A DNA stretch of 64,000 nucleotides, from positions 62,001 to 126,000 of the forward strand of contig QHWT01000045.1 in NCBI GenBank assembly GCA_003222675.1, given 5' to 3'. The position numbers were made by a program, and so were the translations under genes. Origin of the DNA: Acidobacteriota bacterium (GTDB lineage Bacteria; Acidobacteriota; Vicinamibacteria; Vicinamibacterales; 2-12-FULL-66-21). Below the pieces are notes generated by a model. That model saw nothing but the letters and a program-made list of their open reading frames with translations. It made no database searches and was not told the DNA's origin. Shown piece by piece: positions 1 through 64,000 of this stretch; the stretch's first letter is position 1; every line of letters starts with the position of its first letter.

Positions 1-661
1 ACAACCTTCGGGCGAACGTTGTGGCGCAAGCGATTAGCGCAGACAACCGAGTCGCTCTCGGTCAACTCACAAAGCGACCATCGCATCTCAGCGAATATTC
101 GACGCAGGCGTTCGCCAAAACCCGCCGCAACCCGCGCTCATGCGACAGCAAGAATACAAGCGTTCGTGTGTTCGTCACTGTGATAAATCGAGACGCGCGG
201 CTCGTCACGATGCTAAGGCGGGACACGTTCGAAATCCGTAACGAGGGAAACCGGCAGCCGACTACCGCGATGCCGCCGTCCCGACGAGCTGCACAGTCAG
301 TATCTCCTCGGCTTCGCGCCGCCAGAACGCGACGGCAAGACACATGATATCGACGTCCGAATCACTCGCGGAGGACTGAAGCCGCGCGCGCGAAAGAGTT
401 ACGTCGCGCCGAAAGAGTAACGTCGTTCGAGCCGTAGCGCGCAGCGCTGGGCGGCATCGACATCGTCGATGCCGCTTGCTCACTGCGGACGCGACATCGA
501 CAGGTAAACCCTGCGGCGTTAACGCAAGCGATCCGTTTTCACAAAATCTCGGTCATCAGAAGTGATAGTAGAAATACGATGTCCTTGCCCTGCGAGGTGT
601 TGCTGGACCTCGTCCTCCCGTGAGGTCCAGCACGCCGCGTGTCGGCTCAGCGCCGGCGCGA
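1..661. other. no supported gene
   Basis: I see no convincing coding sequence, RNA or repeat here. The open frames are short, very rich in arginine and serine, and overlap on both strands, which is how shadow frames look in high-GC DNA. The right part is the 3' flank of the leftward ferritin-like gene. Confidence 0.5.
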
Positions 662-1774
662 TCAGGACTTCTTGCGCCGCGCGTTATCGGCATCCGCGGC
701 GAGATCGCGGAGTGCCTCGAAGAACTCCTTCGACTGGCCGATGAACAGACCGTCAGCGGCCAGGGCCGCCGCTGCCTTCATCGCCGCACCTGCCGTTGCC
801 GTGGGCCGAACGATCGAGCACGGCGGAAAGGACTTCCGGAGGAAGGTGCACGGCTCCGGCATGATCAGGCTCTTCTCGAAGAGCTCGTTGGTCGCGAACT
901 GGCCCCCGCCGAGATCCGGGAACACCAGCGACCCGTCCTTCACCGCCGGCGCGTTGCCCGCTTTGTCGTGCCACGTCTGAAAGTGCATCGACTCTGTGGG
1001 TCCGATGCTGAGGAGCACGCGCAGGACCTCGATGTTCGTCACGCGCTGCGCCAGCGCCGGATACAGGCTCGTGCCCCCCTGTTCGATGAACGCGAAGTGA
1101 AAGCCGGCGGTGTTGGCAACCGCCTGGATGTGATTGCTGATGTTGCCCGGAGTGCCCGACTCTGCATCGTTTTTCGGGATGGCCGGATGCTGGCCGGCCG
1201 CGAGCGATGGGATGGCCTGCGGAAACGTCGCGCCAAAATCCGGATTCTGGGTGCTGCGGTATCGCGTCCACCAGCTGGTATCCACCGTCAGACGGAAAAG
1301 GTTCGTGAGACGTCCGACCTGCTGCGCGCCGGTGGCCCTGCTGCCCTGGAGCGTGCGGAACTGATCGAGATCCACGGGTTCGGCGCCTTTCGACTTCAGG
1401 AACGCATTGATGAACGCCCCGTGACTGATCTCGTCATCGGTGTTGTCCGAAATGTACTGGGGCATGTCTTCATCGAGCACCTCGATGGCCGAGCGGTAAC
1501 CCGATTCCGGCGCGTCCTCGCCCGCCAACTCCGCGTACTGCTGCCACAAGTCGGTTTCGATGATCTCGGCCGCGGCGAGGAACCGAAGAATCGCAATGTC
1601 GCCTCTCGTGATTCCGTGGTCATCGTCATCGCGATCGCGGTCACGATCGGCGGCGAAGACATCGGTGCTCCACAGCCCCGGGCTTACTGAAGCGATGCCG
1701 GCCACCAGCACGCCCCCTTCGAGAAATCGACGACGGTTCACCAGATGTCCAGTACCGCTTATTGATCGTTTCAT
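662..1774 (-). CDS. Tat-exported ferritin-like domain protein
   Basis: A 370-residue exported protein of the ferritin-like type seen in secreted or periplasmic proteins. The N-terminus carries a twin-arginine signal (NRRRFLEGG, about residues 12-20) followed by a hydrophobic stretch ending near VFAADRD, then a very acidic/basic linker of D and R. The body is helical and begins with ILRFLAAAEIIETDLWQQYA, the first helix typical of the ferritin_2 family; SHGAFINAF and ESMHFQTWHD supply further E/H pairs that could bind metal. The ATG at 1774 was chosen over the longer open frame (to 2041) because it is preceded by an AGGAG-like site and starts directly with the Tat signal. It stands alone on this strand. 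Fold assignment is fairly sure; substrate and metal content are unknown. Confidence 0.85.
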   Translation of the reverse strand: MKRSISGTGHLVNRRRFLEGGVLVAGIASVSPGLWSTDVFAADRDRDRDDDDHGITRGDIAILRFLAAAEIIETDLWQQYAELAGEDAPESGYRSAIEVLDEDMPQYISDNTDDEISHGAFINAFLKSKGAEPVDLDQFRTLQGSRATGAQQVGRLTNLFRLTVDTSWWTRYRSTQNPDFGATFPQAIPSLAAGQHPAIPKNDAESGTPGNISNHIQAVANTAGFHFAFIEQGGTSLYPALAQRVTNIEVLRVLLSIGPTESMHFQTWHDKAGNAPAVKDGSLVFPDLGGGQFATNELFEKSLIMPEPCTFLRKSFPPCSIVRPTATAGAAMKAAAALAADGLFIGQSKEFFEALRDLAADADNARRKKS

Positions 1775-2298
1775 GGAGCTCTCCTGTTCTTGCTTGTCTA
1801 TCCCGCCGGATGGGAGAGGCGTCGTCCGCTCAGTGCAATTCGCGTTCCCGCAGACGAAACCGCTGCGAGGTGTTCGGGGCTGGAAGGGAGCTGGAAAAAT
1901 CGAGCACGACATGCGCATCGGTGCGCACAAGTGCCTGCGTGTGTTACGTCTTCCACAAACATCGCACCGGTGAAGACGTCCAGCACAATCATGTTCCCGC
2001 GAAACGTGCAGTACGGATGTACGGGATTCAGTGCTGCGCATGCGTACTCCTGGAGGGATAGAGCTTGCAGTCGGTCGGCACTCCTGGAAGTGCTCGAAGC
2101 GCGCGTCGTGGCCGTGTCGCTCGCCGCCGCCCAGTCGTTGGACGGTGGTCCCCTCAGCGACGCTGTTCCCCAGGCGGCTCCATGGCCCCGCGGCCTGGCC
2201 TACACCGTTACGCTTATCGCGACGGTCCTCGCTGCTACGTCGCGATGGTTTGCGTCTCGCGCGACCAGGATGACGCCGCTCCCAGCAGTCGCGGCGGT
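1775..2298. other. no supported gene
   Basis: This holds the 5' flank and presumably the promoter of the leftward ferritin-like gene. The open frames have arginine-rich shadow composition. Some of the right part may be the eroded N-terminal coding region of the TIGR03118-type remnant that follows, but I cannot recognise it. Confidence 0.4.
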
Positions 2299-2531
2299 TC
2301 TTACTCGCTGCGCAGTCTTGTTTCGGATGGATTTGTTACAACGGATCACACGGATCGGACGTCGTGAATTCGTGGGGCATCGTGTTCGCCCCGAACGCTC
2401 CCGTGTGGGTCGCCGACAATCGCACCGGCGTGTCGCTACTGTACGATGGGTTCGGCGACAAGCTGGCGCTGGTCGTCACGATTCCGACGGCGAAGGGTGG
2501 CACGCCGCCAGGCTCTGCTCAAGGAGTGTGA
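2299..2531 (+). pseudogene. remnant of TIGR03118-family protein
   Basis: Two short frames together read like the N-terminal part of a TIGR03118-family exported protein. The first (2299-2358) ends SLVSDGFVTTDHTD, and the second (2361-2531) gives VVNSWGIVFAPNAPVWVADN followed by RTGVSLLYDGFGDK and LVVTIP. The joint near 2356-2360 is explained by loss of one base, since restoring it gives the expected HTDPDVVNSWG. The frame then stops after PPGSAQGV, well before the family's usual length of several hundred residues, so the 3' part is missing. No start codon with a ribosome site is evident. Family recognition rests on the SLVSD...HTDP..VNSWG...W.A.N.TG pattern and is from memory. A dead gene is the most likely reading. 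Confidence 0.55.
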
Positions 2532-2913
2532 CTCTATGAATACGTTTCTCAGCACTACAGGCGGAGTAGCCCGGCGGACGCTGGGTATTTGAAGACGCTG
2601 AGTACCGGCGTGTGGTTGATTTCGCAGAGCGTCGCATGCGGGATCGCAATGGCGGGGGATCTACGGCGAAATCGCCGTAGGTCTGGTCGGTTGCGATAAC
2701 TCTCGTCAAAAATCTTTAAGAAACAGGAATCGACGGCAGGTTCGAATTCCGCGGACCAGTCGTCTTCTGGCGGTTTGCGTGGCACCCAGCGTGGCACCCG
2801 CTGCTGCGTCGTCTGAGGAAACTGCAGGTTTGTCGCGGTGGCTTCATAAACAGTGCGGCCTTTATCGCGAACAACACCCGTAACTCACCTGAAGTGCATG
2901 AAGGAGACCAGCC
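2532..2913. other. intergenic, one hairpin
   Basis: No gene is supported. A perfect 8-bp inverted repeat (CTACGGCG, AAAT, CGCCGTAG; 2661-2680) forms a hairpin without a T-run. Near 2777-2800 there is a short tandem GTGGCACCC...GTGGCACCC; a similar tandem occurs near 17107-17125 in the flank of the DoxX gene. The right end is the upstream region of the transposase remnant, with an AAGGAGA site at 2901-2907. Confidence 0.45.
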
Positions 2914-3774
2914 ATGCCGAAGAATATCAGCAGTACCGCGACAAGGACAGCGACATAGGGAGTCGGCACGGCGCAGGGGGCAATGACGGCGCGGCGTCGG
3001 TCACGCCCCGGTATGAGGCGGTGGTGGGCTGGATGTCGGGGATCGTCAGAGCCACTATTGCATGGTGGATCTCAACGGCGACGTGGTGACTGGCGGGATG
3101 GTGAACACCAAGGACGCAGCGTTCCGGATGCTCTTCGAGGGGAAGGGCGCATGCGCATCGCGCTGGAAGCGGGCGCGCATTCGCCGTGGGTTAGTCGACG
3201 CCTCGGCGCGCTGGACCGTGAGGTCTTGGTGGCCAATCCGCGGAAGCTGCGCCTGATTGCGGAAAGCGATGCGAAACACGATCGTGCGGATGCCCAGTTA
3301 TTGGCGCGCCTCGCGCATGTCGGACCGGCGCTGCTCTCACCCATTCATTCGCGGTCGGCCGGACCGAGATCGATCTCACGATGATCCGCGCCCGTGAGGT
3401 GGCCGTCCAGACGCGCACGAAGATCGTGAACGCGGTGCGTGGCATGGTGAAGTCCACAGGCCACCGGTTACCGCCCTCGTCCACGGTGACATTTGCGCGC
3501 AAGGCCACCGAGGTCTGTCCGGCGGTGTTGCAGCCTGCGTTGGTGCCGCTGATCCGCTTGATCCAGACCTTAACCGACGAGATCGAGGCGTACGATCGGT
3601 TGGTCGTCGAAACCGCGCGCGTGTATCCCGAGACGCAGGCGATTCAGACTATTCATGGTGTCGGGGCCCTGACCGCCGTGGCTTTCGTCCTGGTGCTAAA
3701 CAACGACGGGCAGCGCTTCAAGCGGGACTCCGCCCTGCGCCGCTGGGGCCTGTCCTTAGCCAGTCACGGATGAG
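2914..3774 (+). pseudogene. degenerate IS110-family transposase
   Basis: A dead DEDD transposase. Pieces in different frames line up in the order of an IS110/IS1111 transposase. The start is MPKNIS (ATG 2914, behind AAGGAGA). It continues with RYEAVVG, then LDVGDRQSHYCMVDLNGDVV, where the family has its first catalytic Asp, then NTKDAAFRMLFEGKG. In another frame come LEAGAHSPWVSRRL, VANPRKLRLIAESDAKHDR and DAQLLARLAHVGPALLSPI. In a third come MIRAREVAVQTRTKIVNAVR and TIHGVGALTAVAFVLVL. At least four frame changes or stops are needed to connect them. The C-terminal part after RFKRDSALRRWGLSL is missing, including the conserved serine region of family members. No terminal repeats were found, as is common for IS110 elements. 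The copy cannot move by itself. Confidence 0.85.
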
Positions 3775-3988
3775 CAATGTCGGAGGCGCGGCTTATTTGC
3801 GGCCAACGGATTTCCACGTTCTCGACGGTGCTCGGTTTTCTTATGATATAACCTCATTCAATTCGCTTCTGCGTTACGTCACGGTTGCAGAAGTGCTTCG
3901 CCAATCTCCCGTCGACCAACTTTATACGTCTGCCGGCGCGTCGAATAAGTCCGTCCGGCTTTAACTAGTTATCTGTGGGGACTGCGCC

Positions 3989-6541
3989 ATGCAGAGGAGC
4001 GTCAGCGCGACACTCTGGCAAACTGGTTCGTGGCTTCGAATGTTTCTGACGCGGGCGAGACGCTGGGGCTTGCCGGTGGCGATTGTCTTCACGCCGATCG
4101 TACTCGGCGCGCAAATCGACATACTTACGAATAGATACGATCAGCAGCGCTCGGGGACGAATCTCCGTGAGACAACGCTGACGGTCGGAAACGTCAACTC
4201 CAGCCGGTTCGGAAAGCTCTACTCCTACCCGGTCGACGGTCCGGTGTACGCCCAGCCACTGTACATTTCAGGTTTGACGATCAAAGGCGCTGTACGGAAC
4301 GTACTCTACGTCGCCACGATGCATGACAAGGTGTACGCGTTCGACGCCGGCAATCCATCGTCGGTGCCGCTCTGGATGACGGACTTCACTCGCCCGCCAT
4401 CGATTACACCCGTACCGATCACGGACATCGTGCCGATGAGTGGGGGGAATATCATCGGGAACATCGGGATCCAGGGCACGCCCGTGATAGACCAGGCGAC
4501 CCACACGATCTATCTGGTCGCACGTACCAAGGAAAACGGAGAGTACGTGCAGCGGTTGCACGCCCTCGACATCATTTCGGGAGGTGAGCGCCCCGGAAGT
4601 CCGGTGGAAATCAGTGGTTCGGTGCCTGGAACCGCCGCCGACTCCACAGTCATCGACGGGACACGCGTCGTCACGTTCGACCCGCTGGTGCAGGTCCAGC
4701 GGACCGGACTCGCGTTGACGAACGGCGTCGTCCTGATCGGCTGGGCCGCGCACGAGGATGTGACGCCGAGTCATGGTTGGATCATGGGCTTCGACGCGAC
4801 AACACTCGCCCGCGTCGCCATCGTTGCCGTCACGCCAGACGCGTACTTAGGCGGCATCTGGCAGGGAGGGCGAGCTCCGGCAGTCGATTCTGCCGGCAAT
4901 GCTTACTTCGCGACCGGCAATGGGAAGTGGGATGGCACCCGGAATTTCGGTGACTCGCTGATGAAGTTTCAGGTCGCCCGAACCGGGTTGACGCTGCTCG
5001 ATTACTTCACACCCGGCAACGAAGTCACTCTGAGCGCGAACGACGATGACCTGAGCGGATCCGGTTTCACACTCCTGCCCGGGACGAATCTGCTCTTGGG
5101 TGGCGGAAAGGAGGGCGTGCTCTATCTGCTCGACGCGAACAATCTCGGCAAGAAAGTGCCGAGCGACACGCAAATTGTTCAGAAGATTCCGGTCAACGGC
5201 GGGCATGTGATGGGTGGTCCCGTTTACTGGAACTCCGCGAGCGCCGGGCCGCTTATCTATAACTGGTCGGAATTAGACGTGCTCATCGCCTATCGCTTCA
5301 GCAACGGACGTCTGGTGACGTCCCCGTACGCCCAGGGTAGCGTCATATCACCAGGGCACCCGGGAGGGTCTCTTACGCTGTCTGCCCGCGGGGCTGCCGC
5401 GAACACTGGTATCGTGTGGGCCTCGATGCCGTCGTTTGGCGATGCGAGGCATAGTCTCGCGGCCGGAATCCTGCGCGCTTTCAACGCCGAAACCTTGGCC
5501 GAGATCTGGAACAGCAATCAGGTTGCTTCGCGCGATCGGGTCGGCAATCTAATGAAGTTCGTCCCACCCGTCGTTGCGAATGGCAAGGTGTATTTGCCAA
5601 ACCACGACAACGCCGTCCAGGTCTATGGCCTGCTGCCGCCAAACTTCAGCGTCAACATTGCGCCCGCAGCACAGACCGTCGCTCCCGGAAGGACCGCCAC
5701 GTATTCCGTCACGGTGACTATGCAATCCGGGTTCACTGGGCAGGTGAGCCTTAGCGGCATTGGTGGCCCTCCCGGAACAACGTTATCGTTTAATCCTCAA
5801 CTACTCCCCGGACCTGGCACGGCCACGATGACTGTCAAGATTCCGTCCGGCACGGCCGCGGGAAGTTTCACTCTCGCAGTGACGGGAACGAGTGGTGCGG
5901 CGGCGGTTCGTTCTGCGAATCCAGTCACCATCACCGTCGCGTCGACGACCGGGGCAGTCGGCGCCATCGGGATCAATTTCATCGGGACGAGCACGGCGAC
6001 GATGGCGGCCTCGGAGTCGGCGGGCGCGATCGCGCAATCGCATTGGAACAATGCGGCTGGCGCCGCGAGCGGAACCGCCCTGGCACTCGTTGACGGCAGC
6101 GGCGCGACGACGGGCGCCCGCGTGACATGGAACGCAAACAGCGGGTGGAGCACACCGATCACCGACGCCGCCGGGAACGCCCGGATGATGAAGGGGTATC
6201 TGGACACGACCAGCACATCGTCGACGACCGTGAACGTGACCGGTCTGACGTCACGCGCCTATGACATTTACGTGTACGCCGACGGCGCGAACGGCACGCA
6301 TGAGCGGTCGGGCGCTTATACGATCAGCGGCGCCGGCATCACCCCGACGACGATCGCCGCGATCGATGCCGCCAGCACGAATTTTTCGACGACGTTTATC
6401 CCAGCAAAAAACGGTGCCGGCAATTACGTGAAGTTCACGATTACTGCCGGTACGTTTACGGTGACCGCCGTGCCAGCGGCAGCCGACTCGACGACGCGGC
6501 GCGCGCCGGTGAACGGAATCCAGATCGTCCCGTTGCAGTAA
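3989..6541 (+). CDS. secreted PQQ-like beta-propeller protein with C-terminal jelly-roll-type domain
   Basis: An 850-residue secreted protein. A long N-terminal signal has its hydrophobic core at about residues 27-40 and ends near VLGAQ. An internal Met at residue 18 (4040) would give a more usual signal length, so the start is uncertain. Residues about 45-545 form a PQQ-type beta-propeller (NVLYVATMHDKVYAFDAGNP, GIQGTPVIDQATHTIYLVAR, LGGGKEGVLYLLDANN, VANGKVYLPNHDNAVQVYG). Residues about 552-648 are an Ig-like sandwich (FSVNIAPAAQTVAPGRTATY). Residues 652-850 make a beta-rich domain (IGINFIGTSTATM, YDIYVYADGAN, NGIQIVPLQ) that resembles carbohydrate-binding jelly rolls but that I cannot name. 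Without catalytic motifs it is more likely a binding or structural surface protein than a dehydrogenase. It precedes a polysaccharide gene set. Confidence 0.85.
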   Translation: MQRSVSATLWQTGSWLRMFLTRARRWGLPVAIVFTPIVLGAQIDILTNRYDQQRSGTNLRETTLTVGNVNSSRFGKLYSYPVDGPVYAQPLYISGLTIKGAVRNVLYVATMHDKVYAFDAGNPSSVPLWMTDFTRPPSITPVPITDIVPMSGGNIIGNIGIQGTPVIDQATHTIYLVARTKENGEYVQRLHALDIISGGERPGSPVEISGSVPGTAADSTVIDGTRVVTFDPLVQVQRTGLALTNGVVLIGWAAHEDVTPSHGWIMGFDATTLARVAIVAVTPDAYLGGIWQGGRAPAVDSAGNAYFATGNGKWDGTRNFGDSLMKFQVARTGLTLLDYFTPGNEVTLSANDDDLSGSGFTLLPGTNLLLGGGKEGVLYLLDANNLGKKVPSDTQIVQKIPVNGGHVMGGPVYWNSASAGPLIYNWSELDVLIAYRFSNGRLVTSPYAQGSVISPGHPGGSLTLSARGAAANTGIVWASMPSFGDARHSLAAGILRAFNAETLAEIWNSNQVASRDRVGNLMKFVPPVVANGKVYLPNHDNAVQVYGLLPPNFSVNIAPAAQTVAPGRTATYSVTVTMQSGFTGQVSLSGIGGPPGTTLSFNPQLLPGPGTATMTVKIPSGTAAGSFTLAVTGTSGAAAVRSANPVTITVASTTGAVGAIGINFIGTSTATMAASESAGAIAQSHWNNAAGAASGTALALVDGSGATTGARVTWNANSGWSTPITDAAGNARMMKGYLDTTSTSSTTVNVTGLTSRAYDIYVYADGANGTHERSGAYTISGAGITPTTIAAIDAASTNFSTTFIPAKNGAGNYVKFTITAGTFTVTAVPAAADSTTRRAPVNGIQIVPLQ

Positions 6542-6844
6542 CGAACCTCCAGACGACCCTGCATGAATGATGTTCCCATCGGTTCAGGTTTTCGGCCGAT
6601 CGTCGCGGTGTGGCCGCGGTAAGCAAAAGATCTGACTTCGTCCGTACTCGCGGAAGGCACCTCAGTTCCATGCGATGCAAAGCAGTTCCAGATTCCCCCG
6701 CAGGAAGACGCGTGACCCGCACGAATGACCGGTCGTCGCGCTTCTCATCAGGAAAGGCATCAGGTTTGCTGTAGGGCTCGACGTGAACCACGCATCAGGA
6801 GTACGGCCCACTGGCAAGTTTCTCGGTCGGTGCTGCTGTCTCCG
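6542..6844. other. intergenic, no supported gene
   Basis: Separates the propeller protein from the flippase. I see no clear terminator or gene. The upstream extension of the flippase frame (from 6725) lacks a family match. Confidence 0.4.
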
Positions 6845-8419
6845 ATGAGCGCGCCACACGACCCGAAGATCTGGGGACCGCCAGATCCGCCTCTTCAGCT
6901 GATTGCTCGCAACCTTACCACGCGCTACCTCGCCATCCTCGTGGACGGCGCGCTCGGCCTCGTGCTGCTGCCGTTCAATGTGTCGCATCTGGGAACGTCC
7001 GCTTACGGTCTGTGGGCGCTCACTACGTCCGTCACGTGGTATTTCGGCGTGCTCGATCTCGGCTACGGAAGCGCGCTGGTGAAGTTCACCGCGCAATATC
7101 GGGCGCTGCGCGACCGCATTGCCTTGAATGAGATCGTCAGCACTCTGGCGCTGGTATTCGCCGGGATCGGCGCCCTGTGCTTCGCCGTCACAGCGCTACT
7201 AGCGTGGCGGGTCGACTGGCTCTTCAACATCGACCCCGGCCAGACCAGGACAGCCCAACTCCTGCTGCTCACGGTTGGTGCGTACCTCAGTATCCGTTTT
7301 CCGCTCAGTGTATTCGGCGCGGTGGTACTTGGCTTCCAGCGGTACTACCTCAACAACATTGCCAGCATGGCGGTAAGCCTGATGATTGCGGCAGTGAATG
7401 TCGCCGTCCTGAGCAGCGGCCACGGTCTGGTCGCGCTGGTAGCATCGACCACAGCCGTGCGGTTGTTGTCGCTCGCCGTGTTCGTGTGGAATGCCTACCG
7501 GGCGTTTCCCGGCCTCAACGTCCGCCCGGCGTTGTTTCGTCGAGCGCGTCTCCATGAAGTCACAGGTTTCAGCGTCTACATGTTCGTGCTCGATATTGCG
7601 GCAAAGCTGAATTATTCGTCGGACAACATGGTGATCGGTGCGATGCTCAACACGACCGCCGTCGCGGTGTACACCGTCGGCCTGAGGCTGTCACAAGTTG
7701 CTCAAAACCTCACGAATCAGTTGAGCGCCGCGCTGTTTCCCAATGTCGTCGACAGCGATGCCGCGCAGCGTCACGACCGGCTGCGGACGATCATGGTGCA
7801 GGGGACAAAACTCTCGCTTGCTCTGGCCGCGCCGCTGTGCCTCGGCCTGATCACCATGGCGGGTCCCCTCATCCACAGCTGGGTCGGCCCTCGATTCTCG
7901 GCGGGCGTTCTGCCGGCGCGTATTCTCCTGCTCGTCGTACTGGTGCGCATCAGTACGTCTTCGGCGAACCTGATACTCAAAGGCGCCGGTCAGCACAAGC
8001 TTCTGACATACACCAACGTCGCAACGGCGGCAGTAAACGTGCTGTTGAGTATTCTCCTGGTGCGTCCGTTGGGGTTGACGGGCGTGGCCCTCGGCACCCT
8101 GATTCCGGTCAGCGTCTCGACTGTGGCCGTCATCTATCCGGCCGCGTGCCGGCGCGTGGGCCTGCCCCTGACGTATCCTTTCGCGCACGGCATCTGGCCT
8201 GCGCTGTGGCCCGCTGCGGTGATGGTAGCGCTGCTGGTGCTTGCACGCCCTCTACTTGCACATGGTTTGCTGCCGGTGGCGCTGCACCTTGCCGTGGGAG
8301 GTCTCGTTTACACGATATTGTTCGTGAGCATCGCCATGAACGCGGACGAACGACGCCTCTACTGGACGCGGGCGCGCGCCCTCCTCGCTCGCCAGCGGCA
8401 GACACCCGCGGCCGCGTAG
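6845..8419 (+). CDS. polysaccharide flippase (Wzx/MATE-like membrane protein)
   Basis: A 524-residue polytopic inner-membrane protein of the polysaccharide-biosynthesis (MOP/Wzx) exporter type, expected to move lipid-linked repeat units across the membrane. About 12 hydrophobic segments alternate with short loops. The N-terminus reads LTTRYLAILVDGALGLVLLP, then HLGTSAYGLWALT and FGVLDLGYGSALVKFTAQYR, the last being the conserved LDLG.G...L..Y signature of the family. The ATG at 6845 (MSAPHDPK) was chosen because homologues begin just before the first helix; the 40 extra residues of the longer frame look non-coding. No good Shine-Dalgarno is visible. It is followed 17 bp away by a convergent GT2 gene and more glycosyltransferases, in keeping with a surface-glycan locus. 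Substrate unknown. Confidence 0.85.
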   Translation: MSAPHDPKIWGPPDPPLQLIARNLTTRYLAILVDGALGLVLLPFNVSHLGTSAYGLWALTTSVTWYFGVLDLGYGSALVKFTAQYRALRDRIALNEIVSTLALVFAGIGALCFAVTALLAWRVDWLFNIDPGQTRTAQLLLLTVGAYLSIRFPLSVFGAVVLGFQRYYLNNIASMAVSLMIAAVNVAVLSSGHGLVALVASTTAVRLLSLAVFVWNAYRAFPGLNVRPALFRRARLHEVTGFSVYMFVLDIAAKLNYSSDNMVIGAMLNTTAVAVYTVGLRLSQVAQNLTNQLSAALFPNVVDSDAAQRHDRLRTIMVQGTKLSLALAAPLCLGLITMAGPLIHSWVGPRFSAGVLPARILLLVVLVRISTSSANLILKGAGQHKLLTYTNVATAAVNVLLSILLVRPLGLTGVALGTLIPVSVSTVAVIYPAACRRVGLPLTYPFAHGIWPALWPAAVMVALLVLARPLLAHGLLPVALHLAVGGLVYTILFVSIAMNADERRLYWTRARALLARQRQTPAAA

Positions 8420-8436
8420 GCTGCGGCCGACGAGGG

Positions 8437-9444
8437 TCAGGTAACGAGCTTCGAAGGAGCGCGCTGCGCAGCACTCCGAAGCCTATACCTGCTCACGAAC
8501 TGCTTGATGCGAGACACGTGCTTCCCGTAGATGAAGCCTGCGAGATCCCACCAGGCGAGCTCGTTCTTGAAGACCCGCGCCGGCTCGCGACATGTGAAAA
8601 GCAGCCTGATGTTGTCAATCGCGCCGCGGAACGCCACACCAACTAGATAGCGCGGCACGCCCAGCAGATAGGGGACCGGAGCGGGCCGCCGCCGGTCGAG
8701 CACGCCAAGCGATACCCCGCGCCAGAAGCACCATCGGCGGAAATACCGTTTCGTCAACCGTTCCGGAAACACGAAGTGATAGATGATCAAGTCGGGGCGA
8801 TAGAAGCCTCGCGCGCCGGCTTCGAGCAGACGGGCGAACATGTCATCGTCTTCACAGGCGAGCAGGCGACCGCCCGGTGTTCGCCCTAGATCCACGGCGT
8901 ACGGGCCAACACGATCGAGCACGCGGCGACGGATCACCGCGTTTCCTCCCATCAGCATCCCATCGAACCCGGGTTCGCCGAATTGCTTGATGAGCGCGCC
9001 TGACTCGGACCAGCCGATTGCCGACCGATATGACGAACCGACCCAGCCGGGGCGTTCCGCGCCCCACCGCGGAAGATATGGGCCCCCAATGAAGTCCGTG
9101 CTCGCGTCCTGAAACGCATCGGCGATTGTCGTCAGCCAGCGGCGATCGACTTCCTCGTCGTCATCGACCATCGCGACCACGTCACCGTGAGTTGCCGCTA
9201 TCCCGGCATTCAGCGCGTGAGAGCGCCCTGGTCGCATTTCGTAGACGTATTGCAGGCGTCGCTCGAACGTCGGTATGAATGATTCGACGACATCGCGGGT
9301 ATCGTCGGTCGACTGATTGTCGACGACGGTTATGCCGACGTCGAGCGCGTCGGTCTGGTCCGCTGCGAGCAGGCTCAAGAGCGTTCGCGGCAGCAGCCAG
9401 CCTCGGTTGTAGGTTGGAATTACAACATCTAATCGCATCTTCAC
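8437..9444 (-). CDS. glycosyltransferase family 2
   Basis: A 335-residue GT-A fold glycosyltransferase. It starts RLDVVIPTYNRGWLLPRTLL, the nucleotide-sugar binding strand, followed by VVDNQSTDDT and VAMVDDDEEVDRRW, where the DDD supplies the DXD-type metal/nucleotide site. RLLACEDDDMFARLLEAGA is the acceptor-side ED.D motif. The C-terminal part (KRYFRRWCFWRGVSLG) contains an aromatic-basic segment that could sit on the membrane. The rightward GT2 at 11955 shares the same segment (KKQYFRRWYYWHGISRA), so the two are probably paralogues. ATG 9444 and 9438 are both possible. Its role in building a surface glycan is inferred from the adjacent flippase; donor and acceptor are unknown. Confidence 0.9.
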   Translation of the reverse strand: MKMRLDVVIPTYNRGWLLPRTLLSLLAADQTDALDVGITVVDNQSTDDTRDVVESFIPTFERRLQYVYEMRPGRSHALNAGIAATHGDVVAMVDDDEEVDRRWLTTIADAFQDASTDFIGGPYLPRWGAERPGWVGSSYRSAIGWSESGALIKQFGEPGFDGMLMGGNAVIRRRVLDRVGPYAVDLGRTPGGRLLACEDDDMFARLLEAGARGFYRPDLIIYHFVFPERLTKRYFRRWCFWRGVSLGVLDRRRPAPVPYLLGVPRYLVGVAFRGAIDNIRLLFTCREPARVFKNELAWWDLAGFIYGKHVSRIKQFVSRYRLRSAAQRAPSKLVT

Positions 9445-9483
9445 CGGGACACCGACTGTTCAACAGAGTGCACTCCAACCGGT

Positions 9484-9779
9484 GCGGGCGACGTCCTGTA
9501 CGCCGACGGGCACGTCGAGCTCCACGAGCGTGTGCAGGTCATTGGCGGCGCGCTCCAATGAGTTGTGGCCACCGATCAATTCGAACGGTGACGTTAGCGC
9601 TTCGTCCTGGGCAGTACACGGCAGACGGCGTCCAGCGGATCGCCGCGGCTGTACGTGCTCACGACGACAGAAGCACGCGGCCGCTCGACTGCCACTGCGG
9701 CATATGCGTATTGAGCGCGGTCGTCGGGAAACAGATGACTAGTGTAGAAATGGCGACGTCCGCGCCCATCCGCCACCAA
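9484..9779 (-). pseudogene. possible GT2 glycosyltransferase remnant
   Basis: A short leftward frame ends with RPRASVVVSTYSRGDPLDAV, very like the first strand and helix of a GT2 enzyme. Directly after it, in the next frame, comes QDEALTSPFELIGGHNSLER, which resembles the second strand of the same fold (normally ..PFELIVVDNNS..). That would put a frameshift near 9597. The rest of the enzyme is absent. The remaining DNA between 9445 and 10019 shows nothing else I can support. The match is short and from memory, so this is tentative. Confidence 0.3.
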
Positions 9780-10019
9780 ACAGCAGAGGCCATGCCAGAT
9801 CGAGGCCCGCGACGTATTGTGAGTGCGTCACGCGCCGTCTTCTCTGTTCGCGTGCCCGCGGCTGAGAAAGCCGGCGCTACAGGTTGAGGAGAGTACTTCC
9901 TAAATTCAGCATTCGGATTACGGCCGCGCTTTTAGGTCGGTCGGCGATTTACGTCCTACCGCGGGCGGACGTCACGTATCTCCGAAGGGCATACGTGTTG
10001 CCATCACATCGTACCTAAG

Positions 10020-11910
10020 ATGACTCGACCACTAGGTACTTTCACTGTTTTACTCATTGTTGTGTTCAGTTGGCCTCGTGGCGCCGCGGCGCAGGTGTGT
10101 CCCGCCACGCCGCAGGCCGAGTGCCTCTGCGACACGCAGACAGATGACTGCCGATCGAAGCTCATCAACCTGATCCGCAACGAAACGGTCGGGATCGACG
10201 TCGCGTTCTGGTTCATGGAAGACGCGCGTTACACAACGGAGCTCATCATTAAGCACAAGGCAGGCATTCCAGTTCGGGTACTCGTCGATCAGCGAGCGAA
10301 CGACAGCAAGCGGCTGAACGAGACGATCTTGAACACGCTGCGCGACGGCGGCATTCCTATGCGTGACAAATACGCTGGAGACATCCTGCATCACAAGTTC
10401 ATGCTGTTTCAGGGACAGGACATGGTGGAGTTCAGCAAGGCGAACTACACCGGCAGTTCGTTTGTACCGATCACGCCGGACGTGAATTATTTCGACGAGG
10501 TGATCTTTTTCTCCAACGACTCGAACATCACGAACAGCTTCCGCCTTCCACGACCTGTACAACATGACCGATCCGCTGCTGTCACTGGCACAAAGCTGTT
10601 CGACGTGCACGATCCACTCGTCGATGAACTTCGTGCCGCTCCAGAACTTTGCGACACGCATGATCTCCCGGGTCGACAAGGAGACCCAGGGAATCGACGC
10701 GATCGTCTACCGCGTCACGTACTACGGTCAGGCGGACGCGATGATCCGGGCGGTGTCGCGCGGCGTGCCGGTACGTCTCATCACCGAACCCACCGAGTAC
10801 AGGAACCCGGACCGGTTATGGGTCGCCAAGCATTTCGATCGGATGTACGTCGGCGGCGTGCAGATGAAATGGCGACAGCACGAGGGCCTGATGCATCAGG
10901 GCTCCATTGTGCTCCGAGGCCTCGGCGAGGTGATCTTCGGGACGTCGAACTGGACAACTGCGTCGAACCAGTACCAGGACGAACACAACTACTTCTACAG
11001 CCCGAGTCTCGGAAAGCCCTGGTTCTATGCTTTCTTTGCTGACCAGTTCGATCGGAGGTGGAACGACACGACGAACTACGTGCCGTTCAAACCGAAGCCG
11101 CCAGGCTCCCCGGTCTACTCCTTGCCCGTGAATGGCGCCGTCGACGTCTCCTCGAGTGCGACGCTCACGTGGGACGGCGGCCCCTGGGCGCATTTGTACG
11201 ACATTTACTTCGGGACCAGTCCGAATCCGCCGCTGGTTGCGACGAACCTCGAATTGGGCAGCCCCACCGCAGGGGTATTGGAGAAGTACACCGTCAGCAA
11301 CCTGCTGCCGGGTACTAGGTACTACTGGCGAATCGTCGGGAAAACGTGGGCGTACCTCGGAAACAGTGGATCGGTGTGGAGCTTCACGACTGCCGGCACT
11401 CCTCCGAGCGGAACTGGAACACCTTCGACGTCGCCGTTCGGCGGCACGCCCGCGGCCATTCCCGGGACGATCCAGGCGGAGAATTTCGACAACGGCGGCC
11501 AGAACAGCGCGTGGTACGACACCACAGCCGGAAACGTCTACGGGGCGTATCGTTCCACCGACGTCGACATCGAGGCGACGAGCGATAGCGACGGCGGGTT
11601 CGACGTTGCGAAAACCAAGGCCGGTGAGTGGCTGAAATTCACCGTCAACGTGTCGACGAGCGCTACTTACACGCTCGAGACACGTGTCGCGAACGTCGGC
11701 ACTGGCGCGACGTTCAAAGTGTTTGTCGACGACGCCGACGTCACCGGCGCGATCAGCGTTCCTGACACCGGTGGATGGCAGACGTGGACGACAAAGACGG
11801 GCCCGAACATTCAGCTGAGTGCGGGTCAGCACGTCATCCGTGTTTACTTCGCCACCGCAGCGTCGGGCGGAGGCGTCGGCAACTTCAACTGGTTCCGATT
11901 CGTCCAGTGA
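10020..11910 (+). pseudogene. frameshifted phospholipase D-like protein with CBM6
   Basis: Two overlapping frames make one secreted protein: residues 1 to about 176 in the first frame, the rest in a second frame entered near 10543-10552 (joint NSFR to AFHDLYNMTDPLLS). The span of 1891 bases is one more than a multiple of three. The N-terminus is a signal peptide (cut near GAAAQ). Two PLD halves follow. The first has an HxK motif at HHKFMLF (residues 124-130) with KANYTGSSF. The second reads MHQGSIVL...FGTSNWTTAS, in which the motif lysine is replaced by glycine. Then come an FN3-like module (YSLPVNGAVDVSSSATLTW) and a C-terminal CBM6-like domain (IPGTIQAENFDNGG to GNFNWFRFV). It probably acted on extracellular phosphodiesters such as lipid or nucleic acid. 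It is either a sequencing error or a recently broken gene. Confidence 0.75.
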
Positions 11911-11954
11911 CATCCACGGGCGATATAGTCTGAGGATGGCGTGAGGACGCACGC

Positions 11955-12956
11955 ATGAAATTCTCGATCGTCATTCCCACCTATAACCGCGCCGACGAGC
12001 TACGCGAGACGATTCGCAGCATCGCAGAATTGAATGTCGTCGGCGACTGGGAACTCCTGATCGTCGACAACAGGTCCACCGATCACACGCCCGCCGTGGT
12101 CGAAGCGGAGCGCGCTGCCTTTCCCGCGGCCCTGCACTATCTTTACGAGCCGGAGCAGGGGCGGTACGCCGCGCTGAACACCGGGATTCGCGCTGCCAAA
12201 GGAGCGATTATCGCGACGACCGACGATGACGCGCGTGTCGAGCCGGACTGGCTCACGCGTGCGGCTGCCGGCCTCGATGCGCTCGGCGGCGACTACGTGG
12301 GCGGCAAGGTGTACCCGATTTGGAAAGGCCCCCGACCAGGGTGGTTGCCGGACCGGCCCGGACCGCATTGGGCGGTCCTCGCACTGCTCGACCACGGTGA
12401 AAAGCCGATCGAATTCGGTGTGAACGGGGTTCCGTGGCCGCTCGGCATCAACACCGCCACACGGCGGGAGGCGTTTGACAGAACCGACCTGTTCGACAAT
12501 CGCCTTGGCCGAAAGGCGGGCACTCTACGAAATCAGGCGCAGCGAGAGTGGCACCTTCGCGCTCGCGCCGCAGGTCTGCGCGGATTCTATGTACCGGACA
12601 TGATCGTCCATCACGTCGTCGAAGCCGACCGGCTGAAGAAGCAGTACTTTCGGCGGTGGTATTACTGGCACGGAATCAGCCGCGCGATTCTGTTTGCCAA
12701 GCTAGGCGTGGATATGAACTCTCCGGACACGTCGCGGCTCGACTTCTCGAAGGTGCCGCAGATCGCCGGCGTGCCTCGCTACATGTACCGCACGCTGGCG
12801 AGGCATGTCCGAGAGATGCTCGTCGCAAAACTCCGGCGCGATGATGTGTCCGCCTTCCAGCACGAGCTGTGGTTATGCTTTTTCGCGGGCATCGCGAAAC
12901 AGCGGTGGGCAGAACGCAAGATCGTCGTCCCCGCACCGCACGTGAGTTTGTCATAA
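11955..12956 (+). CDS. glycosyltransferase family 2
   Basis: A 333-residue GT-A glycosyltransferase starting MKFSIVIPTYNRADELRETI, with VDNRSTDHTPAVVEAE and IATTDDDARVEPDWL (DXD-like site). A GAGG site lies about 10 bases before the ATG. The middle carries WPLGINTATRREAFDRTDLF, the acceptor-side region, and LRARAAGLRGFYVPDMIVHH, followed by the same basic-aromatic tail found in the 8437-9444 enzyme. No membrane-spanning segment is clear, so it is probably cytoplasmic, perhaps membrane-associated. It lies 44 bases after the broken PLD gene and converges on the GT-B-like gene. It most likely adds a sugar to a surface polysaccharide or glycolipid; specificity cannot be told from sequence. Confidence 0.9.
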   Translation: MKFSIVIPTYNRADELRETIRSIAELNVVGDWELLIVDNRSTDHTPAVVEAERAAFPAALHYLYEPEQGRYAALNTGIRAAKGAIIATTDDDARVEPDWLTRAAAGLDALGGDYVGGKVYPIWKGPRPGWLPDRPGPHWAVLALLDHGEKPIEFGVNGVPWPLGINTATRREAFDRTDLFDNRLGRKAGTLRNQAQREWHLRARAAGLRGFYVPDMIVHHVVEADRLKKQYFRRWYYWHGISRAILFAKLGVDMNSPDTSRLDFSKVPQIAGVPRYMYRTLARHVREMLVAKLRRDDVSAFQHELWLCFFAGIAKQRWAERKIVVPAPHVSLS

Positions 12957-13110
12957 GAAAAACGGGGATCCGCCGTCGCAGGCAGGCTCCAGTGGGGCAC
13001 CGGTGAATACCGGACGACGATCGCATCTTCAACAGGTTCCCGCTCCCCGTGACGAGCAGCGAGTAATCTCCCGAACAGGCACGGAGTCGATCCTCGCCTC
13101 CGTCTGACGG

Positions 13111-14166
13111 CTATCGACCGAAGCTGTCTGCGGATGCACCAAAACTCATCGCCTTAAAGCGGCGCGCGAGCGCTCGATATCGGCGTGCCTTGGCCATGAG
13201 CCGGTAGCTCGGTGTTGCGGCACGCTCGGGGATCTCCCGCCAGAGCACGTCTATCCAGCGAGCGACCACCCGTTCGGGACGGAACTCGCGAGCGCGCTCC
13301 AGCCCGTTCTGGACCATGTCGGAGTACAGCGTCGGGTTCGCCCGCAGCGCGTCGATGGCGGCGAGGACTTCAGCCCTGCTCCCGGCTTCGATATAATCGA
13401 GCGCCGAACGACGCAGCTCGCGATACGGCCTCTCGGGACTCAGGATCGCTGGGATTCCGGCAGCCCACGCGTTCTGCAGCTTTGCGGCCGGTTTCGGCCG
13501 CGCATCCCAGGCGGAACGCGGCCGAAGCGCGACGATCACGTCGACGGTTGAGTAGTCGTTCCAACGCAGCTCGCGGTATCGGTGGTCGTTCCCGGAGAAG
13601 GCGATCACCCGAAGGTCCCAGCACACACCGCGTGTGCGAAGCCCTTCCGCCCATAACGGACTCGCTAGATCGGGATCGAGTTCCTTAATCGAGCCAAAAT
13701 ACGCGACGTTCTCCACACGTGTGCCTCGCTCCGGCGGACGCGGGACCAAGCCTGGCTGCGACCACGAGGGGATGAAGAAGTGATCGCGATCAGCGCTTGC
13801 TGCGTTCTGTACAACGGCAAAGTCCGCGAGTGATTGCGGCCGGCGATCCGACTGGGCAACAACGACAATCAGATCGGCTCGTGAGTTGGCCTCGGAGAGC
13901 ACCCGCTTGAGATGGTCCGCGTGCGCGACAACCAGTCCGGCCGGCGGGGGTGTGTCAACGAGTTGCACCGGTGCGCCAGCGATGTGGAGGCGTACAAACG
14001 TCTGCAAGATCCAGACGTATACACCGGTGCCGAAGATCGCCCAGTCCCGGTCGGGATGCAGTTTAAGTGGGTCAGCGCCCCCGAGCGCTTCCCGGTCGGG
14101 AAGGTAGAACGACACAACTCTGCTCACAAGCCGCTCATCCGGATTCCGCTCAGTGTCTCTCCTCAT
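13111..14166 (-). CDS. glycosyltransferase-like protein (GT-B type)
   Basis: A protein of about 351 residues with the look of a GT-B (family 1/4-like) glycosyltransferase. The C-terminal half has KPAAKLQNAWAAGIPAILS and RRSALDYIEAGSRAEVLAAI, matching the nucleotide-sugar binding region (E/K..NA.A.G.P...) and the following helix. Upstream lie NVAYFGSIKELDPDL, an inter-domain strand, and VDVIVALRPRSAWDARPKP. The N-terminal domain is less typical (YVWILQTFVRLHIAGAPVQL). The ATG at 14166 is chosen because the further 47 residues of the open frame look non-coding; a GTG shortly downstream is also possible and no strong ribosome site is visible. Its place beside two GT2 enzymes and a flippase supports a glycan role. 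The family call is moderate. Confidence 0.65.
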   Translation of the reverse strand: MRRDTERNPDERLVSRVVSFYLPDREALGGADPLKLHPDRDWAIFGTGVYVWILQTFVRLHIAGAPVQLVDTPPPAGLVVAHADHLKRVLSEANSRADLIVVVAQSDRRPQSLADFAVVQNAASADRDHFFIPSWSQPGLVPRPPERGTRVENVAYFGSIKELDPDLASPLWAEGLRTRGVCWDLRVIAFSGNDHRYRELRWNDYSTVDVIVALRPRSAWDARPKPAAKLQNAWAAGIPAILSPERPYRELRRSALDYIEAGSRAEVLAAIDALRANPTLYSDMVQNGLERAREFRPERVVARWIDVLWREIPERAATPSYRLMAKARRYRALARRFKAMSFGASADSFGR

Positions 14167-14338
14167 CAATACGTCAGAGCTGGCAAGACTCGCGCCACGG
14201 CGAGCTGGCGACGTGTCATGCCGGGGCGCGCCAGAACCGCTGAAGTTTACAGCCCTGGAGCAGACCCTTACAATCGCAGGGCACCTCGTAGGCGGGCGCT
14301 CCACCAAGACGGTGCGTTTGGCTGATCATTCGATAACA

Positions 14339-14557
14339 ATCTGTTATTCGCAGCGGCTGCAGATCGGTACCCCAACGAGTGTTGTCGTGCGGTGGCAAAC
14401 GAGCGCCGCGGTCACCGGCCGTGTGCAGTTCGGCTCTTCTCGAGGCGTGGTTTCCGGCTCCGCGCAGGAGACCTCCGCCCGCGCGAATCACGAAGTGCGG
14501 CTCACAAGTCTGACACCCGACACGCTCTACTTAGAAGGCCGGCTCGGAGTCTGCTGA
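14339..14557 (+). pseudogene. fragment of purple acid phosphatase-type N-terminal domain
   Basis: The frame from about 14339 reads QRLQIGTPTSVVVRWQTSAA, then TGRVQFGSSRG and HEVRLTSLTPDTLY, the pattern of the FN3-like N-terminal domain of metallophosphoesterases of the purple acid phosphatase kind (GPYLQ..TP.S..V.W.T.....V.YG.......H.V.L.GL.P.T.Y). It stops 13 codons after the TPDTLY strand, before any phosphoesterase domain. No start codon or signal peptide is seen in frame. It is best read as a truncated relic of a secreted phosphatase. The stretch between 14167 and 14339 holds nothing else I recognise. Confidence 0.5.
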
Positions 14558-15279
14558 CCAGCCGGCCGGCGAGCCGTATCGATTCCGAACGCGACAGTGG
14601 AAACCCCGCGTTAAAATCTCCGGATCAGCCAGCCGAATGACGCGAATCACAACTCAGCAGCAAGGCGGATTCCTCCGCCGAGCGCGCGTTTTCTTCGGCA
14701 AAATCGCAGATCGCCGCTGTGGCCGTGTAAGAGCTACACAAACAGGTGTCGTAACGCGGTTCAGCTGTGCTCCTGAAACGCACTCTGTTCTGAAGAGTGG
14801 CTGATATGCCTGAAAAAGCGCAGTTTTGCCAAATGGCAGCGCGCTTGCTCATCCGAGCGGCGGAGCGCACACACTCTCGTCCGCGCTTCTAATCAAGGCG
14901 AAATCGACTCGCGTAGTGGGTCGCACGGCTTATCGGTGTAGACCGAGAATGCCGCCGTAGTTGGGGATCTGTACGCTCGCGTGGAGACGTCAGGAGCCCC
15001 GAGGATTAGAAGAAGCGCGCGGCGCTGGACACGTTGTGACCGCGCTCCGCACTCGTTCCTTCGCTGCACCGCGAAAACAGGCCTGAATCGTTCCCCCCGT
15101 CCGGGGCACATCCCGTGAGAAGTGCTTCTGCGGCGGAAATGAGGATGGCGGTCTGCCTAGCGGGGACGGACCAAGTGTGTCGTCACCCTGAAATCAACGC
15201 GGAAATGGGTCATCAGACCACGCGCGTTCAACAGTCACGCGTCCGCGCGTGAAAATTCGAAATTCTCGGAGGCCGTTCG
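14558..15279. other. no supported gene
   Basis: About 720 bases without a convincing gene. Short frames on both strands have serine/arginine-rich shadow composition and no family match. An AT-richer tract with GGAGG-type spacing appears only at the right end, upstream of the DNRLRE gene (TCGGAGGCC before 15280). Confidence 0.45.
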
Positions 15280-16690
15280 ATGTCAAATGTCGTGTGCTCA
15301 CCTAGTCGTACTCTGCGTGCTATTCACCAGGTCGTCATCGTGCTGATTGCCATTTGCGGTTTTGCCACCGGCACGTCAGCGCAGACGACGGTGACGCTCA
15401 GTACGCCGGAAACGCAGGTCAAGGCCGATGTGACCATTCGGGGCGGCTCGTACGCCAACTGGGACTTCAGCACCAGCGACGATCTGGAGTCGAAGAAGAG
15501 CTCTGCCAGCTATACGCGCCGTATTCTCCTGAAGTTCGACACACAGAATTACGTTCCAGCCAACGCAGTCATCCAGAGCGCACGGCTGTACCTCGTGCTC
15601 AAGAGTGCCCAAAGCAGCGAACAGCGCCCGCTGACCGCATATTACGTAACGAGATCCTTCGTGAAAGGCGGGACCACCTGGAAGAACTACAAGGACGGAT
15701 CCCTCTGGGCTTCAGCGGGCGGCGACCTGGCCATCGGTTTCGGCACCACCTCCGTCGGCAATGCCGTGGGCTCGACGTATACATTCGATCTCACGACGTT
15801 GGTCCAGCGCGTCGTCAATGGCGATTTCGGGTCGCAGTATACGCGCGTCGCGCTGGTCGACACAGGTGACGCCAGCAGGGCCAGCTACAAGGCGTTTCAC
15901 TCGACGCGCGCCAGCATTTCGTCGCTCCGCCCTCGCGTCGCCGCCGATCGGGACCACGCTGCGCGTCATGCAATGGAACGTTCACAAGACCAGGGGCTCT
16001 GACGGTGTCTGCAACCCGGATCGCATCACCACTCAGATCGTGAAGCAGAACCCGGACATCGTCAGCCTCAACGAGGTGAACTTCTACTCCGGATACTGCG
16101 CCTGGGACTTCGACATGGGAGCGAAGCTGGAGTCCCTCCTGGAACAGAAGACAGGCGTAAAGTGGTACCGGCAGATCGTCAACGTGGAAGGCGGCACGAG
16201 GGGATACGGAGACGTCCTCTTCTCGCGGATTGCTCCGCGCTCCGACAGCTTTGATCTATTCAGCTATCAGCGCGGCGTGGCGCAGATGACGATTAACGTG
16301 AACGGCCGTAACATCAACGTGTTCTCGACCCACGTCGATTACGCCAATTCGTCCTACCGGACCACACAGATAAAAGAGCTCCTCAGCTCGATCGCAAATT
16401 TCTCCGAGCCGCGAATCACGATGGGTGATTTCAACACGTGGCCGAACACGAGCGACTGCAGACTGATGGCGACTCCGTACCAGGATGCCTGGGCAGCGGC
16501 GAAGAGCGCCGGGACCGCCTCGGCGTACAACGGGACGGGGGACACCCGCGGCGGGTCGCGGTTCGACTATGTGTTCTACTCACGCAATAGCCCCCTCACG
16601 CTCAAGAGCGTCTCTGTCCCCGACACGCGCGTCAACGGCGTGTATCCGTCTGACCACGACCCCGTCGTCGCGACATTCGTCGTCAAGTAG
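15280..16690 (+). pseudogene. frameshifted DNRLRE-endonuclease/exonuclease/phosphatase protein
   Basis: One secreted two-domain protein is split over two frames; the span of 1411 bases is one more than a multiple of three. The first frame gives a signal peptide (cut near GTSAQ) and a DNRLRE beta-jelly-roll (ILLKFDTQNYVPANAVIQSA, YYVTRSFVKGGTTW). It goes astray near 15930-15950, after AFHSTRAS. The second frame carries the EEP nuclease/phosphatase: LRVMQWNVHKTRGSDG, VSLNEVNF (catalytic Glu), INVFSTHVDY, ITMGDFNTWPN (GDFN motif) and VYPSDHDPVVATFVV (SDHDPV, catalytic His). All active-site motifs are present, so the ancestral enzyme was probably active outside the cell, on nucleic acid or phosphoesters. 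The break may be a real mutation or an assembly error. Confidence 0.8.
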
Positions 16691-16707
16691 ACAGGGTCAA
16701 CGTCGAT

Positions 16708-16786
16708 CCTCGGTCCCGAGCCTCAGGTTGAGACCCGGGACTGAGGCCTCGGATTCGGGACCGAGGACTCGAAGACTCGCGAGTCC
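16708..16786. terminator. nested hairpins downstream of the DNRLRE-EEP gene
   Basis: A perfect 12-bp inverted repeat (CCTCGGTCCCGA at 16708-16719, TCGGGACCGAGG at 16755-16766) encloses a second one (CCTCAG 16721-16726, CTGAGG 16741-16746). A third follows at once (GGACTCG 16765-16771, CGAGTCC 16780-16786) and is trailed by CTTTAG. The position 18 bases after the stop codon suggests transcription termination or mRNA end protection. The T-run is weak, so an intrinsic terminator is not certain. Confidence 0.5.
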
Positions 16787-16820
16787 TTTAGTCGACGTAT
16801 CTTAAAATTTCTGACCTGAT

Positions 16821-16867
16821 GCCTGTCATGCCGGAGGTCGCGAGTTCGAGTCTCGTCGGCCTCGCCA
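16821..16867 (+). tRNA. 3' half of a tRNA-Asp gene (likely att scar)
   Basis: From GCCTGTCAT (anticodon loop CTGTCAT, anticodon GTC) through GCCGG, GAGGTCGC, the T-arm GCGAG-TTCGAGT-CTCGT and the acceptor tail GGCCTCG-CCA, the sequence matches tRNA-Asp. To the left of the anticodon loop the match stops: the 5' anticodon stem (GATGC) does not pair with GCCGG, and no D-arm or 5' acceptor strand is present. Only the 3' half exists, so it cannot be a working tRNA. Such displaced 3' ends are the standard product of integrases that target tRNA genes, making this a probable attachment-site end of an element lying to the left. Recognition of the tRNA part is by eye but strong. Confidence 0.7.
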
Positions 16868-16901
16868 GACTTCGCTCGCCCATGCGGGCGAGCTTCGTCT
16901 A

Positions 16902-16932
16902 GGCCAGCCCTTCGGACTGGCCATTTTCTTTT
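16902..16932 (+). terminator. intrinsic terminator after the tRNA-Asp remnant
   Basis: GGCCAG (16902-16907) and CTGGCC (16917-16922) form a stem with a nine-base loop containing TTCG, followed by ATTTTCTTTT. This is the normal shape of a rho-independent terminator and would have served the tRNA. A further inverted repeat (GCTCGCC 16874-16880, GGCGAGC 16887-16893) lies just before it. Confidence 0.65.
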
Positions 16933-16938
16933 CGAGCG
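16917..16938. repeat. 22-bp direct repeat, left copy
   Basis: Identical over 22 bases to 23091-23112, in the same orientation. This copy covers the 3' arm and T-tract of the terminator. The two copies enclose about 6.15 kb with the DoxX, ADOP, PadR and Asp-box genes. Confidence 0.75.
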
Positions 16939-17140
16939 GCTCGACTCGCGAAGTCTGTCTCGCCGAAGCCGCGTAGCGGCGAACGCGGACCACCGACTTC
17001 AAATTCCTTCACATCGCAGTAGAACGATAGCGGATGCAATGACGCCCGACTCTCGTCGTCGTGCGGCGCAGGGCTCGTGAAAATGGGCACGTTTCGGTCG
17101 GTCAGGGTGGCACCGAACGTGGCACCCTCGAGGGCCCGAC

Positions 17141-17569
17141 TTACCGAAGGTCCAGCGGCTGCGCTCCAGACCGGTCGGTGAACCGGCGACCAACGGCGGC
17201 AACGATCAATCCGAGAAAGGCGGCCGGAATCACGGCGCCGCCGACGCCGGTGTTGAGCAGGAACAGGTGAGTCAGAATCGCCCCGATCATCGTGCAGGCC
17301 AACAGCGCTGCGCCGAACAGCGCGGTCCGCGGCAGGATCATCAGCAGACCACCAATGATCTGGATCGTGCCGGTCAGGTACATGAACCACTGGCCAAAGC
17401 CGATCTCGGCGAACATCTTGACCCAGTACGAGTCTCGCCAAGGGAACACCTTCTCACACCCGATCCCAACGTAGACGATTGCAACGCCGAGCCTGAGGGC
17501 CCATTCGATTGCATCGAATGCAGCCCCACCGGAATCAGCGGTGCCTTGCTGCGTCAGCGTCATTCTCAT
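17141..17569 (-). CDS. DoxX family membrane protein
   Basis: A 142-residue inner-membrane protein with four hydrophobic segments (WALRLGVAIVYVGIGCEKVF, WFMYLTGTIQIIGGLLMILP, ALFGAALLACTMIGAILTHL, GAVIPAAFLGLIVAAVG), the size and topology of the DoxX/SURF4-like family. Members are small quinone- or redox-linked membrane proteins whose biochemical role is mostly unsettled. The ATG at 17569 (MRMTLTQ) lies only 7 bases after the stop of the upstream permease gene; six bases on, a second ATG (17563) is possible. The spacing makes it the third gene of a PadR-ADOP-DoxX operon, presumably under the same PadR control. The longer open frame to 17665 overlaps the permease and is not supported. The flank 16939-17140 holds no other gene. 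Confidence 0.85.
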   Translation of the reverse strand: MRMTLTQQGTADSGGAAFDAIEWALRLGVAIVYVGIGCEKVFPWRDSYWVKMFAEIGFGQWFMYLTGTIQIIGGLLMILPRTALFGAALLACTMIGAILTHLFLLNTGVGGAVIPAAFLGLIVAAVGRRFTDRSGAQPLDLR

Positions 17570-17576
17570 GTCGACT

Positions 17577-20339
17577 TCACTCTTGTCGAAGCGTTCGCGC
17601 CGGGTCCGCGTGCGCGATACGCCACGCGGGCACGTACGCGGCCAGCAGCGCCAAACCTCCGACAATCGCCAACACCGTCGCGAACGTTGCGGGATCGGTG
17701 GGCGTCACGCCGACCAGAAGCGTACGAAACACCTGTCCCGCGGCAGCGGTCAATGCGAGACCCGCGACCAGGCCGATTCCCGCCATCAGGACACTCTCGC
17801 CCAGCACCAACTGCACGACGTCTGCTCGCGTGGCGCCCAAGGCCAACCTGATGCCGAAATCCCGGCTCCGGCTGCGCACGGTGTACGCGACGATCGCGTA
17901 GAGTCCGATCACCGCGACGAGCACACACACCACGGCGAAGACCGATAGCACAGCGTCCACCAGCCGCATCCCCGCGGTCAGCGTCTGGACCTCCGTCTCC
18001 ATCGTCCGCATGTAAACAACGGCGGTCTGGGGATCGACGTCCTTGAACGCCGCACGAATGGCCGGCGCGATCTGATCGAGTTTGGCCGTGTGGCGAATGT
18101 AAAAAGTGGTCTCGACTGGCAGCGCGCGATTCTGACTGGCCGCAAACAGGACGAACCTGGAACGCGACCCGGCCCTGAACGTGCCCAGGATCCCATCCGG
18201 CACGACGCCGACGATTTCTACCGGTTCACGATCGTCTCCGACGAGAAGGCGCTGACCGATCGGCGATCGGTCAGGCCACAGCGCGGCGGCGAGGTTCGCG
18301 TTGATTGCCGCCACGCGGGGGCCGCTCGGGCGATCTCGATCCTCGCCGACCTCTCGTCCTGCCAACGGCGCCAACCCCAGCACGCGCATGTAATCCGGGC
18401 CGACCATTTTGCTGTCGACCGTCATCGGATCGTCAGCACTGCTCGTCCGCACCGGCGTGGCGAACGCGGCGCCCGGCGCACTTGCGAAGGAGACGGCTGC
18501 CACACCGGCAATCGCGCGCGCGCGCTCCAGGAGGGGGCCGAGCCGCAGCTGGTTCCGCTCACGCATCGGGGCACTTGCCGTGGCTCGAACGGTGACCAGA
18601 AGGAGATTCCGCTTGTCGAAGCGCAGATCCACCGTATCAGCGAGCGCCAGCGATCGATACGCAAGGCCGGCGCTCGTGAGCAACACGACCGCCAGCGCGA
18701 CCTGGACCACCACGAGCGCCCGAGACATGCGCAAACGACCCGGCGCCATCGTCGGCGCGCTCGCCCGCAAGGATTCGACCAGTTCCACGCGCCGGATGCG
18801 CAGCGCAGGCAGTGCTGTGAATGCGAATGCCGCAATCAGCGAGAGGACAGCTGTATAGACCAGCACCTGGGCGTCGGCGGTCAAGTCAGGGGCCAGGCGC
18901 ACTCCGGCCCTGTTGGGCGGCAGCAGACGTATGACCATCTGCGGCAGCCACATCGCGACCAACATCGCGGCGACGGCACCCGCCAGCGAGATGACGATCG
19001 ATTCGGCGAGCTGCTGACGGAAGATCCGGCCCCGTGATGCACCGAGGCTCTGGCGGATCGCCACGTCGCGCTGGCGCGCGGCCGCGCGGGCCAGCATCAG
19101 ATTCGTGACATTCAGACAGACGATGACCAGGGCGACGATAGAGATCACCGTCAAGAGAGCGAAGAGGACGGGCGCCAGCCGTGCCACCGGGCCGAGCGCC
19201 CCCACTGTGTACGGCGCGACCCCGATCGACAGCCCCTTATTCGTTTTCGGATAGGCCTGCTCCATTCGGCGCGAGATTGTCTGGAACTCGGCCTGCGCGC
19301 GCCGAACGGTTGCACCCGCCGCAAGGCGCCCGACGCCGATCACGCGCGCATCCAATCGATCCGTGATCAACTCCGGTGCGCCCGACGCTATCGCATAGCT
19401 GCGAAACGGGACCCAAACGTCGGTGTACTCCGTGAACGTGACGCCTCGGAACTGCGGCGGCGCAACGCCCACGATTTCGGCGCCATGGCCGTTGAGGATG
19501 ACGGGCCGGCCGATGATGTCCTCGTCACCATTGAACTGCTGCTCCCAGACCCTGTAGCTCACAATCGCTTGAAGGGGCCTCGCCTCATTCGCCGCCGCAT
19601 CGAAGTGCCGGCCGCGCGCGAGCCGCACATCGAGCACGTCGAAATAGTTTTCTGACACGAGCGTGGCCTCCACTGCGTACGTACCGTCCTTCAGGCCGAG
19701 CGTCATGCGCTCGAACCCGAACGCGGCGAGAGGCTGCACAGTTCGCGCTTCCGCGGCATAGTCGAGGTAGTTGGAATAACTGTCTTCCGGCGTCGGCATC
19801 CCCTCGGCTCGAACCGCGCCGAGCATCACCAACGCAGCGGCATTGATGCCGGGTGCAGGTTTGGAAATGAGACCGTGGAGGATCGAAAACGCGGAGGAGT
19901 TCGTTCCGACGATGAGCGCGATCAGGAGGGCAATGGTGCCGCTGAACGCCGGCGCCTGCCACAAAATCCGCGCGCCCACGCGAAGGTCCTGCAGCGTCGA
20001 CTCGAGCAGGCGAGACAGGTTCGAGGAAACATGATACTGACGTGGATGCAGTGGATTTCCGCGTAGCACGCCTCCGAGACTGGACAGAACGATGCCCGGT
20101 CGGTTCGGCATGGAATCACTCGTGCTGAAAAAGGCCGCCGCGATTGTTTCCGGCGGACCAAATCTGACCAATGCCTCACGTTCCGCTGCCTCGGTGGATA
20201 ACCCGCGCCGCAGCGAGGCTTCCACGGCATCAACGAGATGTTCACGCACCTCGTCGATGATCCTCGGATCCGCGACTCCACGCTCGCGAAGCTCGCACTC
20301 GAGCCGCGACAAATACGCCTCGATGAGCATGGACATCAT
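17577..20339 (-). CDS. ADOP-family ABC transporter permease
   Basis: A 920-residue protein of the acidobacterial duplicated orphan permease type: MacB/FtsX-like permease domains encoded without an ATPase next to them. Residues 1-70 are a helical permease prefix (IDEVREHLVDAVEASLRRGL, EREALVRFGPPETIAAAF). A first transmembrane helix follows near residue 125 (SGTIALLIALIVGTNSSAFS), then a periplasmic MacB-type domain. The first FtsX block (VISIVALVIVCLNVTNLMLA, RQRDVAIRQSLGASRGRIFR) is followed by a second periplasmic domain and a second FtsX block ending RDFGIRLALGATRADVVQLV and LAAYVPAWRIAHADPARTLR. The ATG at 20339 overlaps the PadR stop (ATGA-type overlap), so translation is probably coupled. 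The partner ATPase and cargo are not known. The long upstream open frame into PadR is a shadow. Confidence 0.92.
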   Translation of the reverse strand: MMSMLIEAYLSRLECELRERGVADPRIIDEVREHLVDAVEASLRRGLSTEAAEREALVRFGPPETIAAAFFSTSDSMPNRPGIVLSSLGGVLRGNPLHPRQYHVSSNLSRLLESTLQDLRVGARILWQAPAFSGTIALLIALIVGTNSSAFSILHGLISKPAPGINAAALVMLGAVRAEGMPTPEDSYSNYLDYAAEARTVQPLAAFGFERMTLGLKDGTYAVEATLVSENYFDVLDVRLARGRHFDAAANEARPLQAIVSYRVWEQQFNGDEDIIGRPVILNGHGAEIVGVAPPQFRGVTFTEYTDVWVPFRSYAIASGAPELITDRLDARVIGVGRLAAGATVRRAQAEFQTISRRMEQAYPKTNKGLSIGVAPYTVGALGPVARLAPVLFALLTVISIVALVIVCLNVTNLMLARAAARQRDVAIRQSLGASRGRIFRQQLAESIVISLAGAVAAMLVAMWLPQMVIRLLPPNRAGVRLAPDLTADAQVLVYTAVLSLIAAFAFTALPALRIRRVELVESLRASAPTMAPGRLRMSRALVVVQVALAVVLLTSAGLAYRSLALADTVDLRFDKRNLLLVTVRATASAPMRERNQLRLGPLLERARAIAGVAAVSFASAPGAAFATPVRTSSADDPMTVDSKMVGPDYMRVLGLAPLAGREVGEDRDRPSGPRVAAINANLAAALWPDRSPIGQRLLVGDDREPVEIVGVVPDGILGTFRAGSRSRFVLFAASQNRALPVETTFYIRHTAKLDQIAPAIRAAFKDVDPQTAVVYMRTMETEVQTLTAGMRLVDAVLSVFAVVCVLVAVIGLYAIVAYTVRSRSRDFGIRLALGATRADVVQLVLGESVLMAGIGLVAGLALTAAAGQVFRTLLVGVTPTDPATFATVLAIVGGLALLAAYVPAWRIAHADPARTLRQE

Positions 20340-20659
20340 GCTGGGCCTTCGACAACGGCATGAACGGCTCGAGCAAAATCGCGCCACTCGTCGTGCTGCT
20401 TGGCGAGCGCGTGGTGGCCTTTTCGCGTGAGCTGGTAGACGCGCCGCCGCCGCCGATTCACCTCTGACCAACGGCTCGACAGCAGTCCGGACCGTTCTAA
20501 GCGGTGCAGCGCCGGGTAGAGCGTGCCTTCCGGCAGGTCGAACGCACCGCTGCTGCGGGCGCGCAGTGTTTCCGCGATCGCGTAGCCGTGCGCCGGTTCC
20601 GACTGCACGGCAGCGAGCAACAACAGATCGAGATGCCCCTTGAGTGTCTCGGCCTTCAT
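20336..20659 (-). CDS. PadR family transcriptional regulator
   Basis: A 107-residue winged-helix repressor. The N-terminal domain reads LKGHLDLLLLAAVQSEPAHG, AIAETLRARSSGAFDLPEGT and LYPALHRLERSGLL, the PadR signature (H-G-Y, EGTLYPALHRLE). The wing is unusually basic (VNRRRRRVYQLTRKG), as in most family members. The short C-terminal helix (EWRDFARAVHAVVEG) is the dimer arm. Its stop overlaps the ATG of the ADOP permease, the standard pairing in acidobacteria, and it likely represses the PadR-ADOP-DoxX operon. A promoter with TTGACA and TAGTAT lies right before the start, leaving almost no 5' leader. Confidence 0.92.
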   Translation of the reverse strand: MKAETLKGHLDLLLLAAVQSEPAHGYAIAETLRARSSGAFDLPEGTLYPALHRLERSGLLSSRWSEVNRRRRRVYQLTRKGHHALAKQHDEWRDFARAVHAVVEGPA

Positions 20660-20667
20660 ACATCGTA

Positions 20668-20696
20668 ATACTATGCATCGCGACGCGGTGTGTCAA
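20668..20696 (-). promoter_or_regulatory. sigma-70-type promoter of the PadR-ADOP-DoxX operon
   Basis: Read on the minus strand, TTGACA (20696-20691) and TAGTAT (20673-20668) are separated by exactly 17 bases. The expected transcription start falls near 20661, only one to three bases before the ATG at 20659, so the mRNA would be leaderless or nearly so. The PadR site presumably overlaps this promoter, but I see no long palindrome here. Confidence 0.6.
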
Positions 20697-20995
20697 AGCC
20701 AACGCGCTGGTCGTCAACCGGCGGCCATGTTCAGCGATCGGTAATGAGTCGACCAGTGTTTCGCGGTCGGGGTGGGCGGCGGAGAGGGTGACATCTCGGG
20801 CGTTTCGTTGCCCGTCCTCATCCGTTTAGCGTTTACTCTGCTGCTCGTCAATGCCGAACGTCGCAACTCGACAGCGACGACCGACGTGATGTCGCGCGCC
20901 GACGATGACGGCTGGCACACGGATTGGTTCTTGATCGCCTCCGCGCCATCGCGCCCTGGTTGGCGAAGAGCACTCCCACGTCAAGGAGGGAGACG

Positions 20996-22909
20996 ATGAA
21001 GAGAGCCGCCGTACTTGCGATCGCGATCCTCGTTTTACTGATCACGCGCCTCAACACTCCGTCGCTGTCCGCCGCTGCGCCAGCGGCCGGCACGCTGTCG
21101 GCCACTGCTCCGACGATCACATGGGCTGGCCGCCGCTGGACCGCCCCAAATCCCGTGAGCTGTTTCAGCGCCGCGGGAACCGATCCTCTCTGTGATCGGT
21201 TCTCGCTCACTATCGTGCCGCCTGCCGGAAAGAACTTCGTGGTCACGATCCGCGTGACCGCCGCGAACGCGACGGATCAGACGCCGCCAACGGACGACAT
21301 CGATCTCTTCGTACGCGATCCAGGCGGCAACACGGTCGCGACATCCGGCACATCGGGAGGAATTGAGGAGCTCGTGCTGAACAATCCGCCCGCAGGTACT
21401 TACACGGTTGTGGTGCAGCCGTTTCTCATTGTTCCCGGAGGTACCTACTCGGGGTTTGCAGCGATCGGCGACGGGCCGCGACCTGGATCATTCAACTCAT
21501 ACAAAGGCGTTCAGTACGGCGCGAATTTCGTCGGCACGCCCAGCAGCACGCCGTCCAGCTCCGCGCCGCTCGTCCCGGAGCTCAAAACGAGCTTCAACTA
21601 CGTTGGCCGGCAGGCGGCTGAGCCGACCGTCGGCGTCAACCGCAACAACAAAGCGTTCTTCGCTGCGTCGACGTTCGACTTTCCCTCATCGACCTTCCCG
21701 GCGCGGCTCGCACGCACGCTCGTGATGCGATCAACCGACAAGGGCGCCACGTGGCAGGCCGTTTCTCCTCCGCTCACGGCGGGTCTGGCCGATGATGAGG
21801 AGAATGCGACATTTCCGCCGACGTCGCTCGATCCGTACGTCTACGTCGATCCGATCGGTCTCAATCAGCCGGCCGGCCGCGTGTTCTCGGTCGACCTCGA
21901 CGCGGCATGCGGCGCGAACGCGATCTTCTCCGACGACGAGGGGGCGCAGTGGACGACGGTTCCGCTCTTCGCGTGCAACAGCGCGGTGAACGATCACCAG
22001 ACGATCGTCACGGCGCCGCCGCCGGCGGGTCTTCTCACCGCGGGCTATCCGAGCGTGCTGTACTTCTGCTACAACCAGGTCGCCGACTCGGGATGCAGCC
22101 GCAGCCTCAACGGAGGCGTCACGTTTACCCCGACGGCGCCGGCATTCACCGGCAGCGATCCAAGCGCCGGCAGCGTCTGCGGCGGCCTTACCGGCCATCT
22201 CGTCGGCGACCGTTACGGACGCATCTTCCTTCCAAAAGGGCACTGCGGGCTGCCATGGGTCGCCATCAGTTCCGACGCCGGCAACACGTGGACGCGCGTC
22301 AAGATCACCAACAACACGCCGATGGCCGATCACGAGGTCACGCTGGCAGTTGACCGCGCGGACAACGTCTACGCGGTGTGGCAGGACGGTACTTTCCGCC
22401 TGCCGTTCCTCTCCGTCTCGAAAGATCACGGCGCGACCTGGTCGACGCCAATCATGATGGCGCCTCCGGGAGTCCACGAGGTCAACTTCCCGACGATCGC
22501 CGCAGGCGACGCGGGCCGCATCGTCGTGCTGTTTCCCGGCAGCACGTCTCAGAACTTCAGTGACGCGACACGCCCCTGGAACATCTACGTCGTCGTGTCG
22601 GTCAATGCGCTCGATGCCAGCCCCACCTTCATCTGGACGACCGCAAACGATCCGAAGGATCCCGTCCATCGCGGCGACTGCGGTCCTGGCCGCTGCGACG
22701 CGCAGGACGGCGGCAGCATGTTCGACTTCCTCAACATCGTGGTCTCGCCGGCCGACGGCGCCTTCTGGGGCACCGCTTCGGATACCTGCACGCCGAATGC
22801 GGATGCGGCGAACAACTGCGTGACGAATCCCAGCGCGCCGAAGCTCCGGCCCGGTCAGGGCATTGCGATTCGGCAGATCAAAGGCCCGGCGCTGATCGTG
22901 GACCGCTGA
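20996..22909 (+). CDS. secreted Asp-box (sialidase/BNR-like) beta-propeller protein
   Basis: A 637-residue exported protein. The ATG at 20996 follows a strong AAGGAGGGA site and opens a signal peptide (MKRAAVLAIAILVLLITRLN). Residues about 60-160 resemble a pre-peptidase C-terminal (PPC)-type domain (DDIDLFVRDPGGNTVATSG, PAGTYTVVVQPF). The rest is a propeller with Asp boxes S-x-D-x-G-x-x-W near residues 245 (STDKGATW), 311 (SDDEGAQW), 425 (SSDAGNTW) and 475 (SKDHGATW), as in sialidases and exo-alpha-sialidase-like proteins. I do not see the arginine triad or FRIP motif of true sialidases, so enzymatic activity is unproven. It is transcribed away from the PadR operon and is probably a surface or extracellular glycan-binding protein. 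Confidence 0.85.
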   Translation: MKRAAVLAIAILVLLITRLNTPSLSAAAPAAGTLSATAPTITWAGRRWTAPNPVSCFSAAGTDPLCDRFSLTIVPPAGKNFVVTIRVTAANATDQTPPTDDIDLFVRDPGGNTVATSGTSGGIEELVLNNPPAGTYTVVVQPFLIVPGGTYSGFAAIGDGPRPGSFNSYKGVQYGANFVGTPSSTPSSSAPLVPELKTSFNYVGRQAAEPTVGVNRNNKAFFAASTFDFPSSTFPARLARTLVMRSTDKGATWQAVSPPLTAGLADDEENATFPPTSLDPYVYVDPIGLNQPAGRVFSVDLDAACGANAIFSDDEGAQWTTVPLFACNSAVNDHQTIVTAPPPAGLLTAGYPSVLYFCYNQVADSGCSRSLNGGVTFTPTAPAFTGSDPSAGSVCGGLTGHLVGDRYGRIFLPKGHCGLPWVAISSDAGNTWTRVKITNNTPMADHEVTLAVDRADNVYAVWQDGTFRLPFLSVSKDHGATWSTPIMMAPPGVHEVNFPTIAAGDAGRIVVLFPGSTSQNFSDATRPWNIYVVVSVNALDASPTFIWTTANDPKDPVHRGDCGPGRCDAQDGGSMFDFLNIVVSPADGAFWGTASDTCTPNADAANNCVTNPSAPKLRPGQGIAIRQIKGPALIVDR

Positions 22910-23090
22910 ACGGGTGCGGCCGTTTCTCGCCTCGAGCAACGGCCGCGCACCTCGTGCACGGTTCGGCCAAATTCCCGGGCCAGACCGCCGACGTGCTGGG
23001 TATGCCGCGAGCCGATGCGGATCGCGGCCGATTTTGATCGCGGGGACCTACAGTCCGGCGGAATCAACGCGAGCGAAGCTTGCCTCGGGG

Positions 23091-23112
23091 CTGGCCATTT
23101 TCTTTTCGAGCG
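23091..23112. repeat. 22-bp direct repeat, right copy
   Basis: Exact copy of 16917-16938. Here no tRNA sequence and no matching stem precede it, so the terminator structure is not reproduced; only the ATTTTCTTTT tract and its flanks are shared. Confidence 0.75.
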
Positions 23113-23175
23113 CTGATGGCACTCAATGTCATTTAGGATCCGGTTCACTGTTTCCGCGGAGACAAGGAGCCATCT

Positions 23176-23544
23176 ATGAAACGACTTCTCCTCATCGCGC
23201 TCGCCATGGCGCCGACCGTCGCGGTTACGGCGCAACCCGTTTCGGTCGATGGGCGATGGGAGGTCAACGCGAATGTCGGCGGCACTGCGAGCGACTTGGA
23301 CTGCACGTTCACCCAGAAGGACACGGAGCTGACGGGTAACTGCGGGCTCGAACAGGCTCCACACGCGATCACCGGAAAGGTGGACGGCAAGACAGTCAGT
23401 TGGCAGTTCAACACCCCATACGAGGGCCAGACGTTGACGGCCGTCTACAGTGGTACGCTCGAGTCCCCAGACAAGATCGTCGGGACGGTGGACGTGCAGC
23501 CGATCGGCGTCAGCGGCGACTTCACCGCCAGGCGCGTGAAATGA
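23176..23544 (+). CDS. small secreted hypothetical protein
   Basis: A 122-residue protein behind an AAGGAG site (about 10 bases before the ATG). The signal peptide is MKRLLLIALAMAPTVAVTAQ. The mature part is all-beta in character (VDGRWEVNANVGGTASDLDC, TFTQKDTELTGNCG, ITGKVDGKTVSWQF, LTAVYSGTLESPDKIVGTVD), with one cysteine pair (C47 in DLDC, C58 in GNCG by count from the start) that could form a disulphide. This alternation of strand and turn is typical of small lipocalin-like or extracellular beta-barrel proteins that are common but unnamed in acidobacteria. I do not recognise a specific family. It stands alone, with the 22-bp repeat 60 bases upstream. Confidence 0.75.
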   Translation: MKRLLLIALAMAPTVAVTAQPVSVDGRWEVNANVGGTASDLDCTFTQKDTELTGNCGLEQAPHAITGKVDGKTVSWQFNTPYEGQTLTAVYSGTLESPDKIVGTVDVQPIGVSGDFTARRVK

Positions 23545-23609
23545 AAAGTGAATCGGACAAGGAGTTCGACTGACGCGTCGTCCCTGAGCCGCAAAGTGGA
23601 ACATCGTTT

Positions 23610-24100
23610 CCGGCCTCTGGCGACGTTCACGGTTTCCCGGATCGCGTCAACAACGACCTCTGGCTGATCGATTGCCACAACATGACCAGACTGTTCGGCA
23701 ACGATCTGACTTCGCGTTCGGACAGCGTGAGTTGATCGCGTTGCAGGTCGCGCCATGTCGCGTCGGCGCCTCGGGTCCCTGTCACGACCCACAGCGGAAT
23801 CGTGACCTTCCGGCGAGAACTCCTGTCCTCTGACGCGCTCTCACGAATATGGACGATTTCGTCGGCGGCCGCTTGGTATCCGGCTGTACGGAAGCGCGTT
23901 GCGCGCGCGAATCGTTGCACCGACGGCGCGAGCGATTCGATTCTCGGACCGAACGAAACGCCGAGCAGCCGCAGGATTCCCACTGAAGAGAGCAGAGGTA
24001 CAAATCGCGCGAGCCGGGGAATCTCATCTGCCTGATCTTCGTGTGTGAGGCATCCACGAGCACAACACATGTCGACATCTCCCGTGAGGCGAACTGCACT
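23610..24100 (-). pseudogene. degenerate alpha/beta hydrolase
   Basis: Three frames read in order give the second half of an alpha/beta hydrolase. The first has VVLVDASH (strand and nucleophile-distal loop). After a two-base gain in a CA run near 24040-24050 comes EDQADEIPRLARFVPLLSSV, then RFRTAGYQAAADEIVHIRES and VTIPLWVVTGTRGAD. After another shift near 23725 comes QIVAEQSGHVVAIDQPEVVV followed by DAIRETV, the C-terminal motif holding the catalytic His (SGH). The nucleophile-elbow half is not recognisable in the 24100-24500 stretch, which otherwise shows nothing I can support. The gene is dead. Confidence 0.7.
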
Positions 24101-24500
24101 CAGCCGGCTCACGCACGGGATAAGGAATCTTCAATCTGCCCGGACTGTACCGCCACGCGCGCGATCGAACCGTCCGAGGCCGGTCCTACATCGTTCATGA
24201 CGCCTGCGCCTCGAGCGGCTCCTTCCGACGGTCCGGCAAACACTCGACGGTTTCCAACAAGACCTCCAGCGCGAGTCGTTTGCTGTCGTTTGCGAGTACG
24301 CGTGGGCGAGTCTGCCACTCTGGCCTTCCTCACCAACTCACGTCAGCTTTAGGTTATGCTCGTGAGCCGGATCGGCGAATGACGCTCGGCGCCCGACCGT
24401 TGGTGCACGATCGACGCGTTCGCCCTCAGCGTGGCTCGCCGATTTTCGGACCTTTGCCGTTATCCACGTAACCCGCCGGTTTGGTGTATAGGAGGAGCCC

Positions 24501-25331
24501 ATGGTTCGACCTCTCGGCCGAATAGCGGCTGTGGCGACGTCGAAACGTCGCCTCGCTGTTTGGTTAGCAATCTGTGCTGGCATCTTCGCGATCGTGATTC
24601 CGCTCGGCGCAATCACTGACGGTGAGATCGACGGCAGTAGACATCCGGCTGTGGTTATGCTGGTGATGGACGTCAAGGGCCACCCTGCGTTTCGCTGCAG
24701 CGGGACCCTTCTCTCTCCGACCGTTCTGCTGACGGCGGGTCACTGCGCCGGACAGCCGGGCGAATTCAGCGGCATGAGAGTGTTTACGGAGTCCGACGTC
24801 CAGAACGGCAACAACAACTTCCCATTCGCCGGCCCGAACACCGTCGAGGCCGTCACGTGGAGCGCGCATCCGCTCTTCCGTGACGCCACGTTTTTCCTGC
24901 ACGACGTCGGCATCGTCATCCTGCGGAAGCCGGTGAAGCTCAATGGGGGTAGCTACGGTGCTCTTCCCACGGAAGGCGAGCTCGATTCGCTGCAGCCGCG
25001 CGCCAGCACCGTGTTCACTTCGGTTGGCTACGGCGTTCAGCGGATCAACCCGGTCTTCGTGACGGCCGCGCTCGTTCGAATGTTCGCCCAGCCGCACCTG
25101 ATCCAGATCGACACCGGGTTCACGGGCGACTTCTCGCTTCTCCTCTCGAACAATCACGCCACGGGCGGCACCTGCTTCGGCGATTCCGGTGGTCCGAATT
25201 TCCTCGGCACCAGCAACGTCATCGCAGGCGTCACCTCCTTCGCCCTCAATGGAACGTGCGGGGGAACCGGCGGGGTGTTCAGGCTCGACAAACGAGACGT
25301 GCTGGATTTCGTGAATTCCTATCTCCAGTAA
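24501..25331 (+). CDS. trypsin-like serine protease (S1 family)
   Basis: A 276-residue exported or membrane-anchored protease. After a basic N-terminus, one hydrophobic segment (LAVWLAICAGIFAIVIPLGA, about residues 18-37) serves as signal or anchor. The chymotrypsin-fold triad is complete: His81 in VLLTAGHCAG, Asp135 in FFLHDVGIVIL, and Ser229 in CFGDSGGPNF. Cysteines around His (C66, C82) and Ser (C225, C251) sit where disulphides are expected. The length fits a single S1 domain with no extra modules. The ATG at 24501 follows a GGAGG site (TATAGGAGGAGCCC). It is followed by a convergent arabinofuranosidase gene. A role in extracellular protein breakdown is inferred. Confidence 0.92.
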   Translation: MVRPLGRIAAVATSKRRLAVWLAICAGIFAIVIPLGAITDGEIDGSRHPAVVMLVMDVKGHPAFRCSGTLLSPTVLLTAGHCAGQPGEFSGMRVFTESDVQNGNNNFPFAGPNTVEAVTWSAHPLFRDATFFLHDVGIVILRKPVKLNGGSYGALPTEGELDSLQPRASTVFTSVGYGVQRINPVFVTAALVRMFAQPHLIQIDTGFTGDFSLLLSNNHATGGTCFGDSGGPNFLGTSNVIAGVTSFALNGTCGGTGGVFRLDKRDVLDFVNSYLQ

Positions 25332-25436
25332 TCGAAGGCACAATCGTCGACCAACGGGGACCGTCTGCGGACTCCCCTCGCGAATCAAATGGGTCCCGTT
25401 CATGACGGGACCTGCTTGCAAGCAGGCTATGGGTGC

Positions 25437-27485
25437 TCATCGCGTCCTCAGGCGGATGACGCTGACGGAATGCGCCGGAAAATCATATGTGAACGCCGGC
25501 GCGGCGTTGCTGATCGCGATGGTTCTCGGCGTCACCTTTCGCGGTTCCGCAACGGTGTTGATGGCGGTCAGCTCGCCGGTGAGTACCTCGCCCGTGGCTC
25601 CGCTCCTGATCGTATTCACACCTCGAAGATCGATGCGAACGGGCTGCGTAAGGGCCTGGACGTTAACCAGTTTCAGAATGACATCGCCGCTCGAGTCCTC
25701 ACGCGTCGCGCTGGCATAGATGCCGTCGAACGGTCCGGTGGGGCCGCGGCCGCCGCCCGCGCCCCGCCCGGCCGGCGGCGGGGGTTGAGGCGCTTGCGGG
25801 ATCTGCTCCAGCGTCAGCGTCGGCATTGGATCGATCGTCGCGGGCAGCACCACGTCGCCGCGGTTATTCGAGAACATCTTCTGCACGTAATAGGAGGGCG
25901 AGCCGAAGCTGGTCTGCGCGTCGTAGCCAATCAGATTGACGGCCCACTGGCGGCCGCCAGGATTCACGTTCACGAACAACGGCGCGTAGCAGTTCATGAC
26001 GACGACATCGGCGTTGCGCTCCAGGCCGGTGAGCCAGGCGGCATCGCCCAGCGCGAACGCCATCATCGGCGTATCGCCTGTCCGCGGATTGTTCGTCGCC
26101 CACTCTCCGACGAACACTTTCGTGGCGCTGCGGCTGTAGTCGTCGTAGAGATGCGCCTGCGCGAGCGCCGTCGGAATCGTCACGTAGAAGTGATCATCGA
26201 GCAGGTCCGGCTTCCGGGTGTGCACGAAATCCCGATCCCGCGTTCTCATCGTCGAGATGATCTGAATGGCCGGGTACTTCGCCTTGATCGCGTCGTAGAA
26301 CATCGTGAACCGGCTGTCGTAGCTCGCCGTCCCCTGGTTCAGCCAGTCTTCGTTGCCGACTTCCACGTATCGAAGTTCGAACGGACGCGGATGTCCGTCC
26401 TTCGCGCGACGCGCACCCCACGTCGTGCTCGTGCCGCCGGTGATGTACTCGATCTCGTCGAGGGCATCCTGGACGTGCGGTTTGAGCGCGTCTCCAGTAA
26501 TGATGTTGGCGCCTCTGTCGATGTGCAGACCGGCATAGACGGCGAGAACCGGCTCCATGTTGAGGTCTTCGGCCCACTCGAGGAACTCGAGCAGGCCCAT
26601 TCCATCGGATGAGCGATACCTCCATGGGCTCATGTGTGTCGGACGTTGCTCGAGCGGCCCGATTGTCGCCTTCCAGTTGAAGCGATTCTCGTAGTCCGGA
26701 CCTTCGAGGTAGTTCCCGCCGGGGAAGCGCAGGAAACCCGGCTTCATCGCCGCGAGCAGTTCCATGATGTCCGGGCGGTTGCCGTTCGAACGGTTCTTAT
26801 AGGTGGGAGGGAAGAGCGATACCAGACTGAGCCAGATCGTTCCGCGACTGCGTGTGGAGATCACGAACCGGTTGGTAGCAGACGGAGCGAGCTTCCGGGT
26901 CTTCAGCGTCGCGGTGTACTTTCTCCACTCCGCAGTGATGCGCGGAAGGTCGGCCCTGGCCCAGACCGTCATTCCGTCATTGCTTTCCAAAGACACGGCG
27001 AGCGGTCCTTTGGCGCTGCTGTCTCCCTTCGCCCAGAACGACACCCGATACGTGGTGTCCGGTTTGACAGGGATGCCCCAGTAGCCTTCGTTGGCCGCTC
27101 CGACCCGCGCGTTGCCGGACGCTGAGCTGGCCTCGAGCTTCAGGGCCATGGTCAGGGCGGTATTCGGTACCGGGCTCTGGTCGAGCGAGATCGCCCCCTC
27201 AGCGCCGGCGTCCTTCACGACCGACCAGTTCACAGGGATCTTCGGGTCGTCTTGAAAGGTGCGATTACGAATCAACTCCGCGTACAGGCCGCCGTCGTAC
27301 GAGAAGTTGATCTCTTCGGTCATCAGTCCGTAGAAGATGGGATCGATTCTCGCGGCAGGCTGATCGACCCTGACGGTTACCGTCACGGGCTGCTGCGCGC
27401 GGGCGACAGGTCCGGGCGCCAGGATCAGAAGTCCCGGCACCAGCAGGGCAGCGAACATCCATCGGAGTCGGTGATTCAGTCGCAT
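25437..27485 (-). CDS. GH51-type alpha-L-arabinofuranosidase, exported
   Basis: A 682-residue secreted glycoside hydrolase. A signal peptide (hydrophobic LLVPGLLILAPGP, cut near ARAQ) is followed by the family's N-terminal strand IDPIFYGLMTEEINFSYDGG, LYAELIRNRTFQ. An inserted carbohydrate-binding beta-sandwich lies at about residues 85-230 (YWGIPVKPDTTYRVSFWAKG), then the TIM barrel (FLRFPGGNYLEG). Catalytic residues are visible: acid/base Glu379 in VEVGNEDW and nucleophile Glu461 in KVFVGEWATNN. The C-terminal beta domain ends FPAHSVSVIRLR. A Pro/Gly-rich loop (PPPPAGRGAGGGRGPTG, near residue 580-600) interrupts it. It should release arabinose from plant hemicellulose. It is divergent from a Gfo/Idh/MocA oxidoreductase across 113 bases, so the two may be co-regulated. 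Confidence 0.93.
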   Translation of the reverse strand: MRLNHRLRWMFAALLVPGLLILAPGPVARAQQPVTVTVRVDQPAARIDPIFYGLMTEEINFSYDGGLYAELIRNRTFQDDPKIPVNWSVVKDAGAEGAISLDQSPVPNTALTMALKLEASSASGNARVGAANEGYWGIPVKPDTTYRVSFWAKGDSSAKGPLAVSLESNDGMTVWARADLPRITAEWRKYTATLKTRKLAPSATNRFVISTRSRGTIWLSLVSLFPPTYKNRSNGNRPDIMELLAAMKPGFLRFPGGNYLEGPDYENRFNWKATIGPLEQRPTHMSPWRYRSSDGMGLLEFLEWAEDLNMEPVLAVYAGLHIDRGANIITGDALKPHVQDALDEIEYITGGTSTTWGARRAKDGHPRPFELRYVEVGNEDWLNQGTASYDSRFTMFYDAIKAKYPAIQIISTMRTRDRDFVHTRKPDLLDDHFYVTIPTALAQAHLYDDYSRSATKVFVGEWATNNPRTGDTPMMAFALGDAAWLTGLERNADVVVMNCYAPLFVNVNPGGRQWAVNLIGYDAQTSFGSPSYYVQKMFSNNRGDVVLPATIDPMPTLTLEQIPQAPQPPPPAGRGAGGGRGPTGPFDGIYASATREDSSGDVILKLVNVQALTQPVRIDLRGVNTIRSGATGEVLTGELTAINTVAEPRKVTPRTIAISNAAPAFTYDFPAHSVSVIRLRTR

Positions 27486-27598
27486 AGGTGTGCGGGGTCG
27501 TTATACCAGATCTCGCTTCCCGCAACTCGGCAGTTGAGGTCACTGCGCGCCGCGCGATGATCGGCTACGATAAGCTCCGCAGAGAGGGGAGTTCCGTG

Positions 27599-28936
27599 AT
27601 GAACCGACGCGTGTTCCTGTCGAAAACCGCCGCCGCGGCTGTCGGATTGACGGTGCGTCCGGCGCGCGCCCACGCACAGCAGAGCCCGAACGACGCGATC
27701 AATGTCGCCATCATCGGTCTGCGAGGCGATAACAAAGGCCATCCGACCTGGACCAGCCGGGGCCGCGGGCTCGATCATTACGAACATCTGTCGGGCATCA
27801 AGAATGTGCGCATCACACATGTCGTCGACATCGACGAGCGGCATTTCAACACGTCCCTGCCGTTTGCGAAGGAGAAGTGGGGAGGCGATCCGAAACCGGA
27901 GACGGACTTCCGTCGTGTGCTGGACAACCGCGACATCGACGCGGTCACGATAGCGGCGCCAGACCATTGGCACGCGCTCATGACGATCTTGGCGTGCCAG
28001 GCGGAGAAAGACGTCTACGTCGAGAAGCCCATCAGCCACAACATCGTCGAAGGCAGAAGGATGATTGACACGGCGCGCCGGCACAATCGCGTGGTCGCCG
28101 TGGGAACTCAGAGGCGCAGCAGCGCGCTGCTCGCCAAATCCGTCCAGTTCCTGCGCGATGGCGGATTAGGGAACGTTTACTCGGGCAGGACGGTGATCTA
28201 TCGAGCGCGGGATCCGATCGGTGTCGTCGGAGATAGTCCGGTGCCGGCGGGCGTGCATTACGATCTCTGGCTGGGTCCGGCGCCCGCGCACGCATTCAAC
28301 GAGAACCACTTCCATTATCACTGGCACTGGTTCTGGGAATACGGCACGGGTGATCTCGGCAACACGGGGGTTCATTCGCTCGATGCCGTGCGCTGGCTGC
28401 TTGGAAAACGGGAACATCCTCGCACCGCCTACTGCATTGGCGGCCTGAATGAAGCGGGCGCGCCTACGGATCAGAAAACTCCGAACACTCAATATGCCAT
28501 GTATCAGTACGCGGATGGCACCGAGCTTCACTGCGATCTGCGAAACTGGTTCAGCGGTCCGCCCGAAGCCGAGGGTCTTTACATCTTCGGCTCCAAAGGC
28601 TGGATGAGGGTCGGCGAGGACAAGACACAGGTGTACTTCGGACGGAAGAACGAACCAGGGCCTACGCTGACTGGCGAGGAGACGGACGATTCCGGTCAGG
28701 CGCACTTCGAGAACTTCATCGACTGCGTCCGATCGCGCAAATCAGAAAACCTTCGAGCCCCTCTCGAGGAAGGCCATTTCTCAACGACGCTTTGCCACCT
28801 CGGAAATATTTCCTATCGGGTGGGACGGTCGGTGAAGTTCGATGGCATGACCGAACGATTCGTGGGCGACGAGCAGGGCGATAGGCTTCTTGGGCGCACG
28901 TATCGTGCGCCGTACTTACTTCCAGATAGGACATAG
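27599..28936 (+). CDS. Gfo/Idh/MocA-type oxidoreductase with export signal
   Basis: A 445-residue NAD(P)-dependent sugar oxidoreductase of the type often exported by Tat. The N-terminus (MNRRVFLSKTAAAAVGLTVR) has the twin arginine and hydrophobic core. The Rossmann domain follows with INVAIIGLRGDNKGH, THVVDID, VTIAAPDHWHA and the signature DVYVEKPISHN, where the EKP lysine is the conserved catalytic base region. The C-terminal sandwich domain holds GDLGNTGVHSLDAVRWLLG with the active-site His. The start is the ATG at 27599 behind GAGAGGGGAG; the longer frame is not supported. It diverges from the arabinofuranosidase gene and probably processes a sugar derivative in the periplasm with a tightly bound cofactor. 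Substrate unknown. Confidence 0.92.
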   Translation: MNRRVFLSKTAAAAVGLTVRPARAHAQQSPNDAINVAIIGLRGDNKGHPTWTSRGRGLDHYEHLSGIKNVRITHVVDIDERHFNTSLPFAKEKWGGDPKPETDFRRVLDNRDIDAVTIAAPDHWHALMTILACQAEKDVYVEKPISHNIVEGRRMIDTARRHNRVVAVGTQRRSSALLAKSVQFLRDGGLGNVYSGRTVIYRARDPIGVVGDSPVPAGVHYDLWLGPAPAHAFNENHFHYHWHWFWEYGTGDLGNTGVHSLDAVRWLLGKREHPRTAYCIGGLNEAGAPTDQKTPNTQYAMYQYADGTELHCDLRNWFSGPPEAEGLYIFGSKGWMRVGEDKTQVYFGRKNEPGPTLTGEETDDSGQAHFENFIDCVRSRKSENLRAPLEEGHFSTTLCHLGNISYRVGRSVKFDGMTERFVGDEQGDRLLGRTYRAPYLLPDRT

Positions 28937-28944
28937 GCAAGCTT

Positions 28945-31080
28945 CTACCTGAAGCGCTCCACTAACATCAAATCGTGGGTGCTGCGGTCCAATTGCGACC
29001 ACATCATGACCGCACCGTTGCGAACGGCGTAAAAACCGATCGCCGAAGGAATGACGTAGCCGGGAACCTCCGCGATCTTTGACACTTCGTGAGTCGCGAA
29101 ATCATAAAACCGGATCGGAGCAGGTGGGTTGGACGCTGTGTCATCGATCCAGAGAATTCCGTTGTCGATGAGTGTCCAGCTGCTCGCCGTCAACGATCCA
29201 AGTCCGGACACTCTGGTCTCCTGGCCGCCGTCGACCGGCACGCTCCAAAGCCCTCTGGTATAGCGGCCCTGGACATAGTAGAGCGATCTCCCATCCGGCG
29301 CCTCGAGCGCCTCGAAGCCGCCGTGTGTTGTTATCTGGCCCGGAGCGCCGCCGGCGACCGGCATCTTCCAGATCTGATGCGTTCCGGTGCGATCCGATCG
29401 GAAGTAGATCGAGCGACCGTCAGCCGACCAACTCGCTCGGGACTCGACGGAGCTCTCGTGAGTCAGCGGCACTGGCTGCCCTCCGTCAGCTCGCACAAGA
29501 TAGATGTCCGCATTGCCGTCAACCCGTGCGTCAAATGCAATCCGCTGGCTGTCCGGCGACCACCTTGGCGAGCCGACGTACCCCTGGCGGAACGACGTCA
29601 GCTGGCGGCAGTCCGAGGCCTCTGGATACGCACACACCCACACCTCGAACCACCCGGAACGATCTGAGACAAAGGACAGGCGGCGGCCGTCGGGGGACAC
29701 GCTCGGGTTTTGTTCGTCGCGGATCGAGGCAGCGAAGGACGAGGGCTTCGACGCGTTCCATGCGCCGTCGGCACCCCGGTTCAGGAGCCGAATGTCGTAA
29801 TCCTCCGTGAGCGCCTGGTAGACGAGCCGAGAGGTGGAAACCGCCGGAGATCTCGCCTCGGTAATTCCATCCACGACCGTCGGCTGCGCCGTTCCACTTA
29901 CGTTGACTCGCCAGAGCTGGTGGCGCCCGTTGCGATTGGAAGCGAAGATCAGCTCCTTGCCGTCGGACGTCCATGCGAGCCCGCGTATCTGACGCTTGTC
30001 GAAGGTGAGCCGGCGTGCCTTCATGCTATCGAGCGGTTGCACGAAGATGTCGGCGACGTCGTACGTCAAGTGACGCACGAACGCGAGCGTCCGACCGTCT
30101 GGTGAGATCGCCGGCGATGAGTCTCCGTATGTTTTTTCAGCAGCCGGGAACGTGAGTTGCCGCTTCGCGCCGCCAGCCGCAGGCACCAGGAAAATGCTGT
30201 GACCGTCCTCCCCGGTCGCGCGATCGATGAATGCGAGCGTCTGCGAATCGGCGCTCCACGCGACCAATGTACCCACTGTCTCAATGACCTTGTGCTCCGG
30301 TCCGCCTGTCGGCGATATGAGGAGAATCTCTCCGCTGGATCCCTTTCTGCGAATGAAGGCGATCTGGCGACCGTCTGGCGACCAGGCCGGTGACTTGTCC
30401 AATGCCGGATCGCTCGTGAGCCGAGTCGCGTGCAGATCTCCGATCCTCAGAACGTAGATATCATCATTGTCGCTCTCCGGCGGACGCCACGCGAAGGCAA
30501 TCTGACTGCCGTCAGGCGAGAAACTTGGATCGTCTTGAATCCCACCGAATGGATGGAGCGGGACCGGGGCGGGTGTCGAATCGCGGATTACTCCGGAGCG
30601 TGACCAGTACCAGCCGCTGACGACCGCGACCAAGGCCGCCATCCCGGCGAAGCTGAAGAGCCGACGGATGCGATCGCGATGCCAGCGAAGTGGCATCCAC
30701 CGAAGTGGCTTCGAAACCGACGACGTTGCGAGCTCCCGGCCACCTTCGCGACGCGACTGTCGTGTCACCGGCGCGACGAATCGATAGCCTGACTTTCGGA
30801 CGGTTTCTATGTATCTGGGCTGCGACGGCGTGTCGCCCAACTTCCTTCGCAGGATCGAAATCGTGACCGTCAGGCTTCCTTCGTCTACGTAGGTTTCTTT
30901 CCAAACAGCGTGGGTCAGATCGTCGCGGGTTACCAGATGGCCCGCTCCGCGGACCAGCACGGTCAGTACCTGTAATTGTGTCGGTTCGAGCGGCAGCGTC
31001 GTGCCGTCCCGCGACAGCAGCTTTTCCCCGATGTCGAGCCGAAACGGCCCGAATTCGTATACGTCGTCAGTCGGCCCCAT
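28945..31080 (-). CDS. winged-helix DNA-binding / PD40 (TolB-like) propeller membrane regulator
   Basis: A 711-residue one-component regulator of the CadC/ToxR kind. Residues 1-105 form an OmpR-type winged helix (YEFGPFRLDIGEKLLSRDG, LEPTQLQVLTVLVRGAGHLV, SLTVTISILRRKLGDTPSQP, YIETVRKSGYRFVAPV). A single membrane helix follows near 142-160 (FSFAGMAALVAVVSGWYW). The periplasmic part is built of WD40-like PD40 repeats (DDPSFSPDGSQIAFAW, KSPAWSPDGRQIAFIR, SSPAISPDGRTLAFVR, GSPRWSPDSQRIAFDA). The GGAGGAAG site before the ATG is strong. Such proteins are abundant in acidobacteria; the propeller likely senses an extracytoplasmic signal. It converges on the oxidoreductase gene with an 8-base gap. 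Its targets are not evident. Confidence 0.92.
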   Translation of the reverse strand: MGPTDDVYEFGPFRLDIGEKLLSRDGTTLPLEPTQLQVLTVLVRGAGHLVTRDDLTHAVWKETYVDEGSLTVTISILRRKLGDTPSQPRYIETVRKSGYRFVAPVTRQSRREGGRELATSSVSKPLRWMPLRWHRDRIRRLFSFAGMAALVAVVSGWYWSRSGVIRDSTPAPVPLHPFGGIQDDPSFSPDGSQIAFAWRPPESDNDDIYVLRIGDLHATRLTSDPALDKSPAWSPDGRQIAFIRRKGSSGEILLISPTGGPEHKVIETVGTLVAWSADSQTLAFIDRATGEDGHSIFLVPAAGGAKRQLTFPAAEKTYGDSSPAISPDGRTLAFVRHLTYDVADIFVQPLDSMKARRLTFDKRQIRGLAWTSDGKELIFASNRNGRHQLWRVNVSGTAQPTVVDGITEARSPAVSTSRLVYQALTEDYDIRLLNRGADGAWNASKPSSFAASIRDEQNPSVSPDGRRLSFVSDRSGWFEVWVCAYPEASDCRQLTSFRQGYVGSPRWSPDSQRIAFDARVDGNADIYLVRADGGQPVPLTHESSVESRASWSADGRSIYFRSDRTGTHQIWKMPVAGGAPGQITTHGGFEALEAPDGRSLYYVQGRYTRGLWSVPVDGGQETRVSGLGSLTASSWTLIDNGILWIDDTASNPPAPIRFYDFATHEVSKIAEVPGYVIPSAIGFYAVRNGAVMMWSQLDRSTHDLMLVERFR

Positions 31081-31890
31081 GACTTCCTCCGAGGCCTGCG
31101 CGCGACGCAGATTGTAGCTGGAATCGCTCGCGGCGACACGTCAAGGGGCAAACCGAGTCCACTGGACCTTCCGGTGGGTCTTAACCATTTCTAAGGTTTT
31201 CCAAACGTTCCGCCGCATCGCGCGTGGTAGTCGTCTCGCGTCCGGATCTCCCGAAGTAACCACCGGACGTGTCCAGTTCGCCTGGTGATTTCGTCGGACG
31301 CGTGAACTACTCGCTTGGCACTCTGGTTGCCGGTGCGAGCAGGACGGTTCGAGTCGTATACCGGCGCTTTTGAGCGGCTTCTTCGCGACTGGATGAGTCC
31401 GTATAATTGCCAGAGCGGCGGTCGCGATCCACGGGCGGCGTGCGTAACACCGTCGCGCGCGACGTCGTGCGTGACAAACACGATATGCAACCAGAACCCC
31501 CTTGGCGTGCGGGTCTTTTCCTTTCATGAAGACGCTGTACCCGCGGAAAATCGATAAGGTGTTAAAACATTCGACGACTTCGCGTTTGTCGAAATCGATT
31601 GCCAAGGCTGCCGACAGTCCACGTAACCGGATCCCACGACATCTGGACCAGACGCGCCCGTCGGCTGCGACATGGGCCCTGACTTTGGCATGAGTCTTCA
31701 CACCGGTAGCTCGACCGGCCCCATTGCGTTCGACAGTCTCAACCGATAACGTGTCTACCGTTGCACGAGCTGTCGATCGTTGATCGATAGCTCACGCGGT
31801 ACGGTGATGCTTCGGGGCGTTTGCTTTGCACCCGCAGCCGCATCGCTTGGATCTGTCAAGCGTCAGCCATCAACTGTGAGGGTTCGTGAT
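31081..31890. other. long intergenic stretch, no supported gene
   Basis: About 810 bases between two divergently transcribed units. Open frames on both strands are short or of shadow composition. It should contain the promoters of the leftward winged-helix regulator and the rightward aldehyde oxidoreductase operon. A GAGGG site lies just before 31891. Confidence 0.45.
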
Positions 31891-32451
31891 ATGTCGACTT
31901 CACTGGACCGATTTGTATTCAGGCAGACAACAGCGGCAGCTGCAGGCAGCGCGGTTGTGGCCGAAACCGGAGTACCCGCCGCCGTCATCACTCACCCAGT
32001 CAGTTTGCGCGTGAATGGCGAACGCGTTCGGCTCGATCTCGATATTCGTGCCACGCTACTCGATGTATTGCGTGAGCAGCTTCAGCTCTTCGGAACCAAG
32101 AAAGGCTGCGATCACGGTCAGTGCGGCGCCTGCACGGTCCACGTCAACGGCCGCCGCGTTCTTTCCTGCCTCACGCTCGCGGTCATGCACGAAACCGATG
32201 ATATCGTCACCATCGAAGGGCTGGAACGGGACGGCGTTCTCCATCCGGTGCAGGAAGCGTTCATCGAGCACGATGCCTTCCAATGCGGATACTGCACAGC
32301 CGGCCAGATCATGTCTGCGGCAGCCCTGCTCAACGAACCGTGCGGACCGAGCGACGATGACGTGCGGGAGCAGATGAGCGGAAACCTGTGCCGCTGCGGT
32401 GCGTATCCGAACATCGTCGCGGCTATTCAGTCGGCGCGCGGCCGCGCGTGA
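31891..32451 (+). CDS. paoA: aldehyde oxidoreductase, [2Fe-2S] subunit (PaoA-like)
   Basis: A 186-residue iron-sulfur subunit of a xanthine dehydrogenase-family aldehyde oxidoreductase. The plant-ferredoxin domain has Cys73, Cys78, Cys81 and Cys93 (KKGCDHGQCGACTVHVNG, LSCL) for the first cluster. The helical domain has Cys132, Cys135, Cys167 and Cys169 (QCGYCTAGQ, NLCRCGAYPN) for the second, so all eight ligands are present. The first 30 residues (MSTSLDRFVFRQTTAAAAGS) resemble a Tat signal but have a single Arg before Phe instead of RR; E. coli PaoA, for comparison, is Tat-exported. The start at 31891 follows a GAGGG site. The FAD-subunit gene begins 10 bases after its stop. The operon should oxidise aldehydes, possibly in the periplasm. 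Confidence 0.92.
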   Translation: MSTSLDRFVFRQTTAAAAGSAVVAETGVPAAVITHPVSLRVNGERVRLDLDIRATLLDVLREQLQLFGTKKGCDHGQCGACTVHVNGRRVLSCLTLAVMHETDDIVTIEGLERDGVLHPVQEAFIEHDAFQCGYCTAGQIMSAAALLNEPCGPSDDDVREQMSGNLCRCGAYPNIVAAIQSARGRA

Positions 32452-32461
32452 GAGGCCTGTC

Positions 32462-33442
32462 ATGCAGCCGTTCTCGTATGAAAAGGTCACGAACGAACAC
32501 GAGGCGATCGAACGGGCGCGGCTTGGAAACGCGACATTCGTGGCAGGCGGAACCACGCTCGTTGATTTGATGAAGCTGAACGTAGAGGTCCCTGCGGCAC
32601 TCGTAGACATCAACGCGCTGCCGCTGAATCAGATCGAGGATCAATCCGACGGGTCGATCAGAATCGGCGCGCTCGTTCGGAACGGCGATCTGGCGCAGGA
32701 TTCGCGGATTCAGTCGCGATATCGGGTGCTTTCTCAGGCGATCCTCGCCGGCGCCTCCGCGCAGCTGCGAAACATGGCGACCACCGGCGGCAACCTGATG
32801 CAGCGCACGCGCTGCTACTACTTCCGCGACCCGGTGTATCCGTGCAACAAGCGCCAACCGGGCGCGGGCTGCGCGGCGATGGACGGCTACAACCGCATCC
32901 ACGCCGTCCTCGGTGTGAGCGACAAATGCATCGCGACGCATCCATCGGACATGGCGGTCGCGCTCGTCGCCCTCGACGCGAGCGTTCACATTCGGGGAGC
33001 GAACGGCGAACGCGCCGTTCCGATTACTGAATTTCATCTGCTCCCGGGTGACACACCGCATCGGGAGACGGTCGTTCGTCCGGGCGAGCTGATCACGTAC
33101 GTCACCTTGCCCAGCGGGCCGTTTGGAGCACACTCGGCATATGTAAAGCTGCGCGATCGCGCTTCCTACGAGTTCGCGCTCGCCTCGGCCGCGGTGGCGC
33201 TTCAAGTGGAAGGAACGACCGTTCGAAGTGCGCGCGTCGCGCTCGGCGGCGTCGCCACCAAACCATGGCGGGCGCTTCAAGCCGAGCAGGTACTCACGGG
33301 GTCCACAGCGAACACGGCAGCATTCCGGAACGCCGCGGACGCTGCGCTGACCGGCGCCGTGTCGCGCCGCTACAACGCGTACAAAATCGAGCTCGCCAAA
33401 CGTGCGATCGTCCGCGCACTTACTGATGCGCTGATGGATTAG
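32462..33442 (+). CDS. paoB: aldehyde oxidoreductase, FAD subunit (PaoB-like)
   Basis: A 326-residue FAD-binding subunit of the CoxM/XdhB type. FAD-binding loops are TFVAGGTTLVDLM (about 26-38) and ATTGGNLMQRT (106-116). Four cysteines, Cys118, Cys128, Cys137 and Cys156 (TRCYYFRDPVYPCNK, GAGCAAMDG, DKCIATH), sit in a segment that ordinary family members lack. In the PaoABC enzyme this insertion binds a [4Fe-4S] cluster, which is the reason for the PaoB assignment. The C-terminal CO-dehydrogenase flavoprotein domain has VALGGVATKPWRA. The ATG at 32462 is favoured over the upstream frame because it begins with the conserved PFSYEKV. It sits between the iron-sulfur and molybdenum subunits with short spacers, so one transcript is likely. 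Confidence 0.93.
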   Translation: MQPFSYEKVTNEHEAIERARLGNATFVAGGTTLVDLMKLNVEVPAALVDINALPLNQIEDQSDGSIRIGALVRNGDLAQDSRIQSRYRVLSQAILAGASAQLRNMATTGGNLMQRTRCYYFRDPVYPCNKRQPGAGCAAMDGYNRIHAVLGVSDKCIATHPSDMAVALVALDASVHIRGANGERAVPITEFHLLPGDTPHRETVVRPGELITYVTLPSGPFGAHSAYVKLRDRASYEFALASAAVALQVEGTTVRSARVALGGVATKPWRALQAEQVLTGSTANTAAFRNAADAALTGAVSRRYNAYKIELAKRAIVRALTDALMD

Positions 33443-33455
33443 AAGAGGATTACCC

Positions 33456-35678
33456 ATGTCGACTGCCGTAGGCGGATCGATCAGCAGAAAAGACGGCTGG
33501 GTCAAAGTGACAGGCCGCGCGCCGTATGCGGCCGACCATCCGATTGCCGGCGTCGCCCACGCCGTCGCGATCCAGAGCACCATCGCCAATGGCCGCATCA
33601 CAGCCATCGCCACCTCGCTGGCCGAGAATGCGCCCGGTGTTCTCGCCGTCATCCATCACGGCAACGCGCCGAAGCTGTACCGACCCGAGAATGACTTCAT
33701 GTCCGCGACAAAGCCCGGCGAAGCGCGAGTCGTGTTCGAAGACGATCGGGTTCACTATTCGGGGCAGTACGTGGCGATTATCGTCGCCGAGACACTCGAG
33801 CAGGCGCGATACGCAGCAGAGCTCGTCAAGATCTCGTACGCCGTCGAGGACCCGCTCATCGAAACGGATGCGGCGCTGGACAGCGCGTATCTGCCCGACG
33901 AATTCTTCGGCGAAAAGCTCACGACCAAGCGCGGCGATCCGGACGGCGCTCTATCGGGAGCCGCAGTCACGCACGAGGCAAGCTATACGACACCGATCGA
34001 GCACCACAACCCGATGGAGCCGTCAGCGTCGATCGCCGTATGGAACGGTGACGAGCTGACGCTCTACGAAACCACGCAGTGGGTTGCTGGAGCCCGCAAG
34101 ACCGTTGCACAGACTCTCGGCATCGCTGAGGAAAAGATTCACATCGTCTCCCCGTTCATAGGAGGCGGCTTCGGCTGCAAGGGATTCGTTTGGCCGCACT
34201 CGGTTCTGAGTGCCATCGCCGCCAAAAAGGTGAATCGCCCCGTGAAGCTGAATCTGACGCGCAAGCACATGTTCAGCGCATGCGGTCACCGCTCGGAGAC
34301 CAAGCAGCATGTGCGGCTCGGCGCCGAGCGCAACGGCAGGCTCGTGGCGATCGATCACGACACGGTCGTGCAGACCTCCACGGTCGAGGAGTTTGTCGAG
34401 GCGTGCGGCAACACGTCACGCTTTCTTTACAGCTGCCCGAACGTCCGGGTGAGGCACCGGGCCGTCCGCGTGAACGTCGCGACACCGACACCGATGCGGG
34501 CGCCTGGCGAGAATCCTGGCCTGTTCGCGCTGGAGTCGGCCCTGGACGAGCTCGCGTACAAATTGAACATGGATCCCGTGGAGCTGCGGATCGTCAATCA
34601 TGCGGACGTGAACGAACATACGCGGAAGCCGTGGTCGAGCAAGTACTTGAAAGAGTGCTATCGGATGGCGGCTGAACACTTCGAGTGGGCGAGGCGCGCC
34701 CTGCAACCCGAGTCCATGCGCGACGGCAACGTCCTCGTCGGATGGGGCATGGCGACGGCGACGTATCCCGGTATCCGCAGCCCCGGCGCGGCGAAAGTTC
34801 GACTACTGCAGGACGGAAGCGTCGACGTGATCAGCGCAACCCAGGACATGGGCGGCGGCACCTATACGACGATGGCCCAGATCGCGGCCGATGTGATGGG
34901 AGTCGCGATCGAGCGGATTCGTACGGTTCTCGGCGACAGTCTGTTGCCGCCGGCGCCCGTGTCGGGTGGGTCGATGACGACGGCGAGCATTCTTCCGGCA
35001 ATACGAAAGGCGGCTCAGGATGCGCTCAGCAAACTGCGACAACTGGCGGCCACGATGCCCGCGTCACCCTTCACTAATCGGCCTCACGATGACATCGTCG
35101 CCGAAGGCGGTCGGGTCTTTCCAAAGGGGGCTGACCCGTCGTCAGGGCTCGCCTACGAAGACGTGCTGAAGCGGACCAATCAGTCGGAAATCGAAGGCGA
35201 GGGATACACCGGGCCCGGACCTGAACGGGACAAGTTTGCCTTCCAGTCGTTCGGCGCACACTTCGTGGAAGTGAAAGTCGATCCCGAGATCGCGACGGTG
35301 CAGGTCTCGCGTGTCGTCAGCGCGTTCGATGTCGGCAGGATCGTGAACCCGAAAACGGCGCGCAGTCAGGGATACAGCGGCGTCATCATGGGCATCGGCA
35401 TGGCGCTGATGGAGCACACGGTCTACGATTCACGAGATGGCAGCATCGTCACGAGCAACCTCGCCGACTATGCCATCCCTGTGAACGCGGACGCGCACTC
35501 GATCGACATTCTCTTCGTCGACAAACCGGATCCGTTCATCGACAGCGATGGATTGGGAGCCCGCGGCGTAGGCGAAATCACAGTCACGGGTGTGGCGCCG
35601 GCGATCGCAAACGCGGTCTATCACGCGACCGGCCGGCGGATCCGCGACCTGCCGATCACGCCCGACAAACTGCTCTAG
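33456..35678 (+). CDS. paoC: aldehyde oxidoreductase, molybdenum-binding subunit (PaoC-like)
   Basis: A 740-residue catalytic subunit that binds molybdenum cofactor, probably as the cytosine dinucleotide form. The N-terminal Ald_Xan_dh_C domain (DGWVKVTGRAPYAADHPIAG, HYSGQYVAIIVAETLEQAR) is followed by the cofactor-binding domains (SPFIGGGFGCKGF, TQDMGGGTYTTMAQIAAD, PVSGGSMTTAS). The catalytic Glu is Glu707 in GARGVGEITVTG, close to the C-terminus as in the whole family. The size fits PaoC and not the longer xanthine dehydrogenase subunits. Aromatic or aliphatic aldehydes are the likely substrates; this is family knowledge. It is 13 bases downstream of the FAD subunit. A maturation chaperone (PaoD/XdhC-like) gene is not present in the window. 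Confidence 0.94.
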   Translation: MSTAVGGSISRKDGWVKVTGRAPYAADHPIAGVAHAVAIQSTIANGRITAIATSLAENAPGVLAVIHHGNAPKLYRPENDFMSATKPGEARVVFEDDRVHYSGQYVAIIVAETLEQARYAAELVKISYAVEDPLIETDAALDSAYLPDEFFGEKLTTKRGDPDGALSGAAVTHEASYTTPIEHHNPMEPSASIAVWNGDELTLYETTQWVAGARKTVAQTLGIAEEKIHIVSPFIGGGFGCKGFVWPHSVLSAIAAKKVNRPVKLNLTRKHMFSACGHRSETKQHVRLGAERNGRLVAIDHDTVVQTSTVEEFVEACGNTSRFLYSCPNVRVRHRAVRVNVATPTPMRAPGENPGLFALESALDELAYKLNMDPVELRIVNHADVNEHTRKPWSSKYLKECYRMAAEHFEWARRALQPESMRDGNVLVGWGMATATYPGIRSPGAAKVRLLQDGSVDVISATQDMGGGTYTTMAQIAADVMGVAIERIRTVLGDSLLPPAPVSGGSMTTASILPAIRKAAQDALSKLRQLAATMPASPFTNRPHDDIVAEGGRVFPKGADPSSGLAYEDVLKRTNQSEIEGEGYTGPGPERDKFAFQSFGAHFVEVKVDPEIATVQVSRVVSAFDVGRIVNPKTARSQGYSGVIMGIGMALMEHTVYDSRDGSIVTSNLADYAIPVNADAHSIDILFVDKPDPFIDSDGLGARGVGEITVTGVAPAIANAVYHATGRRIRDLPITPDKLL

Positions 35679-36060
35679 TCAGCTGACGGCGCGGGTCCTT
35701 TTCCTTGCTGTTGATCACGATTTGATCCGTCTGAAGCTTTTCTCGAGCTCGCAGTCGCCATCTCTGAACACCACCGCGGAGTCCGACTGACACTGAGACT
35801 CCGGCATCCCGTGCCAATCGGCGGAGCGGACCGGCCGTCGGCAAACGCCGAACAAGTTGGTCGATAAATTCCCCGATTTGTTACTGGCGCGGGCCGTCAG
35901 GCCTGCGATCTCACACAATTTGAATGCCCCGTCCCGATGGCATCCTCCTGGCACACCTCTCGCCAATCGAGCGTCCCCGATCGGTTCGTTGCACGTTCGA
36001 ACGAGGACCGCCCTTTGTGTTAGGGGCCTCCGAGCGGCCTCCGGCAAATAGAGAGGTTTC
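35679..36060. other. intergenic, no supported gene
   Basis: Leader region of the subtilisin-like protease gene. No hairpin with a T-run and no coding frame could be supported. A weak purine tract (AAATAGAGAGG) precedes the ATG at 36061. Confidence 0.4.
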
Positions 36061-39000
36061 ATGCGTCGTCCGTCCATCGGCATCACCGTTCTGTTCTGGA
36101 GCTTCACCGTCCTCTCGCTGTCCGCGCAAACCCAAACGCCGACACCGGGACTGCGCGGCGCGACGATTCAGATCGAACCGGTGTATGGCCGTGAGGCAGC
36201 GGCGCGAGAAGTCCTGGTCAAGTTCCGCCGCGCCGATTTGACGACCGACCTGCCAGAAATCCGTGCGCTCGCCGATGCGGATGCGATCGAGGCTATCGGG
36301 CGGACCGGCGTCCGCCGCGTACGTTCACGATCGATGGCTGTTGGAGCCCTCGAGTACGTCGAACCGAACTACATCGTCCATACGTTCACGGACCCGAATG
36401 ACGTCTCGTTCCCGCAGTTGTGGGGACTCAAGAACGTCGGACAGGCCGTCAACGGAACTCCGGGCGGTCTGGCCGGAGCGGACATCCACGCCACTCAGGC
36501 GTGGAATTATGCAATTGGATCTCGAGCACACGTCGTCGCGGTCGTCGACACCGGGATCGACTATACGCATCCGGATCTGGCCGACAACATGTGGTCGGCG
36601 CCGTCGGCCTTCACCGTGACCATTGGCGGCGTAGCGATCACGTGCCCTGCGGGTACGCACGGCTTCAATGCCATCACAATGACCTGCGACCCCATGGACG
36701 ACCACAACCACGGCACGCACGTGTCGGGAACGATTGGCGCATCAGGCAACAATGCGCTCGGTGTCGTAGGCGTCAACTGGGTCACGCAGTTGATGGGGAT
36801 CAAGTTTCTCGATGCCAATGGAAGCGGGAGCGTGGGAGACGCGATCAACGGCATCGAGTTCGCGATTCAGGCCAAAGCGGCGTTCTCGTCAACGGCCGCG
36901 GCGGACGTGCGCGTCCTGTCGGCCAGCTGGGGAGGTATGGACTTCTCGCAGGCGCTGCTCGACGAAATCCTCGCCGCCAACGATCGCGACATGCTCTTCG
37001 TGGCCGCTGCCGGCAACAACGGCATCAGCAACGAGATTCTGCCAACGTATCCAGCGAGCTTCAGCGCACCGAACGTCGTGGCAGTGGCGGCGACCACGAA
37101 CACCGACACACGTGCGTGGTTCTCGAACTATGGTGCCTCCTCCGTCCATCTCGGCGCGCCTGGCGTTGACATCCTTTCGACGACGATCGGATCGACCTAC
37201 GCCTTCTTCAGTGGCACCTCGATGGCGACGCCGCATGTTTCGGGAGCGGCCGCCCTCCTGCTGTCCTTGTGCCCAATGGATACTGCAGGGGTGAAGGATG
37301 TGCTTCTGAGCACGGTCGAGCCCGTCGCCGCCCTCGCAACGACCACCATCACGGGCGGCCGGCTCGACGTCAATGGCGCAATCCGATCTTGCGTCGCACC
37401 GCCCGGGCCCACGATCGGCCTCGGTGTTTCTCCGGGCGATACGCAGTTGACTCTCAAGTGGTCGGCTGCCGTCGGCGCGACCAGTTACAAAGTCAAACGA
37501 AGCGTGACTTCCCGCGGACCGTACGTGCTGATTGCACCGAACGTCAAGAAGAAGACGTACCTCGATACCGACGTTGTCAACGGGACCACGTATTACTACG
37601 TCGTTTCGGGCGTGAATGGCCTTGGAGAAGGCGCCGACTCGAACGAAGCCTTCGCAACGCCGAACACGCCGTCGGATCTGGTTGTGTCGAGTCTCACTGC
37701 GCCTTCGACCGCTGGCGCCGGCCTGCAAATCACGGTTTCGGACACGATAATGAATCGAGGCCCGGGCAATGCGGTGGCGTCGACGACACGGTTTTATCTT
37801 TCCAGCAATGCGCCGCTCGACGCGAATGACAGATTGCTGGTCAATACGCAATCCGTGCCGGCCCTCACTGCGGGGGCGGCCTATTCAGCGTCGTTATCGC
37901 TCGACATCCCGGCCGACACCGCCACCGGTCTCTACTATCTGTTCGTCAAGGCGGACGCCGATGACGCGGTCAACGAGGCGTCGGAATCGAACAACACGTC
38001 CTCACGGACGCTCTTTATCGGACCGGATCTCGTGATTTCGTCGCTCACCGTGCCGGCGCTGGGAGCATCTGGAGACACGGTGGTCGTCACCGACACGGTG
38101 AACAATCGCGGCGGCGGCGCCGCAGGCAAGTCAACCACGAGGTTCTACCTCTCGATGCACGTGCTTCTGAATTCGAACGACTTACTGCTTGCAGGCAGCC
38201 GATCTGTTTCCGATCTTCCGCCTGCCGCCTCGAATTCAGGATCGACGATGTTGACCCTTCCCAACGTCTCGGCGGGCACGTACTTCATCATCGCCAAGGC
38301 GGACGGCGACACCGCAGTCGTCGAGAGTCAGGAAGGAAACAATACCGCCGCTCGTGCGATCCGAATCGGAGGCGACCTCGTCGTCTCGTCGCTGACCACT
38401 CCGGCAAAGGCCGGCGCTGGCGACACTGTCTCGATCACCGATACAACGACGAACCAGGGTGCCGGCGCCATGGGCGCACCTTCGATCACAAGGTTTTACC
38501 TGTCAACGAAAGCCGGCTTCGATGGTTCGGCTGCGCTGCTTCAGGGCAGCCACTCGGTCCCCGATCTTGCCGGGGGAGCGGCGAGTACAGCGTCGACGAC
38601 TGTCACTATTCCGTCGACCCTCGCTCCAATGACTTACTATCTCATCGCGAACGCTGACGCTGACAATGCCATCGTTGAAACGCTGGAAACGAACAACGCA
38701 TGGGCCCGGTCCATTCAGATTGGTGGCGATCTCATCGTGTCCGCGCTGACGGTGCCCGCCAAAGGCGGCAGTGGCGGCACGATCGTCGTCAACGACACCA
38801 CCACGAATCAGGGAGGCGGTGCCCTGACAAGTTCCATCACGCGCTTCTATCTGTCGAAGGACACGCTGTTCGATTCCGGCGACATGCTGCTCGGCGGCAG
38901 TCGTGTCGTGCCGGATCTCGTCGCGGGCGCAAGGAGCTCGGGCTCGACCAGCGTGACGATTCCCGACGCCGTCACTCCGGGGCCGTACTCCGTCATTGCG

Positions 39001-39438
39001 AAAGCCGATGCAGACGGCGTAGTGGCCGAGACGCTTGAAAACAACAATTCGATCTCGCGCTCGATCTCGATTGGGCCGGATTTGACCGTGTCGAGCGTGA
39101 CGACCGTCTCGAGCGCTGCGGCCGGTTCAGCGATCATGGTCACCGATGTCGTCGCGAACCAGGGCGGAGGCGGGGCCGCTTCATCCGTGACGCGGTACTA
39201 TCTTTCGACGAATGCGACGCTGGATCAGAACGATCGACTGCTCGATGGAAGCCGGCCGGTCGCTGCTCTGGCGGCGGCCGAGTCGAGTTCCGGGGCGGTG
39301 CTGCTCACGATTCCGCTCGACACAACGCCTGGCGTGTACTACCTGTTCGCCAAGGCTGATGCCGACGGCACAGTCGCTGAAGGTCAGGAATCCAACAATA
39401 CGCGGGCCCGCGTGATCTCGGTGACGGCACCGCACTAA
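36061..39438 (+). CDS. secreted subtilisin-like (S8) protease with FN3 and five CARDB repeats
   Basis: An 1125-residue secreted protease. A signal peptide (ITVLFWSFTVLSLSAQ) is followed by an inhibitor-type propeptide (about 45-110, ending ALEYVEPNYIVHTF). The S8 domain has catalytic Asp163 in VVDTGIDYTHPDL, His217 in DDHNHGTHVSG, oxyanion Asn319 in AAAGNNG and Ser387 in SGTSMATPHVSG. An FN3 domain lies at about 425-515 (TQLTLKWSAAVGATSYKVKR). Then come five CARDB-type repeats of about 117 residues starting near 537, 655, 771, 889 and 1006. Each opens DLVVSSLT.. or DL.VS..T.., contains N.G.G...S.TRFYLS and closes A.AD....V.E..E.NN. The repeats probably bind polymer or space the enzyme from the surface. 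It is the largest exported enzyme in the window. Confidence 0.94.
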   Translation: MRRPSIGITVLFWSFTVLSLSAQTQTPTPGLRGATIQIEPVYGREAAAREVLVKFRRADLTTDLPEIRALADADAIEAIGRTGVRRVRSRSMAVGALEYVEPNYIVHTFTDPNDVSFPQLWGLKNVGQAVNGTPGGLAGADIHATQAWNYAIGSRAHVVAVVDTGIDYTHPDLADNMWSAPSAFTVTIGGVAITCPAGTHGFNAITMTCDPMDDHNHGTHVSGTIGASGNNALGVVGVNWVTQLMGIKFLDANGSGSVGDAINGIEFAIQAKAAFSSTAAADVRVLSASWGGMDFSQALLDEILAANDRDMLFVAAAGNNGISNEILPTYPASFSAPNVVAVAATTNTDTRAWFSNYGASSVHLGAPGVDILSTTIGSTYAFFSGTSMATPHVSGAAALLLSLCPMDTAGVKDVLLSTVEPVAALATTTITGGRLDVNGAIRSCVAPPGPTIGLGVSPGDTQLTLKWSAAVGATSYKVKRSVTSRGPYVLIAPNVKKKTYLDTDVVNGTTYYYVVSGVNGLGEGADSNEAFATPNTPSDLVVSSLTAPSTAGAGLQITVSDTIMNRGPGNAVASTTRFYLSSNAPLDANDRLLVNTQSVPALTAGAAYSASLSLDIPADTATGLYYLFVKADADDAVNEASESNNTSSRTLFIGPDLVISSLTVPALGASGDTVVVTDTVNNRGGGAAGKSTTRFYLSMHVLLNSNDLLLAGSRSVSDLPPAASNSGSTMLTLPNVSAGTYFIIAKADGDTAVVESQEGNNTAARAIRIGGDLVVSSLTTPAKAGAGDTVSITDTTTNQGAGAMGAPSITRFYLSTKAGFDGSAALLQGSHSVPDLAGGAASTASTTVTIPSTLAPMTYYLIANADADNAIVETLETNNAWARSIQIGGDLIVSALTVPAKGGSGGTIVVNDTTTNQGGGALTSSITRFYLSKDTLFDSGDMLLGGSRVVPDLVAGARSSGSTSVTIPDAVTPGPYSVIAKADADGVVAETLENNNSISRSISIGPDLTVSSVTTVSSAAAGSAIMVTDVVANQGGGGAASSVTRYYLSTNATLDQNDRLLDGSRPVAALAAAESSSGAVLLTIPLDTTPGVYYLFAKADADGTVAEGQESNNTRARVISVTAPH

Positions 39439-39538
39439 CCCGATCGGGCGCATCACGCGGTGGGTCGCCTTATATCGACGTTCGCCGAACACAGCGGCCT
39501 ACGACCTCGACGTCTTTGAAGCGCATCGGCCACTGCTG

Positions 39539-40348
39539 GTGGCGCACGCATACCGCATGCTCGGCGATCTCGGGCGCGCGGAAGATATGGTGCAAGAGGC
39601 GTGGCTGCGCTGGAGCGGTCGGCACGTGGAAGTAGAGTCTCCACGCGCGTATCTCGTCACCGTCGTGACACGTCTGTGTTTCAACGAGCTCGACTCGGCG
39701 AAAACGCGGCGCGAAGAGAGTCGAGGCGATCGGCTGCCCGAGTCGGTTGATTTGGACGAAGGAGGCATCGGCCGCGTGGAAACGCTCGAGCAAATCTCGA
39801 TCGCGTTTCTGGTGGTGCTCCAACGCTTGACACCGGCAGAGCGCGCGGTGCTGCTGCTTCGAGACGTCTTCGACTTCGACTACCAAGACATCGCGGCGCT
39901 GGTCGGAAAAAGCGAGCCCGCGTGCCGAAAGCTCCTGGAGCGCGCGCGACAGCACGTGACGGAGGAGAAGCGCCTGTTCTCTGCGTCACCGGACGCGCAC
40001 CGGCGCCTGCTCGCCGCGTTCGTTGAGGCGGCATCGGCGGGGAACATCGACGCCGTGATGGTCACGGATGGCGGCGCCGAAGGCAGGCGTGTCGCAGGTA
40101 TTCGTAACCTTCAGGCGCCGCTCGAGGGTGCCGCAAGGATCGCTGCGTTCATCGCGGCGACGGCCCGCAGCGTCGATCTTGAAGCCGAGGTACATGAGCT
40201 CAACGGCCAGCCAGCGCTCGTCTTCTACCACGAGAACGCGCCATTCGCCGCTCTTCTGATCGCCGTTGCGGACGAGCGCATCCACCGCGTCTTCTTTCAC
40301 GCCGACCTCGGACGCCTGCGCTACCTGGGGCGGCGAAGCGCTCAATAA
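39539..40348 (+). CDS. sigJ: SigJ/ECF41-type RNA polymerase sigma factor
   Basis: A sigma factor of the ECF41 kind with a SnoaL-like C-terminal extension. Region 2 is AYRMLGDLGRAEDMVQEAWL and SPRAYLVTVVTRLCFNEL. Region 4 is LTPAERAVLLLRDVFDFDYQ and IAALVGKSEPACRKLLERAR. The extension (RRLLAAFVEAASAGNIDAVM, then GIRNLQAPLEGAARIAAFIA) has DGGAEG where ECF41 proteins have DGGGK. The only usual start codon is GTG 39539, which falls inside region 2. The in-frame DNA before it (about 39506-39538) still encodes YDLDVFEAHRPLL, the expected beginning of the family, but no ATG, GTG or TTG occurs between the in-frame stop at 39422 and 39539. The real start may be non-canonical or lost. It follows the protease gene by 100 bases. 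Confidence 0.85.
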   Translation: MAHAYRMLGDLGRAEDMVQEAWLRWSGRHVEVESPRAYLVTVVTRLCFNELDSAKTRREESRGDRLPESVDLDEGGIGRVETLEQISIAFLVVLQRLTPAERAVLLLRDVFDFDYQDIAALVGKSEPACRKLLERARQHVTEEKRLFSASPDAHRRLLAAFVEAASAGNIDAVMVTDGGAEGRRVAGIRNLQAPLEGAARIAAFIAATARSVDLEAEVHELNGQPALVFYHENAPFAALLIAVADERIHRVFFHADLGRLRYLGRRSAQ

Positions 40349-40654
40349 AAATAAAGACCGAAAGAATGAGCAAACCGGCTGCTAGAGGGGATGTGGGAGC
40401 TTCATCATGGCTGGAGCCTCCTTTATGGCTTCATTGACTGACGCGGAAAAACGCCCAAGCTCGGACCATAGCGATCCTGAGTCTCAGCCTCGTGCCCGAG
40501 TTCCGGTTGACTTCGTACCGAGCAAGATCTACTTTTCGCGGCGGTGGGGGATCAGACTCAGATCCGCGCCCTGCGCCGGGTAGCCGCGTATTCCCAGGCG
40601 TCCGCGAACCCTCGCATCCGACATCGGACGCGTTCCAGGCGTTAAGATGCCGAC
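40349..40654. other. intergenic, one weak short frame
   Basis: A 57-codon frame from ATG 40407 (MAGASFMASLTDAEK) to about 40580 has no ribosome site or family match, so I do not call it a gene. Otherwise this is the leader of the GHKL ATPase gene. Confidence 0.35.
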
Positions 40655-42325
40655 GTGGGCGAAACACGCGTTGACCTCCAACACCTTCTCGAAGACCTGC
40701 GGGACGCATACACTGGAGCCCTCGAGGAAACGATCCTCACCGAAGTCGTGGCCAACGCGCTCGACTCGGGAGCGACGCGCATCCGCCTGCTCCCTCAGCC
40801 TGCTGACGCGACGCTGACCATCGTGGATGACGGGCGCGGGATGCAGCGCAGAGAGTTGGCGCGCTACCACGATGTCGCGGCGAGCTCCAAGGCTCGGGGA
40901 GAGGGAATCGGGTTTGCCGGCGTCGGCATCAAACTGGGTCTCCTCGTTTCACGTGAGGTGGTCACTGAAACGAGACGAGGCGCCACGCACGTCGCGACCC
41001 GGTGGCATCTCGCTTCACGTCATCGCGCCCCGTGGAAGTGGATTCCGCCGCCTGGCCTGATGGCCTCGCGTGGCACGGCAGTGCGACTGAGCTTGACGAA
41101 TCAATTGTCACCGTTGCTCGACGCCGGCTATCTCGAGGAGATTGTCCGGAGACACTTCGAGCCGCTGCTCGATGCCGCGTTCGACGGGTTCATGCGGCGG
41201 CAGTACGGTGATCGTGTCGCGTTCGAGGTTGACGGTCGAGTGCTGACAAGGACAGAAGTGCCTGGGTTCGAGCGCGTACCGATCTCAATCAGGCTTGGGC
41301 GTCGCCGCACGCCCTCTGCAATCGGATTCCTCGAAAGATACGCAGTGGTGCCAGCTGATCGCGAAGGCATCGCAATCAGCACCTTCGGCAAGGTCATCAA
41401 GCGCGGGTGGGATTGGCTCGCGGTTACGCCGCCGCCGCGCGCGCACATCAGCGGATTGATCGAGATCCCCGATCTGGCGGCCTGCCTCACGCTGAGCAAG
41501 AACGACTTCATCCGAACCGGCGCGCGCGGTGCGTCGTACCTGGCCTATCGCAAAGCAATACAGGAAATGGTTTCCCGCCAGCTCGCCGCCTGGGGCGATG
41601 TGCGCGATGCAGAAACGCGGCCGCGTACCGCGCGGCTGGAACGGGATCTCGAGCGCGTCCTCGAAGACCTGGCCGGTGATTTCCCGCTGCTGCAGTCGCT
41701 GGTTGATCGGCGTGTCGGAGGACAGAAGCGGCTGCCGATGCCTGGCAGGGGCGATGAACGGGTACCGGCGCCGCTGTTCGCGAACATGATGGCGGACGAC
41801 GAGGCCGGAGGCGAGGCAAGCGCGTTGCCGCGCGCGGGCGCGCCTGCCAAACAGCCCCAAGGGTCGTCTTCGCCGAAGCCGGAGTCGCCGCCGCGCTCAC
41901 CGGAGGAGGCGCCACCCTCGGGAGATCAACCGGTACCCGAAACCGAGGCCGCCAGGACCGGCGGTCTCCTTCATCCGCACCGTGCAGCGTCGGCCGGGGC
42001 CCTTGACACCATCGTGGGGCGACGGCAGCCAGCGCGCTACGGTCTGCTGGTGCAATTCGAGTCGCGGTCAGACGACCCCGAACTGGCCCGGCTGGTGGAC
42101 AGCACCGTCTGGATCAATGATGCCCATCCCGCGTTCACACGCGCGATTCGGTCGCGGTCGCTCGGTTATCACACGGCGCTTGCGGTGGCCCTCGCACTGG
42201 CACCATTGGCGGTCGAGGCGCACGCCGAGCACACGTTTATCACGCAGTTCCTCGCGCATTGGGGCAGCGCAGAGGCCACGATGCGCCGGACCGGCGGCCG
42301 GCGCCGCCCGAAGAAGAGTGCGTAA
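40655..42325 (+). CDS. stand-alone GHKL (HATPase_c_3) ATP-binding protein
   Basis: A 556-residue protein with a GHKL ATP-binding domain at residues about 15-150. The N box is TEVVANALDSGATRI, the G1 box is LTIVDDGRGMQRREL, and the lid/G2 region is GIGFAGVGIKLGLLV. This is the arrangement of MutL, Hsp90 and MORC-like proteins, not of histidine kinases, since no phospho-acceptor or receiver domain exists. A second domain (about 200-310) could be an S5-like transducer carrying a conserved Lys (KVIKRGWDWLAV). Residues about 390-445 are a Pro/Ser/Glu-rich linker. A compact C-terminal domain (DSTVWINDAHPAFTRAIRSR, YHTALAVALALAPLAVEAHA) follows. The start is GTG 40655. No partner gene lies close by. 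Its function is unknown; a chaperone-, repair- or defence-related ATPase is possible. Confidence 0.8.
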   Translation: MGETRVDLQHLLEDLRDAYTGALEETILTEVVANALDSGATRIRLLPQPADATLTIVDDGRGMQRRELARYHDVAASSKARGEGIGFAGVGIKLGLLVSREVVTETRRGATHVATRWHLASRHRAPWKWIPPPGLMASRGTAVRLSLTNQLSPLLDAGYLEEIVRRHFEPLLDAAFDGFMRRQYGDRVAFEVDGRVLTRTEVPGFERVPISIRLGRRRTPSAIGFLERYAVVPADREGIAISTFGKVIKRGWDWLAVTPPPRAHISGLIEIPDLAACLTLSKNDFIRTGARGASYLAYRKAIQEMVSRQLAAWGDVRDAETRPRTARLERDLERVLEDLAGDFPLLQSLVDRRVGGQKRLPMPGRGDERVPAPLFANMMADDEAGGEASALPRAGAPAKQPQGSSSPKPESPPRSPEEAPPSGDQPVPETEAARTGGLLHPHRAASAGALDTIVGRRQPARYGLLVQFESRSDDPELARLVDSTVWINDAHPAFTRAIRSRSLGYHTALAVALALAPLAVEAHAEHTFITQFLAHWGSAEATMRRTGGRRRPKKSA

Positions 42326-42614
42326 CACAGGGTCTTGAGCCCTTGTAGTTGGCTTCTCGTCCGTTCGCTGCAAGCTTCTCGGCTTCGGACCTGAGTCCGA
42401 TGTGGCTGACCCGCCTTACTCGACTGCCAATTCCTGTCGTGGCTCTCTACTCGTGAACTCTGACCACGAGCCGATCTAATAACGTCAGTTTCGCGGGAAC
42501 GCTGAAGTATCGCGGTTGTCTGGGGGCGGGCGATCGAGGAGAGGATTGTAGCAGCAGCTCTGACCTCGGCGCAGTGCGCGGCCATGCGGCAGGAGCGCCG
42601 GCCGAAATTCGGGA

Positions 42615-43139
42615 TCAACCTTGCTGATGTCGGGACCTCTGCGAGGCGATGACGTCAACAGCGGAACAGAACCGCTCGGCGTCAAACTCCCAGCGGTCGT
42701 TCAGTTGGAAACTTGCGGCCACTTCGCAGACGTCTTGCGATGCACCTGCGCCGGTAGTGTGCAGCCAGTCGACCATGTCCGCTCGAGTGCACCACGCTTT
42801 CAGCGCACGAAAACGAATCAACCAGACCAGCGCCAGATTCGTGTCGGCGACGAACCTCCTGCAGATCACATCGAGCGAGGGAGCGTTGTTCATGTCGAGA
42901 TCGGACGTGAACTCCTGAACATTCAGCGCCACAACGTCCATCGGTCTCGTCGGAAACGGAGTGCTGTTCATGTCGTTGGTCTCGAAGACACGTGTCGTCC
43001 GAGCCACCACGTCCTCCGGCGCTACACGCACCATAGACGGCGGCGTCGGACAATCGAACGGCATCCAGGTGAATGGAATGTTTAGCAGCGTCAGCGTGTA
43101 TGCGCGCGGAACTTGCCCGGCTGACCCTAATCGCGCCAA
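42615..43139 (-). CDS. hypothetical protein
   Basis: A frame of 174 codons with balanced composition, unlike the arginine-rich frames overlapping it. Notable stretches are YTLTLLNIPFTWMPFDCPTP, VRVAPEDVVARTTRVFETND, MDVVALNVQEFTSDLDMNNA and NLALVWLIRFRALKAWCTRA. I do not recognise the family. The start is uncertain: TTG 43139 overlaps the stop of the small gene upstream (43127-43129), suggesting translational coupling, while ATG 43064 would give 149 residues. There is no signal peptide, so a cytoplasmic location is likely. It belongs to a leftward group of small genes that also contains the Crp/Fnr regulator at 43605. The stretch 42326-42614 after it holds nothing recognisable. Confidence 0.5.
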   Translation of the reverse strand: MARLGSAGQVPRAYTLTLLNIPFTWMPFDCPTPPSMVRVAPEDVVARTTRVFETNDMNSTPFPTRPMDVVALNVQEFTSDLDMNNAPSLDVICRRFVADTNLALVWLIRFRALKAWCTRADMVDWLHTTGAGASQDVCEVAASFQLNDRWEFDAERFCSAVDVIASQRSRHQQG

Positions 43140-43291
43140 CGAGCGCGAAGGGCCTTATTGAGGTTCAGCAGCCTGCGGGCGTGCTCGCACGCCTCACGGC
43201 TGCGTTGCCGCATTGCGATGCTGCGGTCCCTCGCTTCTCGCGATGCGTCGTGAAGGAGAGACAGCTGCTCGTGCGTGACGAGGCATGCCAT
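43127..43291 (-). CDS. small helical hypothetical protein (54 aa)
   Basis: A short gene starting ATG 43291, eight bases after an AGGAGC ribosome site. The product (MACLVTHEQLSLLHDASREA, then RDRSIAMRQRSREACEHARR) is strongly helical and charged, probably one long amphipathic or coiled-coil helix. Its stop overlaps the TTG start of the next leftward gene. I know no family for it. The good ribosome site and sensible composition support a real gene; size makes it uncertain. Confidence 0.45.
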   Translation of the reverse strand: MACLVTHEQLSLLHDASREARDRSIAMRQRSREACEHARRLLNLNKALRARWRD

Positions 43292-43604
43292 ATGTACTGC
43301 TCCTATGAACGGCTTTAATGAGAGCAGGCAGGTCGGAAGGACGGCCGAGATGATGGCGCTCAGGAAAGCGTTCCCAGCGTAAGCTTTCCGACGATGAATG
43401 TCATGCACAATCGCGCATCAGGTGCGTCTTGCATCTCGGACGCTCGCCGATGGCGGCGATTGCTGCCAGGCTACGTGGCCGTTTTCCCGCTCCGTCACCG
43501 GACGTGGACGCTCGTATCGAAACTTCTGGTCGTTCGAGGTCGGCCTCAGTGCCGCATTCGCATCGGCGACAGGTTGAGCGTCGCGCGCCCGCCGCGACAG
43601 AGCG
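43292..43604. other. intergenic, no supported gene
   Basis: Lies between the Crp/Fnr gene and the 54-residue gene, both leftward. Upstream extension of the small gene's frame (to 43408) is open but lacks a better start. No terminator was found. Confidence 0.35.
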
Positions 43605-44294
43605 TCAGTCGTGCAGGACGACGCTCAAGAGGGAGCTGTGGATGGTGATGTCGCCGTTGTAATCGATGAACCCGAGCTTCTTGAACTTGTTCATGAAAAA
43701 GTTCACGCGCGAGCGCGTCGTACCGACGATTTCCGCGAGCGTCTCCTGAGAGACTTTTGGAAGCACGCGTTCGTGACTGCCCTTTTTGCCATAGCGTGCC
43801 AGCAGCAGCAGCGTGCGCGCGAGCCGCTTTTCGCTCGAGTTGAACAGTTGGTCCACCAAGTCCGCTTCGACCCGGATGTTGCGCGCCAGCATGTGCGCGA
43901 TGAAGCGGTCCGAAAAGGCGTGCTGCTCGTGAAGCACGCGGATCATCTCGTCCTTGTCGATGACCAGAACCGTGCTTTCCATCATCGCAGTCGCGGTGCC
44001 GATGCGGACCGGTTGATCCGCCAGGGCTCCCTCACCAAAGAAATCGCCGGGGCCCAGCACCGCAACGACCGCCTCCTTGCCCGTATGGGAGAGCACCGAG
44101 AGCTTGACCCTGCCCTGTTGGAGGTACATGACCGCGCCGCAGGGATCCCCTTGCGAGAAAATGACATCTGCACGGCCGTAGGTTACGAACTTTCTCGCGG
44201 CGCCAGCCGATTCAAGAAAGCTCTGAACGTCGAATGTGGCGTCCTGCTTCGATTGAACGACGGGCTTCGGCCGCGCGGTTCTCTTTTGCCGCAT
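43605..44294 (-). CDS. Crp/Fnr family transcriptional regulator
   Basis: A 229-residue regulator. The N-terminal cyclic-nucleotide-binding fold has VTYGRADVIFSQGDPCGAVM, YLQQGRVKLSVLSHTGKEAV and LGPGDFFGEGALADQPVRIG, the last being the phosphate-binding cassette. The long dimer helix (IRVLHEQHAFSDRFIAHMLA) leads to a Crp-type helix-turn-helix (KVSQETLAEIVGTTRSRVNF, FMNKFKKLGFIDYNG). There is no cysteine cluster like that of Fnr, so the signal is probably a nucleotide or another small molecule. The lengths match the typical acidobacterial members of the family. It may control the surrounding small genes; a Crp-like palindrome occurs at 45377-45394. Confidence 0.93.
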   Translation of the reverse strand: MRQKRTARPKPVVQSKQDATFDVQSFLESAGAARKFVTYGRADVIFSQGDPCGAVMYLQQGRVKLSVLSHTGKEAVVAVLGPGDFFGEGALADQPVRIGTATAMMESTVLVIDKDEMIRVLHEQHAFSDRFIAHMLARNIRVEADLVDQLFNSSEKRLARTLLLLARYGKKGSHERVLPKVSQETLAEIVGTTRSRVNFFMNKFKKLGFIDYNGDITIHSSLLSVVLHD

Positions 44295-44538
44295 GCTCGT
44301 ATGCCCGACATTCTCTCACGGGCCCCGCGCGTCCGCACGCCGAGCGTGCCTCGGTCCGGCCATGCGTCTCGCGCGTCTGGCGTTCCCGTCGTACTGAGAG
44401 CGCATGCTGAGGGCGGACGCTTGATCGTCGTCCAGGATGAATGCGTAGGTATCCGGCAAGCAACGGCGACCCTTTTCAACCGTCGGTAATCCTCCCGGTC
44501 AGGACAGGTCGGGCCTTCGCCTCAAGGGCTCTGTCGTC

Positions 44539-44901
44539 TTACAACGTTCTCTCCTCCGTCCGAGATTTGACGTCGAAACGGTTTCCCTGTCTCTTCAGCT
44601 TACGGATGCACGGCTGCTTCGCCGCAGCGTCGCCCTGAATCCCGCTCCGGATCGCAAGGCGGCCAGAGCGGTTCATCAACTTCGATGCGCGGGCCACCAT
44701 CCATGAGGAGTTGAGATGTGCGACCTCACACCATTGGTGCATCATCGGCGATCCACACAGAAACGCACGGGCGCTCTCCTGGTCGGCGCGTGAAGCGCCG
44801 GCAGCGGAGAGATCCCGAACGGCCTGCTGAATGACGCGGACCGCGAGATGACGGCACGCCGCGTCGGAATGGGTAGGCTGTCGGCTCGTCACATGATTCA
44901 T
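44539..44901 (-). CDS. hypothetical protein
   Basis: A 120-residue frame from ATG 44901, which follows GAGGGAGAG at a good distance. The N-terminal half looks real and helical (RHLAVRVIQQAVRDLSAAGA, DQESARAFLCGSPMMHQWCE). It resembles small proteins of phage or plasmid type in which a helix A-x-x-V-I-x-x-A-x-x-D precedes an A-x-x-F-L-x-S-P-x segment followed by a C/W-containing helix; I cannot give a family name. The C-terminal part is basic (KQPCIRKLKRQGNRFDVKSR). No signal peptide or membrane segment. It is one of several small leftward genes around the Crp/Fnr gene. Confidence 0.5.
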   Translation of the reverse strand: MNHVTSRQPTHSDAACRHLAVRVIQQAVRDLSAAGASRADQESARAFLCGSPMMHQWCEVAHLNSSWMVARASKLMNRSGRLAIRSGIQGDAAAKQPCIRKLKRQGNRFDVKSRTEERTL

Positions 44902-44994
44902 CGCTGCTCTCCCTCGCATTCGCCACATGTATGGAACTGGCGCACAGCCGCGGCTGCGTCGTTCGCGCGACCGGTGGTCGGTATCCGGGCCGCG

Positions 44995-45318
44995 TCAGCC
45001 CGCTGCACGACCGCAGCTGGCGTCACGGCGTTGGCCGACCCGGCTCATCAAACATTCAGCAGGCGGCGCTTTGACGTAAGCGGCAGCGGATCCGGCAAAC
45101 AGCCACACTGCGTGATGATCCTTCTGCCGTTCGTAGCCGCACATAATCGCGGCGTCCTGGCCCGTCATCGTCGACACGCCATGGAGGGTCAGATCCCCTA
45201 TGGCCGATAGGACTGTGGCGATGATGTAGAAGTCGAACGTACCGTTGACATGAGAGACGACGACATCACCCGCTTGAATCGTTCCATCCATCGCGTACTG
45301 TCTGTTGTCGGCGGCCAT
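44995..45318 (-). CDS. hypothetical protein
   Basis: A 107-residue frame beginning ATG 45318 behind GGAGCAAG. The core is MDGTIQAGDVVVSHVNGTFD, FYIIATVLSAIGDLTLHGVS, QDAAIMCGYERQKDHHAVWL and FAGSAAAYVK, alternating strands and a helix, without signal peptide. It looks like a small soluble alpha/beta protein of the size of DUF2188-type proteins; I cannot assign it. The last 20 residues are less regular. A perfect 18-bp palindrome lies about 60 bases upstream of the start and could be the operator. It is probably a real gene because of its ribosome site and composition. Confidence 0.6.
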   Translation of the reverse strand: MAADNRQYAMDGTIQAGDVVVSHVNGTFDFYIIATVLSAIGDLTLHGVSTMTGQDAAIMCGYERQKDHHAVWLFAGSAAAYVKAPPAECLMSRVGQRRDASCGRAAG

Positions 45319-45376
45319 TATCGCTTGCTCCACATGAGTCTTCCTCGAGGATCGTCGCATGTGGCGCGGCGGTTGT

Positions 45377-45394
45377 CTGTGCACCTTTGCACAG
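45377..45394. promoter_or_regulatory. Crp/Fnr-like palindrome
   Basis: CTGTGCA and TGCACAG flank the four bases CCTT: a perfect 18-bp dyad of the form TGTGC-N6-GCACA, close to the Crp consensus TGTGA-N6-TCACA. It lies upstream of the leftward gene at 45318 in a 360-base gap (45319-45680) that holds no gene. The gap also carries the GAGGAG site (45668-45673) for the rightward gene. Confidence 0.4.
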
Positions 45395-45680
45395 GGCCGC
45401 GGGTTTTCAGAAAGCAGTCCAAGGCGAACCGCCCCGTCCATAGGCCAGACATCCACGCGTCCGCCGTTGCATTTGTCAAACCGAACTCACTCTCTCGTTG
45501 TCATGTTGCGGCGTTGCGAGATGTCGCACAGAGTATCGAGGGCGTAGACCACGTATGTTCAGAACAGAACAGCCATTCGAACGAGCACGTCGTAGGGTGG
45601 GTCAAAGAAGGCGATACGTGTGGTCGTCACTGCGGGAAGGCCGTGGATCGAACGCTTTTCATGTTCCGAGGAGTCTCCAG

Positions 45681-46364
45681 ATGAGCATCACTCGTGTTCT
45701 CGCGCTGTGGACGGCGTCGATTGTGATTTCTGCGACATCGTTGAGCGCTGGGGCGGAGCTCTCCACGTACCGAGGCTTCCAATTCGGCATGAGCGTAGCC
45801 GCGGTCGCACGACACGGCGGCATTTCACCGGAGCCGCGCATCGTCGATCAACGCCCGGAGCTGATTCAGGAACTCATGTGGTTGCCGACCCGCGCGGGAG
45901 CGATGGCGGACGAAGGAGATTCGGCACAGAAGATCCTCTTCACCTTCTACAACGACCAGCTCTCTCGCGTCGTGGTGTCGTACGACCGAAGCAGGACCGA
46001 AGGGTTGACGGCTGAAGACCTGATCGAAGCGATCTCGACAACGTACGGCGTGGCGCCGATTCCTTCCGTCGGGACGGCGCCGCTCATCCCGGGCCGGAAT
46101 GCGGACGACAAGATCCTGGCGCGTTGGGAAGATCCGCAGTACTCGATCACCCTGTTCCGATCCAAGTATCTGTCAACGTTTGGCCTGGTCTTGCTTTCAA
46201 AGCGCCTGGATGGTCTCAGCATGGTCGCTCACGCCGAAGCGATGTTATTGGACGAACGAGAGGCTCCGGCGCGAGAATCGGCGCGGCGGCAAGGACGGAC
46301 TGACGACGACCGCCTCAGGGAAGAAACGGTCCGACGAGCGAACAAGGCAGCCTTCAAACCCTGA
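45681..46364 (+). CDS. exported hypothetical protein
   Basis: A 227-residue protein with a signal peptide (VLALWTASIVISATSLSAGA). The mature part starts LSTYRGFQFGMSVAAVARHG, a pattern seen in small periplasmic proteins that open with Y.GF.FG.S...V. It continues KILFTFYNDQLSRVVVSYDR, EGLTAEDLIEAISTTYG, ARWEDPQYSITLFRSKYLST and FGLVLLSKRLD. The C-terminus (DDDRLREETVRRANKAAFKP) is a charged helix. The ATG at 45681 follows GAGGAG; the upstream extension is arginine-rich shadow. No enzymatic motif is visible, and the two-layer alpha/beta look suggests a small ligand- or partner-binding protein. Function unknown. Confidence 0.8.
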   Translation: MSITRVLALWTASIVISATSLSAGAELSTYRGFQFGMSVAAVARHGGISPEPRIVDQRPELIQELMWLPTRAGAMADEGDSAQKILFTFYNDQLSRVVVSYDRSRTEGLTAEDLIEAISTTYGVAPIPSVGTAPLIPGRNADDKILARWEDPQYSITLFRSKYLSTFGLVLLSKRLDGLSMVAHAEAMLLDEREAPARESARRQGRTDDDRLREETVRRANKAAFKP

Positions 46365-46516
46365 CCTGAGCGGACGCCGGAGTGCTTTCACCGATCGGTG
46401 ATCCGGTCGGTGCCGGACCGGACGATGTGGGCAAACCGCGGCCAGCCGGTCGTTCTTCAAGACGACGCCCTCGCCAAATTCTCCACGTCACTTCGCTAAG
46501 GGGAAAACGCGGACGG

Positions 46517-47755
46517 TCACTCGGCGGGCTGGCAACGTCGCGCTTCGATCTGCCGTACCTTGTCCTGAAATACTGCGACCCAGGTGTCGATCGCCCGGCC
46601 GGCCTCCGGGGATCCGTCCGGGCCTCGCGGTCCGAGTTGGTCAACGTGCGCGGCTCTGAAGATCGCTCGCACCTCCTCCTGGGTGACGCGGTGCAATTGT
46701 TCAACCAGGAAACGGCGTCCCTCCTCGGAAATCACCGGATTCGACTCGCCGTCGAGGAGCGCCCTGAACGATACGGTGAGCTCTCCGCGGCATTCGTTGC
46801 CGTTGGTCGCCGTGAACACGCGCTTTCGCTCCCACGCTTCGAGATTCATCTTCGCCGTGGCCTCACTGGACTCGCGGCCCGCACCGCCGAACGTCGCGCC
46901 GACATCCACGATCGTCACCGCTGAGGTCGGACACGCCGACGCACCCGGACGCTCGAGCAATATCAGAGGCGGGGTCACGACATTGTCGGCCCGCAGCTCG
47001 CCGGCTTCGGTGTCTACGTGTGCGGCGCAGTACAGCCTTTGCTGCTCGCGCTTTCGATCGCCATGCTGCATGAACACGCCGAGCAACGTCAGCGCATTAA
47101 AGTACGTGCGTTGGCGCGCGCGTTCCAGCCCTCGTGGAAGCAATCGAATCGCTGTATCGAGATCCCGCCAGGACCAACCTTGATCGACCCTGCCGTTGGA
47201 GAGAATGACAGGCGTTGGCCATTGAGCCTGCAACATTGCGACATATCGTCGGGTGCGGCGGCTGCCCGCCCCCGTGTGGGGATTCTCGGGACATCCGTCA
47301 CAGCGCACCTTGATTGGGAGGGCGGGCACCGCGTCGAATCCGAGCGCCCACATCAACCGCGACGCCGCCACGGTCCCGAACACTTCGCGGTTGCCCGTCC
47401 GGGACTGCGGATCCCAGTACTTCAGACGCAGATCGTGACCGTCGGCCGTGCGACAGAGGAACTTGGCCGAACTGCCGCCGAGCTCCTTTCCTGCCTGCGC
47501 GAACGTACACTCGATCCCCTCATCACTGTTGGCCTGCTCGTACGTGTAGGGAAACGCACCCACCGGTCCCTCGAGCACGTCCTTCGGCGACAGCGCGCCT
47601 GGATCGCGCCAAATGATCGCGTGTGCCAGATATGTCGCACGCGCCTCTGGGCTCGTGCGAATCGCCGAGAGGATCGTCGACTCGGTAGCGGACATCCAGG
47701 CCATGCTCACCGTGAACATCCCGGCGCCGATGAAGACGAGTTGTCGTGACATCAT
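46517..47755 (-). CDS. exported protein with kinase-like motif order
   Basis: A protein of about 412 residues with an N-terminal signal or anchor (MMSRQLVFIGAGMFTVSMAW). The start is uncertain: ATG 47806 would add 17 residues. The order of motifs matches a protein kinase-like fold. Lys112 in DLRLKYWD would be the strand-3 Lys, Glu124 in NREVFGTVAASRLMWALGF the helix-C Glu, His231-Gly-Asp233 with Lys235 in MQHGDRKREQQRL the catalytic loop, and Asp284 in IVDVGATFGG the DFG-like metal site. Several cysteines (CDGC, CAAH, SACP) fit an extracytoplasmic location. Similar motif orders occur in HipA-, CotH- and FAM20-like kinases, but I cannot place it in any of them. The kinase idea is inference from motif order only. 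It stands alone on its strand. Confidence 0.75.
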   Translation of the reverse strand: MMSRQLVFIGAGMFTVSMAWMSATESTILSAIRTSPEARATYLAHAIIWRDPGALSPKDVLEGPVGAFPYTYEQANSDEGIECTFAQAGKELGGSSAKFLCRTADGHDLRLKYWDPQSRTGNREVFGTVAASRLMWALGFDAVPALPIKVRCDGCPENPHTGAGSRRTRRYVAMLQAQWPTPVILSNGRVDQGWSWRDLDTAIRLLPRGLERARQRTYFNALTLLGVFMQHGDRKREQQRLYCAAHVDTEAGELRADNVVTPPLILLERPGASACPTSAVTIVDVGATFGGAGRESSEATAKMNLEAWERKRVFTATNGNECRGELTVSFRALLDGESNPVISEEGRRFLVEQLHRVTQEEVRAIFRAAHVDQLGPRGPDGSPEAGRAIDTWVAVFQDKVRQIEARRCQPAE

Positions 47756-47971
47756 GCGCACTCGCGATTTTCTCCATGGCCAGGCCTTTTCGCGCGGTGC
47801 CATCATGATCGACAGGCGTTCGGGGGAAAGCCCAACTGCGGGGCGGTTTCGGTGCGCTGGTGTCCGGGATCCAAGCAGGAGCACTCGCACATCATAGATG
47901 CCAGCCGGCAAGTCTGCATATCAAACCCTCCGGGCACGGTTTGGAGTAGCATCGCTCATCTGGAGTTGATC

Positions 47972-48667
47972 ATGTCGAAGTCCGTTCTGGCGTTCACGGC
48001 GGCCGCGGTCCTCGCAGTGGTCGGGCTCACGCGCGCCGTTCCTGGGACCGAGAAGGCGCGGGCAATCCCCGCGCCCGCGGTTGACGAGCAGGCAGGCGCA
48101 GCGACGTCAGAGGTTGCGGTTCTTGCCGGTGGATGTTTCTGGGGAGTCCAAGGCGTCTATCAGCACCTCAAAGGAGTTGTCAGCGCCGTCTCCGGCTATG
48201 CCGGCGGTGACAAGAACACGGCCGAGTACGAGCGCGTCAGTACCGGCAGGACCGGCCACGCGGAATCGGTGCAGGTCACGTTCGATCCGCACAAGATCAC
48301 CTACGGACGCCTCCTGCAGGTGTACTTTTCAGTGGCTCACGATCCGACCGAACTCAATCGACAAGGCCCGGATGTCGGCACGCAGTATCGTTCGGCAATC
48401 TTTCCGGCGACTGAGGAACAGGCGAGCGTCGCGAAGGCCTACATCGCACAACTCGATCAGGCGCGCGTATTCAAAGCGCCGATCGTCACCGGGATCGAAT
48501 CCGGCCGCACGTTCTACCCGGCCGAGGCGTACCACCAGGATTTCCTGACGCTCAACCCGACGTATCCCTACATCGTGTACAACGATCTGCCGAAGATCGA
48601 GAATCTCAAACGTCTGTTCCCGGAGCTGTATCGAGCCAATCCCGTGCTCGTGCGCGCCGGACAATAG
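47972..48667 (+). CDS. msrA: peptide-methionine (S)-S-oxide reductase, exported
   Basis: A 231-residue MsrA that reduces the S-epimer of methionine sulfoxide in proteins. The catalytic motif GGCFWGVQGVYQHLKGVVSA is complete, with the nucleophilic Cys in GCFWG. Conserved segments include VSGYAGGDKNTAEYERVSTG, HAESVQVTFDP, FSVAHDPTELNRQGPDVGTQ, YRSAIF and FYPAEAYHQDFL. About 55 residues precede the core, starting with a signal or anchor helix (VLAFTAAAVLAVVGLTRAVP), so it probably repairs envelope proteins. I see no recycling cysteines in the C-terminal tail, so reduction would depend on another partner. The start is ATG 47972 with TGGAG upstream. An MsrB gene is not present nearby. Confidence 0.95.
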   Translation: MSKSVLAFTAAAVLAVVGLTRAVPGTEKARAIPAPAVDEQAGAATSEVAVLAGGCFWGVQGVYQHLKGVVSAVSGYAGGDKNTAEYERVSTGRTGHAESVQVTFDPHKITYGRLLQVYFSVAHDPTELNRQGPDVGTQYRSAIFPATEEQASVAKAYIAQLDQARVFKAPIVTGIESGRTFYPAEAYHQDFLTLNPTYPYIVYNDLPKIENLKRLFPELYRANPVLVRAGQ

Positions 48668-48689
48668 GCGTCCTCTTACAAGGTCCACC

Positions 48690-49973
48690 TTGAGGGGCCG
48701 GTCTGCGGCGTCTGGTGTGTCCGATCGCGCAACGGCTCCCGGCGCGGCCACCAATGCCGAGCGGTGGGCGATCGTCGGCCTGCTGTTCGTCGCGTCGCTG
48801 ATCAACTACTTCGATCGGGCGACCATCTCGTTTGCGCTCCCATTGATCTCCCGGGATCTTCATCTCGGCCCTGAAGCCAAGGGGGTGCTGCTCTCCGCAT
48901 TCTTCTGGTCGTATGCGCTCATGCAGATCCCGATGGGTGTGCTCGCCGACCGGGTGAACCTGCGTTGGCTGTATGGGCTGTCGTTCACGCTGTGGTCCGT
49001 GTCCCAGGGGCTTATCGGCCTCGCCCCCGGGCTCGGCGCACTGATCGCGTTCAGGATGCTGCTCGGTGTCGGCGAATCGATCTATCTGCCGGGCGGATCG
49101 AAGATCGTGAGTCTTCTGTTTCGTCCCGCCGAACGGGGGCTTCCGTGCGGAGTGTTCGATGCGGGCACCCGCACAGGACTGGTGATCGAAGGCGTGCTCG
49201 TGCCGTGGATGCTGACGCGGTTTGGGTGGCGCACCAGTTTTGCGGTTGTGGGCTTCGCCGCGCTGCTGTGGCTGATCCCATGGTTCATCCTTACCCCCAG
49301 GCGGTTTGCCGGTCGTGGCGCGGCCCGCCCGGTCGCGCGTGATCGAAGCTTCGCGCGATCTCTCGGCACACTCGTGACGAATCGGAACCTTCTCGGCGTC
49401 TGCCTCGGATTCTTCTGTTTCGACTATTACTGGTACTTCCTCGTCAACTGGCTGCCCGACTACCTGGTCACATCGCGCGGCCTGACGCTGATGAGGGCCG
49501 GCCTTTATGCCGCGCTGCCGTATTTCGTTTTCGGGTTGAGCGAGCCGATTGGCGGGTGGATTGCCGATCGGTTGATCGACGCGGGCTGGAGCGAGACGCG
49601 CGCGCGCAAAGGACTCGTGACGGTCGCATTCCTCACCGGCCTGCTGCTGATTCCCGCTGCGCGGGTCAACACCCCTGGAGCCGCCGTCGGCCTCATCATC
49701 GGCGGCTGCCTCGTCGGCCTGGCGACGGGCAACCTGCTGGTGATCCTTCAGAGCTGTGCGCCGCCTGACGAAGTCGGTCTCTGGACGGGCATCTACAACT
49801 TCGTTGGCAACGTCGCCGGCATTCTCTCACCGCTCATCACCGGCGCTCTCATCGCCCGGACCGGTTCCTACGCGCCGCCTTTCGTGCTCGCGGCGGTGCT
49901 CATCGCCATCGGCCCGCTGGCATTCTGGTTCATCGTCGGCGAGCTGACCGCGGTCGATCGCGAATCTGCCTGA
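48690..49973 (+). CDS. MFS transporter, sugar-acid (ACS) type
   Basis: A 427-residue major facilitator with 12 predicted helices. Helix 1 reads LLFVASLINYFDRATISFAL, the hallmark of the anion:cation symporter (hexuronate/sugar-acid) branch. SAFFWSYALMQIPMGVLADR and LIAFRMLLGVGESIYLPGGS are the loop 2-3 and helix 4 signatures. FDYYWYFLVNWLPDYLVTSR and FVFGLSEPIGGWIADRLIDA are the second-half counterparts. It starts at TTG 48690 with AAGG before it; a GTG at 48717 is also possible. It lies 22 bases after msrA, so the two could share a transcript. Substrate not determinable; with an arabinofuranosidase in the region, sugar-acid uptake is plausible but is inference. Confidence 0.9.
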   Translation: MRGRSAASGVSDRATAPGAATNAERWAIVGLLFVASLINYFDRATISFALPLISRDLHLGPEAKGVLLSAFFWSYALMQIPMGVLADRVNLRWLYGLSFTLWSVSQGLIGLAPGLGALIAFRMLLGVGESIYLPGGSKIVSLLFRPAERGLPCGVFDAGTRTGLVIEGVLVPWMLTRFGWRTSFAVVGFAALLWLIPWFILTPRRFAGRGAARPVARDRSFARSLGTLVTNRNLLGVCLGFFCFDYYWYFLVNWLPDYLVTSRGLTLMRAGLYAALPYFVFGLSEPIGGWIADRLIDAGWSETRARKGLVTVAFLTGLLLIPAARVNTPGAAVGLIIGGCLVGLATGNLLVILQSCAPPDEVGLWTGIYNFVGNVAGILSPLITGALIARTGSYAPPFVLAAVLIAIGPLAFWFIVGELTAVDRESA

Positions 49974-49976
49974 CGC

Positions 49977-50012
49977 AAAAAAAACGGGCGCAGGGAACAT
50001 GTCTCTGCGCCC
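49977..50012 (-). terminator. intrinsic terminator of the first Oar-like gene
   Basis: On the minus strand GGGCGCAG (50012-50005) and CTGCGCCC (49993-49986) form an 8-bp stem, followed by one G and a run of eight Ts (49984-49977). It lies 19 bases after the stop of the leftward receptor gene. The hairpin also closes the rightward MFS gene. Confidence 0.85.
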
Positions 50013-50030
50013 AACTAACTAAGAACCCGC

Positions 50031-53000
50031 CTAGAAGCTCAAACGCAGACCGAAGCGGAACTGCCGGGACCGACCCATGGCATTGTCGCCCTCGGTATTG
50101 AGGATCTGCCCGAAGGTCGAGCTGTTTACGTTTCCGTCCGGGTTCCCGAAATGCGGCGTGTTGGTAATGTTGAACGCCTCCGCTCTGAATTGCAGATCGA
50201 GCGTGTGGCTCAATTTGAACGTTCGGAAGAGGCTCGCGTCCATGTTCACCACGCGCGGTCCGCGCATGGAGTTCCGGCCGACGTTGCCAAACCGGACCTC
50301 CGTGACTCGCGCGAACGCACTCGTGTCGAAGTACGGACCATCGTCACCGACATTGCCAAATATCTGGACCTTGTCCTTGACCTGATCCGGCGTCTGAAAG
50401 TTGCCAGGCATGTTCAACGACGAGTCGGAGGCCTCGAGGGTGAACGGCCTGCCCGAGAAAGCGCTGAAGACGCCATTCACCTGCCAGCCGCCGAGGATCG
50501 TGTTGCCGAGACCCGTCGTCGCCCACTTCTTTTCGCTGCCGAACGGAAGCTCGTACACGAAGGCAAGCTCGAAATTGTGCGGGATATCGTGGTCCGCCAA
50601 CGCGCGATTGCGAGAGAACACACTCGGCGCGTTCCACAAGAAGCCTGTCCAGTCTGCATACGCCGCCTGGTCGATGGCCTTCGACCAGGTGTAGGCACCC
50701 TTGACGAGCAGGCCATCGCTGAAGCGCCGGTTGATGCTCGCTTGCAGCGAGTGGTAATTGCTGTGCGTGCGGCCATCCCACTCTCTCGTCGTGGTCGTGC
50801 GCTCGAACTGAGCGAAGAGCGGCCGTCCTTCGTCCCCCGAGCCGGGAATTTGCGAAGCGTTGACATCGAGGAATGCGAAGCCTCGCACGGAAGCCGTCCC
50901 GATGTATCCAATCGAAGCCACCAGTTGTGCCGGCAGCTTGCGCTCGACGATCAGGTTCCATGACTGGATATAACCACGGTGCAACAACTGATTGGCGCGG
51001 GGATAGCCGGTTTCGGCCACTGCCGGCAATGGCACCCTCCCCGTGTTGATGTCGGGGCAGCAGATCGATGGAATGCCGACGTCGGGACCCAGTGGCGCGT
51101 TCGGAACACCTGCCGCCACATATGCGCGATCCGTCGTCACGGGTTGGAATCCGTTGATGCCCGAGAACACGGCAACGAGCGTCAGCGGATACCAGCCGCG
51201 CAGCGCCTGCGCGCCCCACGGGTGCGAATGATACGTGATGCCGTAGCCCGTCCGGATCACGGTGGCATCATCGAGTTGATAGGCGAAACCGACGCGGGGT
51301 GCAAAGAGCTTCTTGCTATAGCCGACACCGTTGTCGCGAGGAATACCGCCCTTTCCGCCGATCAAGGCCTCGTTCGTGTTCGGGTCGTACGACTCGATTC
51401 CCATCCCCAGCGAGCGCCGCCGGTTCGGATAAAGCTCCCAGCGCAATCCAAGATCGATGGTCAGCTTCCCGGTCGTCCGCCAGCGGTCGCGCATGTAGAG
51501 CGCGTACTGCTCTTCCATGCTGTTCATTTTCAGGAACTGGCTGCTCTTGCCCGACGCCGTCGGTGTCCCTAGCAGGAATCCCGCGAGGCCGTTCCAGTCA
51601 TTCTCGAACGATGGCGTGTCTCCCTGGAACCCGACGGAAGCTTCGAGCTCTTCGGGATTCAGGGCTGTGCCGCCTGGATCGAAATGGAACGCACCACGCG
51701 GTCCCTCGCCAAGTTCCGGCTGCCAGTGGTTCATCAGGTGATGCACGAAATCGAAACCAAAGCGGAGGTCGTGCAGGCCCTTCATCCAGCTTGCATTGGT
51801 ATTGAAGGTGTACGACTGGTCGTTGCGAAAGAGCGGATTCCAGGACTCTGAATTGCCGAGATCGGAATAGCCGGAGATGAACATCGCCGGCATGCCGCTT
51901 TCGCGCGGGTCCGGACCGTTCGTGCCCGGAATACCGAGGACGTCCAACCCGAAGTTCGTGCCGAGATCGGGAGGTTTCACGTTCTGTCCGAACCTTGTCC
52001 AGCCGAACGTGCCATCGATCAAGAACGTCGGGGAGACAGTGTAGGTCTGTCCGATACCCGCAATCTGCACGAGCGTGTGGCCCGTGCCGAGGCCGCCGCC
52101 GCACAGGCATTCACCACCAGCTGCGCCGAGGGCGAAATCGCCACTGACCAGTGCATCCATCACGCTGTACTTGAACCAGAGCTGGTGGCGCTCGCTGCGG
52201 TTCCAATTGATCTTGGCGTCGATGTTGTTGCGGTTCAGGGGCTGAGTGGCCTGGTTGAAGTAGTTGTCCGAGTCACCAGACCGATTCGGGAGAGGCACCA
52301 GCGCCAGCATCTTCAGCATGGGACCGTTCAGGCGGGCCTGAGGGATGAGATTAATTTGTCCGCCGCTGGAGAACACCGAGCGCCCTGTGCCATCGGGATT
52401 GCCCGAGAACGGATCGAAAATCATCCCCTCCCTGAGCGGTGTCGTGCCGCCCTCTGTTGTCGAAATGAGAATCGGGGTGCCGGCCGCACTCAGAATCGGT
52501 GCACCTAGCCTCCGGCTGAAATTTCCGCCACGGAAATCAGCCGTCGGCACAGAGAAGCGAGCGGAAAAGCCAGTCCGTTCAAAGGTGCCTTCCCAGTTCA
52601 CGAAGTAGAACAGTTTGTTCTTCTTGATTGGACCGCCGACGCTGCCTCCGCTGATGCTTCGCCGGCCTGACGGTTTCTCGGTCGCGCCGGCGCGGTTCTC
52701 ATCCCAGGTGAACGTGCGCAACGCGCTGCTGTCGTACATCGTGAACGCCGAGCCCTTGATATTGTTCGTCCCGGACTTCGTGATCACGGTGACGGCAGCG
52801 CCGCCGGTCATGCCCTGCTCGGCATCGAAATCGTTTGTGGAGATGTTCACTTCCTGGATGCTCTCCACCGGCGGGACGTATACCGCGTGATGAGGCATGG
52901 TCACCAGGATGTCGGCCGAACCGTCCACGCGCGTGTTGTTCGCGCCGCGCTCCTGACCGTTGACGTTGGTCGTCAGCGCGCGTCCCGGCGTGTCAGTGAC

Positions 53001-53546
53001 CGCGTTCTGAAACTGGGCGGGTGTTGCGCCCGGGACGAGATTGATGAGCTGCTGGAAGTTGCGATAGTTGGAGAGCGGGAGGTTTTCCATCGACTTGGTA
53101 TCGAGGCTTACATTGACATCCGTCTTGGTTGTCTGGAGGACCGCGGTGCTCGCCTCCACCGTGACCTGCTCGTTGAGCGCGCCCACCTGGATAACGGCAT
53201 CCACCGTCGTAGCGACATTAATGCGAACGATGACGCCTTTTTGAGTGTACGGTCTGAACCCGCTCGCATTAACGGACAGATCGTAAGTACCCTCAAGCAG
53301 GTTCGGAATGGAATAGTGGCCGGAATCGTCTGTCGTAACCTGGCGGGACAAACCCGTGGACGTGTTGGTCACGCTCACCGTTGCCCTGGGGACAATCGCG
53401 CCTGTCTCGTCCGCCAAGGTTCCGGCAATCGAACCGTAGAGCACCTGCGCAGAAGCAGTACGTGCGGCATAGCCCATCACAATGAGTCCGATGGCCATAC
53501 AGGACAGGATGACCATCGCCCGAGGACTCTTGTTCGCTGATCTCAC
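50031..53546 (-). CDS. Oar-like TonB-dependent receptor (carboxypeptidase-regulatory domain)
   Basis: A 1171-residue outer-membrane receptor. The start is GTG 53546, set behind AAGGGGG. A signal peptide (VILSCMAIGLIVMGYAARTA, then SAQ) is followed by a carboxypeptidase-regulatory-like beta sandwich (GSIAGTLADETGAIVPRATV, YSIPNLLEGTYDLSVNASGF). A plug-like domain comes next (DVNVSLDTKSMENLPLSNYR, NTRVDGSADILVTMPHHAVY, PVESIQEVNISTNDFDAEQG, GGAAVTVITKSGTN), then a long beta-barrel ending RQFRFGLRLSF with terminal Phe. The size and order are those of acidobacterial Oar proteins, thought to bind oligosaccharide or peptide ligands with TonB energy. A closely similar paralogue lies immediately upstream (53753-57184). 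A terminator follows. No partner lipoprotein is adjacent. Confidence 0.93.
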   Translation of the reverse strand: MRSANKSPRAMVILSCMAIGLIVMGYAARTASAQVLYGSIAGTLADETGAIVPRATVSVTNTSTGLSRQVTTDDSGHYSIPNLLEGTYDLSVNASGFRPYTQKGVIVRINVATTVDAVIQVGALNEQVTVEASTAVLQTTKTDVNVSLDTKSMENLPLSNYRNFQQLINLVPGATPAQFQNAVTDTPGRALTTNVNGQERGANNTRVDGSADILVTMPHHAVYVPPVESIQEVNISTNDFDAEQGMTGGAAVTVITKSGTNNIKGSAFTMYDSSALRTFTWDENRAGATEKPSGRRSISGGSVGGPIKKNKLFYFVNWEGTFERTGFSARFSVPTADFRGGNFSRRLGAPILSAAGTPILISTTEGGTTPLREGMIFDPFSGNPDGTGRSVFSSGGQINLIPQARLNGPMLKMLALVPLPNRSGDSDNYFNQATQPLNRNNIDAKINWNRSERHQLWFKYSVMDALVSGDFALGAAGGECLCGGGLGTGHTLVQIAGIGQTYTVSPTFLIDGTFGWTRFGQNVKPPDLGTNFGLDVLGIPGTNGPDPRESGMPAMFISGYSDLGNSESWNPLFRNDQSYTFNTNASWMKGLHDLRFGFDFVHHLMNHWQPELGEGPRGAFHFDPGGTALNPEELEASVGFQGDTPSFENDWNGLAGFLLGTPTASGKSSQFLKMNSMEEQYALYMRDRWRTTGKLTIDLGLRWELYPNRRRSLGMGIESYDPNTNEALIGGKGGIPRDNGVGYSKKLFAPRVGFAYQLDDATVIRTGYGITYHSHPWGAQALRGWYPLTLVAVFSGINGFQPVTTDRAYVAAGVPNAPLGPDVGIPSICCPDINTGRVPLPAVAETGYPRANQLLHRGYIQSWNLIVERKLPAQLVASIGYIGTASVRGFAFLDVNASQIPGSGDEGRPLFAQFERTTTTREWDGRTHSNYHSLQASINRRFSDGLLVKGAYTWSKAIDQAAYADWTGFLWNAPSVFSRNRALADHDIPHNFELAFVYELPFGSEKKWATTGLGNTILGGWQVNGVFSAFSGRPFTLEASDSSLNMPGNFQTPDQVKDKVQIFGNVGDDGPYFDTSAFARVTEVRFGNVGRNSMRGPRVVNMDASLFRTFKLSHTLDLQFRAEAFNITNTPHFGNPDGNVNSSTFGQILNTEGDNAMGRSRQFRFGLRLSF

Positions 53547-53699
53547 TGTGCACCCCCTTTCGGCGGCGACCCGAGTCAACAGCGCGTCTCTCCCGGGTCA
53601 CAGCAGTTCAAATTTCGAATCGCAGCGGTTCAGAGCAGCGCCATTTCACCTCGCGCAATTGCGCCGTGTCCCCCAGGTGCGGCGGTCGTGGGAAGGGCA

Positions 53700-53723
53700 G
53701 GCGCAGACATTCCTGTCTGCGCC
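53700..53723 (-). terminator. hairpin after the second Oar-like gene
   Basis: A perfect 10-bp stem (GGCGCAGACA 53700-53709, TGTCTGCGCC 53714-53723) with a four-base loop. It resembles the GGGCGCAG stem after the first receptor gene but lacks a T-run, so it may be a weakened or rho-assisted terminator. It lies 30 bases after the stop at 53753. Confidence 0.55.
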
Positions 53724-53752
53724 TCGATGAGAGACAAAGAACCAGACTAAGA

Positions 53753-56700
53753 CTAGAAGCTCAGACGCAAACCGAAGCGGAACTCGCGGGATCGACCCAG
53801 TGCATACGCGGTCTGCGTGGAGAGGATCTTCCCGAAGTTCGAGCTGTTGACGTTTCCATTCGGATTGGAGAAATGCGGAGTGTTGCTCACATTGAACGCC
53901 TCCGCCCGGAATTGTAGCTGGAACTGCTGCGTGAGCTTGAACGTGCGGAACAGGCTTGCGTCCATGTTCATCACACCCGGTCCGCGCATGGTGTTCCGGC
54001 CCACGTTGCCGAACCGGACCTCTGTGACGCGCGCAAACGCGCTCGTGTCGAAGTACGTACCGTCGCCACCGACATTTCCCAGTATTGCGACATTGTCTTT
54101 GACCTGGTCCGGGGTCTGCGCGTTGCCTGGCATGTTCAGTGACGAGCCGGAGGCCGTCAGATTGAACGGCCGGCCCGAGTAGGCGCTGAACACGCCGTTC
54201 AGCTGCCAGCCTCCCAGGATCGTGTTGCTGAGACCCGCCGTCGCCCACTTTTTCTCGCTGCCGAACGGGAGCTCGTACACGAAGGCCAGTTGGACATTGT
54301 GGGGAACATCATGGTCCGCCAGTGCGCGATTGCGATAGAAAACACTCTGTGCGTTATAGCGGAACTCTGTCCAGTCAGAGTACGGCGCCTCGTCGATGGC
54401 CTTCGACCAGGTGTACGCCCCCTTGAGGAGCAGGCCGTCTTTGAAGCGCCGATTGAGTGTGGCCTGGAACGCATGGTAGATGCTGTGCGTGCGGCCGTCC
54501 CACTCCCTTGTCGTCGTGGTGCGCCCGAACTTGGCGAACAGCGGGCGCCCCTCGTTGCCGGATCCGGGGATCTGCGAGGCGTTGATGTCGAGGAACGCAA
54601 AGCCCCTGACCGACGCCGACCCGACGTACCCAATGGAGGCGACCAATGCAGCCGGCAGCTTGCGCTCGACGATCAGATTCCACGACTGAATGTAGCCGCG
54701 GTGCAGCTCCTGATTGGCGACGGGATAGCCGGTTTCGGCCACTGCGGGCAACGGGACCCTGCCCGTGCTGATGTCGGGGCAGCAGATCGAGGGGATACCA
54801 ACATTGGGACCGAGCGGCGCGTTCGGGACGCCTGCCGCCACGTAAGCGGGGTCCGTGGTCACGGGCTGGAAGCCGTTGACGCCGGAGAACACCGCCACGA
54901 GCGTCAGGGGATACCAACCACGCAACGCTTGCGCGCCCCACGGATGCGAATGGTAGGTGATGCCGTAGCCCGTCCGGATCACTGTGGAATCCGTCACTTG
55001 ATACGCGACACCGAGGCGCGGAGCAAACAGCTTCTTGCTGTAGCCCACGCCGTTATCCTGCGGGATGCCACCCTTGCCGCCAATCAACGCCTCGTTGGTG
55101 GTGGGGTCATACGATTCGATCCCCATGCCGCCCGACCGCCACCGGTTCGGGTAAAGCTCCCATCGCAATCCCAGGTCGAGGGTCACCGACACATCCGGCG
55201 TGCCGAGCAGGAACCCCGCGACGGAGTTCCAGTCGTTCTCAAACGATGGCGTGTCTCCCTGGAATCCCACGGTGGCGTCGAGCGCGTCGGGGTTCAAGGC
55301 CGTCACGCCCGGATCGAAATAGAACGCCCCCCGCGGCCCTTCGCCCAGCTCCGGCTGCCAGTGGTTCATCAAGTGATGCACGAAATCGAAACCGAAGCGG
55401 ACGTCGTGCAGCCCCTTCATCCAGCTTGCATTGGTGTTGAACGTGTAGGACTGGTCGTTGCGGAACAATGGATTCCAGCCTTCCGGATTGCCCAGCGCGG
55501 AATACCCGGCCATGTACAGAGGCGGCATGCCGCTTTCGCGCGGGTCGGGGCCGTTGGTGCCCGGAATGCCCAGGACGTCCAGTCCGAAGTTGGTGCCGAG
55601 ATCCGGCGGTTCGACGTCCTGGCCGAACCTGGTCCAGCCGAACGTGCCATCAATCAAGAACGTGGGCGAGACGGTATACGTTTGCCCGATTCCAGCGATC
55701 TGCACGAGCGTGGATCCGTCACCGAGCCCGCCACCAGCGCACAAGCAGTTGCCGCCTGCCTGGCCAAGGCTGAAATCACCGTGAACGAGCGCGTCCATCG
55801 CGCTGTACTTGAACCAGAGCTGATGCCTCTCGTTCCGGTTCCAGTTGACCTTGGCGTCGATGTTGTTGCGGTTCAGGCGCTGAATACCGGTGTTGAAGTA
55901 ATTTGAGGTGTCACCCGGCAGGTTCGGGAGAGGAACGAGGGCCAGCATTTTCAGCATGGGTGCGTTCATGCGGGCCTGAGGGATGACGTTGACCTGCCCG
56001 CCGCTGGAAAAAACCGATCGACCTGTGCCATCCAGATTGCCGGTGAACGGATCGAAGATCATCCCTTGCCTCAGCGCGGTCGTGCCCCCTTCGGTCGTCG
56101 GAATCAGAATGGGGGTTCCGGCCGCGCTCAAAATAGGGGCGCCGAGCATGCGGCTGAAATTGCCGCTCCGGAAATCGGCGGTCGGGACGGACGCGCGGAG
56201 GGAGTTGCCGACGCGTTCGAAGGTGCCTTCCCAGTTCCCGAAGAAGAACAGTTTGTTCTTCTTGATCGGTCCGCCGAGGCTGCCTCCGTCGATGTTCCGC
56301 TTGCCCTTTGGTTTATTCGTGACGCCGGCGCGATTCTCATCCCACGTGAACGTGCGCAAGGCGCTACTGTCGTACATCGCGAACGCAGTTCCACGGAGAA
56401 GGTTCGTCCCGGACTTCGTGATCACGGTGACGGCAGCGCCCCCCGTCATCCCTTGTTCGGCATCGAAGTTGTTGGTGGAGATGTTCACTTCCTGGATGCT
56501 CTCCACCGGCGGGACGTACACCGCATGATGGGGCATCGTGACCAGGATGTCCGCCGATCCGTCCACGCGCGTATTGTTCGCGCCGCGCTCCTGACCGTTG
56601 ACGTTGGTCGACAGCGCGCGCCCCGGCGTATCGGTGACGGCGTTCTGAAACCGCGCGGGCGTGGCCCCGGGGACGAGATTGATCAGCGATTGGAAGTTGC

Positions 56701-57184
56701 GATAGCCGGAGAGCGGCAGGTTCTCCATCGACTCCGTATCGAGGCTGACGCTGACATCCGTCTTCGTCGTCTGGAGGACCGCCGTACTGGCCTCCACCGT
56801 GACCTGCTCGTTGAGCGCACCCACCTGGACAACGGCGTCGACGCGTGTGGCGACATTAATGCGAACGCTGACGCCTTTCTGAGTGTAAGGTCTGAACCCG
56901 CTTGCATTAACGGAGAGATCGTAAGTACCTTCAAGCAGGTTGGGAATCGAGTAGTAGCCGGATTCGTCGGTCGTGGCCTGGCGGGACAAACCCGTCGACG
57001 TGTTCATCGCGGTCACCGTTGCCCTGGGGATGATCGCGCCTGTCTCGTCCGTCAAGGTTCCGGCAATCGAACCGTAAAGGACCTGCGCTGAAGCAGTACG
57101 TGGGGCATAGCCCATGACGATGAGTCCGATGGCCAGACAGAACAGAATGGCCATCGCCCGAGGAGCCCTGTTCGCTGATCTCAC
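53753..57184 (-). CDS. Oar-like TonB-dependent receptor, tandem paralogue with internal deletion
   Basis: A 1143-residue paralogue of the receptor at 50031-53546, similar along its whole length and sharing even the GTG start behind a GGGGG tract (57184). Domains run in the same order: signal peptide, regulatory sandwich (GSIAGTLTDETGAIIPRATV), plug-like domain (NTRVDGSADILVTMPHHAVY, GGAAVTVITKSGTN), then barrel ending REFRFGLRLSF. One clear difference: the 35 or so residues of the neighbour between LLGTP and DLGLRWELYPN (SSQFLKMNSMEEQYALYMRD and flanks) are replaced by DVSVTL, a net loss of about 30 residues in frame that should remove one or two barrel strands. Whether the protein still folds is unclear. 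It lies 206 bases upstream of its sister; each probably has its own terminator. Confidence 0.92.
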   Translation of the reverse strand: MRSANRAPRAMAILFCLAIGLIVMGYAPRTASAQVLYGSIAGTLTDETGAIIPRATVTAMNTSTGLSRQATTDESGYYSIPNLLEGTYDLSVNASGFRPYTQKGVSVRINVATRVDAVVQVGALNEQVTVEASTAVLQTTKTDVSVSLDTESMENLPLSGYRNFQSLINLVPGATPARFQNAVTDTPGRALSTNVNGQERGANNTRVDGSADILVTMPHHAVYVPPVESIQEVNISTNNFDAEQGMTGGAAVTVITKSGTNLLRGTAFAMYDSSALRTFTWDENRAGVTNKPKGKRNIDGGSLGGPIKKNKLFFFGNWEGTFERVGNSLRASVPTADFRSGNFSRMLGAPILSAAGTPILIPTTEGGTTALRQGMIFDPFTGNLDGTGRSVFSSGGQVNVIPQARMNAPMLKMLALVPLPNLPGDTSNYFNTGIQRLNRNNIDAKVNWNRNERHQLWFKYSAMDALVHGDFSLGQAGGNCLCAGGGLGDGSTLVQIAGIGQTYTVSPTFLIDGTFGWTRFGQDVEPPDLGTNFGLDVLGIPGTNGPDPRESGMPPLYMAGYSALGNPEGWNPLFRNDQSYTFNTNASWMKGLHDVRFGFDFVHHLMNHWQPELGEGPRGAFYFDPGVTALNPDALDATVGFQGDTPSFENDWNSVAGFLLGTPDVSVTLDLGLRWELYPNRWRSGGMGIESYDPTTNEALIGGKGGIPQDNGVGYSKKLFAPRLGVAYQVTDSTVIRTGYGITYHSHPWGAQALRGWYPLTLVAVFSGVNGFQPVTTDPAYVAAGVPNAPLGPNVGIPSICCPDISTGRVPLPAVAETGYPVANQELHRGYIQSWNLIVERKLPAALVASIGYVGSASVRGFAFLDINASQIPGSGNEGRPLFAKFGRTTTTREWDGRTHSIYHAFQATLNRRFKDGLLLKGAYTWSKAIDEAPYSDWTEFRYNAQSVFYRNRALADHDVPHNVQLAFVYELPFGSEKKWATAGLSNTILGGWQLNGVFSAYSGRPFNLTASGSSLNMPGNAQTPDQVKDNVAILGNVGGDGTYFDTSAFARVTEVRFGNVGRNTMRGPGVMNMDASLFRTFKLTQQFQLQFRAEAFNVSNTPHFSNPNGNVNSSNFGKILSTQTAYALGRSREFRFGLRLSF

Positions 57185-57517
57185 TGTGCACCCCCGTTCG
57201 GCGGTGACCCGGGTCAACAGCGCGATCTTTTCCGGGTCACGTCAATCAACCTCGCTGAAATTAAACAATTCAGAGTCGTGCCATTCGCCTCTCGCCGTCA
57301 GCAAGGACGTTTGTTCGGCGCAGGATGTTGAACGTCGGCGGCGGGGACAGAAGTCGAACGTGAACCCACGCGCAGCGGACACACCTTGCGCGGTTCGCCG
57401 TATCCTCCCGAACCGGCGGAATCAGGCGCATGCTCCTCTCCCTATTGGCATTTGTCAAGTGGATACCCGTGAACGCTCGTTAGAAATGTCCCCACTCACA
57501 AATCGAATTGCTGCCTG
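57185..57517. other. divergent promoter region, no gene
   Basis: Separates the leftward receptor gene from the rightward aspartate kinase gene. No coding frame is supported. The first part (GACCCGGGTCAAC and flanks) is similar to the leader of the sister receptor at 53547-53600, so the duplication includes the 5' leader. Confidence 0.45.
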
Positions 57518-59992
57518 ATGGATCAATGGCGCGTACACAAATTCGGCGGCTCCAGCGTGGCCGATGCGGCATGCATGCAGCGCGTCGCAGGAATCCTCGA
57601 AGACGAGACGTCCTCTCGTCTCGCCGTCGTCCTGTCCGCGTGTCGCGGAGTCACCGATGCGCTGCTCGGACTAGTGGCGGCGTCAGAGCGGCAGGACGCC
57701 CGCGTCGACGGCGAGCTCGACAAGATCCGGGAGCGGCACGTCACGATCGCCCGGGCGCTGCTCGAATCATCGGACGCGAGCGGTTATATCGAGCAGCTCG
57801 ATGCGGATTGCCGCGACATACGCGGCGTTCTGCACGCGGTTCACCTGACGCGCTCGGCTTCAGCCGCCATTCGCGATGTGGTCGCGGGGTTCGGCGAGAT
57901 CTGGTCGACGCGCCTCTTCGCGCGGTACTTCTCGGCCGTCACGCGGCGTCCCGGCGCTGTGCACTGGATCGATGCGCGCGAGGTGGTCGAGGTTGAATGG
58001 CGCGCGCTCGGGCCGGCCGTCCGATGGCCGGAGTCGCGCGCACATGCCGAACGCGTGACGCCGAAAGATCCGGCGGCTACCTTGATCATCACCGGGTTTA
58101 TCGCGCGCGACGTGCGCGGACTGCAGACGACGCTCGGGCGCAACGGCAGCGACTTCTCCGCCTCGATCTTTGGCGATCTGCTCGACGCCGACGAGATTCA
58201 CATCTGGACGGACGTGGACGGTGTGCTGAGCGCGGATCCGCGCCGCGTGCCGGATGCGACGGTCATCGACTCGCTGTCGTACCAGGAAGCGATGGAGCTT
58301 GCCTACTTCGGTGCGAAGGTGATCCACCCGCAGACGATGGCGCCCGCTGTGTTGAAGGGCATCCCCATCCGCATCCGGAATACGTTCGCGCCCGAGAGGC
58401 CTGGGACGCTCATTTGTGCCAGGCCGGTGTCGTCGCACGCGGTAAAGGGAATAACCAGCATCGATCAAACCGCGCTCGTCAACGTCGAAGGCGCCGGGAT
58501 GATCGGTGTGCCCGGCACGGCGCAGCGCGTATTCGGCGCGTTGCGCGAGCACGGCATCTCCGTGATCCTGATCTCGCAAGGCGGCTCCGAGCATTCGATC
58601 TGTTTCGCCGTGCCGCAGGCCGAGGCGGAGCGCACCGAGCAGATCGTCCGCGCGACGTTCGAAGGGGAGCTCAGGCTCGGTCAGATCCAGAACGTGGACG
58701 TCGTTCGCGACTGCAGCATCCTGTCCGTCGTCGGTGACGCGATGGCGGGCACGCCGGGCGTGGCCGCGAAAGTGTTCGGCGCGCTCGGCGGCGCCGGCGT
58801 CAACGTCCGCGCGATCGCCCAGGGGTCGTCGGAGCGCAACATCTCGTTGGTCATCGACGAGCGCCAGGCCACGCGGGCGCTCGGATCCGTGCACGCCAGC
58901 TTCTATCTGTCGCCTCATACGATTTCAATCGGCCTGATCGGCCCGGGCGCCGTCGGCAGCGCACTGCTGGAGCAGCTCGCCTCGCAGACCGCGCGCTTGA
59001 TTCGCGATTTGCGGCTCGACCTCCGGCTGCGCGGCATCGCGACGTCGCGGCAGATGCTCCTCGGCGATCCGCGTCTCCAATTGACCGACTGGCGCACGCT
59101 GCTGGCTGCCGCGCCTGCGACCGATCTGCGCCGTTTCGAAGAGCACGTCCACGCACAGCATCTGCCGCACACCGTCCTCATCGACTGTTCGGCAAGCGCC
59201 GAGGTTGCCGACCATTACCCGCGGTGGCTTGCCGCGGGTATTCACGTGGTCACGCCGAACAAGAAGGCGAACAGCGGCGACTGGGGGCTCTACACCCGCG
59301 TACAGGAATCGCGTCGTGTCGGCGGGGCACATTATCTGTATGAAGCGACCGTTGGCGCCGGGCTGCCGATCATCCAGACCCTGCGCGACCTGCGTGAGAC
59401 CGGTGACGAGATCCGCCGCATTGAGGGCATCCTTTCCGGCACCCTCTCGTACTTGTTCAACGTGTGGGATGGCCGCCAGCCGTTCTCGGCGATTGTGCGG
59501 GAGGCGAAGGCCAGCGGCTACACGGAGCCGGATCCGCGTGAGGATTTATCCGGCATGGACGTCGCGCGAAAACTGATTATCCTCGGGCGCGAAATGGGTC
59601 TGCGCCTCGAGCTGACCGATGTGGAGCTCGAGAGCCTGATCCCGCCGTCACTGGCGTCGTGCCGCCCTTCCGAATTCCTCGATCGCCTTCCGGAACTCGA
59701 CGCCACCATGCTGAAACGTTACGAAGCCGCGCGCGCCGAAGGACGGGTTCTCAGGTACATCGGCGTGCTCGACGCGGCAAGCGCGCGCGCGACGGTCGGG
59801 CTCGTCGCGCTCGAACGGTCCCACCCGTTCTCGAACATTAATCGTACTGACAATGTCGTACGATTCATCACGAGTCGGTACGATCAGAATCCGCTCGTTG
59901 TGCAGGGGCCGGGCGCGGGTCCGGCCGTGACCGCGGCGGGCGTCTTTGCCGATCTGCTGCGCGTCTGCGCCTACCTGGGCGCGAAGCTGTGA
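57518..59992 (+). CDS. thrA: bifunctional aspartate kinase / homoserine dehydrogenase
   Basis: An 824-residue fusion catalysing the first and third steps of the aspartate pathway to threonine and methionine. The kinase half starts WRVHKFGGSSVADAACMQRV, then AVVLSACRGVTDALL, FIARDVRGLQTTLGRNGSDF, DADEIHIWTDVDGVLSADPR and MELAYFGAKVIHPQTMAPA. Two ACT-type repeats (about 315-460; INQ-like STSIDQTALVNVEGAGM region and SILSVVGDAMAGTPGVAAKV) are the allosteric part. The dehydrogenase has SIGLIGPGAVGSALLEQLAS (NAD(P) site), VVTPNKKANSGDW, YLYEATVGAGLPIIQTLRDL, RIEGILSGTLSYLFNVWDG and DLSGMDVARKLIILGREMGL. Length and order match E. coli ThrA (about 820). The start ATG 57518 has no strong ribosome site. 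It is the only core biosynthetic gene in the window. Confidence 0.95.
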   Translation: MDQWRVHKFGGSSVADAACMQRVAGILEDETSSRLAVVLSACRGVTDALLGLVAASERQDARVDGELDKIRERHVTIARALLESSDASGYIEQLDADCRDIRGVLHAVHLTRSASAAIRDVVAGFGEIWSTRLFARYFSAVTRRPGAVHWIDAREVVEVEWRALGPAVRWPESRAHAERVTPKDPAATLIITGFIARDVRGLQTTLGRNGSDFSASIFGDLLDADEIHIWTDVDGVLSADPRRVPDATVIDSLSYQEAMELAYFGAKVIHPQTMAPAVLKGIPIRIRNTFAPERPGTLICARPVSSHAVKGITSIDQTALVNVEGAGMIGVPGTAQRVFGALREHGISVILISQGGSEHSICFAVPQAEAERTEQIVRATFEGELRLGQIQNVDVVRDCSILSVVGDAMAGTPGVAAKVFGALGGAGVNVRAIAQGSSERNISLVIDERQATRALGSVHASFYLSPHTISIGLIGPGAVGSALLEQLASQTARLIRDLRLDLRLRGIATSRQMLLGDPRLQLTDWRTLLAAAPATDLRRFEEHVHAQHLPHTVLIDCSASAEVADHYPRWLAAGIHVVTPNKKANSGDWGLYTRVQESRRVGGAHYLYEATVGAGLPIIQTLRDLRETGDEIRRIEGILSGTLSYLFNVWDGRQPFSAIVREAKASGYTEPDPREDLSGMDVARKLIILGREMGLRLELTDVELESLIPPSLASCRPSEFLDRLPELDATMLKRYEAARAEGRVLRYIGVLDAASARATVGLVALERSHPFSNINRTDNVVRFITSRYDQNPLVVQGPGAGPAVTAAGVFADLLRVCAYLGAKL

Positions 59993-60004
59993 GAGCCCGC
60001 GACG

Positions 60005-60480
60005 ATGTCTCGCCGTGCGAGGATTCGGGAACGAGGGCGCAAGAATGTCGTCGCCACGGCGGATAAACTCTACGTGAGCGTCGCTTCCAACAGCAATGCG
60101 GCGGAGAACGGAATCGAGAAGGAAGACGGACGTGCTGCGATCGGGGAATCGATCCTCAGACGGGCGCGTATCGGATCTTTGCATACGGACTGCGCAATCC
60201 GGTCGGGATGGCGTGGGAACCAGAAACTAAAGCGCTGTGGGTCGCGGTCAACGAACGCGATGAGCTCGGCAGCGATCTCGTCCCGGACTACGTAAGGTCA
60301 TTTTCGTGCGCTTTATGGGCGGCAGGCCGTCCGGCGCTCCAGTCGATGTGTTGACAGGATTCGTCAGAGACAACGGCGAGGCGATGGGCCGCCCGGTCGG
60401 CGTTGCGATCGACAAAGGCGGCGCATTGCTCGTCGCCGACGACGTTGGCAACACTGTATGGCGAATCACCGGCACTCCCG
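60005..60480 (+). pseudogene. remnant of a PQQ-dependent sugar (sorbosone-type) dehydrogenase
   Basis: Pieces in three frames belong to a sorbosone/glucose dehydrogenase-like propeller. [20 protein letters not shown] followed by GRAAI lies near 60070-60140. In another frame come [20 protein letters not shown] and [19 protein letters not shown] near 60167-60293. In a third come [20 protein letters not shown] and [20 protein letters not shown], then GNTVWRIT, near 60317-60470. These match the family in order, but the segment that normally joins DLVPDY to the GGRPSG strand is deleted and the N-terminal half is absent. Frames shift near 60145 and 60300. The gene is dead. The stretch 60481-60614 is the leader of the next gene. 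Confidence 0.75.
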
Positions 60481-60614
60481 CCGGGAATAGCGGGGTCCCT
60501 TCCGATCAGGCCGTCACGTGGAGCATGACTGTCCCCGAGACGCAAAGGATTTGCGCAATCATCTTTATTCCGGCATACCGAGTACGCTAGGTTGAGCCCG
60601 TCAAGGAGCGGCAC

Positions 60615-61628
60615 ATGAAACAAGTGGTCGCACGTCTCCACATCGCGGTCGCGGTTTTCTCGGTGGCACTCGCGGGTTGCGGGTCGAAGGGTCAGCCGGC
60701 CCCCGCGAAGCCGGATCTCAAGATCGCGATGATCGCCAAGAGCTCCTCGAATCCGATCTTTCTCTCGGCGCGCGCGGGCGCCGAGGCGGCCGCCAAGGAA
60801 TTGAGGCAACGGACCGGCGCGCTGGTCGAAGTCGCCTGGCTGACGCCGGAGACCGAAGACGGCGGCGTGCAGGCACAACGCATCGCTCAGGCGGTCACCG
60901 AGGGCGCAAACGCAGTGCTCATCTCCTGTTCCGATGCGGCCAAAGTGACCCCCGCGATTGACGACGCCGTCGCGAAGGGAGTGCCCGTGATGACATTCGA
61001 CAGCGACGCGCCACAGTCGAAGCGATTTGCGTTCCTCGGCGTGGACGACATGAAAGCCGGCCAGAGCGTGCTGGAGGAACTGGCCAGCCACATCGGCGAT
61101 GCCGGCAGCATCGCCATTCTTGCGGGCAATCAGAATGCTCCCAACCTCCAGAAGCGCGTCGAGGGTGTGAAAGAGGCCGCCAAGGCGCATCCAAAGATCA
61201 AGATCATCGGCACCTTCTACCACGTCGAGACGCCGCAGGATGCCACCGCTGAAGTCCTGCGGGTGCAGAACGCGAATCCGCAAATCAAAGGGTGGGCGAT
61301 GGTCGGCGGCTGGCCGCTCTTCACGGACAAGCTTTTGACCGTTCTGAATCCGGAGAAGACCAAGATTGTCGCCGTCGACGCGTTACCCGCTGAACTGGCG
61401 TACGTTCAGAAAGGACTCGCGCCGGTGCTCCTCGCCCAGACAACCTATGACTGGGGCCACGAATCCGTGCGCAATATTTTCGACAAGGTGCGCTCGAAAA
61501 AGAATGTGCCGCAGATCATTCCCATGGATCTCTTTCGCGTGACGTCGGACAACCTCGGCACCTGGGCGCGGCAGTTAAAGAGGTGGGGATTCACCGACGT
61601 CCCTGAGCAGTATCTGGCGCTGCCTTAA
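60615..61628 (+). CDS. periplasmic sugar-binding lipoprotein (ABC-type substrate-binding)
   Basis: A 337-residue periplasmic binding protein of the ribose/galactose (peripla_BP_4) type. The lipobox is VALAGCGS (Cys about 22), so it is lipid-anchored. The N-lobe reads LKIAMIAKSSSNPIFLSARA, GVQAQRIAQAVTEGANAVLI and DDAVAKGVPVMTFDSDAP. The hinge and C-lobe read GVDDMKAGQSVLEELASHIG, GSIAILAGNQNAPNLQKRVE and WAMVGGWPLFTDKLLTVLNP. It begins at ATG 60615 with AAGGAGCGG. No ABC ATPase or permease gene lies next to it, so it is an orphan in this window and must use a transporter encoded elsewhere or act as a sensor. It is preceded by a dead sugar dehydrogenase gene. Confidence 0.92.
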   Translation: MKQVVARLHIAVAVFSVALAGCGSKGQPAPAKPDLKIAMIAKSSSNPIFLSARAGAEAAAKELRQRTGALVEVAWLTPETEDGGVQAQRIAQAVTEGANAVLISCSDAAKVTPAIDDAVAKGVPVMTFDSDAPQSKRFAFLGVDDMKAGQSVLEELASHIGDAGSIAILAGNQNAPNLQKRVEGVKEAAKAHPKIKIIGTFYHVETPQDATAEVLRVQNANPQIKGWAMVGGWPLFTDKLLTVLNPEKTKIVAVDALPAELAYVQKGLAPVLLAQTTYDWGHESVRNIFDKVRSKKNVPQIIPMDLFRVTSDNLGTWARQLKRWGFTDVPEQYLALP

Positions 61629-61733
61629 CTGGCGTGCGTCCGCGGTTTCCTTCGGACGCCGGTCGTCCTCGTGGAACAAGGGCGCCGCGCCGGCACGTAG
61701 AAATCGTCCTGCTGCCACCAGTTGGATTCGTGA

Positions 61734-61786
61734 CTCCTTGACAATCTAGGAGTGGTGGTGTATTTCTCTCCTAGATTGTCAAGGAG
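61734..61786 (+). promoter_or_regulatory. PadR promoter with 19-bp perfect inverted repeat
   Basis: Two perfect 19-bp arms (61734-61752 and 61768-61786; each contains TTGACAATCTAG or its complement) flank 15 bases. TTGACA (61738-61743) inside the left arm and TATTTC (61761-61766) are 17 bases apart and form a sigma-70-type promoter. The right arm covers the expected start of transcription and the AAGGAGAG ribosome site before ATG 61791. A PadR dimer bound here would block both promoter and ribosome site, a clear autoregulation layout. Confidence 0.75.
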
Positions 61787-61790
61787 AGAC

Positions 61791-62132
61791 ATGGCCAAGC
61801 CCGCCGATTTGCTCCAGGGTACGCTCGACATGCTGATTCTCAAGGCGGTCTCGCTCGGACCGCTGCATGGCTACGGTGTCCTGCTGCGCATCCAGCAGAT
61901 CTCCCGCAAGCGCCTCGAAATTCAGCAGGGCTCTCTGTATCCCGCGCTGTATCGCCTCGAGCACCAGGGGCTCATCGAGAGCGAGTGGGGCGAATCCGAG
62001 AACAAGCGCAGGGCGCGATTCTATCGCTTGACGGCGGCAGGGCGGCGCCAGCTGCAGCAGGAAACTCGCAACTGGAACCGCATGGCCGACATCATTGCCG
62101 GAATCCTGGAGACTCGCCCGGACGAAACGTGA
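61791..62132 (+). CDS. PadR family transcriptional regulator
   Basis: A 113-residue winged-helix regulator: LLQGTLDMLILKAVSLGPLH, GYGVLLRIQQISRKRLEIQQ, GSLYPALYRLEHQGLIESEW and KRRARFYRLTAAGRRQLQQE. It has the H-G-Y, Q-G-S-L-Y-P-A-L and R-R-A-R-F-Y elements of the PadR subgroup that regulates ADOP permeases. The ATG at 61791 follows AAGGAGAG inside the palindromic operator. Its stop overlaps the GTG of the permease remnant downstream (GTGA overlap), the usual coupling. The regulator is intact although its target permease is not, so it may now control only itself or genes elsewhere. Confidence 0.93.
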   Translation: MAKPADLLQGTLDMLILKAVSLGPLHGYGVLLRIQQISRKRLEIQQGSLYPALYRLEHQGLIESEWGESENKRRARFYRLTAAGRRQLQQETRNWNRMADIIAGILETRPDET

Positions 62133-62553
62133 AAGCTCTTGCAAAGCTGCGATCGTGGATGCACGGCACCGTTCGCCGCTCGGATCTGGAGCGGCGGTTG
62201 GATGATGAGCTTCGCTTTCACATCGAGAGCTACACAACGGATCTCGAGCGCGCCGGTTGCACTGGGGGAGGCGCGCAGACGTGCGCGCGTCGATTTCGGA
62301 AGCGCAGAGGCTCGGAAGGAAGAGTGCCGCGATGCACTCGGGCTCCGGCTGCTCGATCAGCTGGTGACGGATGGCCGGTACGCATGCCGGCAACTCCGGC
62401 ATACCCCGCTGTTCACCACAGTGGCGATCGTATCGCTCGCGCTGGGAATAGGTGCGAACAGCGCCATCTTCAGCTCGTGGCGCTGCTGGCCGGCTGGGTC
62501 CCGGCACGCAGGCATCGCGACTCGATCCGATGACCGCGCTTAGACACGAGTGA
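62129..62553 (+). pseudogene. ADOP permease remnant (N- and C-terminal ends only)
   Basis: It starts GTG 62129 overlapping the PadR stop. The first frame gives the permease prefix (RSDLERRLDDELRFHIESYT). After a frameshift near 62265 the next reads ALGEARRRARVDFGSAEARK, DGRYACRQLRHTPLFTTVAI and VSLALGIGANSAIFS, the first membrane helix. Directly afterwards, at about 62494, comes the C-terminal end of the same family: ALLAGWVPARR, then, after one lost base, ASRLDPMTALRHE and a stop at 62551-62553. About 700 residues that normally lie between are gone, so a large internal deletion joined the two ends. The intact counterpart is the gene at 17577. Confidence 0.8.
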
Positions 62554-62611
62554 CAAGCGATCGCCCGGTCGCGATCCATCGCCTGATTTGGTAATCGGGC
62601 AATCGGGCATT

Positions 62612-62658
62612 GCGCGGCCTGCCGGCCGCGCCTCAAAAGCACGCGCGGTAGCGCGTGC
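62612..62658. repeat. two adjacent short palindromes
   Basis: GCGCGGCC-TGCC-GGCCGCGC (62612-62631) and GCACGCGC-GGTA-GCGCGTGC (62639-62658), both perfect 8-bp stems with four-base loops, lie in the space between the dead permease and the next gene. Flanking words of the type GGTAATCGGGCAATCGGG and AAATTACCCAATTGC recur with variation. They look like REP-type elements or terminators for converging units. Confidence 0.55.
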
Positions 62659-62716
62659 GAAGCAAAATCACTAAATTACCCAATTGCTAAATCACCTATT
62701 CACGGGCATGCGCGGC

Positions 62717-63259
62717 CTACCGGCGCGTCGCTTCATTCTTTACCGCGATCGCGATGTCGTTCAGCGCGCGCGCAACCGAATCAACGGCAGGTTTCTCCTG
62801 AAGCAGCCTGGCTGCCGCGCACAGCGCGCCCAGCGCCTTCGGTCTCGCGCCATCCCGCGAGTCGAATCCGGCCACTTCACGATCGAAGTGCACCGGCGTG
62901 TCGAGGATGTCGGCGTCCGTTGCCGCAAGATCCATGCGCAGCTGATTGCAAGTCGACGCGACGCCAGCGACGGGCAACGCCAGCTCCTTCTTGACCTTGC
63001 CGAGCACGTCACCGGTGCTGTCCGCCAGAGCGCCCTCAATCCGGCCGATTGCCGTGACGGTGCCGTTCCGAACCTCGAATCGGATGATGGACATGTCCGC
63101 GCTCAGCACGCCAAGGCCGCCTGCCTTATCGACGAACGTGCCATGTACTCTTGCGGTGATCGCAGCGACCTCTTCGTTGTCCTGCGCCAGGACACCGGAT
63201 GCGCACAGGCAGACGATGGCAGCTACCGCAGCAAGGATCGCCACGCTACGTCTGTTCAT
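62717..63259 (-). CDS. exported hypothetical protein
   Basis: A 180-residue protein with a signal peptide (MNRRSVAILAAVAAIVCLCA, cut near SGVLAQ). The mature part opens with beta character (ITARVHGTFVDKAGGLGVLS, MSIIRFEVRNGTVTAIGRIE, GALADSTGDVLGKVKKELAL) and continues with NQLRMDLAATDADIL and helices (GALCAAARLLQEKPAVDSVA, RALNDIAIAVKNEATRR). Two cysteines in the mature chain (about 104 and 147) could pair. I do not recognise the family; similar small exported proteins with a V.G.F......G..V....V..F......V.A.G.I.G motif are common in this group of bacteria. It ends the leftward unit after the PKD/PA14 gene, with 18 bases between, so the two are probably cotranscribed. Confidence 0.75.
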   Translation of the reverse strand: MNRRSVAILAAVAAIVCLCASGVLAQDNEEVAAITARVHGTFVDKAGGLGVLSADMSIIRFEVRNGTVTAIGRIEGALADSTGDVLGKVKKELALPVAGVASTCNQLRMDLAATDADILDTPVHFDREVAGFDSRDGARPKALGALCAAARLLQEKPAVDSVARALNDIAIAVKNEATRR

Positions 63260-63277
63260 GTATTTCTCCGCTGTCGA

Positions 63278-64000
63278 TTACTGGAACAGCCACGATTGCG
63301 GGATCACCTGCAAGGCCTGCCCGGTGTAGGACCATTGCAGCTTGGCAGTCGCCCCGCCCGTCTTCTCGTAGTACTCGAGCGTGATCGTGTACTTGACGCC
63401 GGCGCTCAGCAAGATCGCCGCGCTCGTGTTCGTCGTCGGCGGGTGATTCGTCCAGTTGTCGATCAGCAGCTGGCCGTTGACCCACAACCGAATGCCATCG
63501 TCAGACACCGTGGTGAGGCGATAGCTGCCGGTCACCGGGGCCAGGACACGTCCCATCCAGCGCACCGAAAAATTGTCGGCATTCACGCCGGCGCCGGGCG
63601 GTGCTGTCGTTCCCCACGCGAAGTTCACCGCAGGATCCACGCGCGTAAGGACGAGCGTGGCGAAATGCGCTCCCGTGCCGGGGTCGTTGTAATAGCGTCC
63701 GGTCAGCCCATTTCCCGCGGACGGTTTCACCGTGACGGTGATGTCATCGCTGACCGTTACCGCTCCGTCGCTCACCGTCAGCCGCAGCACGTAGATGCCG
63801 TCAGCGCCGAACGTCGCCGTGGTCGCCAGAGCATTTGGATTGCCGAAAGTCACGCTGCCGCCGGCTGAATCCTCGCGCCCGCTGATCTTGCTCCATCTTG
63901 TCGTCAAACCGGATCCGGGCAGACCATCGTCACGTGCGATGCCCTTCAGCGACGCAGCGGCGGGAAGCGCGATCGTCTGGTCCGCGCCCGCATCGACGGA
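63278..64000 (-). CDS. PKD/PA14-domain protein, 5' end outside the window
   Basis: An open frame runs to the right edge, so only the C-terminal 240 or so residues are seen. First comes a PKD/REJ-like beta sandwich (SVDAGADQTIALPAAASLKG, GNPNALATTATFGADGIYVL, RLTVSDGAVTVSDDITVTV). Then comes a PA14 domain (NGLTGRYYNDPGTGAHFATL, NADNFSVRWMGRVLAPVTGS, YRLTTVSDDGIRLWVNGQLL, YTITLEYYEKTGGATAKLQW) with the conserved DDG.RLW.NG..L.D.W. The protein ends QALQVIPQSWLF. Such pairs are found in large secreted or surface proteins, with PA14 binding carbohydrate. What the missing N-terminal part does cannot be told. Confidence 0.88.
   Translation of the reverse strand, partial: SVDAGADQTIALPAAASLKGIARDDGLPGSGLTTRWSKISGREDSAGGSVTFGNPNALATTATFGADGIYVLRLTVSDGAVTVSDDITVTVKPSAGNGLTGRYYNDPGTGAHFATLVLTRVDPAVNFAWGTTAPPGAGVNADNFSVRWMGRVLAPVTGSYRLTTVSDDGIRLWVNGQLLIDNWTNHPPTTNTSAAILLSAGVKYTITLEYYEKTGGATAKLQWSYTGQALQVIPQSWLFQ

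Follow-up and report, generated by a model that had tools for sequence, protein, structure and literature searches.

A putatively exported, kinase-like protein family of Acidobacteriota with remote similarity to HipA

Several described protein families come close to the gene reported here. For HipA kinases, an adjacent putative antitoxin gene, generally encoding a DNA-binding protein, serves as a criterion (PMC8262856). CotH proteins are atypical bacterial kinases with a protein-kinase-like (PKL) fold that target an extracellular structure, the spore coat (available part of PMC7821199), while Fam20 proteins, kinases of the secretory pathway, act on secreted substrates and have an altered motif set (available part of PMC7948968). 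Moreover, PKL proteins with activities other than phosphotransfer exist (KINtaro paper, PMC10870513). Here, we analysed a gene in a 64,000-nucleotide stretch of acidobacterial DNA (the window), and we assign a probability of about 0.62 to the reading that its product belongs to an unnamed, exported branch of the PKL superfamily that is remotely related to HipA and is predicted to carry out phosphotransfer outside the cytoplasm. No description of this family was found in the open-access literature, and an earlier one is possible.

The gene, its export signals and its family

The open reading frame at 46517..47755 on the minus strand is a genuine, conserved gene. It encodes 412 amino acids from an ATG at 47755 (upstream alternative starts are possible) and is supported by family alignments A1 and A9 and by a homologue from another genus that is 61% identical over nearly its full length. 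The initial annotation took the product for an exported protein with several cysteines, and both features were borne out. Inspection of the translation reveals a hydrophobic, signal- or anchor-like N-terminus (MSRQLVFIGAGMFTVSMAWMSA; residues 1-25, 47681..47755, minus strand), and the translations of relatives, inspected by eye, have equivalents at this place: a Sec-type signal in L001, L051 and L064, and a lipobox in L003, L068 and L074. Such N-terminal signals in many members support a putative export of the family from the cell. In a member from the same genome (L066 2522-3568, in G000:C135), basic residues follow a transmembrane segment, and the kinase-like domain may, unlike the rest of the family, face the cytoplasm. 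Eight cysteines (positions 83, 101, 152, 155, 243, 275, 322 and 408) are kept in the branch of the window protein and absent from a more distant branch of the family, a pattern that disulfides would be expected to show.

The genome that harbours the window (G000, 7.16 Mb) encodes a paralogue at C117 and more distant family members at C135, C138 and C57. Within the same order, the window protein matched 36 of 162 genomes. Across an even sample of the phylum, a profile of close homologues matched 55 of 396 genomes (E up to 1e-3) and a profile of the distant branch 50 of 396 (E up to 1e-10). Thus, about 13% of the sampled Acidobacteriota genomes carry, often in several copies, a family that is unnamed in every family database used. 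The two branches are homologous (profile-profile probability 99.9) and are split by a fully supported tree branch. Family genes occur as tandem or divergent pairs at L019 1501-3751, L068 1809-5305 and L070 1632-5329, indicating that local duplication or clustering is common. The member at G000:C57 (L067 2816-4159) is a longer, more distant relative from a further branch and adjoins a gene resembling an outer-membrane surface antigen; matches in open frames of 515-735 amino acids in G079:C3, G422:C2 and G458:C464 also belong to this branch. A contig scan beyond the phylum sample, with the window protein alone as query, returned one relative, again acidobacterial. The scanned viral contigs, plasmids and phages held no relative of the family and PHROGs gave no credible match; a role as mobile-element cargo was dropped because no phage or plasmid relative was found. 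In PADLOC, the kinase-like proteins were without a match.

Kinase-type motifs and remote similarity to HipA

The initial annotation had noted a succession of Lys, Glu, HGD and DVG motifs in the order of a protein kinase; motifs and numbering proved to be as given, and they are conserved across the deep family. All of them lie on the minus strand. The segment GGSSAK (residues 93-98, 47462..47479) is the counterpart of the Gly-rich loop GGAxxK of HipA, to whose GGARAK it aligns. It is followed by the candidate strand-3 lysine K112 within LRLKYWD (47420..47422), aligned with the invariant HipA lysine, and by a helix-C region (47372..47386) with E124, in NREVFGTVAAS, and T128. The catalytic-loop motif HGDRKREQQ (residues 231-239, with D233, K235 and Q238; 47039..47065) precedes DVGATFG (residues 284-290, 46886..46906), a DFG-like, putative metal-binding motif with DVG at 284-286.

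Alignment A9 comprises 30 sequences with 18-61% identity to the window protein (P0001). G94, G139, D233, D284, G286 and G290 are invariant in it, and W49, K98 (Lys in 27/30), K112 (29/30), E124 (29/30), position 128 (Glu in 27/30), A131, R133, A137, W194 and K235 are conserved to at least 90%. Of the 282 well-filled columns, only 19 reach an identity of 90% or more, and since G94, K98, K112, E124, D233, K235, D284, G286 and G290 are among these few, the kinase-type residue pattern goes beyond chance. The inspection of Lys112, Asp233 and Asp284 proposed at the outset therefore had a clear result, the two aspartates being invariant and the lysine nearly so down to about 18% identity; free variation of these residues among homologues, named beforehand as the observation that would speak against a kinase, is not what the 30 rows of A9 display. 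The helix-C glutamate was placed less accurately: E124 is indeed conserved, but in the HipA profile alignment the helix-C Glu of HipA pairs with position 128, where the window protein has Thr and its nearest relative Ile.

Further differences concern the catalytic loop. H231, D233, K235 and Q239 are present in all 32 rows of A1, while position 238 varies, with Gln in 24 rows and Asn in the other 8, giving the pattern H-x-D-x-K-x-x-[QN]-Q for this branch, in most of which the metal-binding Asn position is thus occupied by Gln. The distant branch has N-W-D-x-K-x-x-N and, later, D-x-G; DxKxxN with DxG is the classical kinase pattern. Well-supported tree branches require at least three Asn/Gln changes and close relatives differ at position 238, so Gln may still bind metal in place of Asn. 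The ordered PKL catalytic residues (Lys, Asp with following Lys and Asn, and the Asp of DxG) are conserved in A9, A1, A2 and A14, and the window member deviates from this set by Gln for Asn and by Thr at position 128.

Direct database searches offered little. Pfam, NCBIfam and PDB-sequence searches with the window protein yielded nothing credible (a Pfam CCAP match at E 0.015 was below its cut-off, implausible and rejected), and the family profiles matched no PDB sequence. The window protein and 32 members had no match to HipA_C (PF07804) at gathering score, to CotH (PF08757) or to the Fam20C model in Pfam; HipA_2 (PF20613) hit one of the 32 members at E 0.31 and none above the cut-off. The window's own genome was likewise without a HipA_C or CotH match. 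Profile comparisons reached deeper. Against HipA_C (A7, 16 acidobacterial sequences, loci from the family search), A9 scored 28.7 (shuffle maximum 21.1 in 220, Gumbel p 1.2e-4) and A2 30.2 (shuffle maximum 25.0, p 6e-4); against HipA_2 (A8, only 4 sequences, loci likewise from the family search), A9 scored 22.4 (shuffle maximum 20.4, p 2.7e-3). The profile search called for in the initial annotation was most informative with a 74-sequence family profile, which scored 34.6 against HipA_C, with the motifs in register, where the best of 150 column shuffles reached 22.2 (Gumbel p 2.5e-6). The same profile scored 30.7 against HipA_2, 20.3 against CotH, 20.3 against metallophosphoesterase and 11.5 against PLD, with unrelated families ranging from 11 to 20. 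As column shuffles destroy secondary structure, these p-values are a rough guide.

HipA-type Gly-rich loop, catalytic and Mg-binding motifs each have aligned counterparts: GGSSAK is matched to GGARAK, K112 to the strand-3 Lys, the D233 loop to the NxDDHxKN loop and, in the A9 alignment, D284 to the Asp of the HipA YD motif. The probabilities of hhalign itself for the HipA comparisons are modest (about 10-39%), and the argument for homology therefore rests on motif register and shuffles. By these measures the family appears remotely similar to HipA kinases, and homology to a known PKL family is detectable at the profile level. The initial statement that the protein could not be matched to HipA, CotH or FAM20 thus stands for the latter two, with CotH at background and Fam20C without a Pfam match, but gives way for HipA.

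Structure prediction with the window protein and L001 as only inputs gave AlphaFold2 models of low confidence (pLDDT 33.6 for the full length and 40.1 for residues 77-412). Their order of secondary structure, with three strands, a helix, two strands and then helices, agrees, as weak evidence, with a kinase N-lobe preceding a helical lobe. Foldseek returned nothing significant for either model, and although many of its top rows were kinases (MPS1/TTK, AAK1, YihE, Stt7), these were set aside as evidence because their E-values were 0.1 or worse. VIA-align found no significant match for the second model; kinases were not prominent there, and mostly model residues 1-66 were compared.

Gene neighbourhood

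Two kinds of gene recur beside family genes, one for a secreted, calcineurin-like phosphoesterase (PF00149) and the other for a PLD-like protein (PF13091). Of 94 family genes in 40 genomes, 24 have the phosphoesterase gene within 6 kb, where about 0.35 would be expected, and 25 have the PLD-like gene within 6 kb; as these genomes were picked for carrying the family, the figures express linkage given presence. The window's own genome has such a cassette at L074 (G000:C138, 2445-6149), in an arrangement that recurs across the phylum, with a divergent family member (2445-3377, plus strand), a PLD-like gene (about 4111-4983, plus strand) and a secreted calcineurin-like phosphoesterase (5202-6149, minus strand). 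PADLOC assigned the PLD-like neighbour to DrmC, matches that resemble generic PLD similarity and were not retained. The linked PLD-like protein is weakly similar to the C-terminal domain of PPK. At G185:C11, G185:C21 and G232:C15, all from one taxonomic family, the distance between a polyphosphate kinase 1 (PPK1) gene and a family gene is about 1.3 kb, and both PPK1 copies of G185 have such a neighbour. PF02503 has no match in the window's genome.

The gene in the window is solitary, with neither a phosphoesterase nor a PLD-like neighbour at its locus. It is surrounded by msrA, an MFS transporter and a protein without a Pfam match. The msrA gene (PF01625, about 47969-48667, plus strand) is divergent from the kinase-like gene and its product has a signal-like N-terminus; a peptide methionine sulfoxide reductase gene was absent beside the relatives inspected. 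The convergent neighbour at 45681-46364 (plus strand) also encodes a signal-like N-terminus and has no Pfam match at E 0.01. No antitoxin gene lies beside the window gene, the closest HTH protein being a Crp-like regulator about 2.2 kb off, beyond another gene, and a toxin-antitoxin role was dropped for want of such a neighbour.

Interpretation and comparison with known kinases

If the protein acts as a kinase, nucleotide binding would fall to K112 and the GGxxxK loop and metal binding to D284 of DxG together with Q/N238, D233 would serve as the catalytic base and disulfides would stabilise the protein. The phosphate acceptor might be an envelope protein, glycan or lipid, and in many relatives the adjacent secreted calcineurin-like phosphoesterase could take the phosphate off again. 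The placement of so many relatives beside a phosphatase-like gene suggests a phosphorylation system outside the cytoplasm. On the other hand, the periplasm normally contains no ATP, which counts against phosphotransfer. A broader picture, in which Acidobacteriota possess an undescribed extracytoplasmic phosphorylation system, each genome encoding several exported HipA-like kinases, many of them accompanied by phosphoesterase and PLD-like proteins, and in which an unusual phosphate supply would make up for the lack of ATP, is tentative and, on balance, rather doubtful.

The kinase-like interpretation of the initial annotation thus gains from motif order, remote HipA similarity and export, while catalysis by the window member itself is uncertain because of T128 at the HipA helix-C Glu site and Gln at the metal-binding Asn. 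These two deviations and the ATP-free periplasm would equally suit a PKL fold that performs no phosphotransfer, with the window's branch being a pseudokinase, an envelope ligand sensor or a catalyst of another PKL reaction, for instance AMPylation or glutamylation, for which the activities already reported among PKL proteins provide precedent (PMC10870513). Yet K112, D233, K235 and D284 are near-invariant, although a dead enzyme need not keep them, and close relatives with an otherwise common motif have either Asn or Gln; we consider this alternative unlikely, though it is the most serious of those weighed. That the protein lies outside the PKL superfamily altogether, as an exported enzyme or binding protein of other ancestry whose Lys, Glu, Asp and Asp fell into kinase-like order by chance, might be argued from the lack of any family database match, the uninformative structure predictions and the modest hhalign probabilities. 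We judge it improbable, given the in-register similarity to both HipA_C and HipA_2 (shuffle p 2.7e-3 to 2.5e-6) with unrelated families at background, and the classical kinase pattern kept in the distant branch. Least probable of all, and only slightly credible, is a phosphotransferase that uses polyphosphate instead of ATP as its phosphate donor in the envelope. The PPK1 genes near family genes and the weak PPK similarity of the linked PLD-like protein would fit, but the three loci come from two genomes of one taxonomic family, PF02503 goes unmatched in the window's genome, and PLD and PPK domains have the same fold in any case.

Under the preferred reading of an exported, HipA-related kinase branch, activity would mean that a bacterial kinase family operating outside the cytoplasm is widespread and that many genomes encode a candidate eraser next to it, and phosphorylation in a normally ATP-free compartment would become directly testable.

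Among the described families, Fam20 is comparable in being secreted-substrate kinases with an altered motif set (available part of PMC7948968), but it is an animal family of an ATP-supplied compartment, whereas the acidobacterial family, compared by Pfam scan alone, is without a Fam20C match. CotH shares the bacterial origin, the PKL fold and the action on an extracellular structure (available part of PMC7821199), but differs in that Pfam gives no match and the profile score stays at the level of unrelated families. HipA_2, the "HipA-like kinase", is the second-best profile match and has similarly ordered NxDRxxxN and IDHG motifs, although no family member passes the Pfam cut-off and the reference consists of only 4 sequences. 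Unlike HipA/HipT, the family is exported, includes a Cys-rich branch, and has DxKxx[NQ] instead of DxHxKN and DxG followed by ATFG. It is also neither recognised by HipA_C in Pfam nor partnered by an antitoxin, and is best read as a relative of HipA that does not belong to the HipA family; it shares with that family, in register, the Gly-rich loop, the strand-3 Lys, the helix-C Glu and the catalytic Asp with its following amide residue.
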